Shown here one piece after another: positions 1-64,000 of a DNA stretch of 64,000 nt. A model generated the notes under the pieces. The model saw nothing but the letters and a program-made list of their open reading frames with translations. It was not told the origin of the DNA and searched no databases. Position 1 is the first letter of the stretch. Each line of letters starts with the position of its first letter. The stretch spans positions 62,001-126,000 of the forward strand of contig NZ_AXBA01000015.1 of NCBI RefSeq assembly GCF_000473085.1, written 5' to 3'. A program made the translations under genes and the position numbers. This DNA is from Azorhizobium doebereinerae UFLA1-100 (GTDB taxonomy: Bacteria > Pseudomonadota > Alphaproteobacteria > Rhizobiales > Xanthobacteraceae).

Positions 1-1
1 T

Positions 2-700
2 TACCAGAAGTTCTTCACCGACAGCTTCTACCAGGAGGTGCTGGGCACCACGGTGTGGGTGTCGGCTCTGTCCACGGCGCTGTGCCTGCTGGCGGGGTTT
101 CCCGTCGCCTATCTGCTGGTGCGGCACACGGGGCCGAAGTGGAAGCCGCGCCTGCTCATCCTCATCATCCTGCCGCTGCTCATGGGCAATGCGGTGCGCA
201 CCGCCGCCTGGATGGTGATCCTGGGCGACAAGGGGCTGTTCAACGCCAGTCTCCAGGTCCTCGGCCTGTCGCCGCTCAAGCTCATGTACACCCCGACCGC
301 CGTGGTCATCGGCCTCGTGTCGGTGATGCTGCCGTTCATGATCGTGACGCTGCAGAGCGTGATCGAGGGCATCGACGAGAACCTGGAATCCGCGGCCGCC
401 AGCCTTGGCGCCAGCCACGGCGTCGTTCTGCGCAGAGTCGTGCTGCCGCTGGCGCTGCCGGGCATCCTGGCCGGCACCATGCTTTGCTTCATCCTGTCCA
501 TGAACGCTTATGCGACGCCGGTGCTGATCGGCGGCCCGAGCTTCCACATGATGGCGCCCACCGTCTACCAGCAGGTCGCCAAGGCGATGAACTGGCCGTT
601 CGGCGCGGCGCTGGCCTTCGTGCTGATGGCTGTCACCCTGGTGCTGACCACCACCGCCAATGTGCTGGTGCAGCGGCGCTACCGGCGCTGGAGCGAATGA
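2..700 (+). CDS. ABC transporter permease, polyamine type (PotB-like), 5' end cut by window
   Basis: This is an inner-membrane permease of the spermidine/putrescine-type (MetI superfamily) ABC importers. The reading frame is open from base 2, so the N-terminus lies outside the window; the GTG at 38 is probably internal. About 230 residues are visible with several hydrophobic helices. The cytoplasmic coupling loop (EAA loop) reads ESAAASLGASHGVVLRRVVL, which docks the ATPase. The stop overlaps the next start (697-700), so the two permeases are translationally coupled. The matching ATPase follows at 1536. A binding protein for this set was presumably upstream, unless the one at 4296 serves both permease pairs. 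The substrate cannot be read from the permease; an amine or amino acid derivative is likely. Confidence 0.9.
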   Translation, partial: YQKFFTDSFYQEVLGTTVWVSALSTALCLLAGFPVAYLLVRHTGPKWKPRLLILIILPLLMGNAVRTAAWMVILGDKGLFNASLQVLGLSPLKLMYTPTAVVIGLVSVMLPFMIVTLQSVIEGIDENLESAAASLGASHGVVLRRVVLPLALPGILAGTMLCFILSMNAYATPVLIGGPSFHMMAPTVYQQVAKAMNWPFGAALAFVLMAVTLVLTTTANVLVQRRYRRWSE

Positions 701-1506
701 TGGGACATCTCGCCATCCGCCGGCTCTACGCGGGCATCTCCGTCCTGGTGCTGGGCTTCGTGCTCCTCCCGCTGGTCGTGATCGTCTGGGTGAGCTTCTT
801 CGAGAACCGCATCCTGTCCTTCCCGCCCACCGGCTATTCCCTGTCCTGGTATGTCCGGGCCTGGGAGCAGGAGGCGTTCCGCAACGGCTTCCTCACCAGC
901 GTGGAGACGGCGCTGTGCGCGGTCGCCATCTCGCTGGCGCTCGGCGTGCCCGCGAGCCTCGCCCTGGTGCGCTATCGCTTCCCCGGCCGCGATGCCATCC
1001 AGACCCTGCTGCTGGCGCCCATGATCGTGCCGGGCATCGTCGGCGGCGCCGCCCTGTTCATCGCCTTCATCGAGCTGGAGGTGCTGCTGGACATGGATGT
1101 GTCCGGCACGCTGGGCGGGCTGCTGATCGCCCACGGGCTCATCGCGCTGCCCTGGACGGTGCGGCTCGTCACCGCCGGCCTTGCCGGGGCCAACCGCTCC
1201 TGCGAGGAGGCGGCCGCGTCCCTCGGGGCGGCGCCGCTCCTGGTGTTCTGGCGGGTCACGCTGCCGATGATCCGCCCCGCCATCGTGGCGGCGGCGCTGT
1301 TCTCCTTCGTCATCTCCTTCATCGATCTGGAGAAGTCGATCTTCCTGGTGGGGCCGGGCCGTACCACCCTCCAGATCGCGCTGGTCTCCTATCTGGAGTG
1401 GAACCTCGATTCCACGGTGGCGGCGGTCGCCGCCGTGCAGATCCTCATCATCGGCACGCTGCTCATCGTCAGCGACCGCTACGCCAAACTCGCCCGCGCC
1501 TTTTGA
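697..1506 (+). CDS. ABC transporter permease, polyamine type (PotC-like)
   Basis: This is the second inner-membrane permease of the importer, about 269 residues with six predicted helices. The EAA loop reads CEEAAASLGAAPLLVFWRVT. Two consecutive ATGs (697 and 700) can serve as start, and both overlap the upstream TGA, as expected for a coupled heterodimeric permease pair. The ATPase gene begins 29 nt after the stop. The family assignment is firm; the substrate is unknown. Confidence 0.92.
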   Translation: MMGHLAIRRLYAGISVLVLGFVLLPLVVIVWVSFFENRILSFPPTGYSLSWYVRAWEQEAFRNGFLTSVETALCAVAISLALGVPASLALVRYRFPGRDAIQTLLLAPMIVPGIVGGAALFIAFIELEVLLDMDVSGTLGGLLIAHGLIALPWTVRLVTAGLAGANRSCEEAAASLGAAPLLVFWRVTLPMIRPAIVAAALFSFVISFIDLEKSIFLVGPGRTTLQIALVSYLEWNLDSTVAAVAAVQILIIGTLLIVSDRYAKLARAF

Positions 1507-1535
1507 GCGTCCGGGCCCCGAACGCGGGTGCATCC

Positions 1536-2588
1536 ATGTCCGAGGTTGTCCTTAACGCCATCGTCAAGCGCTACGAACACATGGTGGCGGTGGACCATGT
1601 CTCGCTGTCCATCGGCCAGGGGGAATTGGTGGCGCTGCTCGGCCCGTCCGGCTGCGGCAAGACCACGACGCTGCGCATGGTCGGCGGCTTCGTGCCCGTC
1701 ACCGAGGGGCGCATCACGGTCGGCGGGCGCGATGTCACGCACCTGCCGCCTCATAAGCGCAACATGGGCTTCGGCTTCCAGAACTACGCGCTGTTCCCGC
1801 ACATGACCGTGGCGCAGAACGTTGCCTTCGGGCTGGAGATGCGCAAGCTGTCGAAGGCCGACATCGCTGCGAAGGTCAGGATCGCGCTGGACCGGGTCCG
1901 TCTCGGTCATCTCGCCGAGCGCCTGCCCAAGCAGCTGTCCGGCGGGCAGCAGCAGCGCGTGGCGCTCGCCCGCGCCCTGGTGATCGAGCCCGACGTGCTG
2001 CTGTTGGACGAGCCGCTGTCCAATCTCGATGCCCAGCTCCGCCAGGAGATGAAGCTGGAGATCCGGCAGATCCAGCAGTCGCTGGGCATCACCACCATCT
2101 TCGTGACGCACGATCAGGACGAGGCCCTCTCGGTGGCCGACCGCGTGGTGGTGATGCGCGCCGGCCGCATCGAGCAGGAGGGCACGCCGGACGAGGTGTT
2201 CGCCACGCCGCGCTCGCATTTCGTCGCCGAGTTCATGGGCGTGACCAATCTCTTGGCCGGCCGTCCGGAAGCGGGCGGCTTCCGCCTCGCCAGCGGCGAG
2301 GTGGTGCCGGTGCGCGTCGCGGACAATGGTGGCGAGCAGGCGCTCGCGGTGCGCCCGGAGCGCATCGCGCTTGCGCCCGGCGAAGGCGGGGAGGGCGGCC
2401 TTGCGGGCCGCATCGAGCTTGCCACCTATCGCGGCCTCGTCATCGACTATCAGGTGCGCGCGCCGTCCGGCCTGACGCTCACCGCCCGCTGCCCGTCCCC
2501 CGCCGCCGGCGGCCCTCGTCAGCTCAGCGCCGGGGACATGGTCCGCGTGTCCTGGCGGCCCGAGGCGGCCGTCCTGGTGCCGCTCTGA
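1536..2588 (+). CDS. ABC transporter ATP-binding protein, polyamine type (PotA-like)
   Basis: This 350-residue ATPase energises the importer. Walker A is GPSGCGKTT (about residues 36-44), the signature is LSGGQQQRVALARAL, Walker B is DVLLLDEPLSNLDAQ and the H-loop is VTHDQDEAL. The C-terminal 100 residues form a TOBE-like regulatory domain, typical of PotA, FbpC and MalK. The frame is open far upstream, but ATG 1536 gives the family's usual N-terminus (MSEVVLNAIV). It is the only ATPase gene among two permease pairs (2-1506 and 5378-7035), so it may power both. Confidence 0.93.
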   Translation: MSEVVLNAIVKRYEHMVAVDHVSLSIGQGELVALLGPSGCGKTTTLRMVGGFVPVTEGRITVGGRDVTHLPPHKRNMGFGFQNYALFPHMTVAQNVAFGLEMRKLSKADIAAKVRIALDRVRLGHLAERLPKQLSGGQQQRVALARALVIEPDVLLLDEPLSNLDAQLRQEMKLEIRQIQQSLGITTIFVTHDQDEALSVADRVVVMRAGRIEQEGTPDEVFATPRSHFVAEFMGVTNLLAGRPEAGGFRLASGEVVPVRVADNGGEQALAVRPERIALAPGEGGEGGLAGRIELATYRGLVIDYQVRAPSGLTLTARCPSPAAGGPRQLSAGDMVRVSWRPEAAVLVPL

Positions 2589-2638
2589 ATATCCCTTCTC
2601 CCGTTCCATCCCGCGTTTTCACAAAAGGAAGTGTTCCC

Positions 2639-3613
2639 GTGTCCACGCTCCATGACAGACTGGTCGTCATCGACGGCCTCATCATCTCCGACTTCGGCCG
2701 CCCGGTGTTCGAGGACATGCGCAAGGGCGGGCTGACCGCCGCCAACTGCACCTGCTGCGTGTGGGAGAACTTCACCGAGACCATGCGTAATGTCGCCAAG
2801 TGGAAGGAGCATTTCCGTGCTCATGGCGACCTGATCTCGCAGGTCTACACCACCGCGGACATCCTCAAGGCCAAGGCCGAGAACAAGACCGGCATCATCC
2901 TCGGCTGGCAGAACACCAGCGGCATCGAGGATCATATCGAGTATCTCGAACTGTTCCACGAGTTGGGCATCCGGATCATCCAGATGACCTACAACACGCA
3001 GAATTTTGTCGGTTCCGGCTGCTATGAGAGCACCGACAGCGGGCTCTCCGATTTCGGCCATGACGTCGTCGCCGAGATGAACCGCCTCGGCATCCTGTGC
3101 GACCTCTCGCACGTCGGCCCGAAGACCTCGGAGGACGTGATCCGCGCCTCCAAGCAGCGCGTGGCCTATTCCCATTGCCTGCCGGCGGGCCTCAAGGAGC
3201 ACAAGCGCAACAAGAGCGATGAGCAGTTGCGCTTCATCGCGGAGAAGGGCGGCTTCGTCGGCGTGACCATGTTCCCGCCCTTCCTGAAGAAGGGGCCGAA
3301 CGCCACCGTCGCCGATTATGTGGAGGCGATGGAATACGTCATCAACCTCGTGGGCGAGGACATCGTCGGCGTGGGCACCGACTTCACGCAGGGCTTCGAC
3401 AAGCCCTTCTTCGACTGGATCACCCACGACAAGGGCTTCGGCCGCAAGCTCACGGACTTCGGCGCGGTCATCAATCCGGAAGGCTTCCGCGAGATCGGCG
3501 ACTTCCCGAACCTCACCGCCGCCATGGAGCAGCGCGGCTGGTCCACGGCGCGCATCGAGAAGGTGATGGGCGGGAACTGGCTGCAACTGCTGAAGGACGT
3601 GTGGGGCCGCTGA
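2639..3613 (+). CDS. Peptidase M19 (renal dipeptidase) family protein with incomplete metal site
   Basis: A 324-residue protein of the M19 TIM-barrel family, started at GTG 2639 after an AAAGGAAG ribosome site. Family enzymes are zinc dipeptidases using His-x-Asp, Glu, two His and an Asp. Here the second-site histidines are present (LSHVG, H158; YSHC, H179), as is the late Asp (VGTDF, D248). The N-terminal DGHxD-type motif reads DGLIISD (residues 12-18), so both usual ligands are missing. The bridging Glu region reads GWQNTSG (89-95) without Glu. A binuclear dipeptidase mechanism is therefore doubtful. It sits between ABC importer genes and is followed by a V4R-like gene, an association I remember from dimethylglycine-demethylase loci of Pseudomonas. 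The real substrate is unknown. Confidence 0.85.
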   Translation: MSTLHDRLVVIDGLIISDFGRPVFEDMRKGGLTAANCTCCVWENFTETMRNVAKWKEHFRAHGDLISQVYTTADILKAKAENKTGIILGWQNTSGIEDHIEYLELFHELGIRIIQMTYNTQNFVGSGCYESTDSGLSDFGHDVVAEMNRLGILCDLSHVGPKTSEDVIRASKQRVAYSHCLPAGLKEHKRNKSDEQLRFIAEKGGFVGVTMFPPFLKKGPNATVADYVEAMEYVINLVGEDIVGVGTDFTQGFDKPFFDWITHDKGFGRKLTDFGAVINPEGFREIGDFPNLTAAMEQRGWSTARIEKVMGGNWLQLLKDVWGR

Positions 3614-3683
3614 GCCCCGCACGCTCGACCGCGCCCTGACCAAGGGCGTGGTCCACCTGTCCCTGTAAGCAAGGAGCCGTCTC

Positions 3684-4214
3684 TTGGCCAAGCCTGAAAT
3701 CGAACTCGACGTCGATCCCGACACTGGGCGCTGGTACGCCGACCAGATGCCGATGATCCTGGTGCCGCAGCACTTCTACAACAACAACCACTTCGCCATC
3801 GAGGGCGCGCTCGGGGCGGAAGCGTTCAATTCCGCCCTCGCGCCGGCCGGGCACAAGTCGGCCTATGTCTGGTGCAAGAAGCAGAGCGAAGTGTACGGGC
3901 TCGACGGCGTGGACGTCTTCGCCCACTACATGAAGCGCCTGTCGCAGCGCGGCTGGGGCAAGTTCTCCATCCTCGCCATCGACCCGGTGGCGGGCACGGC
4001 GACCGTGCGGCTCAACCATTCCTCATTCGTCACCGACGAGACCCGCAGCGCCGGCCGGAAGCTCTGCTACATGTTCGCCCCCTGGCTGGCGGGCGCGCTG
4101 GAATTCGTCTGCGAGCAGGCCGGTGCGCCGAGAAAGCTGCAATCGCAGGAAGTGCAGTGCGCGGCGGAAGGCCATGCCTTCTGCCTGTTCGAGGTCACGC
4201 CCCAGGCGGCGTGA
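3684..4214 (+). CDS. V4R-like (4-vinyl reductase fold) small protein
   Basis: This 176-residue soluble protein has no signal peptide. The C-terminus carries a pattern typical of V4R/heme-NO-binding-like domains: a Cys followed by an EGH/xxC pattern (EVQCAAEGHAFCLFEV, about residues 156-171). V4R domains bind small hydrophobic ligands. An AAGGAG ribosome site precedes ATG 3684. It is 70 nt behind the M19-like gene and 81 nt before the binding-protein gene, so all probably share one transcript. I recall similar pairs of an M19-like and a DUF5943-like protein next to dgcAB (dimethylglycine demethylase). The biochemical role is unknown. Confidence 0.7.
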   Translation: MAKPEIELDVDPDTGRWYADQMPMILVPQHFYNNNHFAIEGALGAEAFNSALAPAGHKSAYVWCKKQSEVYGLDGVDVFAHYMKRLSQRGWGKFSILAIDPVAGTATVRLNHSSFVTDETRSAGRKLCYMFAPWLAGALEFVCEQAGAPRKLQSQEVQCAAEGHAFCLFEVTPQAA

Positions 4215-4295
4215 CCTCCAGATCCTTCCAGGCCCAAGTCCCAGAACGCGCCTCAAGGCGCGCACGACGCCTTCCATCCAACAGGGGAACAGACG

Positions 4296-5363
4296 ATGAC
4301 GGATCAGGTCCGCATTTCACGCCGCGCCGCCCTCCGGGGCCTCGGCGCTCTCGCCGCCGCGCCGCTCGCCGCGCCGGCGGTGATCACCCGCTCGCTGGCG
4401 GCGGGCGAGACGCTGGTGGTCTATAATTTCGATGGCCTGCTGGGCAAGGTCATCAAGGACCACTGGATCGATCCGTTCGCGCAGAAGGCGGGCGTGAAGG
4501 TCGAGGTCCTGACTATGCAAGGCTCCTCTCCTCCCATGGCCAAGATCAAGGCGCAGGTGGATGCGGGCCGCCCCGACGCCGACGTCATCCCCATGCAGAT
4601 GACGGACTATGTGTTCGGCGTGCGGAACAACCTGTTCCAGACCATCGACGCCAAGGACATTCCCGAATACGCCAACCTGTACCCCAGCTACATCACGCCG
4701 CATGGGCCGAAGCTGGTGCTCTGGAGCTACGGGCTCGCCTACAACACCGACAAGATCAAGACGGCGCCGACCAAGTGGGCGGACCTGTGGGACCCGCAGT
4801 ACAAGGGCAAGGCGGCGCTCAACGAGGCGCTGTTCGACCAGGCGCTGGAGATGGTCAACCTCGTCGCCAAGGGCAAGCCGCTGCCGGTGGACGACGAGAC
4901 CTTCGCCTATCTCACCAAGCTGCGTCCCAACCTTGCGACGCTGTGGACCACGGGGGCCCAGGCCGAGCAGCTTATCCGCTCCGGCGAGGTCTGGATCATG
5001 CCGGTGTGGAACGGGAGGGTCTATCCGCTGAAGGACCAGGGCGTGCCGATCGATTTCGTCAGCCCGCAGGAAGGCTTTTTCACCCGCGCCGATCCATTCT
5101 GCATCCCGCGCGGCGCGCGCAATCCGGATCTCGCCAAGGCCTTCATCGACTTCTCCTGCACGGTCGCCCCGCAGCAGGCGCTGGCGGAGAAGCTGTTCTA
5201 CGCCTCGCCCAACAAGAAGGTGGTCTATTCGCCTGAGATCGCCAAGCGCGTGGTGGTGTCGACGCCGGAGGAACTGGCCCGCGCCGTGCCGGAGAATTAC
5301 GAGCTGATCGTCGACAACCTGCCGGACTGGCGCCGGCGCTGGGACGCCTGGAAGCAGAGCTGA
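4296..5363 (+). CDS. ABC transporter substrate-binding protein, spermidine/putrescine type (PotD-like), Tat-exported
   Basis: A 355-residue periplasmic binding protein. The N-terminus has a twin-arginine signal (SRRAALRG, residues 8-15) followed by an Ala-rich hydrophobic stretch and a cleavage region near LAAGE. The mature part begins LVVYNFDG, typical of PotD-family proteins. The Tat signal means the protein folds in the cytoplasm before export. It is followed 14 nt later by its own permease pair (5378-7035), but that set has no ATPase gene. An amine or betaine-like ligand is inferred only from family and context. Confidence 0.92.
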   Translation: MTDQVRISRRAALRGLGALAAAPLAAPAVITRSLAAGETLVVYNFDGLLGKVIKDHWIDPFAQKAGVKVEVLTMQGSSPPMAKIKAQVDAGRPDADVIPMQMTDYVFGVRNNLFQTIDAKDIPEYANLYPSYITPHGPKLVLWSYGLAYNTDKIKTAPTKWADLWDPQYKGKAALNEALFDQALEMVNLVAKGKPLPVDDETFAYLTKLRPNLATLWTTGAQAEQLIRSGEVWIMPVWNGRVYPLKDQGVPIDFVSPQEGFFTRADPFCIPRGARNPDLAKAFIDFSCTVAPQQALAEKLFYASPNKKVVYSPEIAKRVVVSTPEELARAVPENYELIVDNLPDWRRRWDAWKQS

Positions 5364-5377
5364 GGCGGAGAACCCCC

Positions 5378-6235
5378 ATGGCGCTCCGTGCGGGCCGGCG
5401 ATTGTCGTGGTGGGGGCTGCTGGTCCCCACCGTGCTGCTCTATGCCCTGATCTTCTTCGTCCCGCTCGGGGTGCTGGTGGGGGAAAGCCTGCGGGCCGGC
5501 TCGGACGGGCCGCTCTCGGGCGTCAATTATAGTGCCTTCTTCAGCGACGGCGTGACCCTGGGCATCTTCCTGCGCACCGTGCGCCTGTCGCTGCTCATCA
5601 CGCTCGCCTGCGTGCTGCTGGGCTATCCGCTGGCGCTGTTCATGCGGCGGGCGGGGCCGGCGCTGCGCCTGGTCGCGCTCGCCGTTGTGGTCTCGCCGCT
5701 GCTCACCAGCGTCGTGGTGCGCAACGTCGCCTGGCTGCTGGTGCTGGGGCGGGAAGGCATGGTGAACACGCTGCTGCGCCAGGCCGGACTGATCGATGCC
5801 CCCTTGCCGCTGCTCTACAACACCTTCGGCGTTGTGGTCGGCGTCACCCACGTCTACCTCGCCTTCCTGGTGATGCCGGTGTTCTCCTCTCTCCTGTCCA
5901 TCGACCCGTCCCTGGAGGATGCCGCCGCCAGCCTCGGCGCGTCGCGCACCACGGTGTTCTGGCGGGTGACCCTGCCGCTGAGCTTTCCCGGCCTGATCGC
6001 CGGGACGACGCTGGTGTTCGTCCTGTCCATGGGCGTCTACCTGACGCCGGTGATCATGGGCGGCAGCTTCGTCACCACCTTGCCCATGGTGATGACCGAT
6101 CTGGTGCGCAACCAGTTCGACTGGCCCCGGGCGGCGGCGTTCGCCATCGTCCTGCTGGCCTTCATCGCCTTGGTTCTGGGCCTGTCCAGCCGGGCGGAAC
6201 GACGGATCGAGCGCATGCGCGGGGAGGGGATGTGA
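5378..6235 (+). CDS. ABC transporter permease, polyamine type (PotB-like), second set
   Basis: A 285-residue inner-membrane permease with six predicted helices and the coupling loop LEDAAASLGASRTTVFWRVT. It starts at ATG 5378 shortly after the binding-protein stop. Its end overlaps the following permease. It is similar in architecture to the gene at 2-700, so this locus holds two PotBC-type pairs. Confidence 0.92.
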   Translation: MALRAGRRLSWWGLLVPTVLLYALIFFVPLGVLVGESLRAGSDGPLSGVNYSAFFSDGVTLGIFLRTVRLSLLITLACVLLGYPLALFMRRAGPALRLVALAVVVSPLLTSVVVRNVAWLLVLGREGMVNTLLRQAGLIDAPLPLLYNTFGVVVGVTHVYLAFLVMPVFSSLLSIDPSLEDAAASLGASRTTVFWRVTLPLSFPGLIAGTTLVFVLSMGVYLTPVIMGGSFVTTLPMVMTDLVRNQFDWPRAAAFAIVLLAFIALVLGLSSRAERRIERMRGEGM

Positions 6236-7035
6236 TGCCGGATAACAAACGGCCGCTCGGCCTCATCGTCAGCGTGGTCGCGGTGCTCGTGATGGCGTTC
6301 CTGATCCTGCCCCAGCTCATCCTGCTGGTGCAGTCGTTCACGGCGGAGGATTACCTGTCCTTTCCGCCGCGGGCCTATGGCCTGCGCTGGTATGCCTTCA
6401 TCTTCGAGGACCCCACCTGGCGCAAGGCGCTGGGCACCAGCCTGCTGGTGGCCGGGGTGGTGACGCCGCTGGCGCTGGTCTTCGGTACCGCCGCCGCCAT
6501 CGGCCTCGATCGCGGGCCGGTGCTGGTGCGCAAGGCCATGCGCACCGCTCTCGTCTCGCCCATGGTCCTGCCCCATGTGGTGCTGGGCATGGCCATCTAC
6601 CGCGTGTTCCTGCCGCTGCGCTTCGACGACACGCTGGGCGGCTTTATGGCTGCCCATCTGGTGCTCTGCATCCCTTATGTGATCGTGACCGTGGGGGCGA
6701 GTCTCCAGGCGTTCGACCGCACGCTGGAGCAGGCGGCCGCCAGCCTCGGCGCGCCGCTTGGCGTGGCGCTGTGGCGGGTGACGCTGCCGCTGATCCGCCC
6801 GGGCATCGTCGGCGGCGCGGTGTTCGCCTTCATCACCTCGTTCGACGAATTCATCGTCACCTACTTCCTGGCGAGCCGGCAGACCACCGCGCCGATCCAG
6901 ATCTTCTCCAGCCTGTCCTACCAGCTGGAGCCGTCCATCGCGGCGGTCTCCGGGCTGACCCTCGTCATCACCGCCGCCCTTTCGGGCGTGCTCATCCTCC
7001 GAGGCGGGATGACGGGGAAGGGCGCCATCGCCTGA
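6235..7035 (+). CDS. ABC transporter permease, polyamine type (PotC-like), second set
   Basis: A 266-residue inner-membrane permease whose coupling loop reads LEQAAASLGAPLGVALWRVT. ATG 6235 overlaps the upstream TGA by one base; a GTG at 6232 is an alternative start three bases earlier. It ends the importer operon: the next gene is a regulator 146 nt away. No ATPase follows, so the ATPase at 1536 is the obvious partner. Confidence 0.9.
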   Translation: MPDNKRPLGLIVSVVAVLVMAFLILPQLILLVQSFTAEDYLSFPPRAYGLRWYAFIFEDPTWRKALGTSLLVAGVVTPLALVFGTAAAIGLDRGPVLVRKAMRTALVSPMVLPHVVLGMAIYRVFLPLRFDDTLGGFMAAHLVLCIPYVIVTVGASLQAFDRTLEQAAASLGAPLGVALWRVTLPLIRPGIVGGAVFAFITSFDEFIVTYFLASRQTTAPIQIFSSLSYQLEPSIAAVSGLTLVITAALSGVLILRGGMTGKGAIA

Positions 7036-7095
7036 CGGCCAGGACCGAGCGGCACAGCGCCGGGTTGGTGTCGAAACCCCGGTTGCGCCGCTTAC

Positions 7096-7106
7096 ATATC
7101 TGATAT
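7096..7106. promoter_or_regulatory. Candidate GntR-type operator (ATATC-T-GATAT)
   Basis: A perfect 5-1-5 inverted repeat, ATATCTGATAT, lies in an AT-rich patch 76 nt upstream of the GntR gene at 7182. FCD-subfamily GntR proteins commonly bind short TA-rich palindromes near their own promoters. Autoregulation is inferred; the site is short and could be chance. Confidence 0.4.
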
Positions 7107-7181
7107 ACCAGTTGCGCATCGACACGGGACGGCGACCGGCACAGGCTGGCGGATCGTCCCGGCGAGCGTGAGGAAACGACC

Positions 7182-7946
7182 ATGCGACGCCGGCTACCCG
7201 CTGGCCTCCCCATGACCTGGGGCGGCGAGGGGAGCCGCGGGCTGACCGCGGCCAACATCATCCATCAGCACCTGCGGGACGAGATCGTCTCGCTGCGCCG
7301 CGCGCCCGGCGCGGTGATCTCCGAGAAGGACATCGCCGCCGCCCATGGCGTGAGCCGCACCCCCGTGCGCGAGGCGCTGCTGCGTCTTGCCGACGAGGGG
7401 CTGGTGGAAATCGCGCCGAAATCAGGCACCTTCGTCTCCCGCATTCCCGTCGGCGCGTTGCCCGAGGCCATCGTCGCCCGCATGGCGCTGGAGGAAGTCA
7501 CCGCCCGCACCGCCGCGCTCAACGCCAGCGGCAGCGCCGTCTCGGGCCTGCGCGCCATCCTGGAGCGCCAGGCGGAGGTGGCCGCCGCCGAAGATCATGC
7601 CGGCTTCCACGACGCGGACGAGGCTTTCCACCAAGCTGTCGCGGATGCCGCCCGCTATCCCGGCATCTGGCGCATGGTGCAGCAGCTCAAGACGCAGGTG
7701 GACCGCTTCCGCCACCTCACCTTGCCGCAGCCGGGCCGCATGGGCCGGGTGATCGAGGAGCACCGGGCCGTGGTGGATGCCATCGCCGCCCACGACCCGG
7801 ATGGGGCCGCCGCCGCCATGCGCCGCCATGTGGAGGGACTGCGCGCCAGCCTGGGAGAGATGCGCGACGTCAATCCGGGCTTCTTCGACGGTGACGTCAG
7901 CGAGGCCGGCATGTCCATGCCGGCAGCCGACCGGCTTCGCCCATGA
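7182..7946 (+). CDS. GntR family transcriptional regulator (FadR/FCD subfamily)
   Basis: A 254-residue DNA-binding regulator. The N-terminal winged helix-turn-helix contains EKDIAAAHGVSRTPVREALL (about residues 48-67), the hallmark of GntR proteins. The C-terminal helical FCD domain binds a small effector, often a carboxylic or amino acid, through metal-binding His residues. ATG 7182 is used, although an internal ATG 12 residues in is possible. The stop overlaps the start of the amino acid permease gene, so regulator and transporter are translationally coupled and probably co-controlled. The effector is likely the imported compound or its product. Confidence 0.9.
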   Translation: MRRRLPAGLPMTWGGEGSRGLTAANIIHQHLRDEIVSLRRAPGAVISEKDIAAAHGVSRTPVREALLRLADEGLVEIAPKSGTFVSRIPVGALPEAIVARMALEEVTARTAALNASGSAVSGLRAILERQAEVAAAEDHAGFHDADEAFHQAVADAARYPGIWRMVQQLKTQVDRFRHLTLPQPGRMGRVIEEHRAVVDAIAAHDPDGAAAAMRRHVEGLRASLGEMRDVNPGFFDGDVSEAGMSMPAADRLRP

Positions 7947-8626
7947 AGTACAAGTTCGACTTCGGCGCCCTGGTCGAATACTGGCCCCAGCTCCTAGACG
8001 GTGCGCTGGTGACGCTGGAGATGACCGCCATCTCCACCGTGTCCGGCCTGGCCTTCGGCACGCTGGTGGCCATCGGCCGGCGCTCGCACAACCGCGCTTT
8101 GTCGCGGTTGTGCGGGGCCTACGTGGAGACGGTGCGCAACACGCCGTTCCTCATCCAGCTGTTCTTCATCTATTTCGGCCTCGCCTCGGCGGGGCTGCGG
8201 CTGCCGGTGTTCGTGGCGGCGGTCATAGCCATGGTGTTCAACGTCGCCGCCTATACGGCGGAGATCGTGCGCGCCGGCATGGATGCGACGCCGCGCGGCC
8301 AGCTGGAGGCGGCGGACAGCCTCGGCATGTCCACGCCGCAGATCTACTGGCACATCGTCCTGCGGCCCGCCCTGGAGCGGGTCTATCCCGCGCTCACCGC
8401 GCAATACATCCTGATGATGCTGGCCACCTCGGTGACCTCGCAGATCTCGGTGGAGGAACTCACCGGCATCGCCAACAACGTCCAGTCCAACACCTTCCGC
8501 TCGTTCGAGACCTTCATCGTGGTGGCGGTGATCTATCTGGTGCTGACGCTGATCCTGAAACTGGCCTTCTGGCTGCTCGGCCTCGCGCTCTTCACGCGGC
8601 GCCGGCGCCTTGGCACGAGCCTTTAG
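7943..8626 (+). CDS. Polar amino acid ABC transporter permease (HisM/GltK family)
   Basis: A 227-residue permease of the polar amino acid (PAAT) family. The coupling loop reads QLEAADSLGMSTPQIYWHIV. The start codon overlaps the stop of the GntR regulator (ATGA, 7943-7946). The second permease starts 9 nt after its end. This pair forms the membrane pore of an amino acid importer with the ATPase at 9273 and the binding protein at 10085. Confidence 0.92.
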   Translation: MKYKFDFGALVEYWPQLLDGALVTLEMTAISTVSGLAFGTLVAIGRRSHNRALSRLCGAYVETVRNTPFLIQLFFIYFGLASAGLRLPVFVAAVIAMVFNVAAYTAEIVRAGMDATPRGQLEAADSLGMSTPQIYWHIVLRPALERVYPALTAQYILMMLATSVTSQISVEELTGIANNVQSNTFRSFETFIVVAVIYLVLTLILKLAFWLLGLALFTRRRRLGTSL

Positions 8627-8635
8627 GAGCGCGCC

Positions 8636-9289
8636 ATGGCCCAGCCCTTCACCCTCGCCCATATCGGCTACATGCTCGATGGCCTGCTCTGGACGGTCAT
8701 CCTGTCCGCGCTGGCCTTCGCGCTCGGAGGCGTCGCCGCCTTCGGCGTCATGCTGCTGCGCATCTCGCGCTTCCGCGCGGTGCGGCTCGGCGCCTTCGTG
8801 GTGGTGCAGATCATCCAGGGCATCCCGCTGCTGGTGATCCTGTTCGCGGTCTATTTCGGTCTCGGCATCTTCGGCATCCAGGTGCCCCCGCTCGCCGCCG
8901 CGGGCATCGCCATGATGATCTATTCCGCCGCCTTCCTCGCCGAGATCTGGCGCGGCTGCGTGGAGGCGGTGCCGCGCACCCAGTTCGAGGCCGCCGAATG
9001 CCTCGCGCTGACCCGCTGGGAGGCGCTCACCAAGGTGATCCTGCCCCAGGCTTTGCGCCTCGCCACGCCGCCCACCGTGGGCTTCATGGTGCAGGTGGTG
9101 AAGAGCACCTCGCTCGCTTCCGTGGTGGGCTTCGTCGAGCTGACCCGCGCGGCCCAGATCATCAACAATTCCACCTTCCAGCCGTTCCTCGTGTTCGGGA
9201 TCGCCGGCGCGCTCTATTTCGCGGTGTGCTGGCCCCTGAGCGCCTGGAGCCGCGTGCTCGAAAGGAAGCTCCATGTCGGCCGTCATTGA
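8636..9289 (+). CDS. Polar amino acid ABC transporter permease, second subunit
   Basis: A 217-residue PAAT-family permease with the coupling loop QFEAAECLALTRWEALTKVI. The last 17 bases overlap the ATPase gene. A GGAG-type ribosome site precedes ATG 8636. Confidence 0.92.
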   Translation: MAQPFTLAHIGYMLDGLLWTVILSALAFALGGVAAFGVMLLRISRFRAVRLGAFVVVQIIQGIPLLVILFAVYFGLGIFGIQVPPLAAAGIAMMIYSAAFLAEIWRGCVEAVPRTQFEAAECLALTRWEALTKVILPQALRLATPPTVGFMVQVVKSTSLASVVGFVELTRAAQIINNSTFQPFLVFGIAGALYFAVCWPLSAWSRVLERKLHVGRH

Positions 9290-10001
9290 GCTGAAGGACG
9301 TTCACAAGAGCTTCGGCCTGGTGGAGGTGCTCAAGGGCGTCTCACTGAGCGTCGCGCGCGGCGAGGCCATCGCGGTCATCGGCCGTTCGGGGTCGGGCAA
9401 GTCCACGGCGCTGCGCTGCGTCAACCGGCTGGAGACCATCCAGTCCGGCGAGATCACCGTGTGCGGCCATCCGGTGCACGATCCCAGGCTCGACGTGCGC
9501 AAGCTGCGGCTGGACGTGGGCATCGTGTTCCAGAGCTACAACCTCTTCCCGCACCTGACGGTGGAAGAGAACATCATGCTCGCCCCGGTGACGGTGAAGA
9601 AGCTACGCAAGGCGCAGGCCCGGGACCTGACCGCCGAGGCCCTGGCGCGGGTTGGGCTGGCGGAGAAGGCGCAGGCCTATCCCGAGCAATTGTCCGGCGG
9701 ACAGCAGCAGCGCGTCGCCATAGCGCGCTCGCTCGCCATGCAACCGCAGGTGATGCTGTTCGACGAGGTGACCTCGGCGCTCGATCCGGAACTGACCGGC
9801 GAGGTGCTCCGCGTCATGGAGGATCTGGCCAAGGGCGGCATGACCATGCTGGTGGTGACCCACGAGATGGGCTTCGCCCGCCGGGTCGCCGACCGCATCG
9901 TCTACATGCACCAGGGGCGGGTGTGGGAGGTGGGCGACGGCACCATGCTCGCCAATCCGCAGACCCCGGAATTGCGCGCCTTCATGTCCCACGACCTCTG
10001 A
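9273..10001 (+). CDS. Polar amino acid ABC transporter ATPase (GlnQ/HisP family)
   Basis: A 242-residue ATPase without a TOBE domain, the usual size for GlnQ/HisP. Walker A is GRSGSGKST (about residues 37-45), the signature is LSGGQQQRVAIARSLAM, Walker B is VMLFDEVTSALDPEL and the H-loop is VTHEMGFAR. The Glu-Val in Walker B (DEVTSALDPEL) is typical of amino acid transporters. The start lies inside the permease gene; an AAAGGAAG ribosome site is visible. Confidence 0.94.
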   Translation: MSAVIELKDVHKSFGLVEVLKGVSLSVARGEAIAVIGRSGSGKSTALRCVNRLETIQSGEITVCGHPVHDPRLDVRKLRLDVGIVFQSYNLFPHLTVEENIMLAPVTVKKLRKAQARDLTAEALARVGLAEKAQAYPEQLSGGQQQRVAIARSLAMQPQVMLFDEVTSALDPELTGEVLRVMEDLAKGGMTMLVVTHEMGFARRVADRIVYMHQGRVWEVGDGTMLANPQTPELRAFMSHDL

Positions 10002-10084
10002 TCCGGCGCGTTCCGTTTTCGCGCACATGCGCAAACCCGGCGCAGACCGGGACCCAGGGAAGGTAAACAGAAGGAGGATATCCC

Positions 10085-10888
10085 ATGCGACTTTTGAAAT
10101 TCGGTGCCGTCGCTCTTGCCGCCGCAAGCCTCATGCTCGGCGTGGCGCCCGCCGCCCGGGCCGACCAGCTGGACGACATCCTGAAGGCCAAGAAGATCCG
10201 CGTCGCCGTGGTGCTCGGCACGCCGCTCTTCTCCTTCGCCGGGCCGGATCTGAAGCCCACCGGCTCGGACGTGGAAACCGCCCGCATGCTGGCCAAGGAC
10301 ATGGGCGTCGAGGTGGAATGGGTGGAAATCACCACCGCCGCCCGCGTGCCCACCATCCAGACCGGCAAGGCCGACATCCTGGTGGCCAGCCTCGGCATTA
10401 CCCCCGAACGCAAGAAGGTGGTGGACTTCTCCATCCCCTACGCCACGCTGGACATCATCGTCGCCGCGCCCGAAGGCGCGGCCATCAAGGATTATGCGGA
10501 CCTGACCGGCAAGCGCGTCGGCCTCACCCGCGCCACGGTGAACGACCAACTCGTGACCGCCAATGCCAAGGGCGCGGAGATCGTCCGCTTCGAGGACGAT
10601 GCGACGCTGATCTCGGCGGCGGTGTCGGGGCAGGTGGACATCGTCTCCACCCAGCCGCCGCTGGTGGCGCTGATGAACGAGAAGCGCCCCGACCGCCCGC
10701 TCAAGACCAAGTTCGTCATGCGCGAGCTGAACCTGGGCATCGCCCTGCCGCAGGGCGAGCCGAAGCTGAAGGCCTGGCTCGACGACTGGATCCGCAAGAA
10801 CATGGCGAACGGTGCTCTGCCGACCATGTTCGCCAAGTTCCACGGCCGCGAACTGCCGAAGGACCTGGCCGACCGCGTGGTGAACTGA
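10085..10888 (+). CDS. Polar amino acid ABC transporter substrate-binding protein
   Basis: A 267-residue periplasmic binding protein of the SBP_bac_3 family. It has a Sec signal peptide of about 26 residues ending near AARADQ. The mature start DDILKAKKIRVAV is typical of the family. An AGAAGGAGG ribosome site precedes ATG 10085. The gap of 83 nt after the ATPase may hold a processing site that raises expression of the binding protein. A strong hairpin follows at 10905. Confidence 0.93.
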   Translation: MRLLKFGAVALAAASLMLGVAPAARADQLDDILKAKKIRVAVVLGTPLFSFAGPDLKPTGSDVETARMLAKDMGVEVEWVEITTAARVPTIQTGKADILVASLGITPERKKVVDFSIPYATLDIIVAAPEGAAIKDYADLTGKRVGLTRATVNDQLVTANAKGAEIVRFEDDATLISAAVSGQVDIVSTQPPLVALMNEKRPDRPLKTKFVMRELNLGIALPQGEPKLKAWLDDWIRKNMANGALPTMFAKFHGRELPKDLADRVVN

Positions 10889-10904
10889 ACGCCCAGAACA
10901 ATGC

Positions 10905-10940
10905 GCGGCTCCGGGCTCGGCCCGGAGCCGCCGTCTCTTT
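10905..10940 (+). terminator. Probable rho-independent terminator of the amino acid importer operon
   Basis: A 12-bp perfect GC-rich stem with loop TCG (10905-10931) is followed by CGTCTCTTT. It lies 17 nt after the binding-protein stop and ends the operon 7182-10888. Confidence 0.7.
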
Positions 10941-11032
10941 GACGGGGGCTTCTTCAAAAATACATCGAACCATGTCGGAATGCCGCTCGGCCGTGCGTCC
11001 TCCGTGACGTAAGCCCAGCAGGGAGGAAGCCC

Positions 11033-11824
11033 ATGTCGCCGACCCATGGCAGGTTCGCCTGGTACCAACTCGCCACCACCGACACGCAAGCCGCCGGCAC
11101 CTTCTATGAGACCGTGGTCGGATGGACCGGCCGCGACGCCGGCGTCGGCGACCTGTCCTACACCCTGCTGGCCGCGAAGGGCGTCGACGTGGGCGGCATG
11201 ATGACCCTCTCGGCGGAGCTGGCGCAGGCCGGCGTGCCGCCGCACTGGATGGGGTATGTGGAGGTGGACGACGTGGATGCCTCCACCGCGAAGGCCGCCT
11301 CCCTCGGCGCCACGATCCACGCCGAGGCCCACGATATTCCCGACGTCGGCCGCTTCGCGGTCCTCGCCGATCCGCAGGGCGCCGTCTTCGCGCTGATCCG
11401 CTGGTTCGACGGCAAGGGGCCGCCGGTGACCGCGCCCGGAACCATGGGCGCGGTGGGCTGGCACGAACTGATGGCGACCGACTGGCAGGCCGTCTTCCCC
11501 TTCTATGCGGAGCTGTTCGGCTGGACCAAGGGCGAGGCGATGGACATGGGCCCCATGGGCACCTACCAGCTCTTCAACCATGACGGCCAGTCCATCGGCG
11601 GCATGTTCACCAAGCCGCCGGCGGTGCCGGCGCCATTCTGGCTCTTTTACGCGCAGGTGCCCGCCATCGATGCGGCGGTCAAGGCCATCACGGCCGCCGG
11701 CGGCGCCATCATGACCGGGCCTACGGAAGTCCCCGGCGGCGCCTGGATCGTCCAGGCGAGGGACCCGCAGGGCGCGATGTTCGCCGTGGTCGCGCCGCCG
11801 GCCGGTGCCGGCTGCGCCGCCTGA
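11033..11824 (+). CDS. VOC family protein with two glyoxalase/bleomycin-resistance-like domains
   Basis: A 263-residue cytosolic protein made of two VOC modules (about residues 1-125 and 135-260), each beginning with a FYE/FYA motif (GTFYETVVGW; FPFYAELFGW). Such two-domain proteins can bind metals or toxic or aromatic ligands; the actual activity is unknown. A GGGAGG ribosome site precedes ATG 11033. It is a single-gene unit between the amino acid importer and the convergent monooxygenase gene, whose stop lies only 6 nt away. Confidence 0.85.
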   Translation: MSPTHGRFAWYQLATTDTQAAGTFYETVVGWTGRDAGVGDLSYTLLAAKGVDVGGMMTLSAELAQAGVPPHWMGYVEVDDVDASTAKAASLGATIHAEAHDIPDVGRFAVLADPQGAVFALIRWFDGKGPPVTAPGTMGAVGWHELMATDWQAVFPFYAELFGWTKGEAMDMGPMGTYQLFNHDGQSIGGMFTKPPAVPAPFWLFYAQVPAIDAAVKAITAAGGAIMTGPTEVPGGAWIVQARDPQGAMFAVVAPPAGAGCAA

Positions 11825-11830
11825 ACCGGC

Positions 11831-13138
11831 TCAGGCCGCCGCGAAATTCGGGTTGGCGGGACGCGCCAGCCCGAGATGATCGCGTAGCGTGGTGCCGGCA
11901 TAGTCGGTGCGGAACAGCCCGCGCTGTTGGAGGATCGGCACCACGAGGTCGACGAAATCCTCGAATCCCTGGTGGAAATAGGGCGGCATCACGTTGAAGC
12001 CGTCCGCCGCCCCGGTCTCGAACCAGTCCTGCAACGTGTCGGCGATGCTTTCCGCCGAGCCGCACAGCACCCAGTGGCCGCGCGCGGCGGCGACCAGATT
12101 GTAGAGATCGCGCAGCGTCATCTGCTCGCGCCGGGCCTTGGCCAGCATCACCCCGGTGAAGGAATGATAGGTGTCGGCCTTCGGCAGTTCCGGGATCGGG
12201 CCGTCGAGCTCATAGGCGCTCATGTCCACGCCGAAGCGCTCCGACAGCATGCCGAGGGCGTTGCTGGAATTCACATGGCTCATCAGCGCGTTGAGCTTGT
12301 CCCGCGCCTCCCGGTCGGTACGGCCCACCACCGGCATCACGCCCGGCAGCACGCAGACGTCCTCCGGGCGGCGGCCGAGCGCAGGCAGGCGGGCTTTCAG
12401 CGCCGCATAGCCGGCGCGGGCCTCGTCGATGTCCTGCACCACGGCGAACACCAGATCGGCGGTGCGGGCGGCCAACTGCTGGCCGGGCTCCGAGCCGCCG
12501 GCCTGCGAGATGACCGGATGACCCTGCGGCGCGCGGCCGATGTTGATCGGCCCCTTCACCTTGAAGAAGGCGCCCTCATGGTCGAGCGGCTTGACCTTGG
12601 CGGGATCGATATAGCGGCCGGAGGCGCGGTCGGCGACGATGGCATCGTCCGCCCAGCAGTCCCACAGCCCCTTCACCACGTCGAGGAACTCGCCGGCGAT
12701 CTCATAGCGCCGGGCATGGTCGGGGTGCAGCGTGCCGAAATTGGCCGCGGCGGCCGGGGCGGCGGTGGTCACCGCGTTCCAGGCGGCGCGGCCGTGGCTG
12801 ATATGGTCGAGCGAGGCGAAGGCCCGGGCCACGGTGAACGGGTCCGAATAGGTGGTGGAGACGGTGGCGCCGAGCCCGATGCGGCTCGTCGCCCGCGCCA
12901 CCGCCGAGAGAAGGGTCAGCGGTTCGAGCCGGGCGGTGTAGGAGGGGTGGGCGGCGGGGTCGGCATTCAGGTTGTCGCCCATGAAGATCAGGTCGAACTT
13001 GCCGCGCTCGGCGGTGCGGGCGATCTCGCATACCGCGTCGATGTCCTGGAAGCTGTCCACGGCGCCGGGCATGCGCCAGCCCGCGATGTGGCTGCCCGTG
13101 CCGAGGAGGAACAGGCCGAGATGCATCTGCCGCGTCAT
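11831..13138 (-). CDS. LLM-class flavin-dependent monooxygenase, NtaA/SnaA/DszA family
   Basis: A 435-residue bacterial-luciferase-like monooxygenase that would use reduced flavin from a separate reductase to oxidise a C-N or C-S substrate. The N-terminus MTRQMHLGLFLLGTG, the GRAAWNAVT segment and the QAGGSEPGQ segment are typical of the NtaA/DszA branch. The frame is open upstream, but ATG 13138 gives the family N-terminus. It is the last gene of the minus-strand operon with an NMT1-type importer, which suggests it attacks the imported compound. No flavin reductase gene is in the window. The substrate is unknown. Confidence 0.9.
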   Translation of the reverse strand: MTRQMHLGLFLLGTGSHIAGWRMPGAVDSFQDIDAVCEIARTAERGKFDLIFMGDNLNADPAAHPSYTARLEPLTLLSAVARATSRIGLGATVSTTYSDPFTVARAFASLDHISHGRAAWNAVTTAAPAAAANFGTLHPDHARRYEIAGEFLDVVKGLWDCWADDAIVADRASGRYIDPAKVKPLDHEGAFFKVKGPINIGRAPQGHPVISQAGGSEPGQQLAARTADLVFAVVQDIDEARAGYAALKARLPALGRRPEDVCVLPGVMPVVGRTDREARDKLNALMSHVNSSNALGMLSERFGVDMSAYELDGPIPELPKADTYHSFTGVMLAKARREQMTLRDLYNLVAAARGHWVLCGSAESIADTLQDWFETGAADGFNVMPPYFHQGFEDFVDLVVPILQQRGLFRTDYAGTTLRDHLGLARPANPNFAAA

Positions 13139-13142
13139 GGGA

Positions 13143-13922
13143 TCACTTCCAGAAGATGATGCGCCGTTCGGCGAAGCCGACGAGGCCGAAGAAGGCGAGG
13201 CTGGCGGCGGAGGCGACAAAGATGGCGCCCCACACCTGGACGAAATCGATCTGCAGCACCGCCTGGTAGATCACCCAGCCGAGCCCGCCATAGGCGCCCA
13301 GCATCTCGGTGACGATGGCGACGATGATCGCCCGCACGGTGGAGACCCTGAGGCCCGCCGCCATCAGCGGCAGCGCGGTCGGCAGGCGCAGCCGCCACAA
13401 GATGGCGAGCCGCCCGGCGCCGAAGCTGCGCAGCAGGTCGACGGAGCGCCGGTCCACCCGGTCGAAGCCGGCCAAGGTGGAGAGGAAGACGGTGAAGCTC
13501 ACCGCCAGCGCCACCATGACGAACTTGGACGGCATGCCGATGCCGAACCACAGCAGGATCAACGGCGAATAGGCCACCACCGGCACGGAATTGATCGCGG
13601 TGGCCGCCGGCAGCAGCACCGCGCGCGTGGGCGGGACGAGGGTGATGACGACGGCGAGCGTGACGCCGATCAGCGCGCCGATCACATAGCCGACCACGGC
13701 CTCGGTGAGGGTGAAGCCGGCGGCGGTGAACAGGATCGACCGCTTGGCATAGATGCTGGCAAGAATGTCGCTCACCGCCGGCAGCGTATAGGACGGCAGA
13801 TGGAAGCCGCGCGCGATCCCTTCCCAGGCCAGCACGAACAGCACGATGCCGAGCACGCCGCGCTGGAGCGCGCACCCGCCGGCGCGCGGGGCGGCGGCGA
13901 TCACCTCTGGAGCGGCGCTCAT
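13143..13922 (-). CDS. ABC transporter permease (SsuC/TauC/ThiX family)
   Basis: A 259-residue permease of the nitrate/sulfonate/pyrimidine-precursor importers. The start overlaps the stop of the upstream permease (13919-13922, ATGA). The coupling loop contains LLRSFGAGRLAILWRLRLPT. A long upstream open frame is only a shadow of the neighbouring permease. It forms a heterodimer with the product of 13919-14734. Confidence 0.9.
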   Translation of the reverse strand: MSAAPEVIAAAPRAGGCALQRGVLGIVLFVLAWEGIARGFHLPSYTLPAVSDILASIYAKRSILFTAAGFTLTEAVVGYVIGALIGVTLAVVITLVPPTRAVLLPAATAINSVPVVAYSPLILLWFGIGMPSKFVMVALAVSFTVFLSTLAGFDRVDRRSVDLLRSFGAGRLAILWRLRLPTALPLMAAGLRVSTVRAIIVAIVTEMLGAYGGLGWVIYQAVLQIDFVQVWGAIFVASAASLAFFGLVGFAERRIIFWK

Positions 13923-14734
13923 TGTTCCGCCCCCCAGAAGACGAGGACGCGCTCGGCCCCGGCCACGGCGGCATAGAAGCCCGTGCCCAGAAGGGCGGAG
14001 ACCAGCAGGGTGGCCCAGATGCTCACCACATTCTCCGTATACATGCCCTGCAGCAGCAGGACGCCGAGCCCGACCGTGTCGCCGAACCACTCGCCCACGA
14101 TCGCGCCCACCAGGGCCAGCGAGGAGGCGAGGCGCAGCGCCACGAAGATCTGCGGCAGAGCGGTGGGAAACTGCAGGCGCGTCATGAGCTGGAGCGGGCT
14201 GGCGCCGAACGAGCGCAGCAGCGCTTCCTGGCGCGGGTCCACGCTTTCCAGCCCCAGCAGGGTGTTCACCGTCACCGGGAAGAAGGTGAGGTAGAAGGCG
14301 ATGGCCGCCTTGGCGAACAGCGTGTTGCCGAACCACAGCACCACCAGCGCGCCGAAGGCGATGACCGGAATGGTCTGCGACACGATGAACAGCGGGAAGA
14401 CCAGCTCCCGCAACGCGCGGGCGCGGAAGAACAGGAGGCCCATGCCGATGCCGAACAGGGCACCGGAGGCAAAGCCGATCAGCGTCTCGCTCAGGGTGCG
14501 CAGGAAGCCCTGGATGTAGGGCGCCGGCGTCTGCACCAGCGCGGCGAGGATGACCGTCGGGCGCGGCAGGTAGTAGGGGCGGATGCCGAACAGCACCACC
14601 AGGGCCTCCCAGGCGGCGAACACCGCCAGGAGGATGGCGAGCCCGCGCGCCAGACGGCCCAGGGGGCCGAGCAGGCGCAGCGCGGCGGAACCACCCGGCG
14701 TAACCGCCGGGTGGGTGAGGGGGGATGCGCTCAC
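13919..14734 (-). CDS. ABC transporter permease (SsuC/TauC/ThiX family), first subunit
   Basis: A 271-residue permease with six predicted helices and the coupling loop LLRSFGASPLQLMTRLQFPT. Its start overlaps the stop of the binding-protein gene (14731-14734), so binding protein, permease and permease are translationally chained. Two different permease subunits are typical for ThiXY-like and hydroxymethylpyrimidine importers and less so for homodimeric SsuC. Confidence 0.9.
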   Translation of the reverse strand: MSASPLTHPAVTPGGSAALRLLGPLGRLARGLAILLAVFAAWEALVVLFGIRPYYLPRPTVILAALVQTPAPYIQGFLRTLSETLIGFASGALFGIGMGLLFFRARALRELVFPLFIVSQTIPVIAFGALVVLWFGNTLFAKAAIAFYLTFFPVTVNTLLGLESVDPRQEALLRSFGASPLQLMTRLQFPTALPQIFVALRLASSLALVGAIVGEWFGDTVGLGVLLLQGMYTENVVSIWATLLVSALLGTGFYAAVAGAERVLVFWGAEQ

Positions 14735-15747
14735 GGCTTGCGATCCGCCAGCGGAATGGCTTCCAGGAAGCTGGTGTTGAAGGTGGCGGCGAGGTCCACC
14801 GGCTTGGAGATCACCTTGGCGTCCACGAACAACTGCTGGGTGACCTTCACCGCGTCCATGTCGATCCAGAACAGGCCTTTCTCAGGCACCTTGCCGGCCA
14901 CCATCAGCTTCTTGGCCTCGGCCAGCTGGAATTCCTGGTGGGCGCGGTCCAGGGTCGGGGCGATGGCCATCACGGTGTCCACGGCGCCCTTGGGATCGTT
15001 GAAGGCGTCCTTCCAGCCCTTCATGGAAGCACGCAGGAAGGCCTTCACCAGCTCGGGCTTCTCCTTCGCGGTGGTCTCGGAGACGATCAGCGTGTCACGC
15101 GGGAAGGTGATGCCGCTGTCCTCGGCGACGAAGGTGCGCAACTTCTCTTCGCCCATGCGGGTTTTGATCGTGTAGTACTCATTGTAGCGGGTGGCGGTGA
15201 TGACATCGACCTGGCCGTCGACGAACGGCGTCACGCTGACCTGCTGCGGCTGGATGGTGACGAGCGCGGGGTCGATGCCGTTCTTGGCCAGGATGGCGTT
15301 GAGGACGTGGTTGGCGCCGGTGAACCAGGTGGTGACCGTCTTGCCCTTGAAGTCCTGGATGGTCTTGATCGGGCCGTCGGCGCGGGCGACGAACACGAAC
15401 GGCGTCATCTGGTGGGCGATGCCGATGCAGACGATGGGCAGGTTCTTGTCGCGGGCGGCGAACACGCTGTCGAGCCCGCCCGACAGGCCGAAAGTGTCGG
15501 CGCCGGTGGCCACCAGATTTTCCGCCAGAAGGTTCGGGCCGCCCGGATTGATGGTGAGGTCGATGCCCTCGTCCTTGTAATAGCCCTTGGCGGCGGCGAC
15601 GTAGAAGCCGGCGAACTGGGTTTGCGGCAGCCACTTCAGGCGCAGCGTCGCCTTGGTGAGGTCGGCGGCGGGCGCCGCGGTGACCGCGCCGCCGAGCAGC
15701 GCCACGCCGGCGGCGAGCGCTGCAAGCACATTACGTCTGTTGGTCAT
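14731..15747 (-). CDS. ABC transporter substrate-binding protein, NMT1/THI5-like
   Basis: A 338-residue exported binding protein with a signal peptide of about 27 residues (after MTNRRNVLAAL). The mature start LRLKWLPQTQFAGFYVAAAK is typical of NMT1/THI5-like receptors, which bind pyrimidine thiamine precursors, N-formylated pyrimidines, riboflavin or aromatic sulfonates. It belongs with the permeases below 14734 and the ATPase at 16569. A heterocyclic or amide ligand fits the downstream enzymes but is not proven. Confidence 0.9.
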   Translation of the reverse strand: MTNRRNVLAALAAGVALLGGAVTAAPAADLTKATLRLKWLPQTQFAGFYVAAAKGYYKDEGIDLTINPGGPNLLAENLVATGADTFGLSGGLDSVFAARDKNLPIVCIGIAHQMTPFVFVARADGPIKTIQDFKGKTVTTWFTGANHVLNAILAKNGIDPALVTIQPQQVSVTPFVDGQVDVITATRYNEYYTIKTRMGEEKLRTFVAEDSGITFPRDTLIVSETTAKEKPELVKAFLRASMKGWKDAFNDPKGAVDTVMAIAPTLDRAHQEFQLAEAKKLMVAGKVPEKGLFWIDMDAVKVTQQLFVDAKVISKPVDLAATFNTSFLEAIPLADRKP

Positions 15748-15783
15748 CAGCTGTGTCTCCGGAAGGAAGGCGGGTTGGTGTTC

Positions 15784-16572
15784 TTATTGGCGGTAGGAGG
15801 GGTCTTCGCGGTCGAGCTGTCGCATCAGAGCGGGCCATTCCCGCTCGCCGGCGATGAGGATGTCGCCATGCTGCTCCCAGAACTGCCGGGCGGCGCGCTC
15901 ATTGACCTCGTGCGGCGGGATGACCAGCTTCACGCCTGAGGCGCAGGCCGCCTGCATGGCCAGCTGGATCTTCGCCGCCCGCTCGAAATAATACAGCAGC
16001 ATGAAGGCCTCGCCCGGCGTGCGGCCGACGGTGAGGATGCCGTGGTTGCGCATCAGCATCACCTTGTGCGCGCCGAGGTCGCGCACGAGCCGCTCCTGCT
16101 CGTCGAGGTCGATGGCGACGCCCTCGTAATCGTGGAACGCCTGCCGGTTGTAGAAGCGCATGGCGAACTGGCTGAGCGGCAGCAGGCCTTCTTCCTGGCC
16201 CGAGACGGCGACGCTGGCGTCCGAATGGGTATGCAGCACGCAGGCGGCGTCGTGGCTGGTCTTGTGGATCGCCGCATGGATCACGAAGGCGGCGAGGTTC
16301 ACCTCATAGGGGGTGTCCTGGAGCTTGCGCCCCTCGGTATCGATCTTCACCAGGCTGGAAGCGGTGATCTCGCTGAACAGCAGGCCGTAGGGATTGATGA
16401 GGAACTGGCCCTCATGGCCGGGCACGCGGGCGGAGATGTGGTTGTAGATCAAATCGTCGAGGCCGAGCCTGGCCACCATGCGGTAGCAGGCGGCGAGCTT
16501 GACCCGCACGTCCCATTCGGCGGCGTCCATGCCGGCGGGAATGGCAGGAGTTGCAAGGCTTTGGGCGGTCAC
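15784..16572 (-). CDS. Class II aldolase/adducin domain protein
   Basis: A 262-residue protein of the zinc-dependent class II aldolase/adducin fold. Visible metal ligands are the HTH motif (VLHTHSDASV) and a later His in MRNHGILTVG. Members include fuculose-phosphate aldolase and several decarboxylase- or hydrolase-like proteins. The start overlaps the ATPase stop (16569-16572). Its presence inside the importer operon suggests a catabolic role on the imported compound, but the reaction is unknown. Confidence 0.85.
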   Translation of the reverse strand: MTAQSLATPAIPAGMDAAEWDVRVKLAACYRMVARLGLDDLIYNHISARVPGHEGQFLINPYGLLFSEITASSLVKIDTEGRKLQDTPYEVNLAAFVIHAAIHKTSHDAACVLHTHSDASVAVSGQEEGLLPLSQFAMRFYNRQAFHDYEGVAIDLDEQERLVRDLGAHKVMLMRNHGILTVGRTPGEAFMLLYYFERAAKIQLAMQAACASGVKLVIPPHEVNERAARQFWEQHGDILIAGEREWPALMRQLDREDPSYRQ

Positions 16573-17468
16573 GGCTGAACCTCTGGCATGGCGTCGGTTT
16601 GCGGGGCGGCGGCGCCGGAGGCGAGGAAGGACTTCATGGCCTCTTCCTCGATGGCCTCCAGCACGATGCGCTTGAGGCGGATGAATTCGGGCGAGGTGAC
16701 CAGCTCGGCCGAGCGCGGGCGCGGCAGGTCCACCTTCAACTCCAGCTTCACGCGGCCGGGGCGGGCGGACATGACGATCACCCGGTCGCCCAGGAACAGC
16801 GCCTCGTCCACGTCGTGGGTGATGAACAGGATGGTGCGCTTATGCTGGCGCCACACGTCCAGCAGCCAGCGCTGCATCATGGTGCGGGTGAGGGCGTCGA
16901 GCGCGCCGAACGGCTCGTCCAGCAGCATCAGCTCGCGCTTGAACATGAAGGTGCGCATCAGCGCCACGCGCTGGCGCATGCCGCCGGAAAGCTGGTGGGG
17001 ATACTGGTCGCCGAAGCCGGCGAGGCCGAACTCGGGCAGCATGTCGCGCGCCTCGGCGCGGGACGCCTTGCGGGAGCGGCCCTCGATTTCCATGGCGATG
17101 ACCGCATTGTCGATCACCGTGCGCCAGGGCAGCAGCAGGTCGCGCTGCGGCATGAAGGACACCTTGCCCAGCAGCTCATGGGCATGGCAGCCCTTGCCCT
17201 CGAACCGCAGGATGGAGCCGGCGTCGGGCTCTTCCAGGCCGGCGACGATGTTGAACAGGGTGCTCTTGCCGCAGCCCGAGGGACCGACCACGGTGACGAA
17301 CTCGCCCGGCGCGATGGAGGCGTCGAACCCGCTGACCGCGGTCACCGACCCGAACCGCTTCGACAGGCCCTTCATCTCCAGCAGGTAGGGCCCCGCCGGT
17401 GCCGATGATGCGGAGGCGGCATCCGGGGCCGCCGCGAGGCGCGCCAGGCCGCTGTGTCCAATGGTCAA
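16569..17468 (-). CDS. ABC transporter ATPase (SsuB/TauB/ThiZ family)
   Basis: A 299-residue ATPase, first gene of the minus-strand operon. Walker A is VGPSGCGKST (about residues 61-70), the signature is LSGGMRQRVALMRTF, Walker B is ELMLLDEPFGALDAL and the H-loop is ITHDVDEAL. About 25 extra residues, Ala- and Ser-rich, precede the usual N-terminus, so translation could begin further in. A TGTATA-containing repeat lies 17 nt upstream of the start and may be its operator. Confidence 0.92.
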   Translation of the reverse strand: MTIGHSGLARLAAAPDAASASSAPAGPYLLEMKGLSKRFGSVTAVSGFDASIAPGEFVTVVGPSGCGKSTLFNIVAGLEEPDAGSILRFEGKGCHAHELLGKVSFMPQRDLLLPWRTVIDNAVIAMEIEGRSRKASRAEARDMLPEFGLAGFGDQYPHQLSGGMRQRVALMRTFMFKRELMLLDEPFGALDALTRTMMQRWLLDVWRQHKRTILFITHDVDEALFLGDRVIVMSARPGRVKLELKVDLPRPRSAELVTSPEFIRLKRIVLEAIEEEAMKSFLASGAAAPQTDAMPEVQP

Positions 17469-17484
17469 ACGGAATCCTTCCCAG

Positions 17485-17498
17485 CATGTATAATCAGA
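17485..17498. promoter_or_regulatory. Candidate GntR operator 1 (CATGTATAATCAGA)
   Basis: This 14-mer matches the one at 17693-17706 in 12 of 14 positions. It lies just ahead of the minus-strand importer operon, while the other copy lies just ahead of the GntR gene. Paired copies at divergent promoters suggest that the regulator at 17726 binds both. Confidence 0.5.
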
Positions 17499-17692
17499 GC
17501 CGGATTCAGCATGCGCTGAAGGCGGGTATGGTTCGCTATGAAAAGCAATCGACGTGCCAATCGGGACGACAACCGGGCCTCATCGTCCTCCGGCGCCTGC
17601 CCGAGCGCGACGCAACGTCTGGCGCGGCGGGCGGCCCGCGACTTGCAACGTTCCGAACACGAAGCGGCCGGACTGCGAACCGGATCGCGTGT

Positions 17693-17706
17693 CATGTATA
17701 CTGAGA
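17693..17706. promoter_or_regulatory. Candidate GntR operator 2 (CATGTATACTGAGA)
   Basis: The second copy of the repeat, 20 nt upstream of the GntR start codon. It contains the palindrome GTATAC. Its position fits autorepression. Confidence 0.5.
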
Positions 17707-17725
17707 ATGGGATCTAGGTGCGCGT

Positions 17726-18439
17726 ATGGACATTTTTCGTGCACAAAGCGAGGCAGCGTGCCCGCCGATTGAGCAGGAAAGCGCCGCTCGCGGCGCCGGC
17801 CTCACCCTCGCCGAGCGCCTCCGCCGCGAACTGGAGGCGGCCATCGCCGCCGGCCGCCTGGAGCCGGGCAGCCGGCTGGACGAACAGGAGATCGCCGCCC
17901 GCTTCGGCGTGTCGCGCACGCCGGTCCGCGAGGCCTTCCGGCTGCTGGCGGCCAGCAATCTGGTGGAACTGCGCGGCCGCCAGGGGGCGGTCGTGCGCTC
18001 CATCGGCGCCCATGCGCTGATCGAGATGTTCCAGGTGATGGCCGAGCTTGAGGGCCTGTGCGCCCGCCTCGCGGCCCGGCGCGCCACGCCCGAGCAGATG
18101 GACAAGCTGCGCGCCATTCACGAGAAGCTGGAACAAGTGGCGACCCTGCGCGACGTGGACCTGTTCTATGACGTGAACCAGGAGTTCCACGAGGCGCTCT
18201 ATGAGGCGTCCTGCAACGCTTTCCTCGCCGACCAGACCCGCCGGCTGCGCAATCAGGTGGCCGCCTATCGGCGCCGCGTCACCCGCATGCCCACACGCAT
18301 TTCCGACACGCTGCGCGAGCATGCCGCCGTCATCCAGGCGGTGGAGCAGCATGATGCGGAGCGCGCCCACAAGGCCATGCGCGACCATGTGAGCCTGCTG
18401 GGAGACAATCTCTTGGACTTCCTCGCGGCCTTCGGCTGA
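17726..18439 (+). CDS. GntR family transcriptional regulator (FCD subfamily), probable regulator of the 11831-23705 catabolic locus
   Basis: A 237-residue regulator. The winged helix contains EQEIAARFGVSRTPVREAFR (about residues 52-71). The FCD domain follows, with candidate metal ligands in DVNQEFHEALYE and later REHAAVIQAVEQHDAERA. It is transcribed away from the importer operon and toward the SDR-to-cupin operon. Repeats at 17485, 17693 and 18475 sharing TGTATA are candidate binding sites. The effector is probably a pathway intermediate. Confidence 0.9.
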   Translation: MDIFRAQSEAACPPIEQESAARGAGLTLAERLRRELEAAIAAGRLEPGSRLDEQEIAARFGVSRTPVREAFRLLAASNLVELRGRQGAVVRSIGAHALIEMFQVMAELEGLCARLAARRATPEQMDKLRAIHEKLEQVATLRDVDLFYDVNQEFHEALYEASCNAFLADQTRRLRNQVAAYRRRVTRMPTRISDTLREHAAVIQAVEQHDAERAHKAMRDHVSLLGDNLLDFLAAFG

Positions 18440-18464
18440 CCCCGTGCAGTCGAGTTGGTATGCA

Positions 18465-18488
18465 AATTGCTAGCAATTGTATATCGAA
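18465..18488. promoter_or_regulatory. 14-bp perfect palindrome with adjoining TGTATA site before the SDR gene
   Basis: AATTGCTAGCAATT (18465-18478) is a perfect palindrome, and TGTATATC follows immediately. It lies in the 69-nt gap between the GntR stop and the SDR start at 18509. A start codon upstream at 18455 would place this site inside coding sequence, which is one reason to prefer 18509. It is a candidate operator for the catabolic operon. Confidence 0.55.
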
Positions 18489-18508
18489 CCGGCCCTGGAG
18501 ACCGAGCC

Positions 18509-19288
18509 TTGAAGTTGGACCTCACGAACAAAACCGCTCTCATCACCGGCGCTTCGAAGGGCATCGGCCTTGCCGTGGCGCAGGTCTTCGCCGCCGAGGG
18601 CTGCCATCTTCACCTCGCCGCCCGCAATGGCGAGGCCATGGAGCAGGCCAAGCGCGAGCTGGAAGCCGCCCATGGGGTGCGCGTCAGCGTGCATGCGCTG
18701 GACCTGTCGTCCACCGAAGCCATGGAACAGCTGGCCGAAACCGTCGGCCATGTGGACATCCTGGTGAACAATGCCGGCGACATCCCCGCCGGCTCGCTGG
18801 AGGTGGTGGACGACGCCGCCTGGCGCCGGGGCTTCGACCTCAAGGTGTTCGGCTACATCACCCTGGCCCGCGCCTTCTATAAGAAGATGCGCGGCAAGGA
18901 CGGCGTGATCGTCAACGTCATCGGCAATTCCGGCGAGAACTGGGATGCCAGCTATATCGCCGGCTCCACCGGCAATGCCGCGCTCATGTCCTTCACCAAG
19001 GCATTGGGCGGCGCCAGCCTGAACGAGGGGGTGCGGGTGGTCGGCGTCAACCCCGGCCCGGTGGCCACCGACCGCATGCTCAAGATCATGAAGCGCAAGG
19101 CCATCGACATGCTCGGCGATGAGGCTCGCTGGGAAGAGCTGTTCGACAAATATCCCGGCAAGCGCCCCGCCACCTCCGAGGAAGTGGCTGATCTGGTTGC
19201 GTTTCTCGCCTCTCCGCGGGCGGGCTACATCACCGGCACCAACGTGACCATCGACGGCGGCATCTCCGCCCGCGGCTCGGTCATCTGA
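18509..19288 (+). CDS. Short-chain dehydrogenase/reductase with atypical catalytic motif
   Basis: A 259-residue Rossmann-fold oxidoreductase. The cofactor motif TGASKGIG (residues 13-20) and the NNAG motif (87-90) are normal. The usual YxxxK is not evident: the region reads YIAGSTGNAAL (149-159), with Ser at the expected Lys position after Tyr149, and Asn where Lys would fall if aligned on AAL. The catalytic Ser region is GNSGEN (S141). TTG 18509 is chosen because GGAG lies 8 nt upstream and the alternative start at 18455 covers a palindromic operator. It is the first enzyme gene of the plus-strand catabolic operon. The substrate is unknown. Confidence 0.85.
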   Translation: MKLDLTNKTALITGASKGIGLAVAQVFAAEGCHLHLAARNGEAMEQAKRELEAAHGVRVSVHALDLSSTEAMEQLAETVGHVDILVNNAGDIPAGSLEVVDDAAWRRGFDLKVFGYITLARAFYKKMRGKDGVIVNVIGNSGENWDASYIAGSTGNAALMSFTKALGGASLNEGVRVVGVNPGPVATDRMLKIMKRKAIDMLGDEARWEELFDKYPGKRPATSEEVADLVAFLASPRAGYITGTNVTIDGGISARGSVI

Positions 19289-19357
19289 GGCCGCACCGGC
19301 CGCCTTCCACCGACCGGCGCCCTGCGTGGTCGGTGGCCTGCTCCTGAGGATCGCCCC

Positions 19358-20491
19358 ATGTCTTCCGCACGCCAGCGCAACCGCTATTTCGATGCGCTTT
19401 CCACCACGCCCGGCCTGATGTGGCTGGGGCAGAACACCAATCACATCCCCGCCCATCCGGCGGTCAAGGCCGCCATGATCGCCGCCATCGAGGCCGGGGA
19501 ATTCAACGCCTATGCGCCTCCGCTGGGGTTCGAGGCATTGCGTTCGGCGATCGTCGCCGACCTCGGCACGCCGGGGGCGGAGGCGCTGGTCACCGAGGGC
19601 GGGGTGTCGGCCCTGGCCATGGTGTGCCGGGCCTACTGCAAGCCGGGCACCACCTTCGTCACCACCGACCCGACCTGGAAGTGGCCCTGCCTGTTCGCCC
19701 GTCAGGCGGGGGCTTTGGTCATTGAAATCCCCATTTACGACACCGCGTGCCATTACCGCCTGACACCCGAGGCGCTGAAGGCGGCGGTGGATGAGCGCAC
19801 CGCCGTCATCTATCTGGTAGACCCCAACAATCCGCTCGGCATCCGCTACACCCGCGAGGAAATCGAGGCGTTCGCCGCCATCGCCCGCGACTGTGGCGCG
19901 CTTTTGGTACATGATTGTACGTATCGCGATTTCGCGGACGGCCACTATCCCGCCCTCCACGCCGCCCCCGAGGGCGCGGTGGTATCCCTGTCCTTCTCCA
20001 AATGGCTCGGCCTCGCCGGCCTGCGCATCGGCGCTTTGGTCGCCTGCCCGAAGATCCTGGACCGCTGCGCGGAGGCCGCCACCAGCGTGCTCGGCGCCAG
20101 CGTCATCGCCCAAAGGGCGGCGCAGGCGGGGCTCCAGGTGAAGCCGGAATGGATGGCCGAGGTGCGCCGCATCGATCGCGCCAACAAGGCCAAGATCAAG
20201 GACGCCGCCAGCCGCATCGAGGGGCTGGCGCTGCCGATCTATCCCTCGCACGGCAACTTCCTGGTGGTGGAGACCATCGGCGCCGGCATCAAGCCGGAGG
20301 CGCTGGTGGAGGCCGCCCGCCGCGAGAACATGATGATCCGCCAGGGCACCTATCACACCGAGCGCTTCGGTGACCGCTTCGTGAAGGTCTCCACCTCGGT
20401 GCCGGAAGCCTGGGTGGACACCTTCTGCGACCGCCTGCCCGCCCTGGTGGCGCAGGCCCGCACCCTCAACGACATCGGCGCCCAGTTCTGA
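19358..20491 (+). CDS. PLP-dependent aminotransferase, class I/II fold
   Basis: A 377-residue fold-type I enzyme. Visible cofactor residues are N158 (DPNNP), D186 and Y189 (HDCTYRDF), K215 forming the Schiff base (SFSKWLG) and R223. The C-terminal Arg that normally grips the alpha-carboxylate appears as Lys (FVKVS, K343). This may mean an unusual amino donor or a lyase-like reaction. A TGAGGA ribosome site precedes ATG 19358. Neighbours are the SDR and the alpha/beta hydrolase in the same operon. Confidence 0.9.
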   Translation: MSSARQRNRYFDALSTTPGLMWLGQNTNHIPAHPAVKAAMIAAIEAGEFNAYAPPLGFEALRSAIVADLGTPGAEALVTEGGVSALAMVCRAYCKPGTTFVTTDPTWKWPCLFARQAGALVIEIPIYDTACHYRLTPEALKAAVDERTAVIYLVDPNNPLGIRYTREEIEAFAAIARDCGALLVHDCTYRDFADGHYPALHAAPEGAVVSLSFSKWLGLAGLRIGALVACPKILDRCAEAATSVLGASVIAQRAAQAGLQVKPEWMAEVRRIDRANKAKIKDAASRIEGLALPIYPSHGNFLVVETIGAGIKPEALVEAARRENMMIRQGTYHTERFGDRFVKVSTSVPEAWVDTFCDRLPALVAQARTLNDIGAQF

Positions 20492-20584
20492 ACCCCGCGG
20501 CCGGTGGGCCTTGCTCATCGGCCGCTCAGCACGCCCCGCGCCGGTCCCGCCAGCGGACCGGGCAGACACGACCAGAGGCCAGAC

Positions 20585-21463
20585 ATGCACGTGACGACGA
20601 AGGACGGCATCCGCCTGTATGTGGAAGAGGCCGGGCAGGGCACGCCCATCCTCTTCGTCCATGAGTTCGGCGGCAACCATGCGAGCTGGGAGCCGCAGAT
20701 GCGCTTCTTCGCCCGCCGCCACCGCTGCATCACCTATGCCGCGCGCGGCTATGCCCCCTCCGACATCCCCTCCGACATGGAGAGCTATTCCCAGGCGCTG
20801 GCCGCCGACGACGCGGTGGCCGTGCTCGACGGCCTCGGCATCGAGAAGGCGCATATCGTCGGCCTGTCCATGGGCGGCTTCGCTACGGTGCATTTCGGCC
20901 TGCGCACGCCCGAGCGCGCCCTCTCGCTCACCATCGCCGGCGCCGGCTATGGCTGCGAGAAGGAGTTCGAGGACTATTTCAAGGGCGTCTCCCGCGAGGT
21001 GGCGGACAATTTCCAGCGCCTCGGGGCCAAGGAATTCTCCAAGATCTATGCGCTCGGTGCCAGCCGGGTGCAGTTCCAGAACAAGGACCCGCGGGGCTGG
21101 CAGGAGTTCGCCGAGCGCCTCGCCACCCATTCGGACCTGGGCGCGGCCATGACCATGCGCGGCGTCCAGGCCCGCCGGCCGTCCTTCTGGGACCTGGAAG
21201 ATGGCCTCAAGGCGATGACTGTGCCCACCCTGATCATGGTGGGCGACGAGGACGACCATTGCCTCCAGCCCGGCATCTTCCTCAAGAAGACCATTCCCGC
21301 CTCCGGCCTCAGCGTGTTCCCCAAGACCGGCCACACGCTCAACCTGGAGGAGCCCGCCGCCTTCAACGCCCAACTGGCGGAGTTCATCGCCCAGGTGGAG
21401 GCGGGCCAATGGCTGCCGCGCGATCCGCGCGCCATTCCCGGCCAGATCATGCGGACGAGCTGA
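20585..21463 (+). CDS. Alpha/beta hydrolase
   Basis: A 292-residue soluble hydrolase. The nucleophile elbow is GLSMGG, the oxyanion region HEFGGN, the acid is in GDEDDHC and the catalytic His in TGHTLNLE. ATG 20585 follows an AGAGGCCAG stretch; an earlier in-frame start (20504) would add a Pro/Arg-rich tail unlike the family. It probably hydrolyses an ester, amide or C-C bond of a pathway intermediate; the substrate is unknown. Confidence 0.9.
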   Translation: MHVTTKDGIRLYVEEAGQGTPILFVHEFGGNHASWEPQMRFFARRHRCITYAARGYAPSDIPSDMESYSQALAADDAVAVLDGLGIEKAHIVGLSMGGFATVHFGLRTPERALSLTIAGAGYGCEKEFEDYFKGVSREVADNFQRLGAKEFSKIYALGASRVQFQNKDPRGWQEFAERLATHSDLGAAMTMRGVQARRPSFWDLEDGLKAMTVPTLIMVGDEDDHCLQPGIFLKKTIPASGLSVFPKTGHTLNLEEPAAFNAQLAEFIAQVEAGQWLPRDPRAIPGQIMRTS

Positions 21464-21468
21464 GCGCC

Positions 21469-22740
21469 ATGACCTATCCCCTCATCGATGCCGGGCGGCT
21501 GTGGGACCGCCTGATGGAATTGGCGCAGATCGGCGCCCTGCCGCACGGCGGCGTGGACCGCCAGGCGCTCACCCCGGGCGAGCTCGACGCCTGGCGGCTG
21601 GTGATCGGCTGGGCGCGGGCCGCCGGCCTTGAGCCCAGCACCGACCCGGTCGGCAACCTGTTCCTCACCCTTCCCGGCGCCGACCGCAGCCTGCCGCCGG
21701 TGCTGGCCGGCAGCCATCTGGACACCCAGCCCACCGGCGGCAAGTTCGACGGCGCCGCCGGGGTGCTCACCGCCCTTGAGGCGGCGGTGACGCTGGCCGC
21801 CTCCGGCCTGTCGCGCGCCCGCGACCTCACCGTGGTGGCGTGGCTGAACGAGGAAGGCAGCCGCTTCGCCCCCGGCATGATGGGCTCGGAGGCCTTCGCC
21901 GGCGGGCGCACGCTGGACGCCATCCGCGCCCGCACCGACCCCGCCGGCATCAGCGTCGGCACGGATCTGGACCGCCTGCACGCCACCTTCCCGGATTTGC
22001 CGCGCCGCCCGCTGGGCTTTCCCCTCGGCGCCTATGTGGAACTGCATATCGAGCAGGGCCCGATCCTGGAGGCCGAAGGCAAGGTCATCGGCATCGTCAC
22101 CGGCATGCAGGGCAAGAAGACCTTCCAGATCACCATCACCGGCGCGGAAGGCCATGCCGGCACGCTGGCCATGGCCGAGCGGCACGATGCGCTCGCCGCC
22201 TTCTCGCGCATGGCGGTGGAGCTGTACGAGACAGTGGGCGGGCATGACCCGGTGATCAAGTTCACCATCGGCCGCCTGCGTGTCGAGCCGAACGCCCCCT
22301 CGGTCATCCCCGGCAAGGTGGTGTTCAGCATCGACCTGCGGCATCCGGAAAACACCGTGCTGGACCTGCTGGCGGAGCGCATCCGCGCCATCTGCGCGGC
22401 CGCCGCCGGGCCGTGCGAGGTGGTGGCGGACCTGCTGGCGGATGCTCCCTCCAACAGCTTCTCCCCGGCCCTGATGGACCGCATCGGCGCCGCCGCCGAT
22501 CGGCACGGTTTCCCGTCCATGCCGATCCTGTCGTTCGCCGGGCACGACGCCCGCCACATGGAGAAACTGGCGCCCAGCGCCATGATCTTCATTCCCTGCC
22601 GCGACGGCGTCAGCCATGCGGAGAGCGAGTGGGCGGAGCCGGCCCATGTGGCGGCGGGCGCCCAGGCGCTGGCCGACGTGCTGGCCGAACTGCTCGACGC
22701 CGTGCCGGGCATTCCCTTTCCCGAAGGAGGCCCGAGATGA
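21469..22740 (+). CDS. Zn-dependent amidase, hydantoinase/carbamoylase family (M20; AmaB/AllC-like)
   Basis: A 423-residue M20-family hydrolase of N-carbamoyl or N-formyl amides. Conserved pieces are GSHLDTQPTGGKFDGAAG with metal-binding His and Asp, NEEGSRF with the catalytic and metal Glu pair, and LHIEQGPILE. ATG 21469 is 5 nt after the hydrolase stop. Relatives include N-carbamoyl-amino acid hydrolase, allantoate amidohydrolase, beta-ureidopropionase and the formylaminopyrimidine deformylase YlmB. With an NMT1-type importer nearby, a carbamoyl or formyl compound derived from a ring is plausible. Confidence 0.92.
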   Translation: MTYPLIDAGRLWDRLMELAQIGALPHGGVDRQALTPGELDAWRLVIGWARAAGLEPSTDPVGNLFLTLPGADRSLPPVLAGSHLDTQPTGGKFDGAAGVLTALEAAVTLAASGLSRARDLTVVAWLNEEGSRFAPGMMGSEAFAGGRTLDAIRARTDPAGISVGTDLDRLHATFPDLPRRPLGFPLGAYVELHIEQGPILEAEGKVIGIVTGMQGKKTFQITITGAEGHAGTLAMAERHDALAAFSRMAVELYETVGGHDPVIKFTIGRLRVEPNAPSVIPGKVVFSIDLRHPENTVLDLLAERIRAICAAAAGPCEVVADLLADAPSNSFSPALMDRIGAAADRHGFPSMPILSFAGHDARHMEKLAPSAMIFIPCRDGVSHAESEWAEPAHVAAGAQALADVLAELLDAVPGIPFPEGGPR

Positions 22741-23705
22741 CCGCCGCCGCGAAATCCCCCACGTCGCCCGTGGACGCGCGACCCATGGACATGGCGGACC
22801 TTCCCGCCCAGGAGGCGCTGGCCCCGGCCGACGCCGCCCAGGCGCGGGCGCGCTATTTCAATTCGGGCAACGCCTTCAACATCAAGCTGCCGCCGGTGCC
22901 CGGCGGCGTGTTCACGCAGCAGCCGGCGGCGGCGCTCGCCCCCGACGCACCCACCGGCTTCATCGCCTGCGACCAGTCGGCGGCCATGGATTGCCCGTTC
23001 CCGGCCACCACGCCGCTGATGCTGGCGCGCTATGCGGTGATCGCGGCGGGCGAGACGCTGGCCGCCGATTTCCGCGCCACCGGCTCCATCTGGTACGTGA
23101 TCTCCGGCAGCGGAACGGCCCGGCAAGGTGATGAGGCCATAGGCTTTTCCGCCGGCGACGTCTTCCTGCTGACGGGAACGCCCGCCACGCTCTTCGCCAC
23201 CAGCCGCACGGTGCTCTGGGGCGTCAGCAACGAGCCGCAGCTGGCCTTCGACGGCGACCTGCCGCCGGACGACGCGCGGCGCCCGGTGGACATGGTGCAC
23301 TATCCGGCCGCTGAGATCGCCCGGCAGATCGAGATCATCTATCGCCACCAGCCCGCCGAGGGCCAGTCGGGCGTGGCCTTGATCTTCTCGTCCGACCGGC
23401 AGCAGGCGGCGCGCAACATCCTGCCGACGCTCACCTTGTCGCTGAACACCCTGCCGCCGGCCAGCCACCAGAAGGCGCACCGGCACAATTCAGCGGCGAT
23501 CACCTTGGTGCTGAACGGCGACGACAGCTATTCCATGGTGGGCGGCGAGCGCTGCCCGTGGTCGCCCTTCGCCACCCTGGTGACGCCGCCGGGCGCGCCG
23601 CATTCGCACCACAACGGCGGGGACAGCCGGGCGTTGTTCCTCATCGTCCAGGACGGCGGCCTGCACTATCACGCCCGGACCATGGGGTTCGCCTTCCTGG
23701 AGTGA
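22737..23705 (+). CDS. Two-domain cupin protein (gentisate-dioxygenase-like fold)
   Basis: A 322-residue bicupin. The start overlaps the amidase stop (ATGA, 22737-22740), so it is translationally coupled. The N-terminal cupin (about residues 85-160) lacks clear metal histidines. The C-terminal cupin has HRHNSAAITLVLNG and PHSHHNGG, enough for one metal site. Some bicupins are ring-cleaving dioxygenases and others are isomerases. It ends the plus-strand catabolic operon. Confidence 0.85.
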   Translation: MTAAAKSPTSPVDARPMDMADLPAQEALAPADAAQARARYFNSGNAFNIKLPPVPGGVFTQQPAAALAPDAPTGFIACDQSAAMDCPFPATTPLMLARYAVIAAGETLAADFRATGSIWYVISGSGTARQGDEAIGFSAGDVFLLTGTPATLFATSRTVLWGVSNEPQLAFDGDLPPDDARRPVDMVHYPAAEIARQIEIIYRHQPAEGQSGVALIFSSDRQQAARNILPTLTLSLNTLPPASHQKAHRHNSAAITLVLNGDDSYSMVGGERCPWSPFATLVTPPGAPHSHHNGGDSRALFLIVQDGGLHYHARTMGFAFLE

Positions 23706-23713
23706 GCGGCAGG

Positions 23714-23786
23714 CTCTTTCGCAAGAGAGAGGGTCACCCCCAGCCCCGCGCGGCGCCCTCCCTCCCCCGCAAGGGGGCAGGGCGCC
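23714..23786. terminator. Two tandem hairpins between convergent operons
   Basis: The first hairpin is a 5-bp stem CTCTT/AAGAG around TCGC (23714-23727). The second (23752-23786) pairs GGCGCCCT with AGGGCGCC and then CCCCC with GGGGG, closed by a GCAA tetraloop of the GNRA type, with small internal bulges. It sits between the cupin stop (23705) and the methyltransferase stop (23817). There is no clear T-run, so this could be a processed or REP-like structure and not a standard terminator. Confidence 0.5.
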
Positions 23787-23816
23787 AGCCCCGCCCCGCT
23801 TCGCCTCGGCGGGCGC

Positions 23817-25046
23817 TCAGGCGCGGATCTTGTACAGGGCGACGTCGATCACCCCAGACCGGAAGCCGCCCTCGCAATAGGCGAGGTAATAGTCCCACAG
23901 CCGGCGGAAGGTGGCGTTGAAGCCGAGGCGTTCCACCTCCGGCCAGGCGGCGTGGAACCGCCGCCGCCATTCAGCCAGGGTCAGCGCATAGCTGGCGCCG
24001 AACGGCTCGACCGCCTCCAGGCGCAGTCCCGCCCGTGCCACCTGCTCGGCCATGATCGCCTTGGTCGGCAGCATGCCGCCGGGAAAGACGTAGTGCTGGA
24101 TGAAGTCCGGACTGATGCGATAGTCCTCGTAGCGCGCCTCGTCGATGGTGATGACCTGGAGCACGGCCACGCCGCCGGGGGCGAGGCGGGCCTTCAGCGT
24201 CTCGAAATAGGCCGGCCAGTATTGCTCGCCCACCGCCTCCAGCATCTCGATGGAGACGATGCGGTCGAAGGTGCCATCCACGTCGCGATAATCCTGCAAC
24301 CGCAGGTCCACGCGCTCCGCGAGGCCCTGCTCGGCCACCAGCGCGCGGGCATAGGCGAGCTGCTCCTGCGATAGGGTGAGCCCGGTCACATGGGCCCCCG
24401 CGCGGGCGAGGCGGCTGGCGAGCGCGCCCCAGCCGCAGCCGATCTCCAGCACCCGCTGCGACCCGCCGCCGAGCTCCAGCAACTCGGCGATGCGCGTGAG
24501 CTTGGCCTGCTGGGCGTCCTCCAGCGACTGGTCCGGCGCGGCGTAGAGCGCGCTGGAATAGGTCATGCTGGGGTCGAGCCACAGGCGGTAGAAGTCGTTG
24601 CCCAGATCGTAATGGAAGGCGATGTTGCGGCGGCTGCCGGCCTTGGTGTTGGCCTTCAGGGCGTGGCCGATGCGGCGGAACAGGCGCACCGGCAGCGAGC
24701 CGCCGAACGCCTCCTCCAGCCGCGCCACGTTGGCCCCCGCCAGTTCGATCAGCGCCGCCACGTCCGGGCTGGTCCATTCCTGCGCCATGTAGGCTTCCGC
24801 GAAGCCCACTCCGCCGCGCGCCGCGAAGCGGCGGAACGCCCGCCAGTCATGGATCGCCAGCGTCGCCTCGGGGCCGGGGCGCGCGGTGCGGTGCTCCAGG
24901 CGGGCGCCGGAGGGAAACACCACCGTCAGGCTGCCACTTTCCAGCCGCGACAGCAGGCGCTTGAGGACGTAGGGACCGATGCCCCGCGCCATCCGGCCGC
25001 TGGGCTCGGACACCTCGACATGGCGGCTGTCGCTGTTGACGGACAT
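23817..25046 (-). CDS. Cyclopropane-fatty-acyl-phospholipid synthase family methyltransferase
   Basis: A 409-residue SAM-dependent enzyme of the Cfa family. The SAM site is VLEIGCGWGALASRLA, and family motifs NIAFHYDLGNDFY and MTYSSALY are present. Such enzymes add a methylene to double bonds of membrane phospholipids; close relatives make the methylated precursors of furan fatty acids. It is the last gene of the operon FAD oxidoreductase-DUF1365-Cfa, which is read from an ECF-like promoter at 27266-27295. In Rhodobacter, relatives are induced by singlet oxygen through RpoE/ChrR. Confidence 0.92.
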   Translation of the reverse strand: MSVNSDSRHVEVSEPSGRMARGIGPYVLKRLLSRLESGSLTVVFPSGARLEHRTARPGPEATLAIHDWRAFRRFAARGGVGFAEAYMAQEWTSPDVAALIELAGANVARLEEAFGGSLPVRLFRRIGHALKANTKAGSRRNIAFHYDLGNDFYRLWLDPSMTYSSALYAAPDQSLEDAQQAKLTRIAELLELGGGSQRVLEIGCGWGALASRLARAGAHVTGLTLSQEQLAYARALVAEQGLAERVDLRLQDYRDVDGTFDRIVSIEMLEAVGEQYWPAYFETLKARLAPGGVAVLQVITIDEARYEDYRISPDFIQHYVFPGGMLPTKAIMAEQVARAGLRLEAVEPFGASYALTLAEWRRRFHAAWPEVERLGFNATFRRLWDYYLAYCEGGFRSGVIDVALYKIRA

Positions 25047-25059
25047 ACTGTCAGACCTC

Positions 25060-25842
25060 CTAGGTCTCGGGACGGGAAATGGTCACCGGGTGATCGGGTG
25101 GGGCAGGGCGGCGGCGCAGGCCGATTCCCTTCAGGAACAAGCGTAGCGCCTCCCAATGGATACCGCCGATAACCTTCAGCGTCAGCAGGGGAAACGCGAG
25201 GAAGGCGCGGGCCAGCGCGCGGTCGGACAATTCGGCGCGGGTGGAGGCCAGCGCGGCGGAGAGCAGCAGCCCGTCCCGGTCGCGCACCGCGATGGCGATG
25301 CCCACGCGCCCGCCCGGCGGCACCACGCGGAAGCTGTAGGTCAGCCCCATGTCCAGGAAGGGCGAGACGTAGAAGCATTTGGCCGTGGTCTGGCGGATGG
25401 GCACGGCGTCGGGGTCGCCGACCGGGATGAGATAGCCGTGCCGCTCGCCGAACGTGTTGCTCACCTCATAGAGGATGGCCTGGAGCGCGCCGTCGCGGCG
25501 ATGGCAGAAATAGACGCTGAGCGGATTGAACGCATAGCCGAGGATGCGCGGCATGGTCAGCAGACGGATCGCGCCGCCCGCGGCCTCCAGCCCGGCGGCG
25601 CGCAGGTGCGCCTCCACCTGCCCGCGCAGCGGCGCGCCGGAACGGTCGCCATAATCGGCGTCGCGGAAGGAGAACAGGTTGAAGCGGTTGCGCGAGAACA
25701 GCCGCAGCCGGGCGGCGAGGCCGTCGATCTCGTCGAGATCGAGCAGCAGCGAGAACATGCGGTAATTGAGCCGGTGCACACGCGGCCGCAGCCGGTGGTG
25801 GATGACCGCGCCCGCATAGAGCGCGGAGGCGGCGCCGGTCAT
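25060..25842 (-). CDS. DUF1365 family protein
   Basis: A 260-residue protein of the DUF1365 family. It begins SALYAGAVIHHRLRP and carries the conserved FNPLSVYFCH. The family almost always sits between an FAD-dependent oxidoreductase and a Cfa-type methyltransferase, as here. The start overlaps the upstream stop (25839-25842). No reaction is established; a role in modifying membrane fatty acids is inferred from context. Confidence 0.9.
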   Translation of the reverse strand: MTGAASALYAGAVIHHRLRPRVHRLNYRMFSLLLDLDEIDGLAARLRLFSRNRFNLFSFRDADYGDRSGAPLRGQVEAHLRAAGLEAAGGAIRLLTMPRILGYAFNPLSVYFCHRRDGALQAILYEVSNTFGERHGYLIPVGDPDAVPIRQTTAKCFYVSPFLDMGLTYSFRVVPPGGRVGIAIAVRDRDGLLLSAALASTRAELSDRALARAFLAFPLLTLKVIGGIHWEALRLFLKGIGLRRRPAPPDHPVTISRPET

Positions 25843-27194
25843 GCCAGCGGCTCCAGCGCGCGGGCGGGGGCTGCGGGCGGCGGGAGCGAGATGCGCCCGG
25901 ATTCGTCCCGCACCCGCCAGGGCCGGCGCACGCCGCCGAGCGCCTCGGCGACCGCAAGGCCCGCCTGGAGGCCGTCCTCGTGGAAGCCGGCGCCGAAATG
26001 GGCGCCGCAATACCAGGTGTTGCGCACCCCCTGGAGCGACCACAGGCGCTTCTGCGCGGCGAGGGCGGCGCTGTTGAACATGAGGTGCGCATAGTCGCCC
26101 CGGTGCAGCACCGACGCCGGTTCCGGCTCGTGCGCCGGGTTCAGGGTCACGAACAGCGGCGTCGCGTCCGGGAGGCCCTGGAGGCGGTTCATCCAGTAGG
26201 TCACCGACAGCAGCTTGTGGTCGCCCTGGGTCTGCGACAGGTAGTTCCAGCTCGACCAGACGTTGCGGCGCTTCGGCATCAGCGTCGGGTCGCCGTGCAG
26301 GATCGCTTCGTTGCCGGTGTAGCGGAAGGCGCCCAGCAGACCGCGCTCGGCCGGCGTCGGGTCGCTCAGCATGCGCAGCGCCTGGTCCGCATGGGTGGCG
26401 ATGACCACATGGTCGAACCGCTGCGTCGTGCCGGCGCCGTCCACCAGCTCCACCATCCCCGCCGCCCGCCGCACCGCGCGCACCGGGCGGTTCAGCTGGA
26501 TGCGGTCGGCGAACGGCCGGGTGATCCGCTCCACATAGGCGCGGCTGCCGCCCGCCACGGTGCGCCAGACCGGCCGGTCGCGGATCTGGAGCAGGCCGTG
26601 ATTGACGCAGAAGCGGATGAAGGCCGCCGCCGGATAGCTGCCGATGGCCGCCGCCGGCGTGGACCAGATCGCCGCCGCCATGGGGTAGAGATGGTCGTCG
26701 CGGAACGCCTTGCCGTAGCCCTCGGCGAACAGATAGTCGTCGAGCGTGGTCTCCTCCAACTGGCCGGCATGGGCCGGGGCCTCGCGGTAGAAGCGGGCGA
26801 GGTCGCGCAGCATCCGCCAGAAGCGCGGGCTCGCGAGGTTGCGCCGCTGGGCGAACAGGCTGGCGAGGCCGTCGCCGGAATATTCCAGCCGCCCGCCGTC
26901 CAGCGATACGCCCAGCGACATGTTCGAGGCCTTGGTCGGCACGCCGAGATGGGCGAACAGCGCCGTCAAATTGGGGTAGGTGGCTTCGTTATAGACGATG
27001 AAGCCGGTGTCCACCGGCCCGGCGGCGGTGTCCACCGTGTGGCTGTGGCCGCCGACGCGGGCGTCCGCCTCGAACAGCGTCACCTCGTGGCGCTGCGCCA
27101 GCAGCCAGGCGGCGGCGAGGCCCGAGATGCCGCTGCCGACCACCGCGACGCGCAGAACGGGGCCGGTCGGCACCGGGAAGGACGCCAAGGTCAT
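25839..27194 (-). CDS. FAD-dependent oxidoreductase (amine-oxidase/desaturase-like)
   Basis: A 451-residue flavoprotein with an N-terminal FAD-binding Rossmann motif GSGISGLAAAW (about residues 20-30) and GGHSHTVD shortly after. It is the first gene of the Cfa operon. ATG 27194 has an AGAAGG site 7 nt upstream; the longer GTG start at 27227 has none. Relatives are in the singlet-oxygen regulon of Rhodobacter and are implicated in fatty acid modification. The exact reaction here is unknown. Confidence 0.9.
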   Translation of the reverse strand: MTLASFPVPTGPVLRVAVVGSGISGLAAAWLLAQRHEVTLFEADARVGGHSHTVDTAAGPVDTGFIVYNEATYPNLTALFAHLGVPTKASNMSLGVSLDGGRLEYSGDGLASLFAQRRNLASPRFWRMLRDLARFYREAPAHAGQLEETTLDDYLFAEGYGKAFRDDHLYPMAAAIWSTPAAAIGSYPAAAFIRFCVNHGLLQIRDRPVWRTVAGGSRAYVERITRPFADRIQLNRPVRAVRRAAGMVELVDGAGTTQRFDHVVIATHADQALRMLSDPTPAERGLLGAFRYTGNEAILHGDPTLMPKRRNVWSSWNYLSQTQGDHKLLSVTYWMNRLQGLPDATPLFVTLNPAHEPEPASVLHRGDYAHLMFNSAALAAQKRLWSLQGVRNTWYCGAHFGAGFHEDGLQAGLAVAEALGGVRRPWRVRDESGRISLPPPAAPARALEPLA

Positions 27195-27265
27195 GCCACA
27201 GCCTTCTGATGTGAAGAACGCTTCCACCCGGACGGGCGGGGCCGGCGATGCAACGGCCTCGCATC

Positions 27266-27295
27266 ATCCTACGGCACCATGCCGCGCGCGGATCA
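27266..27295 (-). promoter_or_regulatory. Candidate ECF (RpoE/ChrR-type) promoter for the FAD oxidoreductase-DUF1365-Cfa operon
   Basis: On the minus strand, TGATCC (27295-27290) and TAGGAT (27271-27266) are separated by exactly 18 bp. The Rhodobacter RpoE consensus that I remember is TGATCC-N18-TAAGA. Transcription would start about 65 nt before ATG 27194. Confidence 0.7.
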
Positions 27296-27309
27296 CCTGT
27301 GCCCGGCTT

Positions 27310-27339
27310 TGATCCAGCGGCAGTGCGGCTGCGTAAGAA
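27310..27339 (+). promoter_or_regulatory. Candidate ECF (RpoE/ChrR-type) promoter for chrR
   Basis: TGATCC (27310-27315) and TAAGAA (27334-27339) are separated by exactly 18 bp, a full match to the RpoE consensus as I know it. The expected start site is near 27346, which supports ATG 27400 as the start of chrR over a GTG at 27343. Confidence 0.8.
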
Positions 27340-27399
27340 CGGGTGGTTGCGCCGGGCGGGGCGGGCAGCCGTCCGGCACGCAAGGGCGCGAAGCGAGAC

Positions 27400-28080
27400 A
27401 TGCAGCAGCAGGCCAGAACGGCGGGCGAGACCGCGCCGCGCCGTCATCATCCGAGCGAGGAGACCCTCCTGGCCTATGCCGCCGGCAGCCTCGCGGCGGG
27501 ACCTGCGGTGGTGACGGAGAGCCACCTTGCCCTGTGCGCGCCGTGCCGCGCCCGGCTCGCCGCCTTCCGCGCCGCCGGCGGGGCGATCCTCGACGCGCTC
27601 CCGCCCACCCCCTTGGCGGGCGAGGCGCTCGAACATTGCGCCGCGCTTGCCGCCTTGCCGGCCCCGGCCCGGCCCGCCCGGCGGCTCCCGCGCCGCCAGC
27701 CGCGCGACATCGTCCTGCCGGCCTCGCTGAAGGCCTATGAGTTCGGCCGCTGGATGTGGCTGGGCCCGGGGGTGCGCTCCTGCCGCATCATCGTCCCCGC
27801 CCAGCCCCGCGCCACCGCCCGCCTGCTGCGCATCGCCCCCGGATGCAAGATCCCCGAGCACGGCCACAGCGGCGCGGAATTCACCCTGGTGCTGCACGGC
27901 TCCTTCTGCGACGGCCACGACCGCTTCCTGCCGGGCGACTTCTCCGAGGCGGACGGCGAGGTGGACCACCAGCCGATCAGCGATCCCGGCGTGGACTGCA
28001 TCTGCGTCACCGCGCTGGAGGGGCGCATGCGCTTCCACGGCCTGCTGGGGCGCCTGACGGCGCCGTTCGGCGGGCTGTGA
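27400..28080 (+). CDS. chrR: ChrR-type zinc anti-sigma factor (ASD plus cupin domains)
   Basis: A 226-residue anti-sigma factor that holds an RpoE-type ECF sigma until singlet oxygen triggers release. The N-terminal zinc site has the exact ChrR spacing: H17, H42, C46 and C49 (SHLALCAPC). The C-terminal cupin carries EHGHSGAEFTLVL with metal ligands, then a later His (VDHQP) and the conserved DCIC. ChrR is normally encoded directly behind its sigma gene. Here the region upstream holds only divergent promoters, so the sigma must be encoded elsewhere. The gene lies inside what looks like its own regulon and is followed by DUF1295. Confidence 0.92.
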   Translation: MQQQARTAGETAPRRHHPSEETLLAYAAGSLAAGPAVVTESHLALCAPCRARLAAFRAAGGAILDALPPTPLAGEALEHCAALAALPAPARPARRLPRRQPRDIVLPASLKAYEFGRWMWLGPGVRSCRIIVPAQPRATARLLRIAPGCKIPEHGHSGAEFTLVLHGSFCDGHDRFLPGDFSEADGEVDHQPISDPGVDCICVTALEGRMRFHGLLGRLTAPFGGL

Positions 28081-28102
28081 GCCGGGCGCGAAAGGGGCAG
28101 GC

Positions 28103-28921
28103 ATGACCTATCCGCTGCTGATCCTGCTGCTGGCGCTCGCCCTCTCCCTCGCCATGGCGGCGGCCTGGGCGGTGGCGCTGGCGAGCGGCCGCTCCGGCTG
28201 GATCGACAGCATCTGGAGCTTCGCCCTGGGCGCCGCCGGGCTCGCCGCCGCGCTGGCGCCGGTGGCGGGGGCGGGGCCGATGACGGAACGCCAGCTGCTG
28301 GTCGCCGCCCTGGTGGCGCTGTGGTCGCTGCGGCTCGGCCTGCACATCGCCCGCCGCACCCATGGCGGGGGCGACGACCCGCGCTATGCGCACCTGCGCG
28401 CCACATGGGGCGCGCAGGCGCGCAGCCAGCTGTTCCTGTTCCTCCAGGTCCAGGCGGCGAGCGCGGTCCTGCTGGCGCTGAGCATCCTCGCGGCGGCGCG
28501 CAACCCCGCGCCCGGCCTCGGGCCGTTCGACGCCGCCGGCACCCTCATCCTGCTGGCCGCGATCCTCGGCGAGGGCCTCGCCGATCGCCAGCTCGCCCGT
28601 TTCCGGGCCGATCCCGCCCGGCGCGGGCAGGTGTGCGACACCGGCCTGTGGGCCTGGTCCCGCCACCCCAACTATGTCTTCCAGTGGCTCGGCTGGCTGG
28701 GCTATGCGGCGATCGCGCTCCAGGGCCTCGCACACTATCCCTACGGGCTCGTCGCCCTGTCCGGCCCGGCCTTCATGTATGTGCTGCTGGTGCATGTCTC
28801 CGGCATTCCGCCGCTGGAGGCGCACATGCTGCGCGCGCGGGGCGATGCGTTCCGCGCCTATCAGGCCCGGGTCAACGCCTTCTTCCCCGGTCCGCCCCGT
28901 CAGCCGGGCAGCAGCCGATGA
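28103..28921 (+). CDS. DUF1295 family integral membrane protein (steroid 5-alpha-reductase-like)
   Basis: A 272-residue membrane protein with several predicted helices. The C-terminal half has the methyltransferase/reductase signature WSRHPNYVFQWLGWLGY, shared with isoprenylcysteine methyltransferases and steroid 5-alpha-reductases. It starts 22 nt after chrR and is probably co-transcribed. The family often occurs next to Cfa, DUF1365 and the FAD oxidoreductase. A lipid substrate is inferred. Its end overlaps the convergent DUF2177 gene by 22 nt. Confidence 0.88.
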   Translation: MTYPLLILLLALALSLAMAAAWAVALASGRSGWIDSIWSFALGAAGLAAALAPVAGAGPMTERQLLVAALVALWSLRLGLHIARRTHGGGDDPRYAHLRATWGAQARSQLFLFLQVQAASAVLLALSILAAARNPAPGLGPFDAAGTLILLAAILGEGLADRQLARFRADPARRGQVCDTGLWAWSRHPNYVFQWLGWLGYAAIALQGLAHYPYGLVALSGPAFMYVLLVHVSGIPPLEAHMLRARGDAFRAYQARVNAFFPGPPRQPGSSR

Positions 28922-29316
28922 AGCGCCCGGGCGATGAGGAAGCCGAGGCTGGCGGCGGTGGCGGTCAGCGCCGTGCCCCAGGCCATGTCCACCAATGTGA
29001 GGGCCAGCGGCCAGGTCTTCAGCGTCGCCTGGTTGGTCAGGTCATAGGTGGCATAGGCGGACAGGCCGAGCAGCGCGCCGTTGAGCAGCGCCGTGGTCCA
29101 GCGGCCGCTGCCGAGGGCGGGCGCGATGGCGAACACCACGATTCCGGCCACATAGATCAGATAGAAGGCGACAGCCGGTGCCGGCCGGAACGCCTCCAGC
29201 ACCATGTCGCCCATCAGCGGCTTGTAGAAGCGCGCGCCCATGACGGTGAGCCAGAGCGCGTCGGCGGCGAGGAACACGACGGCCGTCGCGGCATAAGCGA
29301 GCGCATAGATGCCCAT
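28900..29316 (-). CDS. DUF2177 family membrane protein
   Basis: A 138-residue protein with four predicted transmembrane helices. Family signatures ADALWLTVMG and ATYDLTNQATLK are visible. ATG 29316 has a strong AAGGAGGA site. The gene is convergent with DUF1295. A candidate ECF promoter lies just upstream (29354-29383). The function of the family is unknown; it is commonly linked to photolyase and lipid-stress genes. Confidence 0.88.
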   Translation of the reverse strand: MGIYALAYAATAVVFLAADALWLTVMGARFYKPLMGDMVLEAFRPAPAVAFYLIYVAGIVVFAIAPALGSGRWTTALLNGALLGLSAYATYDLTNQATLKTWPLALTLVDMAWGTALTATAASLGFLIARALHRLLPG

Positions 29317-29353
29317 TCGTCCTCCTTCCGCGCCCGCGGCGCGCGCCACGCCC

Positions 29354-29383
29354 TTGGTACGGCGCCGCGCGCCTTGCGGATCA
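29354..29383 (-). promoter_or_regulatory. Candidate ECF (RpoE/ChrR-type) promoter for the DUF2177 gene
   Basis: On the minus strand, TGATCC (29383-29378) and TACCAA (29359-29354) are separated by 18 bp. The -10 part is weaker than in the other two sites. The implied leader of about 30 nt contains the AAGGAGGA ribosome site. Confidence 0.55.
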
Positions 29384-29432
29384 AGCGGCGCGGCGGCGGC
29401 GTTCAAGCACGAAACCACGGAGTATCCGAGCC

Positions 29433-29993
29433 ATGACCGAACCGGACGCCCACGGGCGCGCGACCCCGGACCCCGCGCGACCGGAGCACGGGGCAGCCGA
29501 GCCGGCGGGGCTGCTGTCCCTGGCGGGCCTGCGTGCCTTGGCGCTGGCCATCGTGCCGGTGGCGGCGACCTCCATCGTCGGGCAGGTCGCCACCCTTCCC
29601 AATCTCGCGCCCTGGTACGCGGGATTGGCCAAGCCCGCCTACAACCCGCCCAACTGGGCGTTCGGCCCGGCATGGACGCTGCTGTTCGCGCTCATGGCCT
29701 ATGCGGCGTGGCGCATCCTGCGCCTGCCTGCCGGCACGCCGGGGCGGGCGGCGGCGCTGGTGCTGTTCTTCGTGCAACTGGCGTTCAACGCCGCTTGGTC
29801 GTGGATGTTCTTCCACCTGCACAGCCCGCTGCTCGGGCTGGTGAACATCATCCCGCAATGGCTGCTCATCCTCGCCACCATCGCCGCCTTCCGCCGCGTG
29901 GACCGGCCCGCCGCCTGGTGCCTGGTGCCGCTCGCCGCCTGGGTGGCCTTCGCCAGCCTGCTGAACTTCGGCATCTGGCGGCTGAACGGCTGA
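29433..29993 (+). CDS. tspO: TspO/MBR family tryptophan-rich sensory protein
   Basis: A 186-residue membrane protein with five predicted helices and the family signature KPAYNPPNWAFGPAWTLLF plus AWSWMFFHL and LNFGIW. TspO binds porphyrins and cholesterol-like ligands and tunes tetrapyrrole and stress responses. It carries an N-terminal extension of about 30 residues. It stands alone, divergent from DUF2177. The neighbourhood of ChrR-regulon genes suggests a shared role under photo-oxidative stress. Confidence 0.92.
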   Translation: MTEPDAHGRATPDPARPEHGAAEPAGLLSLAGLRALALAIVPVAATSIVGQVATLPNLAPWYAGLAKPAYNPPNWAFGPAWTLLFALMAYAAWRILRLPAGTPGRAAALVLFFVQLAFNAAWSWMFFHLHSPLLGLVNIIPQWLLILATIAAFRRVDRPAAWCLVPLAAWVAFASLLNFGIWRLNG

Positions 29994-30012
29994 ACAGCGC
30001 GCCCGCGCAGCG

Positions 30013-31218
30013 TCACTCTGGGTAGGTCTCGCTGCCGCCCGGCGCCGCCGCATGGAACAGGATGAACACCAGCGGATTGCCGGGCTCGGCCAGGGCGTCG
30101 CTGCGCTGGCCGGTGACCTCGCCGGCGACGCCGCTGGTATACTCCGCGACCACCTCGCCGAAGCCGTTGCGCTGGATGGCCACCTTCTGTCCGGCCGTGA
30201 CCTTGTCGTTCAACCTGACCAGATGCTCAACCAGCCCGCCGTGGGTGGCGAGGATCGGGAACGCGCTGTTGCCGACGAAGACGGCCACGTCCTTGCCCGT
30301 GCGCCCCATCGGCCCGGCCAGGATGCCGTGGTGCTTGAGGACGTTCAGGGTGCCTTCCACGAACAGCTGGATCATCTCCAGGTCGAGACTGCGCGCCGCG
30401 CCGACCTCCGCGCAGAAGGAGGGGATGCCGGCGTCCACGAACGCATTGTGCAGCACGCCGGGATAGACGTGATTGTCGAAGATCTGGCCGACCGGATACA
30501 GCTCCACCATCGCCTTGACTGCGGCCACGTCCATGCCGGCGATATTGAACGCGCTGACGTCGAAGCCGGTGGTGCCGGTATGGAAATCGATCGCCACGTC
30601 GGCATTGGGCCGCAGCAGCCGGTTGAACAGGAGCCCGGCGTGGCGGCTGGGCGCGGTCGCGCCGGTCTCGTTGCCCGGCCATTCCCGGTTCATGTCGATC
30701 AGATCGTTGCCCCGGCCGGAATTGGGCCATCGGCGCTGCATGCCTTCAAGGGCCGGGCGGGCCACGTCCGTGACCGCCATCACCGTCCCCGCCATCCGCG
30801 CCGGATCGAGCTGGTTCATCACGCTCTGGACCGTATGGATGGAACTCATCTCGTCGCCATGCACGCCGCTCACCAGCACGACGCGCTTGCCGGGCCGTGC
30901 CCCCTTGGCGACCGTCACGGACACGTACCAGTGCTGCCCGCCGGGCATCTCCACGCCCTGGAAATACAGCAGGTGCTTCCGCCCGGCCTCCAGGTCGTTG
31001 ACGTCGAGGGCGCTGACGACCTTCTTCCCCTCAATCGTGTCGCCGGTATAGACCGTCGCCGACGATCCGCCCGCCGCCGGGCCGGCGGAAGGCGTCGCGG
31101 CCGCCTGGGCGTTGGCGGACGCCGCATTGGCCACCAGGGCCGCCGATGCGCCCACCGTCGCAAATGACGCCATCATGAAGTCGCGGCGGTCGAGGCGGTC
31201 TTCGGGTCCGTTCGGCAT
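30013..31218 (-). CDS. Succinylglutamate desuccinylase/aspartoacylase family hydrolase, Tat-exported
   Basis: A 401-residue zinc carboxypeptidase-like (M14-type) protein. The N-terminus has a twin-arginine motif DRRDFMMAS (about residues 10-18) and an Ala-rich signal ending near ANAQA. Zinc ligands appear as GVHGDEMSS (His and Glu) and DFHTGTTG (His). A beta-barrel domain follows at the C-terminus. Export makes a role in cytosolic arginine catabolism unlikely; a periplasmic amide or ester substrate is more plausible. It has its own transcription unit behind the RND operon. Confidence 0.88.
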   Translation of the reverse strand: MPNGPEDRLDRRDFMMASFATVGASAALVANAASANAQAAATPSAGPAAGGSSATVYTGDTIEGKKVVSALDVNDLEAGRKHLLYFQGVEMPGGQHWYVSVTVAKGARPGKRVVLVSGVHGDEMSSIHTVQSVMNQLDPARMAGTVMAVTDVARPALEGMQRRWPNSGRGNDLIDMNREWPGNETGATAPSRHAGLLFNRLLRPNADVAIDFHTGTTGFDVSAFNIAGMDVAAVKAMVELYPVGQIFDNHVYPGVLHNAFVDAGIPSFCAEVGAARSLDLEMIQLFVEGTLNVLKHHGILAGPMGRTGKDVAVFVGNSAFPILATHGGLVEHLVRLNDKVTAGQKVAIQRNGFGEVVAEYTSGVAGEVTGQRSDALAEPGNPLVFILFHAAAPGGSETYPE

Positions 31219-31340
31219 GGCGGAGGCCCTCGCTGTGCGAAAAAGAAGCCGTGTTCAGACCGCGGCCTGCGCCCCGACTATAGATCGCTTCCCCTTCACG
31301 CATAAGGGCGCGCCGCGCGCGCCCGCCTTCCGCGCGGTCC

Positions 31341-34300
31341 CTAGCTGCCCATGAGCCGGGCCAGCGCGGGCGCGCGGCGGTCGCGCCGGCGCAGGCGGTC
31401 GAGCCAGAGATAGACCACCGGGGTCGAATAGAGCGTCAGCACCTGGCTCACCAGCAGGCCGCCGATGATGGAGATGCCCAGCGGCTGGCGCATCTCCGCC
31501 CCGGTGCCGGTGGCCAGCGCCAGCGGCAGCGCGCCGAAGATGGCGGCGAGCGTGGTCATGAGGATCGGCCGGAAGCGCTGCATGCAGGCCTCGCGGATCG
31601 CCTCGCGCGGGGCGAGGCCCCGGTTGCGCTCCGCGTCCAGCGCGAAGTCCACCATCATGATGGCGTTCTTCTTCACGATGCCGATCAGCAGGATCACGCC
31701 GATCATGGCGATCAGGCTGAACTCGGTCTTGAACACGATCAGCGCCAGGATGGCGCCGATGCCGGCGGAGGGCAAAGTGGAGAGGATGGTGATGGGGTGG
31801 ATGTAGCTCTCGTACAGGATGCCCAGCACCACATAGACGGTGGCGAGCGCCAGCAGGATCAGCATGGGCTGGCTGGACAGCGACTGCTGGAACAGCCGCG
31901 CCGTGCCCTGGAAGGTGCCGTGCACGGTGGACGGCACGCCGATCTCCGCCATGGTGCGGTGGATGGCCTCCACCGCATCGCCCAGCGTCTTGCCCTCCGG
32001 CAGGTTGAACGACAGCGTGGTGGCGGCGAACAGGCCCTGGTGGTTCACCGCCAGCGGCGTCGAGCCCGGCCCGAAGCTGGCGAAGGCGGACAGCGGCACG
32101 GAGGGTGAAAAGCGCGTGCTCACCGCCGCCCCGGTGGAGGTGCCCGAGCGCGTGGTGTTGGCGATGCGGTTGGTATTGGCGTTGCGCACCGCATCCGTGG
32201 TGGTGTCGGCCACGCCGGTGACATTGGCGATGGCGGCGGTGGAGGCGCTGCCGGCCAGCGCCGCGCCGCTGGTGGAGATGCGGATGTCGTCCAGCGTGCG
32301 CGGGTCCTGCCAATAGGCCGGGGCCACCTCCATGATGACGTGATACTGGTTCAGCGGCGCATAGATGGTGGACACCTGCCGCTGGCCGAAGGCGTCGTAG
32401 AGCGTGTTGCTGATCTGGCTCATGGTGAGCCCCAGCTTGGCGGCGGTGTCGCGGTTGATGTCGAGATCCACCTCCAGGCCCTTTTCCTGGGTGTCGGAAT
32501 TGACGTCCACCACCTCGGGAATGCGCTTGAGCGCCTCGGTGATCCTGGGCGTCCACAGCCGCAGCGTCTCCAGGTCGTCGCTTTGCAGCGTGAACTGGTA
32601 TTGCGCGTTGGACTGGCGCCCGCCGGCGCGCACGTCCTGCATGGCCTGGAGGAACAGGGTGGCGCCGGGCACGCTGGTGAGCTTGCCGCGCAGCCGGGCG
32701 ATCACCTGGTCGGCGCTGGCGTCGCGCTCCTCCAGCGGCTTAAGCGCCACGAAGACATAGCCGGAATTGGTCTGGCCGCCGCCGGTATAGCCCACCACGC
32801 TGGCCACCGCCGGGTCGGCCTTGATGATGGCGACGAAGCGGGCGAGCTTCTGGCGCATGAGCTGGAAGGAGATGCTCTGGTCGGCCTGGATGCCGCCGAC
32901 GATCTGGCCGGTGTCCTGCTGCGGGAAGAAGCCCTTCGGCACCACCGTGAACAGGTGGACGTTGAGGGCGACGATGCCACCGAGCAGCAGCAGGATGAAG
33001 AGCGAATGCCGGAGCGCCCAGTCGAGCGAGACCGCGTAGCCCTTCATCACCCCGGCGAACACCCGTTCCGAGGCCCGCGCCAGCCGGCCCGGTGCGCGCT
33101 CCGCCCGCCGCTCGCGCAGCAGGTAGGCGCACATCATCGGCGTGGTGGTCAGCGACACGGCCAGGGAGACCAGGATGGTCACCGACAAAGTGACGGAGAA
33201 TTCGCGGAAGAAGCGCCCGACGATGCCGCCCATGAGCAGCATGGGAATGAAGACGGCGATCAGCGACAGCGTCATGGACAGCACGGTGAAGCCGACCTCG
33301 CGCGCGCCGATCAGGGCGGCCTCCATGCGCGACTTGCCCGCCTCCATGTGGCGGGTCACGTTCTCCAGCACCACGATGGCGTCGTCCACCACGAAGCCGG
33401 TGGCGATGGTCAGCGCCATGAGGGAGAAGTTGTCCAGGCTGTAGCCGAGCAGGTACATGGCCGCGAAGCTGCCCAGCAGCGACACCGGCACGGCGACGCA
33501 CGGAATGAGCGCGGCCCGCGCGTCGCGCAGGAAGGCGAACACCACCACCACCACCAGCACCACGGCGATGACGAGGGCGTGCTCCACGTCCCGCACCGAG
33601 GCGCGGATGGTGGCGGTGCGGTCCTGGGCGAGGGTGATGTCGATGTCGGCGGGGACCGAGGCCTTGAGCTCCGGCAGCAGGTCCTTCACCCGGTCCACGG
33701 TCTCGATGATGTTGGCGCCGGGCTCGCGCGACAACAGGATCAGCACCGAGGGGCGGCCGTCGGACAGGCCCTCGTTGCGCAGGTTCTCGACCGAATCCTC
33801 CACGTTCGCCACGTCGGACAGGCGCACCGGGGCCTTGTTGCGATAGGCGATGACCAGCGAGCGATAGGCCGCCGCCTCCTTGGCCTGGTCGTTGGTGTAG
33901 ATCTGCCAGCGCTGCTCGCCCGCCTCGATGGCGCCCTTGGGGGCGTTGGCGTTGGCGGCGGCGAGCGCGGCGCGCACGTCCTCCAGGCCGATGCCGTATT
34001 GCGACAAAGCGTGCGGGTTGATCTCCACCCGCACCGCCGGCAGCGAGGAGCCGCCGATGGTCACCTGGCCGATGCCCTTCACCTGGGAGAGCTTCTGCTG
34101 GAGCACGGTGGCGGCGCTGTCATAGAGCTGGCCCCGGCTCAGCGTGTCGGAGGTCAGCGCCAGCACCATGATCGGCGCGTCGGCCGGGTTCACCTTGCGA
34201 TAGGTGGGATTGCTGCGCAGCGCCACCGGCAGGTCCGCCCGTGCCGCGTTGATCGCCGCCTGCACGTCGCGCGCCGCGCCGTCGATGTCGCGGCTGAGGC

Positions 34301-34586
34301 CGAATTGCAGGGTGATGCGGGTCTGGCCCAGCGTCGAGCTGGAGGTGATCTCGCTGACGTCGGCGATCTGCCCGAGGTGGCGCTCCAGCGGGGTGGCCAC
34401 GGTGGCCGCCATGGTGTCCGGGCTGGCGCCGGGCATGGAGGCGGTGACCATGATGGTCGGGATGTCCACCTGCGGCAGCGGCGCCACCGGCAGCTTGAAG
34501 AAGGCCAGCGCCCCGGCGAGCGCGAGGCCCATGGTCAGCAGCGTGGTGGCCACCGAGCGGCGGATGAAGGGCGCCGAGATGTTCAC
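31341..34586 (-). CDS. RND efflux pump permease, MdtC-like, with a Thr/Ala/Asn-rich insertion
   Basis: A 1081-residue inner-membrane proton-driven multidrug exporter. The proton-relay DD is in [14 protein letters not shown]. The starting segment [15 protein letters not shown] and the segment [15 protein letters not shown] are typical of the hydrophobe/amphiphile RND family. It is about 50 residues longer than usual because of a low-complexity stretch at about residues 773-829 in the second periplasmic loop. The start overlaps the upstream RND gene (34583-34586). Two RND subunits with one adaptor recall MdtABC, whose pump is an MdtB/MdtC heterotrimer. Confidence 0.93.
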
Positions 34587-37500
34587 CGCAGCGCCTGGCC
34601 GGGCTTGAGGCCGCTCCAGCGGGCGATCCGCTTGGCGAGGCCGTCGAAGGCCAAGTAGATCACCGGCGTGGTAAACAGGGTCAGGATCTGGCTTGCCACC
34701 AGTCCGCCGATGATGGCGATGCCGAGCGGGGCGCGCAGCTCCGAGCCCTCGCCGGCGCCCAGCACCAGCGGCACCGCGCCGAGGATGGCGGCCATGGTGG
34801 TCATCAGGATCGGCCGGAAGCGCAGCAGGCAGGCCTGGTAGATGGCGTCGCGCGGGCTGAGGCCCTGGGTGCGCTCCGCGTCCAGCGCGAAGTCGATCAT
34901 CATGATCGCGTTCTTCTTCACGATGCCGATCAGCAGGATGATGCCGATGATGCCGATGATGTCGAGCTCGTTGCCGGTGCCGAGCAGCGCCAGCAGCGCG
35001 CCGACGCTGGCGGAGGGCAAAGTGGAGAGGATGGTGATGGGGTGGATGTAGCTCTCATAGAGCACGCCCAGCACCACATAGACCGTGACCAGCGCCGCCA
35101 GGATCAGCAGCAATTGGTTCGACAGCGCCCCCTGGAAGGCCAGCGCCGCGCCCTGGAACGAGGTGGTGATGCTGCGCGGCAGGCCGATCTCGGCCTCCAC
35201 CTGCTCGACCGCCTGCACGGCGTCGCCCAGCGCCACGCCGGGAGCGAGGTTGAACGATAAGGTGATGGCCGGGAACTGGCTGAGGTGGCTCACCTGGAGC
35301 GGCGCGGTGCGCTCGGTGATGGTGGCGATGGCGGAGAGCGGCACCTGCCCGCCGCCGGAGGCGGGCACATAGACCTGCTCCAGCGACTTCAGGCTGGCCT
35401 GGAGTGCCGGGTCCGCCTCCAGGATCACCCGGTACTGGTTGGTCTGGGTGAAGATGGTGGAGATGATGCGCTGGCCGAAACTGTCGTACAGCGCATTGTC
35501 CACCGTGGCGGTGGTGATGCCGAAGCGGGCGGCGGTGTCGCGGTCGAGGGTGATGTCCACCGCGAGGCCCTTGTCCAGGAGGTTGCTGGACACGTCCGCC
35601 AGCTCCGGCCGGGCGGCGAGCGCGTCCACCAGGCGCGGCACCCATTTCGCCAGTTCGCCGGCGTCGGTGTCGGACAGCACGAATTGGTACTGGCCGCGCC
35701 CCACGGTGGCGTCCACGGTGAGGTCCTGCACCGGCTGCATGTAGAGCGCGATGCCGCGCACCGCTGCGGCCTGGTCGTTGAGGCGGCGGATGATCTCCAG
35801 CACGCCGGAGGCGCGATCGTCGCGCGGCTTGAGCGCGATCTGGAGCCGGCCGCTGTTCAAGGTGGCGTTGGTGCCGTCCGAGCCGACGAAGGAGGTGACG
35901 GAGACCACGTCCGGGTCCTTCAGGATCTGCGACACCAGCGCCTGCTGGCGCTCGGACATGGCGGAGAAGGAGATGGACTGCGAGGCCTCCGTCACGCCCT
36001 GGATCAGGCTGGTGTCCTGCACCGGGAAGAAGCCCTTGGGGATGCCCACATAGAGCGCGGCGGTGAGCGCCAGGGTGGCGATTGCGATCATCAGGGTCGC
36101 CGCCTGATGGCGCAGCACCACGGTGAGCATGCGCCCGTAGAACGCCACCAGCCGGTCGAACCAGCCCGGCTTGCGCTCCGCCTGCGCCGGCGCGTGCGGC
36201 TTCAGGAGGCGGGCGCACAGCATGGGCACCAGCGTCAACGACACCACGGCCGAGATCAGGATGGTGACGGCCAGCGTGATGGCGAACTCGCGGAACAGGC
36301 GCCCCACCACGTCGGCCATGAACAGCAGGGGAATGAGCACCGCGATCAGCGAGACGGTGAGCGAGACGATGGTGAAGCCGATCTGCTCGGAGCCCTTCAG
36401 CGCCGCCTCATAGGGCTTCATGCCCTCTTCCACGTAGCGCGAGATGTTCTCGATCATGACGATGGCGTCGTCCACCACGAAGCCGGTGGCGATGGTCAGC
36501 GCCATGAGCGAGAGGTTGTTGAGGCTGAAGCCGGCCAGATACATCACCGCGAAGGTGCCGACGATGGACAAAGGCACCGACAGGCTGGGGATGACCGTGG
36601 CCGGCACGTTGCGCAGGAACAGGAAGATCACCAGCACCACGAGGCCGACGGCGAACACCAGCTCGAATTCGGTATCCAGCACCGAGGCGCGGATGGTGGT
36701 GGTGCGGTCGATCAGCACCTGCACCTGCACCGCCGCCGGCAGGTTGGAGGTCAGCTCCGGCAGCAGCGCCTTCACCTCGTTGGCCACCGCGATGACGTTG
36801 GCCCCTGGCTGGCGCTGGACGTTGAGGATGATGGCCGGCGTGGTGTCCATCCAGGCGGCGAGCTTCTCGTTCTCCGCCCCGTCCACCACCTCGGCCACCT
36901 GCCCGAGCCGCACCGGCGCGCCTTTGCGATAGGCCACCACGAGGTCGCGATAGATCGCCGGGTCCTTGATCTGGTCGTTGGCGCTCACCGTGTAGGCGCG
37001 CATCGGCCCGTCGAAGCTGCCTTTCGGCGTGTTGACGTTGGCGTTGGAGATGGTCGAGCGCAGGTCGTCGATATTGAGGCCATAGGCGGCCAGCGCCGGA
37101 AGGTTGGCGCGGATGCGCACCGCCGGCCGCTGCCCGCCGCCGACGCTGACGAGGCCGACGCCCTGCACCTGCGACAGCTTCTGCGCGACGCGGGTGTCGG
37201 CCAGATCCTCCAGCGCCGACAGGCTCAGCGTCTTGGAGGTCACCGCCAGCGTCAGGATCGGCGCGTCGGCGGGATTGACCTTGGCATAGATGGGCGGGGC
37301 GGGCAGATCGCTGGGCAAGAGGTTGCCGGCGGCGTTGATCGCCGCCTGCACTTCCTGCTCGGCCACGTCCAGCGTCAGGTCGAGGCCGAACTGGAGGGTG
37401 ATGATGGAGGCCCCCGCCGAGGACACCGAGCTCATCTGCTTGAGATTCGGCATCTGCCCGAGCTGGCGCTCCAGCGGCGCGGTCACCGCCGAGGTCATCA

Positions 37501-37672
37501 CCTCGGGGCTGGCGCCGGGATAGAAGGTGCGCACCGCGATGGTCGGATAGTCCACCTCCGGCAGCGCCGAGAGCGGCAGGAAGCGGAACGCCACGATGCC
37601 CACCAGCAGCAGCGCCGCCATCAGCAGCGATGTGGCGACCGGGCGCTCGATGAAGGGGCGGGAGATGTTCAC
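34583..37672 (-). CDS. RND efflux pump permease, MdtB-like
   Basis: A 1029-residue inner-membrane exporter of the RND family with normal length. The proton-relay DD occurs in [14 protein letters not shown], and [15 protein letters not shown] is present. Its start overlaps the adaptor stop (37669-37672). With the downstream RND gene it is likely to form a mixed trimer. The operon is headed by an ECF sigma/anti-sigma pair, so expression is probably stress-induced. Confidence 0.94.
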
Positions 37673-38949
37673 GGCGCGCTCGCCTGCGGGCGGCGGGGCG
37701 CGGCCGCACCCGCGCCGTCGCGCGCCGGCCGGGCGGCCGGCGGCTGGGCGCCCGGCGCGTCGGGCTCGCTGATCTTGGAGCCTTCGCGCAGCTTGTCGGC
37801 GCCGTCCACCACCACCTTGTCGCCGGCGGCAAGGCCCGCGTTCACTGCCACCTTGTCCCCGGCCGACGGGCCGAGCGTCACCTTGCGGACGGTGACCGTA
37901 TTGTCCGGCCCGACCAGATAGACATAGGTGCCCGGCGCGCCGCGCTGCACGGCGGCGGTGGGGATCACCACGATGCTGTCCAGCGTGTTCACCAAGAGGT
38001 CCACGTTGACGAACTGGTTGGGGAACAGGCTGCCGTCCTCATTGTCGAACTCGGCCTTCAGCTTCACCGTGCCGGTGGTCACGTCCACCTGATTGTCGAC
38101 GGTGGTGAGCTTGCCGGTGGCGATCTTGGCCCGGCGGTTGCGGTCATAGACGGTGACCGGAAGCTCGGCCCCGCCGCTCATGCGGCGCATGACGGCGGGC
38201 ACCACGTCCTCCGGCAGGGAGAACACCACGGTGATCGGCCGCAGCTGGGCGATGACCACGAGGCCGGTGCTGTCGCCGCCCTGGACATAGTTGCCCACGT
38301 CCACGAGGCGGATGCCGAGGCGGCCGGAGACCGGGGCGACGATGTGGCAATATTCCAGGTTCAGCTCGGCGGTGCGCACCTGCGCCTGGTCCATCTCCAC
38401 CGTGCCCTGATATTGCTGCACCAGGGCGTCCTGCGTATCCACCGACTGCTGCGAGGCGGCATTCTTCAACACCAGCGTCTTGAAGCGGGTGAGGTCCAGC
38501 TCGGCATTGCGCAATTGCGCCTGGTCGCGCGCCAACTGGCCCTGCGCCTGCTTGAGCGCGGCCTCGTAGGGGCGCGGGTCCACCTCGGCCAGGGGATCGC
38601 CGGCTTTGACGTCCTGGCCTTCCTTGAAGAAGATCTTGGTCAGGCGGCCGGAGATCTGGGTGCGCACCGTCACCGTGGTCAGCGGCGTCACCGTGCCGAG
38701 CGCGGTCAGCGTCACCGGCAGGCTGCCGGAGATGGCCGTGGCGGTGGCCACCGGCACCGGGCCGGTGAAGGCCCGCCGGCCGCCCGGCGGGGTTGCCTCC
38801 TGCGGGCGGATCCACCAGCCCGCCGCCACCAGGGCGATGAGCGCGGCGCAGATCAGCGCGGACCATGGAAAGCGCCGGCGGGGCGGCTTTTCTTCCCCTA
38901 GGGTAATCGGCTCTCCCTGCAAATCCCGGAGGGGGCGAGGGTCATTCAT
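37669..38949 (-). CDS. RND efflux periplasmic adaptor (HlyD/MdtA-like)
   Basis: A 426-residue membrane fusion protein that joins the pump to an outer-membrane channel. One N-terminal helix (about residues 28-47) anchors it. Then come a barrel-sandwich/lipoyl part ([19 protein letters not shown]), a coiled-coil hairpin (residues 120-170) and a beta-barrel domain. The C-terminal 40 residues are Pro/Ala-rich. No outer-membrane channel gene is nearby, so a shared TolC-type protein must be used. Confidence 0.93.
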
Positions 38950-38985
38950 GGGATGTACCTGATTGAACGATGGTTCGGTTGGCCG

Positions 38986-39495
38986 TCAGCGCGACGCGGG
39001 TTTCGGACGCACCGGATCATCCGGCGGAATCCAATCCGCGAGCCGCGCCCGGCCTTCCGGGCTCATGTTGACCGCCGCCTTCATCACCGCGCCGTGCAGG
39101 GCGGCCCAGATCGACCTGCGGGCATCGCGCAGGGCGTTCAGGGCCGTATCGGCGGCGGCGGGGTCGAAGGGCTCGGCCTTCAGCGCCCGGCGCACCGCCT
39201 CCTGCGCCTCGCGGGACGCACGCCGGCCCGCCTCGACGGTGGCTTCCACCGCCGTGAACTGGGCCTGGACCTCCTTGGCATCCTGTGGCGGCAAAGTTGC
39301 GGCAAGGCGGTCGATGCGCGCGGCCGGGCTGCGGTCGGCGGGGTTCCGTTCGGCGGACATGGGGCCGGGCCGGCCGGACTTGTGGATCACCAGGGCGACG
39401 GCGGCGCCGAGGAAGAACAGGTTCAAGGCCAGGGACACGACGAGCAGCAGGCGCCACGGCGCCCGCCGCCCGCTGGGCCGGGACATCTCGCTCAT
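38986..39495 (-). CDS. Periplasmic heavy-metal-resistance/sensor-like protein (Spy/CnrX-like)
   Basis: A 169-residue protein with one N-terminal transmembrane helix (about residues 15-38) and a helical periplasmic domain. The layout matches metal-resistance/Spy-like helical proteins: LPPQDAKEVQAQF, long Arg/Glu-rich helices and a closing SPEGRARLADW. Metal-binding His or Met clusters are not obvious. The start overlaps the anti-sigma stop. It probably senses envelope damage or metal for the sigma/anti-sigma pair upstream. Confidence 0.8.
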   Translation of the reverse strand: MSEMSRPSGRRAPWRLLLVVSLALNLFFLGAAVALVIHKSGRPGPMSAERNPADRSPAARIDRLAATLPPQDAKEVQAQFTAVEATVEAGRRASREAQEAVRRALKAEPFDPAAADTALNALRDARRSIWAALHGAVMKAAVNMSPEGRARLADWIPPDDPVRPKPASR

Positions 39496-39998
39496 AGGCC
39501 GTTCTCCGCGATCGGATCGGGTTCGAACATGATGGCGCTGACATCCGCCACGGCCACGGCGGGCACCGTCGGCCGGTAGGAAAAGCCTGCGTCCACCACA
39601 TGCGAGCCCATGATGAAGCCGAGCAGCGCCATGGCGGCGAAGGCCGCGACGCCGGGCCAGGCCGGGCGCAGTTCCGCCGCCGCGAGCCAGCTTTCGATCC
39701 GCTGCGCCCAGGAGCGGTCCTGCGCGGGCAGGGGAAGGGTCGCGAGGCGCGCCGCCACCCGGCGGCCGAACGCCTCGTCCTCGCGCGTCAGCGCCCCGGT
39801 CAGGTGCCGGCGGAGCAGCGCCTCGGTGCGCTCGGCGTCGGCGAGCAGCGCCCGCGCCGCCGTGTCCCGCGCCAGGGTCAGCTCGGCGCTCGCGCGCAGG
39901 TCCGCCGGCCAGTCGGCCAGGTCCGGCCCGTGCAAGGCCAGCGCATGTTCCAGTTTCGCCAGGGACAGCGGGCGGCCGGAGCGGGGTGAAAGGGTCAT
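39492..39998 (-). CDS. Membrane anti-sigma factor-like protein
   Basis: A 168-residue protein with a cytosolic N-terminal region of about 100 residues, one transmembrane helix (about residues 115-135, WPGVAAFAAMALLGFIMGS) and a short periplasmic tail. It lies 3 nt behind an ECF sigma gene and is coupled to a periplasmic sensor-like gene, the standard arrangement of a membrane anti-sigma. The sequence itself is poorly conserved, so the call rests mainly on context and topology. Confidence 0.75.
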   Translation of the reverse strand: MTLSPRSGRPLSLAKLEHALALHGPDLADWPADLRASAELTLARDTAARALLADAERTEALLRRHLTGALTREDEAFGRRVAARLATLPLPAQDRSWAQRIESWLAAAELRPAWPGVAAFAAMALLGFIMGSHVVDAGFSYRPTVPAVAVADVSAIMFEPDPIAENGL

Positions 39999-40001
39999 GA
40001 T

Positions 40002-40595
40002 CTAGCTCCCATCTGCCGGAGGCGCGAGGCGGGCCCGCAGGGCCTTGCGGGCGCGGACCAGCAGGGTCTCGACCCCGCCCACCGTGGTGCCCAGCACCTC
40101 GGCGGCGCGGCTGTTGGACAGTCCTTCCCAATAGGTGAGCAGCACCACGGCGCGCTGCCGGTCGGGCAAGGCGGTGATGGCCGCCGTGAGCCGGGCGCGC
40201 TCGTGCCGCGCCACCAGTTCGGCTTCGGCGTCGGGCCCGGGGTCGGCCGGATCACCCGCCTCGTCGAGCGCGGCATGGGGCACACGGCGGCGGTGGTTGA
40301 GGCAGAGATTGACGACGATGCGGTGGAACCAGGTGCGGAAGCTGGCCGTGGGCTGCCAGCGGGGCGCCGCGCGCCAAACCCGCAGGAAGGCTTCCTGGGC
40401 CACCTCCTCGGCGTCGGCATCGCTGCCGAGATAGCGCCGCGCGAGGGCGGCCGCGCGGGCGGCGTGCCGATCGCACAGCATGCGGAACGCCGCCTCGTTG
40501 CCGTCCGCGATGCGCGCCATGAGATCTTCGTCGCTTGGCTCTCGCATCCGCAAACTCGACGCCACATCTGGTCGCAGAATGGCACCATGGCGCAT
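40002..40595 (-). CDS. ECF-type RNA polymerase sigma factor
   Basis: A 197-residue sigma-70 family factor with region 2 (DADAEEVAQEAFLRVWRA) and region 4 (LPDRQRAVVLLTYWEGLSNS, then AAEVLGTTVGGVETLLVRAR), and no region 1. It heads the operon anti-sigma, sensor, adaptor, RND, RND. ATG 40595 has AGGAGG only one base away; ATG 40547 gives a more usual N-terminus (MREPSDEDL) and is a good alternative. It probably controls this pump and itself. Confidence 0.9.
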   Translation of the reverse strand: MRHGAILRPDVASSLRMREPSDEDLMARIADGNEAAFRMLCDRHAARAAALARRYLGSDADAEEVAQEAFLRVWRAAPRWQPTASFRTWFHRIVVNLCLNHRRRVPHAALDEAGDPADPGPDAEAELVARHERARLTAAITALPDRQRAVVLLTYWEGLSNSRAAEVLGTTVGGVETLLVRARKALRARLAPPADGS

Positions 40596-40702
40596 TCCTC
40601 CTCAATCCCGTCGGTCCGCCCCGGTTCATTTTCGCCACGTGGGCGGCTCTTTGGCGGATCGGCCTCTCGACCTTCCGCACCCCCTTTAACCCGGCTCGGG
40701 CG

Positions 40703-40766
40703 GAAACCCTGCGCTGGGGAAGGTGATCACGGATGCGTGAACCTGCCGCAGGCCGCGCAGGGTTTC
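40703..40766. promoter_or_regulatory. Divergent promoter region with a perfect 12-bp inverted repeat and nested palindromes
   Basis: GAAACCCTGCGC (40703-40714) is exactly complementary to GCGCAGGGTTTC (40755-40766). Between the arms lie the palindrome GTGATCAC (40723-40730) and CCTGC-C-GCAGG (40742-40752). The block sits between the ECF operon and the divergent adaptor gene. TGAACC, a possible ECF -35, occurs at 40738 on the plus strand and at 40628-40623 on the minus strand. Confidence 0.55.
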
Positions 40767-40815
40767 GCGCGCGCGGGTGTTGAACGGGTGGGTTCCTCTT
40801 CCGGGGTCGATCGGT

Positions 40816-41994
40816 ATGCGCCGTTTTTTATGGGTTCTGGCCGCGGTGGTCGTGGTGGCAGGCGGTCTGGCGTGGCGGTTCGGCGTCGCGGCCCCCACGC
40901 CGGCGGCAAGTGCCAAGGCCCCCAGCGTACCGATCCCGGTGGTGGCCGCCCCGGCCGGCGTGCAGGACGTGCCGGTCTATGCCAACGGCATCGGCGCGGT
41001 GCAGGCGTTCAATTCCGTCACCGTGAAGGTGCGGGTGGACGGCGAGTTGCAGAAGGTGCTGTTCACCGAGGGGCAGGAGGTCAAGGCCGGCGACGTCATC
41101 GCCCAGATCGACCCGCGCACCTATCAGGCGACGCTCGCCCAGGCCAAGGCGGCCAAGGCCAAGGACGAGGCCCAGCTCGCCAACGCCAGGATGGACCAGG
41201 ACCGCTACACCACGCTGGTGGAAAAGAACGCCGTCTCGCGGCAAACCCTCGACACCCAGAAGGCGCTGGTGGCGCAGTATGAGGCGGCGGTGCAGGGCGA
41301 CCAGGCCTCCATCGACAATGCCGAGGTGCAGCTCGGCTACACCACGATCCGCGCCCCCATTTCCGGGCGCACCGGCGTGCGGCAGGTGGACCAGGGCAAC
41401 ATCGTCCACGCCACCGACACCACCGGGCTGGTGGTCATCACCCAGCTGAAGCCGGTCTCGGTGATCTTCGCTTTGCCGCAGGACCGCCTGGACGACGTGA
41501 TCGCCGCCATGGCCCGCGGCCCGGTGCCGGTGCTGGCGTTCCGGCGCGACGGCGTGACCCGGCTGGGCGAGGGCAAGGTCGAATTGATCGACAACCAGAT
41601 CAACACCGACACCGGCACGCTGCGCATCAAGGCGACGTTTCCCAATGACGACGAGAAGCTCTGGCCCGGCGCGTTCGTGAACGTGAAGGTGCTGGTGGAC
41701 ACGCTGCACGACGCCGTCACCGTGCCGTCCCAGGTGGTGCAGCGCGGGCCGGACAGCCTGTACGTCTATGTGGTGAAGCCGGACAATACGGTGGAGAAGC
41801 GCACCGTCACCGTGGCCTCGGCGCTCGGGCCGAGCACCGTGATCGCCAGCGGCCTGAAGAGCGGCGAGCAGGTGGTGGTGGACGGCCAGCTCCGGCTCAC
41901 CCCCGGCGCCCGCGTCTCCCTGACGCCGGGCGCGCCGCCGCCGGCGGTCCCGCCCGCCGCGACCACCGCCGAGAATGGCGAGAAGCGGGCATGA
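40816..41994 (+). CDS. RND efflux periplasmic adaptor (HlyD family), second pump
   Basis: A 392-residue membrane fusion protein. The N-terminal helix spans about residues 4-22, followed by a lipoyl part (GQEVKAGDVIAQIDPRTYQ), a coiled-coil hairpin and barrel domains. ATG 40816 is chosen because the longer form adds 13 residues before the signal anchor. It is divergent from the ECF-headed pump operon. The stop overlaps the RND gene (41991-41994). Confidence 0.93.
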   Translation: MRRFLWVLAAVVVVAGGLAWRFGVAAPTPAASAKAPSVPIPVVAAPAGVQDVPVYANGIGAVQAFNSVTVKVRVDGELQKVLFTEGQEVKAGDVIAQIDPRTYQATLAQAKAAKAKDEAQLANARMDQDRYTTLVEKNAVSRQTLDTQKALVAQYEAAVQGDQASIDNAEVQLGYTTIRAPISGRTGVRQVDQGNIVHATDTTGLVVITQLKPVSVIFALPQDRLDDVIAAMARGPVPVLAFRRDGVTRLGEGKVELIDNQINTDTGTLRIKATFPNDDEKLWPGAFVNVKVLVDTLHDAVTVPSQVVQRGPDSLYVYVVKPDNTVEKRTVTVASALGPSTVIASGLKSGEQVVVDGQLRLTPGARVSLTPGAPPPAVPPAATTAENGEKRA

Positions 41995-44900
41995 GCATCT
42001 CCACCCCCTTCATCCGCCGCCCCATCGCCACCACGCTGCTGATGGTGGCCATGGTGCTGATCGGCGCGGTGGCCTATCCGCTGCTGCCGGTGGCGCCGCT
42101 GCCGCAGGTGGACTTTCCCACCATCCAGGTGTCCGCCAGCCTGCCCGGCGCCAGCCCGGAGACCATGGCCTCCTCGGTGGCGACGCCCCTGGAGCGCCAG
42201 TTCAGCCAGATCGCCGGCGTGACGCAGATGACCTCGTCGAGCGCGCTCGGCGTCGTCTCCATCACCATCCAGTTCGACCTCAACCGCAACATCGACGCGG
42301 CGGCGCAGGACGTGCAGTCGGCCATCACCGCCGCCTCGGGCCAATTGCCCAAGAACCTCCCCAGTCCGCCGACCTTCCGTAAGGTCAATCCGGCGGATTC
42401 GCCCATCCTCATCATCGCCGTGCAGTCGGACCTCTATCCGCTGATCAAGCTGGATGATCTGGCCGACACCATCCTGGCGCAGCAGATCAGCCAGATCCCC
42501 GGCATCGCCCAGGTGGCGATCACCGGCGAGCAGAAGCCGGCGGTGCGGGTGCAGGTGGACCCGGCCAAGCTCGCGGCGCTGGGCATGAGCCTGGAGGACG
42601 TGCGCACGGTGCTGGCCAGCGCCACGGTGGATTCGCCCAAGGGCAGCTTCGACGGCCCGACGCAGAGCTTCACCATCTATGCGGACGACCAGTTGCTGGC
42701 CTCGCAGCCGTGGAACGACGTCATCATCTCCTACAAGAACGGCGCGCCGGTCCGCATCCGCGATATCGGCGCCGCCGTGGACGGGCCGGAGAACCAGCGC
42801 CTCGCGTCCTGGCAGAGGGGCAAGCGCGGCATCCAGCTGATCGTCTTCAAGCAGCCCGGCGCCAATGTGATCGAGACGGTGGACCGGGTGCGGGCGATGA
42901 TCCCGCGCCTGGAAGCCTCGCTGCCGCCGGGCATCAATGTCGACCTCATCACCGACCGCACCCAGACCATCCGCGCCTCGGTGGACGACGTGCAGCTCAC
43001 CATGCTGCTCACCATCGCCCTCGTGGTGGCGGTGATCTTCGCCTTCCTGCGCAACGTCTGGGCCACCGTCATCCCCAGCATCACCGTGCCCATGGCGCTG
43101 ATCGGCACCTTCGCGGTGATGTACCTGCTGGGCTACAGCCTGGACAATCTCTCGCTGATGGGCCTTACCATCGCGGTGGGCTTCGTGGTCGACGACGCCA
43201 TCGTCATGCTGGAGAACATCTACCGCCACATCGAGGAGGGCCTCTCGCCCATGGACGCGGCCATCAAGGGCGCGGGCGAGATCGGCTTCACCATCATCTC
43301 CATCAGCGTGTCGCTGATCGCGGTGTTCATCCCGGTGCTGCTGATGGGCGGCATCGTCGGCCGCCTGCTGCGCGAGTTCGCGGTCACCGTCACCATCACC
43401 ATCCTGGTTTCGGTGGTGGTGTCGCTGACGCTGACGCCGATGATGTGCTCGCTGTTCCTCAAGAACGAGCACGGGGTGAAGCACGGCCGCGCCTACATGG
43501 CCGCCGAGCGCTTCTTCGACGGCATGCTGCATGCCTATGACACCGGTCTGAAATGGGTGCTGCGCCACCAGACCGTGACGCTGTGCGTCCTGTTCCTCAC
43601 CATCGCCGCCACCGGCACGCTCTATGCGCTGATCCCCAAGGGCTTCTTCCCGCAGCAGGACACCGGCTTCATCACCGGCTTCACCGAGGCGGCGCAGGAC
43701 ATCTCGTTCGCCGCCATGTCGCAGAAGCAGCAGGCGCTGATGGCCATCGTCGCCAAGGACCCGGACGTGGAGAGCGTCTCGGCGGCGGTGGGCGCCACCG
43801 GCGGCTCGCAGACGGTGAACACCGGGCGCATGTGGATCAACCTCAAGCCGCGCGACGAGCGCGCCGCCAGCGCCACGCAGATCATCAACCGGCTGCGGCC
43901 GCAGACGGCCAAGGTCACCGGCGTCAACCTGTTCCTCCAGGCGGCGCAGGACATCAACGTGGGCGGCCGCGCCTCCCGCACGCAGTATCAATACACCTTG
44001 CAGGACGCCAACCTCGCCGAGCTGAACAGCTGGGCGCCGCGCATCCTGGCCAAGCTCAAGGCGCTGCCCGAGCTCCAGGACGTGGCCACCGACCAGCAGA
44101 CCAGCGCGCCCACCGTGTCGCTGACCATCGACCGCGACACCGCCGCCCGCTTCGGCATCCAGCCGCAGGTGATCGACGACACGCTGTACGACGCCTTCGG
44201 CCAGCGCCAGGTGGCGCAATACTTCACCCAGCTGTCGCAATATCACGTGGTGCTGGAGGTGGATCCCAAGCTCCAGCAGGACGCCACCGCGCTGGACAAG
44301 ATCTATGTGAAGTCGCCGCGCACCGGCGAGATGATCCCGCTGTCCGCCTTCGTGAAGGTGGACACCTCGAAGACCGCCTACCTCTCCATCAGCCACCAGG
44401 GCCAGTTCCCGGCGGTGACGCTGAGCTTCAACCTGTCGCCGGGCATCGCCCTCGGGCAGGCGGTGGTGGCGATCCAGAAGGCGGAGCTGGAGATGGGCAA
44501 GCCCATCACCCTCATCGGCACCTTCCAGGGCACGGCGCAGGCGTTCCAGGATTCCCTGCGCACCCAGCCCTATCTCATCCTGGCGGCGATCATCGCCGTC
44601 TACATCATCCTCGGCATCCTCTACGAGAGCTTCATCCACCCGCTGACCATCCTCTCGACCCTGCCGTCGGCGGGGCTCGGGGCGCTGCTGATCCTCTATG
44701 TGGCGGGCTACGACCTCAGCGTCATCGCGCTGATCGGCATCCTGCTGCTGATCGGCATCGTGAAGAAGAACGCCATCATGATGATCGACTTCGCGCTCCA
44801 GCGGGAGCGCGAGGAGGGCATGGCGCCGGAGCAGTCCATCTACGAGGCCTGCCTCACCCGCTTCCGCCCGATCATGATGACCACCATGGCCGCGCTGCTC

Positions 44901-45137
44901 GGCGGCGTGCCCTTGATGCTCGGCTCCGGCACCGGCTCGGAGCTGCGCCAGCCGCTCGGCTACGCCATCGTCGGCGGGCTGATCGTCAGCCAGATGCTGA
45001 CGCTTTACACCACGCCGGTGGTGTATCTCGCCATGGGCCGGCTCAGCCGCGCCATCGGCCGCTGGCGCACCGGGGAGGGCAAGCCCGCCCCGGCGGCGGC
45101 CGAGCCGGTGACGGTGCATTCGGCCGCCGCCGAATAG
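41991..45137 (+). CDS. RND efflux pump permease, second pump
   Basis: A 1048-residue RND exporter of multidrug type with normal length. The proton-relay DD is in [14 protein letters not shown], and [15 protein letters not shown] is present. It is translationally coupled to its adaptor. Together with 31341-38949 this gives two tripartite pumps back to back around one regulatory region, and no outer-membrane factor for either. Confidence 0.94.
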
Positions 45138-45181
45138 CGCGGCGGCGATGGTGCGCGCAGGCGGGAACGGGCGGCCGCCTC

Positions 45182-45197
45182 AAATCGTTTCAATCGG
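45182..45197. promoter_or_regulatory. Candidate operator upstream of edd, shared with the TRAP importer promoter
   Basis: AAATCGTTTCAATCGG matches AAATCGTTTTGATCGG at 56115-56130 in 14 of 16 positions. The core resembles the CG-centred pseudo-palindromes bound by LacI-family repressors. It lies 75 nt before the edd start. Confidence 0.5.
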
Positions 45198-45271
45198 TGC
45201 GGCGCGGGCTCTGGCCCGGCCGCGCGGCGGGGGGTAGGGTCCGGCGAACGCATCAGCCAGGAGGCACCCCC

Positions 45272-47113
45272 ATGGCCATCCAAGCCACACTCAATGCCCG
45301 CGTCGGCGAGGTCACGGCGCGCATCGCGCGGCGCAGCGAAGGCGCGCGCCGGCGCTATCTCGACCTGATCGCGGCGGCCGGCGAGGCCGGTCCCCGGCGC
45401 CGGGCGCTCGGCTGCGCCAACCAGGCGCACGGCTTTGCCGCCTGCGGCCCCGGCGACAAGCTGGAACTGCGCGCGGGGGAGGGCGGGAACCTCGCCATCG
45501 TCACCGCCTATAACGACATGCTGAGCGCCCACCAGCCCTATGAGCGCTTCCCCGACCTGATCCGCGCCGCGGCCCGCGACGCCGGCGGCGTCGCCCAGGT
45601 GGCGGGCGGCGTGCCCGCCATGTGCGACGGCGTCACCCAGGGCGAGGCGGGCATGGAGCTGTCGCTGTTCTCCCGCGAGGTGATCGCGCTTTCCACCGCC
45701 GTCGCCTTGTCGCACCAGACCTTCGACGCCGCCGTTTTCCTCGGCATCTGCGACAAGATCGTGCCCGGCCTCGTCATCGGCGCCTTGTCCTTCGGCCATC
45801 TGCCGGCGGTGTTCCTGCCCGGCGGTCCCATGACCTCGGGCCTGCCCAATGACGAGAAGACCCGCATCCGCCAGCTCTTCGCCGAGGGCAAGGTGACGCG
45901 CGACGCGCTGCTGGAAGCGGAGTCCCAGTCCTACCACGGCCCCGGCACCTGCACCTTCTACGGCACCGCCAACACCAACCAGATGATGATGGAGATCATG
46001 GGCGTGCACCTGCCCGGCGCCTCCTTCGTCAATCCCAACACGCCGCTGCGCGATGCCCTGACCCGCGAGGGCGCCAAGCGGGCCCTGGCCATCAGCGCGC
46101 TGGGCAACCACTACACCCCCATCGGCCGCATGCTGGACGAGAAGGCGTTCGTCAACGGCGTGGTCGGCCTGCACGCCACCGGCGGCTCCACCAACCACAC
46201 GCTGCACCTCGTCGCCATGGCGGCGGCGGCGGGCATCACGCTGACCTGGGACGATTTCTCCGATCTCGCCGAGGTGGTGCCGCTGCTCGCCCGCGTCTAT
46301 CCCAACGGCAAGGCCGACGTGAACCATTTCCATGCCGCCGGCGGCATGTCCTTCGTGATCCGCGAACTGCTCGGCGCCGGCCTGCTGCATGAGGACGTGG
46401 AGACGGTGTGGGGCACCGGCCTTTCCGGCTACACCGCCGAGCCGATGCTCGACGGGGCGGGCAACCTCGCCTGGCGCGACGGGCCGGAGGCCTCCGGCGA
46501 CGAGGCGCTGCTGCGCTCGGCCGCCCGGCCGTTCCAGGCCACCGGCGGGCTCAAGGTGCTGGACGGCAACCTCGGCCGGGCGGTGAGCAAGACCTCGGCG
46601 GTGGCGCCCGAGCGCCACATCATCGAGGCGCCAGCGCGGGTGTTCCATTCCCAGGAAGCCTTGCAGGCCGCCTTCAAGGCCGGCAGCCTGACCGGCGATT
46701 TCGTCGCCGTGGTGCGCTTCCAGGGGCCGAAGGCCAACGGCATGCCCGAGTTGCACAAGCTGATGCCGCCGCTGGGCGTGTTGCAGGATCGCGGGCAGAA
46801 GGTGGCCCTCGTCACCGACGGGCGCATGTCCGGCGCCTCGGGCAAGGTGCCCTCGGCCATCCATGTGACCCCGGAGGCCGCCAACGGCGGGGCCATCGCC
46901 AAGATCCGCGACGGCGACAGGATCCGGGTCGACGGCGTGAACGGCCATCTCACCGTGCTGGTGGACCCGGACGAATGGGCGGCCCGGCCGCTGGCGCAGC
47001 AGGACCTGTCCGCCTCGCATGTGGGCGTCGGCCGCGAGTTGTTCGCCCCCCTGCGGGCCGCCGTGGGCAGCGCCGATCGCGGCGCCAGCATCTTCGACCG
47101 CACCGCGGCCTGA
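45272..47113 (+). CDS. edd: Phosphogluconate dehydratase (Entner-Doudoroff pathway)
   Basis: A 613-residue member of the IlvD/Edd family that dehydrates 6-phosphogluconate to 2-keto-3-deoxy-6-phosphogluconate. Iron-sulfur ligands and family motifs appear as [29 protein letters not shown] and [15 protein letters not shown]. The late motif is [20 protein letters not shown] 45272 follows a CCAGGAGG site. The partner aldolase eda is not in the window. Confidence 0.95.
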
Positions 47114-47122
47114 GCGCAGACC

Positions 47123-47896
47123 TCAGGCGACGATGTGGAAGCCGTGGTCGGCATAGACCACGGAGCCGGTGAGCGGGGCGCCCGCCTCGCTCGCCAGCAT
47201 GGCGGCCACGCGGCCGACCTCCTCCACGGTAAGAAGCTGGTGGGCCGGGGTGCGCTCGCGCACCCGGTCGAGCAATTCGTCGAAGCGGTCGATGCCCGAG
47301 GCCGCCCGCGTCTTCACCGGCCCGGCGGAGAGGGCGTGAACACGGATGCCCTGCGGCGCGAGGTCCACCGCCAGATAGCGCACCACCGCCTCCAGCGCCG
47401 CCTTCACCGGCCCCATGAGATTGTAGTGCTCCACCACCCGGTCGGCGCCGTAGAAGCTGACCGTCTGCAGGCTGCCGCCCGTCGTCATCAGCGGGGCGGC
47501 GAGCTTCGCCACCCGGACGAAGGAATGGCAGGACACGTCCATGGCCTGGGCGAAGCCCTCCGCCGAGCAGTCGATGAGCTTGGCGTGCAGGTCGTCGCGC
47601 GGGGCGAAGGCGATGGAGTGGAACACGAAGTCCAGCGTGCCCCATTGCGCGGCGATGGTCTCGAACACCGCCTCCAGCTCGCCCGGCACCCGCACGTCGC
47701 AGGGCACGATGATGCTGGCGTCCAGGGCTTCCGCCAGGGGACGGACATAGGGGTCCGCCTTGGCGTTCAGATAGGTGACGGCGAGTTCGGCGCCGGCCTG
47801 CCGCAGCATTTTCGCGCTGCCGTAGGCGATGGAGCTGTCATTGGCGATGCCGATGACGAGGCCGCGCTTTCCCTTGAGATTGACCACCGCGTTCAT
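47123..47896 (-). CDS. fabI: Enoyl-[acyl-carrier-protein] reductase (NADH), FabI
   Basis: A 257-residue SDR-type enoyl-ACP reductase that completes each cycle of fatty acid elongation. The cofactor site [11 protein letters not shown], the HSIAFAP segment and the catalytic Tyr/Lys in HYNLMGPVK mark it as FabI and not a ketoreductase. The start overlaps the acetate kinase stop by one base. Grouping with acetate kinase and phosphotransacetylase is common in alphaproteobacteria, and a second fabI copy usually exists elsewhere. Confidence 0.93.
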
Positions 47897-49086
47897 CAGC
47901 CCTGCTCCGCGCTGTGAAGGACGCCGAAGGTCTCGTCGGCGATCACCTGTTCCTCGTCGGTGGGCAGGACGAACACGCCGACCCGGCTGTCCGGCGTGCT
48001 GATGCGCGGCGCGTCGGCGGCATTGGCCGCGTCGTCGAGCGCGACGCCCAGCCAGGCCAGGTGCGCGCAGACGGCGGCGCGGACGCGGGGCTGGTGCTCG
48101 CCGATGCCGGCGGTGAACACCACGGCGTCGAGGCCGCCGATGCTGGTGGCCAAGGCCGCGACCTCGCGGGCGATGCGGAAGGCGAAGATGTCCAGCGCCT
48201 CGCGGGCTTCCGGCGCCGCGCTGGCGAGAAGATCGCGGCTGTCGGCGCTGAGGCCGGACAGGCCGAGCAGGCCGGAGCGGTGGTAGAGCATGTCCTCCAC
48301 CTCGCCGAGCGGCAGGCCCATCTGCCCCTGGAGGTGCAGCAGCACCCCCGGATCGAGCGCGCCGCAGCGCGTCGCCATGGGAATGCCGTCGAGGGTGGAG
48401 AAGCCCATGCTGGTGTCGGCGCTGAGGCCGCCCTTCAGCGCGCACAGGCTGGCGCCGCTGCCGAGATGGGCCGCGACCACCCGGCCTTTCGCCGCCTCCG
48501 GCGCGATGCCGGGCAAAGCGGAGGCGATGTATTTGTAGGACAGGCCGTGGAAGCCGTAGCGCTTGACGCCGGCGTCGAACAGGTCGCGCGGCAAGGCGAA
48601 GCGGCGCACCAGGTCAGCCTGGGTGCGGTGGAAGGCGGTATCGAACGAGGCCACCTGCGGCAGGTGGGGGCGCAGGGCATTGATGGCCGCGATCAGCCGG
48701 ACGCTGTGCGGCTGGTGCAGCGGCGCCAGCGGCACCAGGTCGGCGATGGCCGTGGCCACCTCCGGGGTGATGCGCACCGGCTCGGCGAAATGATCGCCGC
48801 CATGCACCACGCGGTGGCCGACGGCGGTCAGCTCGCTCACCTCGAAATGGTGGGCGAGCCAGCTCAGCGTCTCCTCGATGACCTCGTGCAGGTCCTCGGT
48901 GACGGTGGCCTTCAGCGGGATCTCGGCATTCTTGCTGCCCTCGACGATGTTCAGCACCAGCGGCCGGTGCCTGAGGTCGATGACGCCCTTGCCGATCCGC
49001 CGCACCGCATCCGCATCGGCCGAGAACAGGCCGAGCTTGATGGTGGAGGAGCCGGGATTGAAGGTGAGCAGGATGTGGCCGCTCAT
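47896..49086 (-). CDS. ackA: Acetate kinase
   Basis: A 396-residue ASKHA-fold kinase interconverting acetyl phosphate and acetate with ADP/ATP. Family motifs are NPGSSTIKLG at the start, GHRVVHGG, FDTAFHRT, HLGSGASLCA and FTAGIGEHQ. The start overlaps the stop of the MaoC-PTA gene (49083-49086). The operon handles acetyl or butyryl phosphate and may link to polyhydroxybutyrate or overflow metabolism. Confidence 0.95.
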   Translation of the reverse strand: MSGHILLTFNPGSSTIKLGLFSADADAVRRIGKGVIDLRHRPLVLNIVEGSKNAEIPLKATVTEDLHEVIEETLSWLAHHFEVSELTAVGHRVVHGGDHFAEPVRITPEVATAIADLVPLAPLHQPHSVRLIAAINALRPHLPQVASFDTAFHRTQADLVRRFALPRDLFDAGVKRYGFHGLSYKYIASALPGIAPEAAKGRVVAAHLGSGASLCALKGGLSADTSMGFSTLDGIPMATRCGALDPGVLLHLQGQMGLPLGEVEDMLYHRSGLLGLSGLSADSRDLLASAAPEAREALDIFAFRIAREVAALATSIGGLDAVVFTAGIGEHQPRVRAAVCAHLAWLGVALDDAANAADAPRISTPDSRVGVFVLPTDEEQVIADETFGVLHSAEQG

Positions 49087-50486
49087 GCCGGCACCGCCAC
49101 GGCGGCGCCGCCGGCGATGGACAGCTTGGCGAGCGCCACCGAGGCCAGCCGCACCCGCAGCGAATCCGCCCGGCTGGTGAGGATGATCGGCACCCGCGCG
49201 CCGAGCACGAGGCCGGCGGCATCCGCGCCCGCCAGATAGATCATCTGCTTGGCCAGCAGGTTGCCCGCCTCAAGATTCGGCACCAGCAGGATGTCCGCCT
49301 GGCCGGCGACGGGGGAGACGATCTCCTTGATGCGGGCGGCGGCGAAGCTGACGGCGTTGTCGAAGGCCAGCGGCCCGTCCACCTTGGCGCCGGTGATCTG
49401 GCCGCGCCGGGCCATGACGCTGAGCGCGGCGGCATCCAGCGTCGCCGGCATGTCGGCATTCACCGTCTCCACCGCCGCCAGCACCGCGACCAGCGGCTCG
49501 GCGACGCCCAGGCGGTGCAGCAGGTCGATGGCGTTCTGGCAGATGTCGCGCTTCTGGGCGAGGGTGGGGGCGATGTTGATGGCCGCGTCCGTCACCAGCA
49601 GGGATTTCGGATAGGTCGGCACGTCGAGGGCATAGACGTGGCTGATGCGCCGCTCGGTGCGCAGGCCGGAGCCCGAGCCCACCACCGCGCCCAGCAGTTC
49701 GTCGGTATGCAGGCTGCCCTTCATCAGCGCCGTCACCCGGCCGCTGGTGGCCAGTTCCACGCCGCGCGCGGCGGAAGCATGGCTGTGCTCGGCCGGCTCG
49801 ATGCGCAGCCCGGCCAGCGACACTCCGGCTTTTTCCGCCGCATCGCGGATCTTGCGCTCCGGGCCGATCAGGACCGGCTCGATCAGGCCCTCGTCGCGGG
49901 CCTCGATGGCCGCCTGGATGGCCTCCGCGTTGCAGGGATGCACCACGCCCACCACCATGGTGGGCAAAGCGCGGGCCTCGGCGATGAACTGCTCGTAGCG
50001 GCTGTGCGGGCGCAGCGCCACCTCGGGCACCGCCATGCGCGGCAGCCGGAGCTTCTCGCTGGGCGCGATCACCGTCGCCGTGCCGGTCAGCACTTCGACG
50101 CCGGCCTGGTTGGTGCAGCGCGTGTCGAAGATCACGATCTTCTTGTCGGGCCGCTTCTCGGTGACCGTCACCGTGCCGGTGATGGTGTCGCCGGGGGCGA
50201 CGGGACGGCGGAAATGCAGGTTCTGGTCGAGATAGATGGTGCCCGGTCCCGGCAGCTCGGTGCCGAGGATGCTGGAGATCAGCGCGCCGGTCCACATGCC
50301 GTGGATGACCACATGGCCGAACATGTCGGTGGCGGCATATGCGGCGTCGAGATGGGCGGGGTTCACATCGCCGGAGACGGCGGCGAACAGCTTGATGTCG
50401 TCCTCGCTGACGGTGCGCGTCACCGATGCGGCGTCGCCGATGGCGAGTTCGTCGAAGGTCTTGTTTTGCAGGACGTTGCTCGTCAT
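49083..50486 (-). CDS. Fusion of MaoC-like enoyl-CoA hydratase and phosphate acetyl/butyryltransferase
   Basis: A 467-residue two-domain protein. Residues about 5-140 are a hot-dog MaoC dehydratase domain with the hydratase motif ISGDVNPAH-like stretch (VSGDVNPAHLDAAYA). Residues about 165-467 are a phosphotransacetylase/butyryltransferase domain (VGVVHPCNAEAIQAA; LTSRADS). Such fusions are common in alphaproteobacteria. ATG 50486 is chosen; a GTG five codons earlier is possible. It is the first gene of the operon PTA-ackA-fabI. Confidence 0.93.
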   Translation of the reverse strand: MTSNVLQNKTFDELAIGDAASVTRTVSEDDIKLFAAVSGDVNPAHLDAAYAATDMFGHVVIHGMWTGALISSILGTELPGPGTIYLDQNLHFRRPVAPGDTITGTVTVTEKRPDKKIVIFDTRCTNQAGVEVLTGTATVIAPSEKLRLPRMAVPEVALRPHSRYEQFIAEARALPTMVVGVVHPCNAEAIQAAIEARDEGLIEPVLIGPERKIRDAAEKAGVSLAGLRIEPAEHSHASAARGVELATSGRVTALMKGSLHTDELLGAVVGSGSGLRTERRISHVYALDVPTYPKSLLVTDAAINIAPTLAQKRDICQNAIDLLHRLGVAEPLVAVLAAVETVNADMPATLDAAALSVMARRGQITGAKVDGPLAFDNAVSFAAARIKEIVSPVAGQADILLVPNLEAGNLLAKQMIYLAGADAAGLVLGARVPIILTSRADSLRVRLASVALAKLSIAGGAAVAVPA

Positions 50487-50675
50487 CACCACGCTCGCCA
50501 CCGATGGTCGCCCCGAATGCCGCCGGGCACTCTACCGCGATGCACAACAGTGGATACAAGCGCCATGTGACGCCTTGCGCCAGGGCAAAAACACTTTCGG
50601 CCGGAAAGGAGTGGCGCGCAGGCGGCGCTGCCGGACCGGAAGACTCCCGGCCCGGCAGCGGGCGTGCGCGCGGCG

Positions 50676-51458
50676 TCAGCCGCCGTATTTCAGCGAGACG
50701 ATGCTCATGAGCGTGTCGGCGCTGACGGAATCGCTCGACGAGCTGTCGAATAATTGCAGCACCGGGTCGGTGGAGCTGTTGTTCTGCACGTCCCACATCA
50801 CCGTGAAGCGCTTCAGCAGGCTGTCCACCTTGTCGCTGTCCTGGAGATCGGTGACGTCCAGCCGCTCCGTGATGGCCTTGGCCTGGGCCTCGATGTCGGC
50901 ATTGGAGAGCTCGTCCGGCAGCCCGAGCACGGTCTTGACCACCTGGCTCATCGCGGTATCCGCCAGAATGTCGTAGGCGGATGTCACCGTGGAGGCCATG
51001 CGCTTGAAATAGAGCGCGAGCTGGACACCCTGGTCGGAGGAACCGGCATTGTCCTCCATCGTCTGCTGCAAGTATTTGTTGACGACCGTTTCAGTGGTCG
51101 AGCTGGAAATGGTGCTGCCGTCCTGCAGATAGCTGAATGCGCTGGCGAAGGCGACGAAGCGATCGTCGGTCAGCTTGTTTGCGAAACTGGTGCTGTCGGT
51201 GAGGTCGCTGTTGAGCACCTTCTTCAAATAGGCCTTGGCATAGGCCATGTCCTCAAGGCCGTAAGCCTTCGCGACATAATTCAAGAGGCGGTAGTTGCCG
51301 ACGAGGTCATCGACCGAAGTGATGCTGCCGATATTGGCCTCGAAATACGCCGTGTCGTTGGCGGTGGCCGGGTCCTTTGACTCTTGCTCAAGGGCGGTGG
51401 TGTAATTTTTGGAGAGGTAATTATAGGTGGCGTAGGTGGAGCCGAGATCTATGGTCAT
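50676..51458 (-). CDS. DUF1217 family protein, probably flagellum-related
   Basis: A 260-residue protein rich in Ser, Thr and Asp, mostly helical, without signal or membrane segments. It matches the DUF1217 pattern (YNYLSKNYTTALEQE; NYRLLNYVAKAYGLEDMAYAKAYLKKVL). In alphaproteobacteria this family sits in flagellar regions, but no other flagellar gene is in this window. A gene for an unknown protein lies 122 nt upstream on the same strand and may be co-transcribed. Confidence 0.85.
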   Translation of the reverse strand: MTIDLGSTYATYNYLSKNYTTALEQESKDPATANDTAYFEANIGSITSVDDLVGNYRLLNYVAKAYGLEDMAYAKAYLKKVLNSDLTDSTSFANKLTDDRFVAFASAFSYLQDGSTISSSTTETVVNKYLQQTMEDNAGSSDQGVQLALYFKRMASTVTSAYDILADTAMSQVVKTVLGLPDELSNADIEAQAKAITERLDVTDLQDSDKVDSLLKRFTVMWDVQNNSSTDPVLQLFDSSSSDSVSADTLMSIVSLKYGG

Positions 51459-51580
51459 GAAGCACCTGAAGCGCTGAACCGCCGGCCATTGCTGACCGAC
51501 GGGACGTTACAGGCGCACGGCGAGTGCCGCGCGCGGGTGGGGACCAGGACCTTCCCGCCCCACCAGCGGCCAGATCGCAG

Positions 51581-52237
51581 TCAGAACGAGAGATATTGGC
51601 TGTAGCTGTGCAGGACCTGGGCGCGCGACCGGATCGCCTCGCCGGTAAAGCGGGTGTTGCCGTTCTCCTCCTCGCCGGGGCCGGGAACGTGCTGCGCGTT
51701 CGGCACCTGGGTGGCGGTCTTGGCCTGCTCGCCGGTGGTGTTGTCGACACCCGCGGCCCGCTTCTTGTCGGCGTCCACCTCGACCTGGCTGCGGGCGCCG
51801 GACATTTCCGCGTTCAGGCGCGCGGAGAGATCGATCAGCACAGCGCCGGCATTGGAGGCGTCGATCACCTTCGGGGCGGCGATGCCTTCGCTCTCGGCCT
51901 TGGTGGCAAGGGCGGTGGCCGCGACCTCGTCATTGGACGTGCCGGACCGGCCCACAACCAGCCGCGCGCGGTCCATGTCGCCGGCCTGGACGGCGGTGAT
52001 CAGGGCGCCGAGGCCGATGCGGCGCTCGCCGGGGATGCTTACGTCGATGGTCGTGCTGCTGCGGCCGCCGTTAAGCGCAGTGGGATCGTGCAATTGCAGG
52101 ACTGCGAGATAACGCTGCGCGGCGGCCATGTCGCCAGCGACGACGGCTGCGGCCATCGCTTCCGCCGCTTCGCGACTCTGCCGGGCAGCCAACTGGAGGC
52201 TGACGCCATCGACGGGAGTAACTGGTGCTACAGACAT
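51581..52237 (-). CDS. Hypothetical protein
   Basis: A 218-residue soluble protein that I do not recognise. ATG 52237 has a GGAGG site 7 nt upstream. The N-terminal 130 residues are helical with the pattern AMAAAVVAGDMAAAQRYL and LITAVQAGDMDRARLV, suggesting two helical repeats. The C-terminal 90 residues are polar and probably disordered, ending in HSYSQYLSF. Its position before DUF1217 hints at a flagellar or surface role, which is inference only. Confidence 0.75.
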   Translation of the reverse strand: MSVAPVTPVDGVSLQLAARQSREAAEAMAAAVVAGDMAAAQRYLAVLQLHDPTALNGGRSSTTIDVSIPGERRIGLGALITAVQAGDMDRARLVVGRSGTSNDEVAATALATKAESEGIAAPKVIDASNAGAVLIDLSARLNAEMSGARSQVEVDADKKRAAGVDNTTGEQAKTATQVPNAQHVPGPGEEENGNTRFTGEAIRSRAQVLHSYSQYLSF

Positions 52238-52564
52238 ACATTGCCTCCGCGTTACGGCCCTGCCGCTGAAACCCCACCGGCCAGCGACAATTGATCGGAC
52301 CCCCAAGGCAGGGATCTAGAAACCGCAGTGTAGCTTGCCCCGGGCTTGCATCGCGCCTGCTTCTCACAATCCCGCCATGTTCTTGCGTCGGGGCCGGATC
52401 GGGATCTGTGGATAACATCTTGGAATGATGCCAGATTTCACGCCGGTATTCCCTGCCGGCAGGTGGCGTCGGGTCGTTCACGTTTTCGTGATCTAAGGGA
52501 GGCTCCGGCGCCCACGGAGGCTCGGGGTTGCGACATTCGGCGTGTTGAATGCATAAATGATGCG
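52238..52564. other. Gene-free divergent region before DUF983
   Basis: About 330 bases between the hypothetical gene and the DUF983 hairpin. GC content is a little lower than in the neighbouring genes. I see no convincing reading frame, repeat or RNA gene; it should hold the two divergent promoters. Confidence 0.5.
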
Positions 52565-52594
52565 CCTATGTTACATACAAGTCTGCAACATAGG
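52565..52594 (+). promoter_or_regulatory. 8-bp inverted repeat directly before the DUF983 start
   Basis: CCTATGTT (52565-52572) and AACATAGG (52587-52594) are perfect complements around a 14-nt loop and end one base before ATG 52595. No Shine-Dalgarno site is visible, so either a structured leader or an operator could be at work. If translation starts at ATG 52568, the repeat would lie within the coding region. Confidence 0.45.
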
Positions 52595-52984
52595 ATGCCT
52601 GCCGTGCCCCCGACCTATCCTCGTCTTTCGCCGCTCGAGACCGGCGTGCGCGGGCGCTGTCCCCGTTGCGGGGAGGGCCATCTGTTCAACGGCTTCCTCA
52701 CGCTGGCGCCGCGCTGCGAGGTCTGCGGCCTCGATTACAGCTTCGCCGATCCCGCTGACGGGCCAGCGTTTTTCGTCATCACCTTCGGCTGCCTGCCGTC
52801 CATCATCTTCGCCATCTGGCTGGAGACGGCCTATCAGGCGCCCTATTGGGTGCATCTGTTCACCACCCTGCCGCTGCTGCTGCTGACCTGCATCCCGCCC
52901 TTGCGGCCGCTCAAGGGATGGCTGGTGGCGAGCCAGTATTTCTACAAGGCCGAAGAGGGTCGATTGGTGAAGCCGGGCGAATGA
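52595..52984 (+). CDS. DUF983 family membrane protein
   Basis: A 129-residue protein. The N-terminal part has a zinc-ribbon-like pair RCPRCGEGHLF and RCEVCGLDY (four Cys), followed by two transmembrane helices (about residues 50-95). This is the standard DUF983 layout. The function is unknown; the family often lies near cytochrome oxidase or NUDIX genes, which is not the case here. ATG 52568 is an alternative start, adding nine residues. The last codons lie within a hairpin (52972-53013). Confidence 0.85.
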   Translation: MPAVPPTYPRLSPLETGVRGRCPRCGEGHLFNGFLTLAPRCEVCGLDYSFADPADGPAFFVITFGCLPSIIFAIWLETAYQAPYWVHLFTTLPLLLLTCIPPLRPLKGWLVASQYFYKAEEGRLVKPGE

Positions 52985-53013
52985 TGCAGTCAATCCCGCA
53001 TCATTCGCCCGGC
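52972..53013. terminator. 16-bp perfect hairpin between convergent DUF983 and TRAP genes
   Basis: Bases 52972-52987 pair with 52998-53013 without a mismatch around a 10-nt loop. The left arm includes the last codons and stop of DUF983. The plus strand continues with GGGTTTATTT, giving a modest T-rich tail. It probably terminates both convergent transcripts. Confidence 0.65.
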
Positions 53014-53020
53014 ACCGGGT

Positions 53021-54427
53021 TTATTTCCCGAGTCCCGCCGCGCGGGGCAGCCAGAGGGTGAGTTCGGGAATGTAGGTGATGGCGAGGAGCGCCAGCAGCA
53101 GCGGCACCAGCCAGGGCAGGATGGCGATGGTGGTGCGCTCCACCGAGAGCTTGGCCACCCGCGCCAGCACGAACAGCACCATGCCCAGCGGCGGGTGCAG
53201 CAGGCCGATCATCAGGTTCAATGTCATCACCAGCCCGAAATGGATCGGGTCGATGCCGAGCTTCAGCACGATGGGCAGCAGGATCGGCACCAGGATGGTG
53301 ATGGCGGCGATGGTGTCGATGAAGCAGCCCACCAGCAGGATCAGCAGGTTGGCCAGCGCCAGGAACACCCATTTGTTCTGGGTGAAGCCGAGGATGGCGT
53401 CGGACATCACCTGCGCCGCCTGGCTGGCGGTGAGCAGCCAGGCGAAGATGGAGGCCGCGGTGACGATGAACAGCACCGAGGCGGTGGTCTCGATGGTGTC
53501 GAACGTCGCTTTCGCCAGCGCCCTGAGGGTCATGGAGCGATAGCGCACGAGGCCGAGGAACAGCGACCAGATCACCGCCGCCACCGCCGCTTCCGTGGGC
53601 GTGAACCAGCCGAGCGTCATGCCGCCGATCAGGATGATCGGCGCCATCAGCGCCATCACGGCGGAGAAGTCGAAATACCAGTCCGCCGCCAGCAGCACCG
53701 CCAGGGCGATGAGCACGGAGGTGTTGATGGAGAGGCCCAGTTCCACCAAGGCGTAGACGCCGAGCGGAAACAGCGCCACCACGCCCACCTCGATGCCCGC
53801 CCCGCCGAGCCGCCGCCAGGAGAATTTGGCATCGCTCCCCCAGCCGTTGCGGCGGGCGAAGAAGGCCACGGTGGCCATCATCAGCAGCGTCATCACCGCG
53901 CCGGGAACGACCCCGCCCAGGAACAGCGCGCCGATGGAGACATTGGCCAGCATGCCGTAGATCACGAACGGCAGGGACGGCGGGATGATCGGCCCGAGCG
54001 TGGCGGAGGCGGCGGTGACGCCGACCGCGAACTCGGTCGAATAGCCGTGGTCCTTCATCGCCTTGATCTCGATGGTGCCGAGGCCCGCCGCATCCGCGAT
54101 GGCCGTGCCGGACATGCCGGAGAAGATCACCGAGCCGATGATATTCACCTGCCCGAGCCCGCCGCGCATCCACCCCACCAGCGCCACCGCGAAGGAATAG
54201 ATCCGCCCGGTGACGCCGGCGATGTTCATCAGGTTGCCAGCGAGGATGAAGAAGGGCACGGCGAGCAGCGGAAAGCTCTCCACGCCCGCGATCATGCGCT
54301 GGGCGATCACCACGTCCGGCACCGTGCCGGAGACGAGGATATAGACCAGCGAGGCCGCGGCCATGGCGATGGCCACGGGCACGCCGCAGATCATGAGGCC
54401 GAGAAAGGCGCCGATGAGCAGCCACAT
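53021..54427 (-). CDS. TRAP transporter large permease (DctM-like)
   Basis: A 468-residue membrane protein with about twelve predicted helices, the ion-coupled transport subunit of a tripartite TRAP importer. Conserved stretches are FPLLAVPFFILAGNLMN and SGTAIADAAGLGTIEIKAM. It is encoded 3 nt after the small subunit. TRAP systems import organic or sugar acids using the sodium or proton gradient. Confidence 0.93.
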   Translation of the reverse strand: MWLLIGAFLGLMICGVPVAIAMAAASLVYILVSGTVPDVVIAQRMIAGVESFPLLAVPFFILAGNLMNIAGVTGRIYSFAVALVGWMRGGLGQVNIIGSVIFSGMSGTAIADAAGLGTIEIKAMKDHGYSTEFAVGVTAASATLGPIIPPSLPFVIYGMLANVSIGALFLGGVVPGAVMTLLMMATVAFFARRNGWGSDAKFSWRRLGGAGIEVGVVALFPLGVYALVELGLSINTSVLIALAVLLAADWYFDFSAVMALMAPIILIGGMTLGWFTPTEAAVAAVIWSLFLGLVRYRSMTLRALAKATFDTIETTASVLFIVTAASIFAWLLTASQAAQVMSDAILGFTQNKWVFLALANLLILLVGCFIDTIAAITILVPILLPIVLKLGIDPIHFGLVMTLNLMIGLLHPPLGMVLFVLARVAKLSVERTTIAILPWLVPLLLALLAITYIPELTLWLPRAAGLGK

Positions 54428-54430
54428 GGT

Positions 54431-55000
54431 TCAGCCCTCCGTGCCGTCGAACGCTTCGGGGCGTTCGAGGACGCTGTAGCCGCGCCGCAGATTGGCGACC
54501 GCCACCTGGATGGCGCGCAGCAGCATGAGGGCGAAGGCCGCCAGCACCGCCCAATAGACGATGCCCTTGGAGGCCTGAATCATCACCATGGGCTCGTCGC
54601 CGACGAGGCCGATGTAGCGCCACATGAGCCAGCAGGCATAAGCGAAGAAGGCGATGCGCACGGCGTCCACCAGGGTCGCCGCCACCCGGCCCGCCGCGGG
54701 CGGAAGGAAGCGGTAGAGCAGGTCCACCTGGATATGGCGCGACAGGCGCACGCACATGGCCGAGCCGAGGAAGACGACACCGACCAGGCTGTAGCTGGCC
54801 ATCTCCTCGGTCCAGCTATAGCTGTCGTTCAGCACGTAGCGGGTGAAGAACTGGAGGAAGACCAGCCCCGCCATCACCCAGAACAGGATCAGCGTGATCC
54901 AGTCCTCCGGCGCATAAGGGGAGAGGTCGATCGCGACCTCCTGGTCGAACGTTTCGGCGAGTTCCTCGCCGGTCACGCGGGTATGGACCTCGGCTGTCAT
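54431..55000 (-). CDS. TRAP transporter small permease (DctQ-like)
   Basis: A 189-residue protein with four predicted helices and the DctQ-type segment FFTRYVLNDSYSWTEEMASY. It has a longer than usual hydrophilic N-terminus (about 30 residues). It pairs with the large subunit and starts 71 nt after the binding-protein gene. Confidence 0.92.
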   Translation of the reverse strand: MTAEVHTRVTGEELAETFDQEVAIDLSPYAPEDWITLILFWVMAGLVFLQFFTRYVLNDSYSWTEEMASYSLVGVVFLGSAMCVRLSRHIQVDLLYRFLPPAAGRVAATLVDAVRIAFFAYACWLMWRYIGLVGDEPMVMIQASKGIVYWAVLAAFALMLLRAIQVAVANLRRGYSVLERPEAFDGTEG

Positions 55001-55071
55001 CGGCGCTCCAAGGCAATGGGATCAGGACAAGGGAAAGGGGGATGCCGCGCCGGCCCGGCCGGCGCGGGCGC

Positions 55072-56073
55072 TCACATGGTGCTCTTCAGCGCCTGGATGC
55101 GGTCCCAGTCCGCCTTGCGATAGCCGAAGCTCTCGAACGGGATGGTCTTCATCACCGTGTCGCGGAAATCGCCGGTATCCACCTCCACGATGTTGAGCCC
55201 CTTCTCCTTGAACAGCGCGATCAGTTCCTTCTCGCGCGCGGCCACCTCGCCGCTGGCCTTGGCGGCGGCCTCCTGCGCCACGTCGATGAAGATCTTGCGG
55301 TCCTCGGGCGAGAGCTTGGCCCACAGCGAGGGCGAGAGGACGGTATTGAGGTGATCCACGATATGGCCGGTGAGAATGATGTTCTTCTGCACCTCGTAGA
55401 ACTTCTTGGCCTCGATGGTGGTGAGCGGGTTTTCCTGCGCGTCCACGGTGCCGTTCTGGAGCGCCAGATAGACTTCGGCGAAGGCGATGGGGGCGATGTT
55501 GGCGCCGCAGGCCTTGGGCATGGCGAGATAGGCGGGGGCATCCGGAACGCGGATCTTCAGGCCCTTCATCTCGACGCAGGTCTTGAACAGCTTGTTGGAT
55601 GTAGCCTGGCGCACGCCGTAATATGTAACCGCAATGATGTGATTGCCGGTCTTGTCTTCATATCCCTTGGCGAGATCCTTGAAGACGTCGCTCTTGGCAT
55701 AGGCCAGCAGATGCTGGGCGTCGCGGAACGTATAGGGGTAGTAGGTGACGCCGATGGGCGGGTAGGCCTTGCCGGCGAAGCTGGAGCCGGAAATGATCAT
55801 GTCCACGGTGCCGAGCGTCAGGCCCTGGTTGATGTCGCTCTCCTTGCCGAGCTGCGAGGAGGGATAGACGTCGATCTGGTAGCGTCCGTTGGTGCGCTTG
55901 GCGATCTCCGCCGCCGCCCAGACCGAGGCGGTGTGGAACGGCTCCGAGGGCTCGTACACATGCGCCCATTTCAGTTTCGTCTGAGCCGCCGCGGGCACGG
56001 CGGAGAAAGGAATGACGGCCGTGGCGCACGCAATCGCAAGCGCGGCCGCAAGGCCGCGGGAGATCAGGGACAT
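55072..56073 (-). CDS. TRAP transporter substrate-binding protein (DctP-like)
   Basis: A 333-residue exported binding protein with a Sec signal of about 30 residues ending near AAAQT. The mature start LKWAHVYEPSEPFHTASVW and the Arg-containing ligand segment KGLKIRVPDAPAYL, which normally salt-bridges a carboxylate, are seen. It is the first gene of the TRAP operon. A motif shared with the edd promoter lies 42-57 nt upstream, so a sugar acid feeding the Entner-Doudoroff pathway is a reasonable guess for the substrate. Confidence 0.93.
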   Translation of the reverse strand: MSLISRGLAAALAIACATAVIPFSAVPAAAQTKLKWAHVYEPSEPFHTASVWAAAEIAKRTNGRYQIDVYPSSQLGKESDINQGLTLGTVDMIISGSSFAGKAYPPIGVTYYPYTFRDAQHLLAYAKSDVFKDLAKGYEDKTGNHIIAVTYYGVRQATSNKLFKTCVEMKGLKIRVPDAPAYLAMPKACGANIAPIAFAEVYLALQNGTVDAQENPLTTIEAKKFYEVQKNIILTGHIVDHLNTVLSPSLWAKLSPEDRKIFIDVAQEAAAKASGEVAAREKELIALFKEKGLNIVEVDTGDFRDTVMKTIPFESFGYRKADWDRIQALKSTM

Positions 56074-56423
56074 GGGCTTCCTCCAGCATATGGCTCCGGC
56101 CTTTTTGGCCGGTTAAATCGTTTTGATCGGCAGGCAAGCGCCGCCGGAAAACGACCGCCATCGTACTATGCGGATGCCGCTGGGCAAGCCGCCGCATCGG
56201 GGGCGGCGGGGCCGCAAGCCTGGGGCAAGCTCAACATGATCTAAGAAAAGTACTGTGACGACATCTGTGCCAAGTAAATAATATCATGTTGCATAGCACC
56301 ATTAGGTTGTGTTTTCAACTATAATAATTTCCATTATGTTGTCACAAATCAAATTCAGGCGCTTTATCGATCGTTGATCGTGTGCTTATTCTGCGCATCT
56401 TCCTTTGATTGTAGGGTGCTGCA
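56074..56423. other. Divergent, partly AT-rich region between TRAP operon and chemoreceptor
   Basis: The 350 bases hold the motif at 56115-56130 and, from about 56230 on, an AT-rich stretch unusual for this genome. A TATAAT-like -10 is at 56320-56325, about 100 nt before the chemoreceptor start; I could not pair it with a clear -35. No reading frame is convincing. Confidence 0.5.
56115..56130. promoter_or_regulatory. Candidate operator upstream of the TRAP operon, shared with edd
   Basis: AAATCGTTTTGATCGG, 14 of 16 identical to 45182-45197. It lies 42-57 nt ahead of the binding-protein start, a normal place for a repressor site. No LacI-type gene is in the window. Confidence 0.5.
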
Positions 56424-58103
56424 GTGAAGATCCGAGATCTGAAAATTGCCCACAAAATCGCGCTGATCCTGGCGCTCGTGGGCGTCATTACTGTAGCCGC
56501 TGTGGTGTATCTGAACGCCCGTACCTCGGCCATCATCTCCCGCTATGCCTACCTGACCGAGAACCAGGAGCCCGCGCTCCTCGCGCTGGTGCGCGCCAAT
56601 ATCCGCACCAACAATTTCGAGTCCGGCCTCCTGACTTCCATCGCTTTCGAGAAGCCGGACATCGACGCCACGATGAAGACCCTCCTCGCCTACAAGAAGG
56701 AAGTGGACACCATTCTTGCGGATACTGCGCGTCTTGATCCGCAGAATGCGGATTTCTACACGCGCTACGCCCAGTCGTTCGATCCGCTGTTCAACGAGAT
56801 CGTCCGCGGCGTGGAACTGGTCCGCGCCGGCAAGGTGGAAGAGGCCCGCAAGATCGCCCAGACCGTGGTGCCCCAGATCGCCGCCGCGCGCCGGTCCTCC
56901 ACGCCGGTCATCGACAAGGCCGGCAAGGTCATCCTGGAGAATTCGGACCAGCTGAAGAGCGAGACGGAAACCGTGCGCCTGACCAGCTATCTGCTGATCG
57001 GCGGCAGCACCATCCTCGCCATCATCCTCGGCTTCCTGGTCGGCCAGTTCACCATCTCGCGCCCCATCAGCCACCTCGGCGGCCTGATGCACCGCCTCGC
57101 GGACGGCGACCTCACCGTGAATATCGACGACCAGGACCGCAAGGACGAGGTCGGCGCCATGGCCAAGGCGCTCAGCGTCTTCAAGGACAAGTCCATCGCC
57201 GCCACGGAGATGGAGCAGCGCCAGAAGGAGATGGAACTGGCCGCGCAGCAGTCCCGCAAGGCCGAGCTCGCCAAGCTGGCCGCGCTGTTCGAGACCGCCG
57301 TCGGCGGCATCGTGACCACCGTCTCCGCCGCCACCGGCCGGATGGAGAGCGCCGCCTCGTCCCTGTCGCAGACCGCGGCCACCACCCGCACGCTCTCCGG
57401 CGAAGTCGCCTCCGCCTCCGATCAGGCCAGCACCAACGTGAAGTCCGTGGCGGTCGCCGCCGAGGAACTGACCAGCTCGGTGTCGGAGATCGCCCGTCAG
57501 GTGCAGTCGTCCAGCCAGATCGCGTCGGAGGCCGTCAGCCAGGCGCAGCGCACCGACAGCCGCATCACCGAACTGTCGCAGGCCGCCGGCCGTATCGGCG
57601 ACGTGGTGGCGCTCATCACCGCCATCGCCTCGCAGACCAACCTTCTGGCCCTCAACGCCACCATCGAGGCGGCGCGCGCCGGGGACGCCGGCAAGGGCTT
57701 CGCGGTGGTCGCCTCCGAGGTGAAGGAACTGGCCACCCAGACCGGCAAGGCCACCGAGGAGATCGGCGACCAGATCTCGCAGATCCAGACCGCCACAGCC
57801 GATTGCGTCGCGGCCATGAAGGAGATCAGCGACACCATCAACCGCATCTCCGGCATCGCCCAGGCCATCGCCGCGGCGGTGGAGGAGCAGGGCGCGGCCA
57901 CGGCCGAGATCAGCCGCAACATCCAGCAGGCCGCCACCGGCACCGCCCAGGTCAGCTCGAACATCGCCGAAGTGACCCGTGGCGCCGCCGAGACCGGCGA
58001 GGCCTCGGCCGAGGTGCTCCAGTCGGCGCGCGCGCTCGGCCAGGAAGGCGAGCACCTCAAGGTCGAGGTGGAGCGCTTCCTCGCCACCGTCCGCGCCGCC
58101 TGA
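56424..58103 (+). CDS. Methyl-accepting chemotaxis protein
   Basis: A 559-residue chemoreceptor. It has a transmembrane helix at about 12-30, a periplasmic helical domain of about 155 residues, a second helix at about 190-210, a HAMP domain ([21 protein letters not shown]) and a signalling domain with the conserved tip [18 protein letters not shown]. The ligand domain is small and looks like a four-helix bundle. A methylation-site pattern is plausible on both sides of the tip, but no C-terminal CheR-tether pentapeptide is seen. It is divergent from the TRAP importer and might sense that substrate. Confidence 0.94.
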
Positions 58104-58147
58104 GGCGGGAAATGGGGGGCGTCCGCCGCCCCCCTCTCGACGCATGA

Positions 58148-58181
58148 AAAACCCGCCGGTCCGTCAGGGCCGGCGGGTTTT
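58148..58181. terminator. Bidirectional rho-independent terminator
   Basis: A perfect 12-bp stem AAAACCCGCCGG/CCGGCGGGTTTT with a 10-nt loop lies between the convergent chemoreceptor and purK genes. The A-run on one side and T-run on the other serve both strands. Confidence 0.9.
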
Positions 58182-58212
58182 GCATTTCATCGGCGGACGG
58201 TGCGGCGCCGGC

Positions 58213-59316
58213 TCACTCCTCGGCGCAGGCGCGCGCCGCGGCGTCGTCCAGCCAGAGGCGGTTCACATGGCCCATCTTGCGGCCGGGGCGGGCTTCGTCC
58301 TTGCCGTAGAGGTGCAGGTGGGCGCCCGGCTCGGCCAGCAGGCTGAGCCATTGCTCCACGTCGTCGCCGATGAGATTGACCATCTCCGCCCGGCCGAGCC
58401 GGCGGGCATCGCCCAGCGGCCAGCCGGCGATGGCCCGCACATGCTGCTCGAACTGCGAGGTGACGGCCCCATCCTGGGTCCAGTGCCCGCTGTTGTGCAC
58501 GCGCGGCGCGATCTCGTTGACGATGACGGTGTCGCGCCCCTGAAGGTGGGTCACGAACAGTTCCACCGCCATCACGCCCACATAGTCGAGCGCGGAGGCG
58601 ATGCGGCAGGCGATGCCGCGCGCCTCCCGCGCCGCCTCGGCCTGGATCGCGGCCGGCACGGTGGAGCGGTGGAGGATGTGGTTGCGGTGGACGTTCTCGG
58701 TGACGTCATAGGCGGCGAAGGCGTCGTCCGCGCGCCGGGCGGCGATGATCGAGACCTCGCGCTGGAAGGCGATGAAGCCTTCGAGAATCGCCGGCTGGCG
58801 GCCGATGGCAGCCCAGGCCGCCGACAGGTCGTCGCCGGGCCGGATGGTCACCTGGCCCTTGCCGTCATAGCCGAAGCGCCGGGTCTTCAGCACCGCCGGC
58901 AGGCCGATGGTGGCGACCGCCGCCTCCAGCCCCGCCAGGTCGTCCACGGCGGCGAACGGCGCGGTGCCGATGCCGAGGTCGCGCACGAAGCTCTTTTCCG
59001 CCAGGCGATCCTGGGTAATGGCCAGCGCCTTGGCGCCTGGCCGCACGGGCACGCGCGCGGCCAGGCGCTCGGCGGTCGCCAGCGGCACGTTCTCGAATTC
59101 GTAGGTCACGACATCGACGCCAGCGGCGAAGCGGTCCAGCGCCGCGCCGTCGTCATAGGCCGCGCAGGTGTGGGCGTCGCTCACCTGGAATGCCGGGCTG
59201 TCCCGGTCGGGGCAGTAGATGTGGGTCTTGAGGCCGAGCGGGGCGGCGGCGAGGGCGATCATCCGCCCCAGCTGTCCCCCGCCGAGGATGCCAATCGTCG
59301 AACCGGGCTTCAGCAT
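58213..59316 (-). CDS. purK: 5-(carboxyamino)imidazole ribonucleotide synthase
   Basis: A 367-residue ATP-grasp enzyme that carboxylates AIR to N5-CAIR in purine synthesis. Motifs include GILGGGQLGRMIALAA at the N-terminus, TRRFGYDGKGQ in the ATP-grasp region and NEIAPRVHNSGHWT. It starts 2 nt after purE on the same strand. Confidence 0.95.
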   Translation of the reverse strand: MLKPGSTIGILGGGQLGRMIALAAAPLGLKTHIYCPDRDSPAFQVSDAHTCAAYDDGAALDRFAAGVDVVTYEFENVPLATAERLAARVPVRPGAKALAITQDRLAEKSFVRDLGIGTAPFAAVDDLAGLEAAVATIGLPAVLKTRRFGYDGKGQVTIRPGDDLSAAWAAIGRQPAILEGFIAFQREVSIIAARRADDAFAAYDVTENVHRNHILHRSTVPAAIQAEAAREARGIACRIASALDYVGVMAVELFVTHLQGRDTVIVNEIAPRVHNSGHWTQDGAVTSQFEQHVRAIAGWPLGDARRLGRAEMVNLIGDDVEQWLSLLAEPGAHLHLYGKDEARPGRKMGHVNRLWLDDAAARACAEE

Positions 59317-59318
59317 GA

Positions 59319-59810
59319 TCAGGCCGGCCGCTCCGCGACGGCGTCGGTGCGCGCGGCGCGCCAGGCGTCGAGACGCTCGGCGAGGTCGGTGTCGGACAGG
59401 GCGAGCACGGCGGCGGCCAGCAGCGCGGCATTGGTGGCCCCGGCCTTGCCGATGGCCAGGGTGCCCACGGGAATGCCGGCCGGCATCTGGACGATGGAAT
59501 GGAGGCTGTCGACGCCCTGGAGCGCCTTGGATTCCACCGGCACGCCGAAGACGGGCAGGGGGGTCAGCGCCGCCACCATGCCCGGCAGGTGCGCGGCACC
59601 GCCGGCGCCGGCGATGATCACCTTGAAGCCTTCCGCCTTGGCGCCCTTGGCAAAGGCATACATGCGGTCCGGCGTGCGGTGAGCCGACACGATGCGCGCG
59701 TCAAACCCCACGTTCAGTGCTTCGAGCGTCTCCACAGCATGGCGCATGGTGTCCCAATCGGACTGGCTGCCCATGATGACGGCCACCGGCCGCTGCCCCA
59801 TCGCGATCAT
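59319..59810 (-). CDS. purE: N5-carboxyaminoimidazole ribonucleotide mutase
   Basis: A 163-residue class I PurE, which moves the carboxyl group of N5-CAIR to make CAIR. Active-site motifs are [20 protein letters not shown] and [12 protein letters not shown], and the partner PurK is encoded next to it, the rule for class I enzymes. ATG 59810 or 59801 can be the start. Confidence 0.95.
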
Positions 59811-59916
59811 CCCCGCAAAGGAAAGCGCGGCTTTATCGGATCACGGCCCGCGGAGCAAGGGGCAAACCGGCAAGCGCCAACGGCCGGCCGGCAACAGGGG
59901 CAGGGCATGCCGGGTG

Positions 59917-60867
59917 CTACGCCAGGGGATCGGGAGCGCGCTTGCCACGCCCGCCACCGCTGCGGGCGAGGCCCGCGCTCGGCGCGTCAGGCGCCATCAC
60001 GTCCTCCGCCATCACCGAGCGGTTGCGCCCGCCGGTCTTGGCGGCATAGAGCGCCACGTCCGAGCGCTTCACCCATTCGTCCACATTGTCGTCCGGATCA
60101 CGCTCGGCGACGCCGATCGAGATGGTGATGGAGATCTCCTGATTGCCCGGCAGCATCACCGCCGTGTTGGCGATGTCGAACCGCAGGCGCTCGGCCTCCT
60201 CATAGGCGTCGGCCTCGGAGATCTCGGGCAGCAGGATGGCGAATTCCTCGCCGCCGACACGGGCGGCACGGCCCGCGTAGGCCGAGATCGCCTTGGCCAC
60301 CGCGATCAGCGCCAGGTCGCCGCCATCGTGGCCGTAGGTGTCGTTCACGTGCTTGAAGTAGTCGATGTCGAGCAGCAGCACCGAGGCGGGAACGCGGTTG
60401 CGGATGAGTTCTTCGGCCTTGAAGAAGAAGGCGCGGCGGTTGAACAGGCCGGTGAGGAAGTCGCGGGTGGCCAGCCGCACCAACTCGCGCTGGGCCTGGT
60501 TCATCCGCTCGGCGGCGCGCAGGCGGGCGTAGAGTTCGGGAAGGGCCGGCGGCTTGGAGACGAAATCGTCCGCGCCGGAATCCAGCGCTTCCACCAAGTG
60601 GCCGATGTCGGTGTTGGACGACATGGCGATCACGTACAGCGGGCGCCCGGCATTGGCGATCAACCGCGCTTCCCAGCACAATTGCAGGCCGGAAATGCCG
60701 GGGATTTCGAAGCTGGTCATGAGCACATCGACTTCGGCGCCGCTATGCAGATGCGCAAGGGCATCGGTGCCGTCACCAAAGGCAGCGACCTCATGCCCGT
60801 TATCGTGGAGCATCTTGGTCATCAGCTTGAGGGTGACGCGACTGGCGTCGACCAATACGATCTGCAT
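59917..60867 (-). CDS. Diguanylate cyclase with degenerate receiver domain (REC-GGDEF)
   Basis: A 316-residue protein with a receiver domain (1-115) and a GGDEF domain (about 130-290). The active site GGEEF (205-209) is intact, so c-di-GMP synthesis is expected. The upstream RxxD inhibitory site is not present (AYAG at 196-199). In the receiver, D7 and K105 (VSKPP) remain, but the phospho-acceptor Asp is replaced by Ser (LMTSFEIPG, S52) and the usual Thr/Ser switch reads MSSN. Phosphorylation control is therefore unlikely. The C-terminal 25 residues are Gly/Arg/Pro-rich. The leader region upstream is rich in inverted repeats. Confidence 0.92.
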   Translation of the reverse strand: MQIVLVDASRVTLKLMTKMLHDNGHEVAAFGDGTDALAHLHSGAEVDVLMTSFEIPGISGLQLCWEARLIANAGRPLYVIAMSSNTDIGHLVEALDSGADDFVSKPPALPELYARLRAAERMNQAQRELVRLATRDFLTGLFNRRAFFFKAEELIRNRVPASVLLLDIDYFKHVNDTYGHDGGDLALIAVAKAISAYAGRAARVGGEEFAILLPEISEADAYEEAERLRFDIANTAVMLPGNQEISITISIGVAERDPDDNVDEWVKRSDVALYAAKTGGRNRSVMAEDVMAPDAPSAGLARSGGGRGKRAPDPLA

Positions 60868-61549
60868 AACTCTCGGACCCTTTTACGATAGGGACATCCA
60901 TACATGCGACGGCATGTCTATCGCATGGCACGAGTATGTATGCGCCAATCAAACACAGTTTTGCGCATCACCCGATGCGCAAAAGCAGCGCCTTAACGCT
61001 GCTACGCTTCGCATATTCAACGACACGTGAGATGAAATCAACTGATTATCGCTCAGTCGTGCTCGCAACTTGCTTCAAATTGGATATACTTTACCGTATC
61101 CGTGCAACAAAAAGATGAAGGTACTCCGCAAGAGACGCTTTTGCGCTGCGGCGGAAAGCCCCTCATCTCCCTTCCTCGACGCGAAGTCGGGCAAAAGCAC
61201 TGTCTTTGTGCCGCCGACCACTCGTCCCGACCCGATGCCCCCCGCATCGCGCGGATGGAATTCGGCCTTCCGGCGGAAGGTGAAGGCGCCGTGACGCACG
61301 ACACGGCGGCCGGCGACATCATGACCGGGGACGCGTCTCGATCATCCGTCGGCCCCTCCGGTGGGAAACGCCGGACGAGCGTCCGCGTGCTCGGGCACAG
61401 CCGCGATCGTCATTGTCCTGCATGAGGCTTGGGCGAGGCTTTCGGCGGCGGCGCGGGGGTCGATCACCGCCCTCGCTTTCCGGCGCGATGTCCCAATGCG
61501 CCGCCTTCCCGCGTCCGCGCGGAGCGGACGGGAGGGCGTCCTGCCGGGC
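60868..61549. other. Gene-free region upstream of the diguanylate cyclase
   Basis: About 680 bases without a convincing gene. Bases 60868-61110 are less GC-rich and carry three inverted repeats (60903-61003). Bases 61111-61549 contain only short frames with no recognisable protein. It may hold the cyclase promoter and an RNA element. Confidence 0.5.
60903..61003. repeat. Three inverted repeats in tandem
   Basis: CATGCGA/TCGCATG (60903-60909 with 60921-60927), TTTTGCGCATC/GATGCGCAAAA (60959-60969 with 60974-60984, perfect 11 bp, loop ACCC) and AGCAGCG/CGCTGCT (60984-60990 with 60997-61003). On the minus strand, the direction of the cyclase gene, the last repeat is followed by TTTT and looks terminator- or attenuator-like. 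Most arms contain ATGCG. Confidence 0.6.
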
Positions 61550-62473
61550 CTATCGCCAGCGGCGGTGCAGCCAGAGCCACTGGCCGGGATATTCGCGCAC
61601 CCAGCCCTCGATCACCGAACTGACCGCCTGCATGCCATCGTGCACGTCGATGCGCCCTTCGGCGTCGCGCGGCAGGTGGACTTCCTCGGTGATCTCGATG
61701 CGGAAGCGCCCCCTGGGCAGGCGGATGACGCGCATGCCATGCACCGGGCAGTCGAACTGGCGGGCGAGGCGGGCCAGCGTCGGGTTGGTCGCCGCCGGCC
61801 GGCCGAAGAAGGTCACGGTCACGCCCTGGCCCCAGTGCTGGTCCACCAGCATGCCCAGATGCTGGCCGTCCTCCAGCATTTGCGCCATCTGGCGCCCGGC
61901 GGCCCGTCCGGCGCGGATCAGGCCGGGCATGGTCTTGGCGCGCATGCCGAGCACCACTTCGGCGGCCTTCTGATTGTTGGGGGCGCGGTAGAGCACGCCG
62001 CCGCGCACGCCGAGCTTCTCGCCGGTGATGGCGTTCAGTTCCCAGTTTCCGGTATGGGCGGTGAAGAACAGGGCCGGGCGGCCGTCGTCGCGCAGCCGGG
62101 CCATGACCTCGGCCCCCACCAGCTCGATGCGCCCCGCGCCGGGATGGGCCGGGTCATAGTCCCAGATGCGGTCGAGCACGGCGAACTCGCCCGCCATGCG
62201 CCCGAGATTCTCCCACACGTCGGCCAGGATGCGCTCGATCTCGCTGCGGCTCTTCTCCGGGAAGGCGGCGCGCAGATTGGCGCGCGCCACCTTGCTCACC
62301 AGGAACCAGGGGCCGAACCAGCGCGCCAGAGAGCCGATGATGTTGGACGACCAGGAGATCGGGAACAGCCGCATCCACCAGATGGATACGCGCACATAGC
62401 CGGCGACGAAGGCGTCGAACGCCGGCTGCATCTTGCGCGCGAAGCGGCGCCACACCTGCTTGGCAGAGCGCAT
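61550..62473 (-). CDS. lpxXL: Lipid A late acyltransferase (LpxL/HtrB family), probable very-long-chain acyltransferase LpxXL
   Basis: A 307-residue membrane-associated acyltransferase. The catalytic HxxxxE motif is HTGNWE, preceded by FFTA, and the DQHWGQGV segment matches the family. It lies behind an alcohol dehydrogenase gene in the order adh-lpxXL known from the rhizobial acpXL cluster, which puts a 27-hydroxyoctacosanoyl-type chain on lipid A. The acpXL and fabF genes would lie beyond the window edge. A plain LpxL lauroyltransferase role is the alternative. Confidence 0.85.
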   Translation of the reverse strand: MRSAKQVWRRFARKMQPAFDAFVAGYVRVSIWWMRLFPISWSSNIIGSLARWFGPWFLVSKVARANLRAAFPEKSRSEIERILADVWENLGRMAGEFAVLDRIWDYDPAHPGAGRIELVGAEVMARLRDDGRPALFFTAHTGNWELNAITGEKLGVRGGVLYRAPNNQKAAEVVLGMRAKTMPGLIRAGRAAGRQMAQMLEDGQHLGMLVDQHWGQGVTVTFFGRPAATNPTLARLARQFDCPVHGMRVIRLPRGRFRIEITEEVHLPRDAEGRIDVHDGMQAVSSVIEGWVREYPGQWLWLHRRWR

Positions 62474-62499
62474 CGAAGCCCTCCCGGACCGGCGCCCCG

Positions 62500-63522
62500 T
62501 CAGAACTTGACGATGATCTTGCCGAACACGCGGCGGCTTTCCAGCCGCTCCAGCCCTTCGTTGAAGCGCTCCAGCGGCACCACGGTGTCGATCACCGGCT
62601 TCACGCCGCGGCCCATCTTCTCCAGGCCGTCCGCCACGTTGCGGATGGTGGCGCCGAACGAGCCGAAAATCTTGTACTGGCGCTGGAACAGCTGCATCAG
62701 GTTCATGGTGGTGCTGACCCCGGAGGTGGAGCCGCAGGTCACCAGCCGCGCGCCGGGCTTCATGGAGAGCAGCGAGCCCTGCCAGGTGTCCACGCCCACA
62801 TGCTCGAACACCACGTCCACGCCGACCTTCTTGGTGATCTTGCGCACCTCGTGCTCGAAGCGGTCCACCTTGTAGTTGATGACGTGGTCGGCCCCCAGCG
62901 CCAGGGCCTTGGCCGCCTTCTCATCGTCGCCCACAGTGGTGATGACGGTGGCGCCCACGTCCTTGGCGAGCCGGATGGCGGCCGAGCCGATGCCGGAGCC
63001 GCCGGCATGGACCAGCACGGTCTCGCCCTTCTCCAGCTTGGCATTGTCGAACAGCATGTGCTCGACGGTGGAGAAGGTGATGCCGGCGCAGCCGGCTTCC
63101 TCGAAGGAGACGCCCTCGGGGGCGGGGATCACCAGCCGCTCGGGCATGTTCAGCACGTCGCGGGCGAAGCCGTCCACGTGGAAGCCGAGCACGCCGCCCA
63201 CCTTCTCGCACAGATTGTCGCGGCCCTTGAGGCAGTTGGAGCAGTGGCCGCAGGTCAGGGCGCCGTACATGGCCACCGTCTGGCCCACCTTGAGGCCGCG
63301 CACGTCGGCGCCCAGCGCCACGATCTCGCCGGCGGCTTCCGCGCCGACGACCAGAGGCATCTTGCGCTTGGCGAAGGCCATGCCGCGCCAGCCCCACACG
63401 TCGATATGGTTCAGCGCCAGCGCCTTCACGCGCACCTGCACCTCGCCCGCGCCGGGGGCGTCGGGCTCGGGCATGTCGACGATCTGGAGGGTGCGGTCGG
63501 AGACGAGCTGAAGGGCGCGCAT
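62500..63522 (-). CDS. Zinc-binding alcohol dehydrogenase family protein (MDR), Adh2XL-like
   Basis: A 340-residue medium-chain dehydrogenase/reductase. Structural-zinc cysteines appear as CGHCSNCLKGRDNLC, and the cofactor motif is AGGSGIGSAA. The catalytic-zinc Cys near residue 38 is replaced in ALALNHIDVWG, so it may be a quinone-reductase-like or enoyl-reductase-like member. Its neighbours (SDR, acyltransferase) suggest a role in building the very long acyl chain of lipid A. It lies 26 nt before the acyltransferase. Confidence 0.88.
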   Translation of the reverse strand: MRALQLVSDRTLQIVDMPEPDAPGAGEVQVRVKALALNHIDVWGWRGMAFAKRKMPLVVGAEAAGEIVALGADVRGLKVGQTVAMYGALTCGHCSNCLKGRDNLCEKVGGVLGFHVDGFARDVLNMPERLVIPAPEGVSFEEAGCAGITFSTVEHMLFDNAKLEKGETVLVHAGGSGIGSAAIRLAKDVGATVITTVGDDEKAAKALALGADHVINYKVDRFEHEVRKITKKVGVDVVFEHVGVDTWQGSLLSMKPGARLVTCGSTSGVSTTMNLMQLFQRQYKIFGSFGATIRNVADGLEKMGRGVKPVIDTVVPLERFNEGLERLESRRVFGKIIVKF

Positions 63523-63537
63523 GTTGGTCCTGACAAA

Positions 63538-64000
63538 TCAGCGATGGGCGGCGAGCGCGGCGGACAGGCCCCCGTCCACCGGGATCACGGCGCCGGTGAT
63601 ATAGCCCGCGCCGGGCGAGAAGAGAAAGGCGGCCACCTGCGCCACGTCGTCCGGCTGGGCGAAGCGACCGGCGGGGATCTGGCTTTCAAGGCGTTCGCGA
63701 TAGTCGGCGAACTTGGCCAGCATGGCGGTGTCGATGAAGCCGGGGGCGATGTAGTTCACGGTCACGCCGCGCCGGGCGCTCTCCACCGCCAGCCCGCGCA
63801 CATGGGCGAGCAAGGCGGCCTTGGAGGCGGCATAGGCCACGTTGCCGGGATTGGCCTGCAAGGCGGCGACAGAGCCGATGGCGACGATGCGGCCCTGCTT
63901 GGCGCGGGTCATCGGCCGGATCAGCGCGCGCGACAGGCGGACGAAGGCGAAATGATTCACCTGCATCACCTCCTCGGCCTTGTCCTGATCCACCATGGCG
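63538..64000 (-). CDS. Short-chain dehydrogenase/reductase (FabG-like), N-terminus beyond window
   Basis: The C-terminal 154 residues of an SDR; the gene runs off the window edge, so the cofactor-binding half is missing. The catalytic Ser (IGSVAAL) and YAASK motif are present, as are the family C-terminus YITGAVIPVDGG and a FabG-like layout. It lies 15 nt ahead of the adh gene, in the same operon. A 3-oxoacyl-ACP reductase in very-long-chain fatty acid synthesis is plausible. Confidence 0.85.
   Translation of the reverse strand, partial: AMVDQDKAEEVMQVNHFAFVRLSRALIRPMTRAKQGRIVAIGSVAALQANPGNVAYAASKAALLAHVRGLAVESARRGVTVNYIAPGFIDTAMLAKFADYRERLESQIPAGRFAQPDDVAQVAAFLFSPGAGYITGAVIPVDGGLSAALAAHR

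Follow-up and report, generated by a model that had tools for sequence, protein, structure and literature searches.

Divergent ECF11-type promoters at a ufa-like locus of Azorhizobium doebereinerae, with an orphan chrR and an apparent loss of rpoE

In Rhodobacter sphaeroides, the anti-sigma factor ChrR holds sigma-E (RpoE), and singlet oxygen leads to the loss of ChrR, after which sigma-E transcribes its targets (PMC6852236). The ufa genes are among these targets; their products UfaD, UfaO and UfaM make furan fatty acids (PMC7380195, PMC6852236), and the furan fatty acids help to trigger the turnover of ChrR (PMC6852236). The published R. sphaeroides RpoE promoter has the form TGATCC(N15)GCGTA (PMC5036791). 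The promoters of PSPTO_1043 in Pseudomonas syringae, found by ChIP-Seq, and the mapped promoters in Shewanella are of the TGATCC/CGTA form too (PMC5507510 and PMC4336711, cited jointly for the two organisms).

The window studied here, a stretch of 64,000 nucleotides from A. doebereinerae, has a 205-bp intergenic gap with two sites of this kind on opposite strands. A sequence-only reading of the window had singled them out as a divergent pair of RpoE/ChrR-type promoters, TGATCC-N18-TAAGAA on the plus strand (27310-27339) and TGATCC-N18-TAGGAT on the minus strand (27295-27266), the TGATCC boxes being 14 bp apart; the positions, the common 18-bp spacing and the distance between the boxes are all as it had described them. 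Its motif held for the TGATCC box and the spacing, but not for the letters that follow TA in the second hexamer (AGAA and GGAT). Relatives do not share these letters; what they conserve is a CGTA core that always lies 16 bp from TGATCC. On the sequences compared, TGATCC-N16-CGTA describes both sites better than N18-TARGRW does. The ECF11-type promoter facing chrR (27310..27339, plus strand) has its -35 element TGATCC at 27310-27315 and, after N16, its -10 core CGTA at 27332-27335; the one facing a ufaD-ufaO-ufaM-like operon (27266..27295, minus strand) has TGATCC at 27295-27290 and, again after N16, CGTA at 27273-27270. The -35 TGATCC, the -10 core CGTA and the 16-bp spacing of an ECF11 promoter are therefore present exactly on both strands. 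With one more base included, the plus-strand site reads TGATCC-N15-GCGTA and the minus-strand site TGATCC-N15-CCGTA. The promoter class proposed in the sequence-only reading stands as well, since the sites match the R. sphaeroides TGATCC(N15)GCGTA promoter (PMC5036791) and relatives have kept them at either side of the gap.

The genome-wide scan suggested along with the original bipartite motif was run over 5,809,153 bp in 104 contigs, and TGATCC-N18-TARGRW has two perfect matches, exactly this pair. Because base composition alone would permit a few matches in the genome, the weight of this result lies in the joint position of the two sites in one 205-bp gap. The form with the conserved core, TGATCC-N16-CGTA, has six perfect sites in the genome, three of which fall in the window, in a stretch of about 2.1 kb. 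When the intergenic gap was put through 20,000 dinucleotide shuffles, TGATCC-N16-CGTA turned up on one strand or the other in 4, and on both strands in none. A chance origin of the pair is rejected on the strength of these shuffles together with the conservation of the sites in relatives.

This conservation was followed in named genomes, at 70 loci that encode a related ChrR, and in 20 larger stretches from further genomes, mostly relatives. For the 59 named loci with a divergent layout, gaps of 12-21 bp between TGATCN and CGTA were tried, and the gap was 16 in every one of the 102 sites found (52 forward and 50 reverse), a count to be read with the caution that the loci are not independent, many coming from related species and MAGs. 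Sites occur on both sides in 48 of these 59 loci, and across the divergent loci position and spacing are conserved upstream of orthologous genes. As an inverted repeat, the TGATCC boxes of the window could conceivably be a palindromic operator, GGATCA-N14-TGATCC, on which a dimeric regulator sits, instead of two -35 boxes. In the divergent loci of relatives, however, the distance from box to box ranges from 8 to over 100 bp, while TGATCC and CGTA stay 16 bp apart on both sides. Since the internal spacing is fixed and the box-to-box distance is free, the arrangement is that of two independent promoters; the single palindromic operator is rejected by the variable distance between the boxes, and we give it next to no credence. 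By their identity and conservation, the two sites are recognized at the sequence level as divergent promoters of an ECF11 sigma factor, that is, of an RpoE (sigma-E) with ChrR as its partner.

The minus-strand promoter faces an operon of three genes on the same strand. The gene nearest to it (25839..27194, with an ATG start at 27194 and an alternative GTG at 27227) encodes a UfaD-like protein of the FAD amine-oxidase family (PF01593), its role being assigned by homology (PMC7380195). It is followed by the gene of a UfaO-like DUF1365 protein (25060..25842; PF07103, E = 1.8e-80; PMC7380195), which overlaps its 3' end, and by the gene of a UfaM-like methyltransferase of the Cfa/CMAS family (23817..25046; PF02353, E = 2.7e-83; PMC7380195). 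An FAD amine oxidase, a DUF1365 protein and a Cfa-type methylase are thus found together by Pfam, the combination of a furan-fatty-acid operon. The operon matches ufaD-ufaO-ufaM, and furan-fatty-acid synthesis is its predicted function by homology.

A third perfect TGATCC-N16-CGTA site (29358..29383, minus strand) lies upstream of a gene for a DUF2177 membrane protein (28900..29316, minus strand; PF09945; start MGIYALAY), the predicted target of this promoter. A site at this place recurs in 32 of 65 loci; among random windows of similar size, drawn from those loci, 133 of 4,600 contained one. The genome's only photolyase gene (contig C31; match at 2313-2909) has TGATCC-N17-CGTA upstream, not N16; of the other two Azorhizobium genomes, one has an N16 site upstream of its photolyase gene and the other has none that is clear. 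To judge from these sites, the regulon of A. doebereinerae may no longer include the photolyase, and because this core target of other systems is without a perfect site here, the regulon is perhaps small or altered. Another Azorhizobium genome encodes a DUF3429 (PF11911) protein, and a second genus a similar protein; in both cases a perfect TGATCC-N16-CGTA site precedes the predicted start by 9-10 bp. Genes of this type are possible further ECF11 targets in those two genera; the candidate is absent from the A. doebereinerae genome.

The plus-strand promoter faces chrR (27400..28080, plus strand), which encodes an anti-sigma factor with an Hx3Cx2C zinc motif and a cupin domain. The protein belongs to the ChrR family with 204.5 bits against TIGR02451, where the cut-off is 124.5, and matches 2z2s_B with E = 3.7e-40; the zinc and cupin ligands are present. 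Directly 3' of chrR, and in the same place in most relatives, is the gene of a DUF1295 membrane protein (28103..28921, plus strand; PF06966) that is probably co-transcribed with chrR. What the locus lacks is rpoE. In relatives, the plus-side promoter drives rpoE-chrR, with rpoE between the promoter and chrR; in all three Azorhizobium genomes no rpoE is found beside chrR at the ufa/chrR locus, which is thus not a canonical rpoE-chrR operon. Among the 70 named loci, the adjacent rpoE is missing in only two, one from Azorhizobium oxalatiphilum and the other on a truncated contig. The promoters, chrR, the DUF1295 and DUF2177 genes and the ufa operon have all been retained in A. doebereinerae and in another genome of the same genus, and rpoE has not. 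A parsimonious reading is that rpoE was lost in Azorhizobium from between its promoter and chrR. By its place and sequence, the promoter facing chrR is then the ancestral rpoE-chrR promoter, and because rpoE is gone from the locus, it would now drive chrR alone. The targets named in the sequence-only reading, chrR and the FAD oxidoreductase-DUF1365-Cfa operon, were right in kind; the absent sigma gene, the ancestry of the chrR promoter and the third site had been overlooked.

The loss of rpoE raises the question of whether chrR itself is a functionless remnant in decay. The window chrR does carry an N-terminal extension of 15 residues that is not present in most relatives. No remnant of rpoE was seen in the 60-bp chrR leader when it was compared by eye with the rpoE 3' ends of relatives. 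But chrR is intact in three diverged species, with all its ligands and a perfect promoter, and its codon pattern is that of purifying selection, with identities of 0.69-0.78 at codon positions 1 and 2 and of 0.37-0.51 at position 3. We find it highly improbable that the gene is decaying.

The one ECF11-like sigma factor of the genome is encoded on another contig (C24, 29395-29970). Its match to R. sphaeroides sigma-E (2q1z_A) has E = 2.5e-46, and its region 4.2 stretch resembles that of relatives possessing the promoter. Directly behind it is a second ChrR gene (5967-6614 of the extracted C24 stretch), a placement with conserved synteny across the three Azorhizobium genomes; homology to sigma-E and an adjoining ChrR together mark the C24 RpoE as an ECF11 sigma. 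With about a dozen ECF-type region 4 hits in the genome, the promoters could in principle be read by another of these sigmas. The motif is the ECF11 motif, however, and the C24 sigma alone is ECF11-like, the other ECF-type hits having at most 35% identity to it; a different reader of the promoters seems to us very unlikely. One further ECF-type sigma gene lies in the window itself (40002-40595, minus strand), between RND efflux genes; after it come small genes, one of which, by eye, resembles a membrane-anchored metal sensor. As a candidate for the cognate sigma this gene was rejected: its product is only 35% identical to C24 RpoE over 128 residues and is therefore not ECF11-like.

The region upstream of the C24 rpoE is without the motif. 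In three Azorhizobium species, no TGATCC-N16-CGTA site with fewer than two mismatches was found within about 590 bp; one site with two mismatches is seen in A. doebereinerae only and is not shared. Self-induction of the C24 rpoE through TGATCC-N16-CGTA is thus not indicated in any of the three species, and the gene may be self-induced by some other, unrecognised promoter.

The two ChrR proteins of Azorhizobium are of different kinds. In all three species, the orphan ChrR has an intact Hx3Cx2C motif, which reads ESHLALCAPC in the window, as well as the cupin ligands; in the sigma-linked ChrR both zinc cysteines are gone (ETQIELAPAV here) and the cupin ligands remain. Outside the genus, Hx3Cx2C is found in 78 of 85 ChrRs; three of the remaining seven were cut or broken in extraction, and the other four, all sigma-linked copies, have truly lost it. 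Zinc loss in ChrR is therefore uncommon, but not unique. In the tree, the two Azorhizobium types make up separate clades, each supported at 100/100, and both clades fall among the ECF11 ChrRs of Hyphomicrobiales with no resolved sister. Class I anti-sigma domains have been described as mixed groups with and without zinc, and the zinc-less ones can work (PMC7406223). This bears on a reading that accepts the sites as ECF11 promoters and denies that the orphan ChrR still acts on the ECF11 sigma; the orphan would have another sigma as its partner or be a free zinc/cupin sensor, leaving the zinc-less ChrR beside the sigma as the sole working anti-sigma. Such a reading gains from the fact that the orphan is unlinked to any sigma, while the C24 sigma keeps a ChrR adjoining it. 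It is weakened by the full ECF11-type ChrR layout of the orphan, which has all its ligands and an ECF11-type promoter in three species, and by the low identity of the other ECF-type sigmas to the ECF11 one. We consider it rather unlikely.

The explanation that we favor, and regard as probable, is that the sites are divergent ECF11 promoters, that rpoE was lost from behind one of them, and that the unlinked C24 sigma induces the ufa operon, the DUF2177 gene and the orphan ChrR, with negative feedback as the outcome. The genomes as they stand show what the promoters are and that they are conserved, that the locus has no rpoE, and that the linked ChrR has lost its zinc motif. From there, we infer that the C24 RpoE binds the orphan ChrR, that the feedback operates and that singlet oxygen induces the system. 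Stress would inactivate ChrR and free the sigma-E encoded on C24; the freed sigma-E would read TGATCC-N16-CGTA and switch on the furan-fatty-acid operon, DUF2177 and fresh zinc-type ChrR; and the newly made ChrR would re-capture sigma-E and shut down the response. The feedback through the chrR-facing promoter would then be negative, with anti-sigma made alone, as opposed to the co-induction of sigma and anti-sigma in relatives. The co-induction by photo-oxidative stress that had been predicted from the promoter pair is plausible from homology to the described systems. More tentatively, and as a possibility we would not put at even chances, the alarm may have been split in two: the zinc-less, sigma-linked ChrR, standing outside this promoter, would set the resting level, and the inducible zinc-type orphan ChrR would end the response in a stress-dependent way, so that a switch that amplifies itself has become one that limits itself.

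The promoter pair is of a well-known type, and the new part is the natural rewiring, in which the sigma was lost behind its ancestral promoter and the anti-sigma was kept. We found no description of the Azorhizobium rewiring in the literature searched, which covered few subscription journals. The rewiring offers a way to test, in a rhizobium that can be cultivated, what sigma self-induction contributes to the singlet-oxygen response, and the natural pair of ChrRs with and without zinc lets one ask what the zinc of the anti-sigma domain does.

The likeness to the RpoE-ChrR (ECF11) regulon of R. sphaeroides is extensive, as both have the same TGATCC-N16-CGTA promoter, a regulator of the ChrR family and targets of the ufaD, ufaO and ufaM families (PMC5036791, PMC6852236, PMC7380195). 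There, however, rpoE and chrR form one operon, while in Azorhizobium the promoter is followed by chrR with no sigma gene, and the sigma is encoded at a different place, together with a zinc-less ChrR and with no recognised promoter for its self-induction. The PSPTO_1043 system of P. syringae, which is responsive to singlet oxygen, and the RpoE2-ChrR system of Shewanella share the TGATCC/CGTA promoters, established by ChIP-Seq or start mapping (PMC5507510 and PMC4336711, again cited jointly), but in both of them the sigma adjoins its anti-sigma and the sigma gene itself bears the promoter motif. The ufa operon and rpoE-chrR loci of other Hyphomicrobiales (Ancylobacter, Microvirga, Mesorhizobium and Afipia) share the gene order of Azorhizobium and its two divergent promoters, and differ from it in having kept rpoE between the promoter and chrR.
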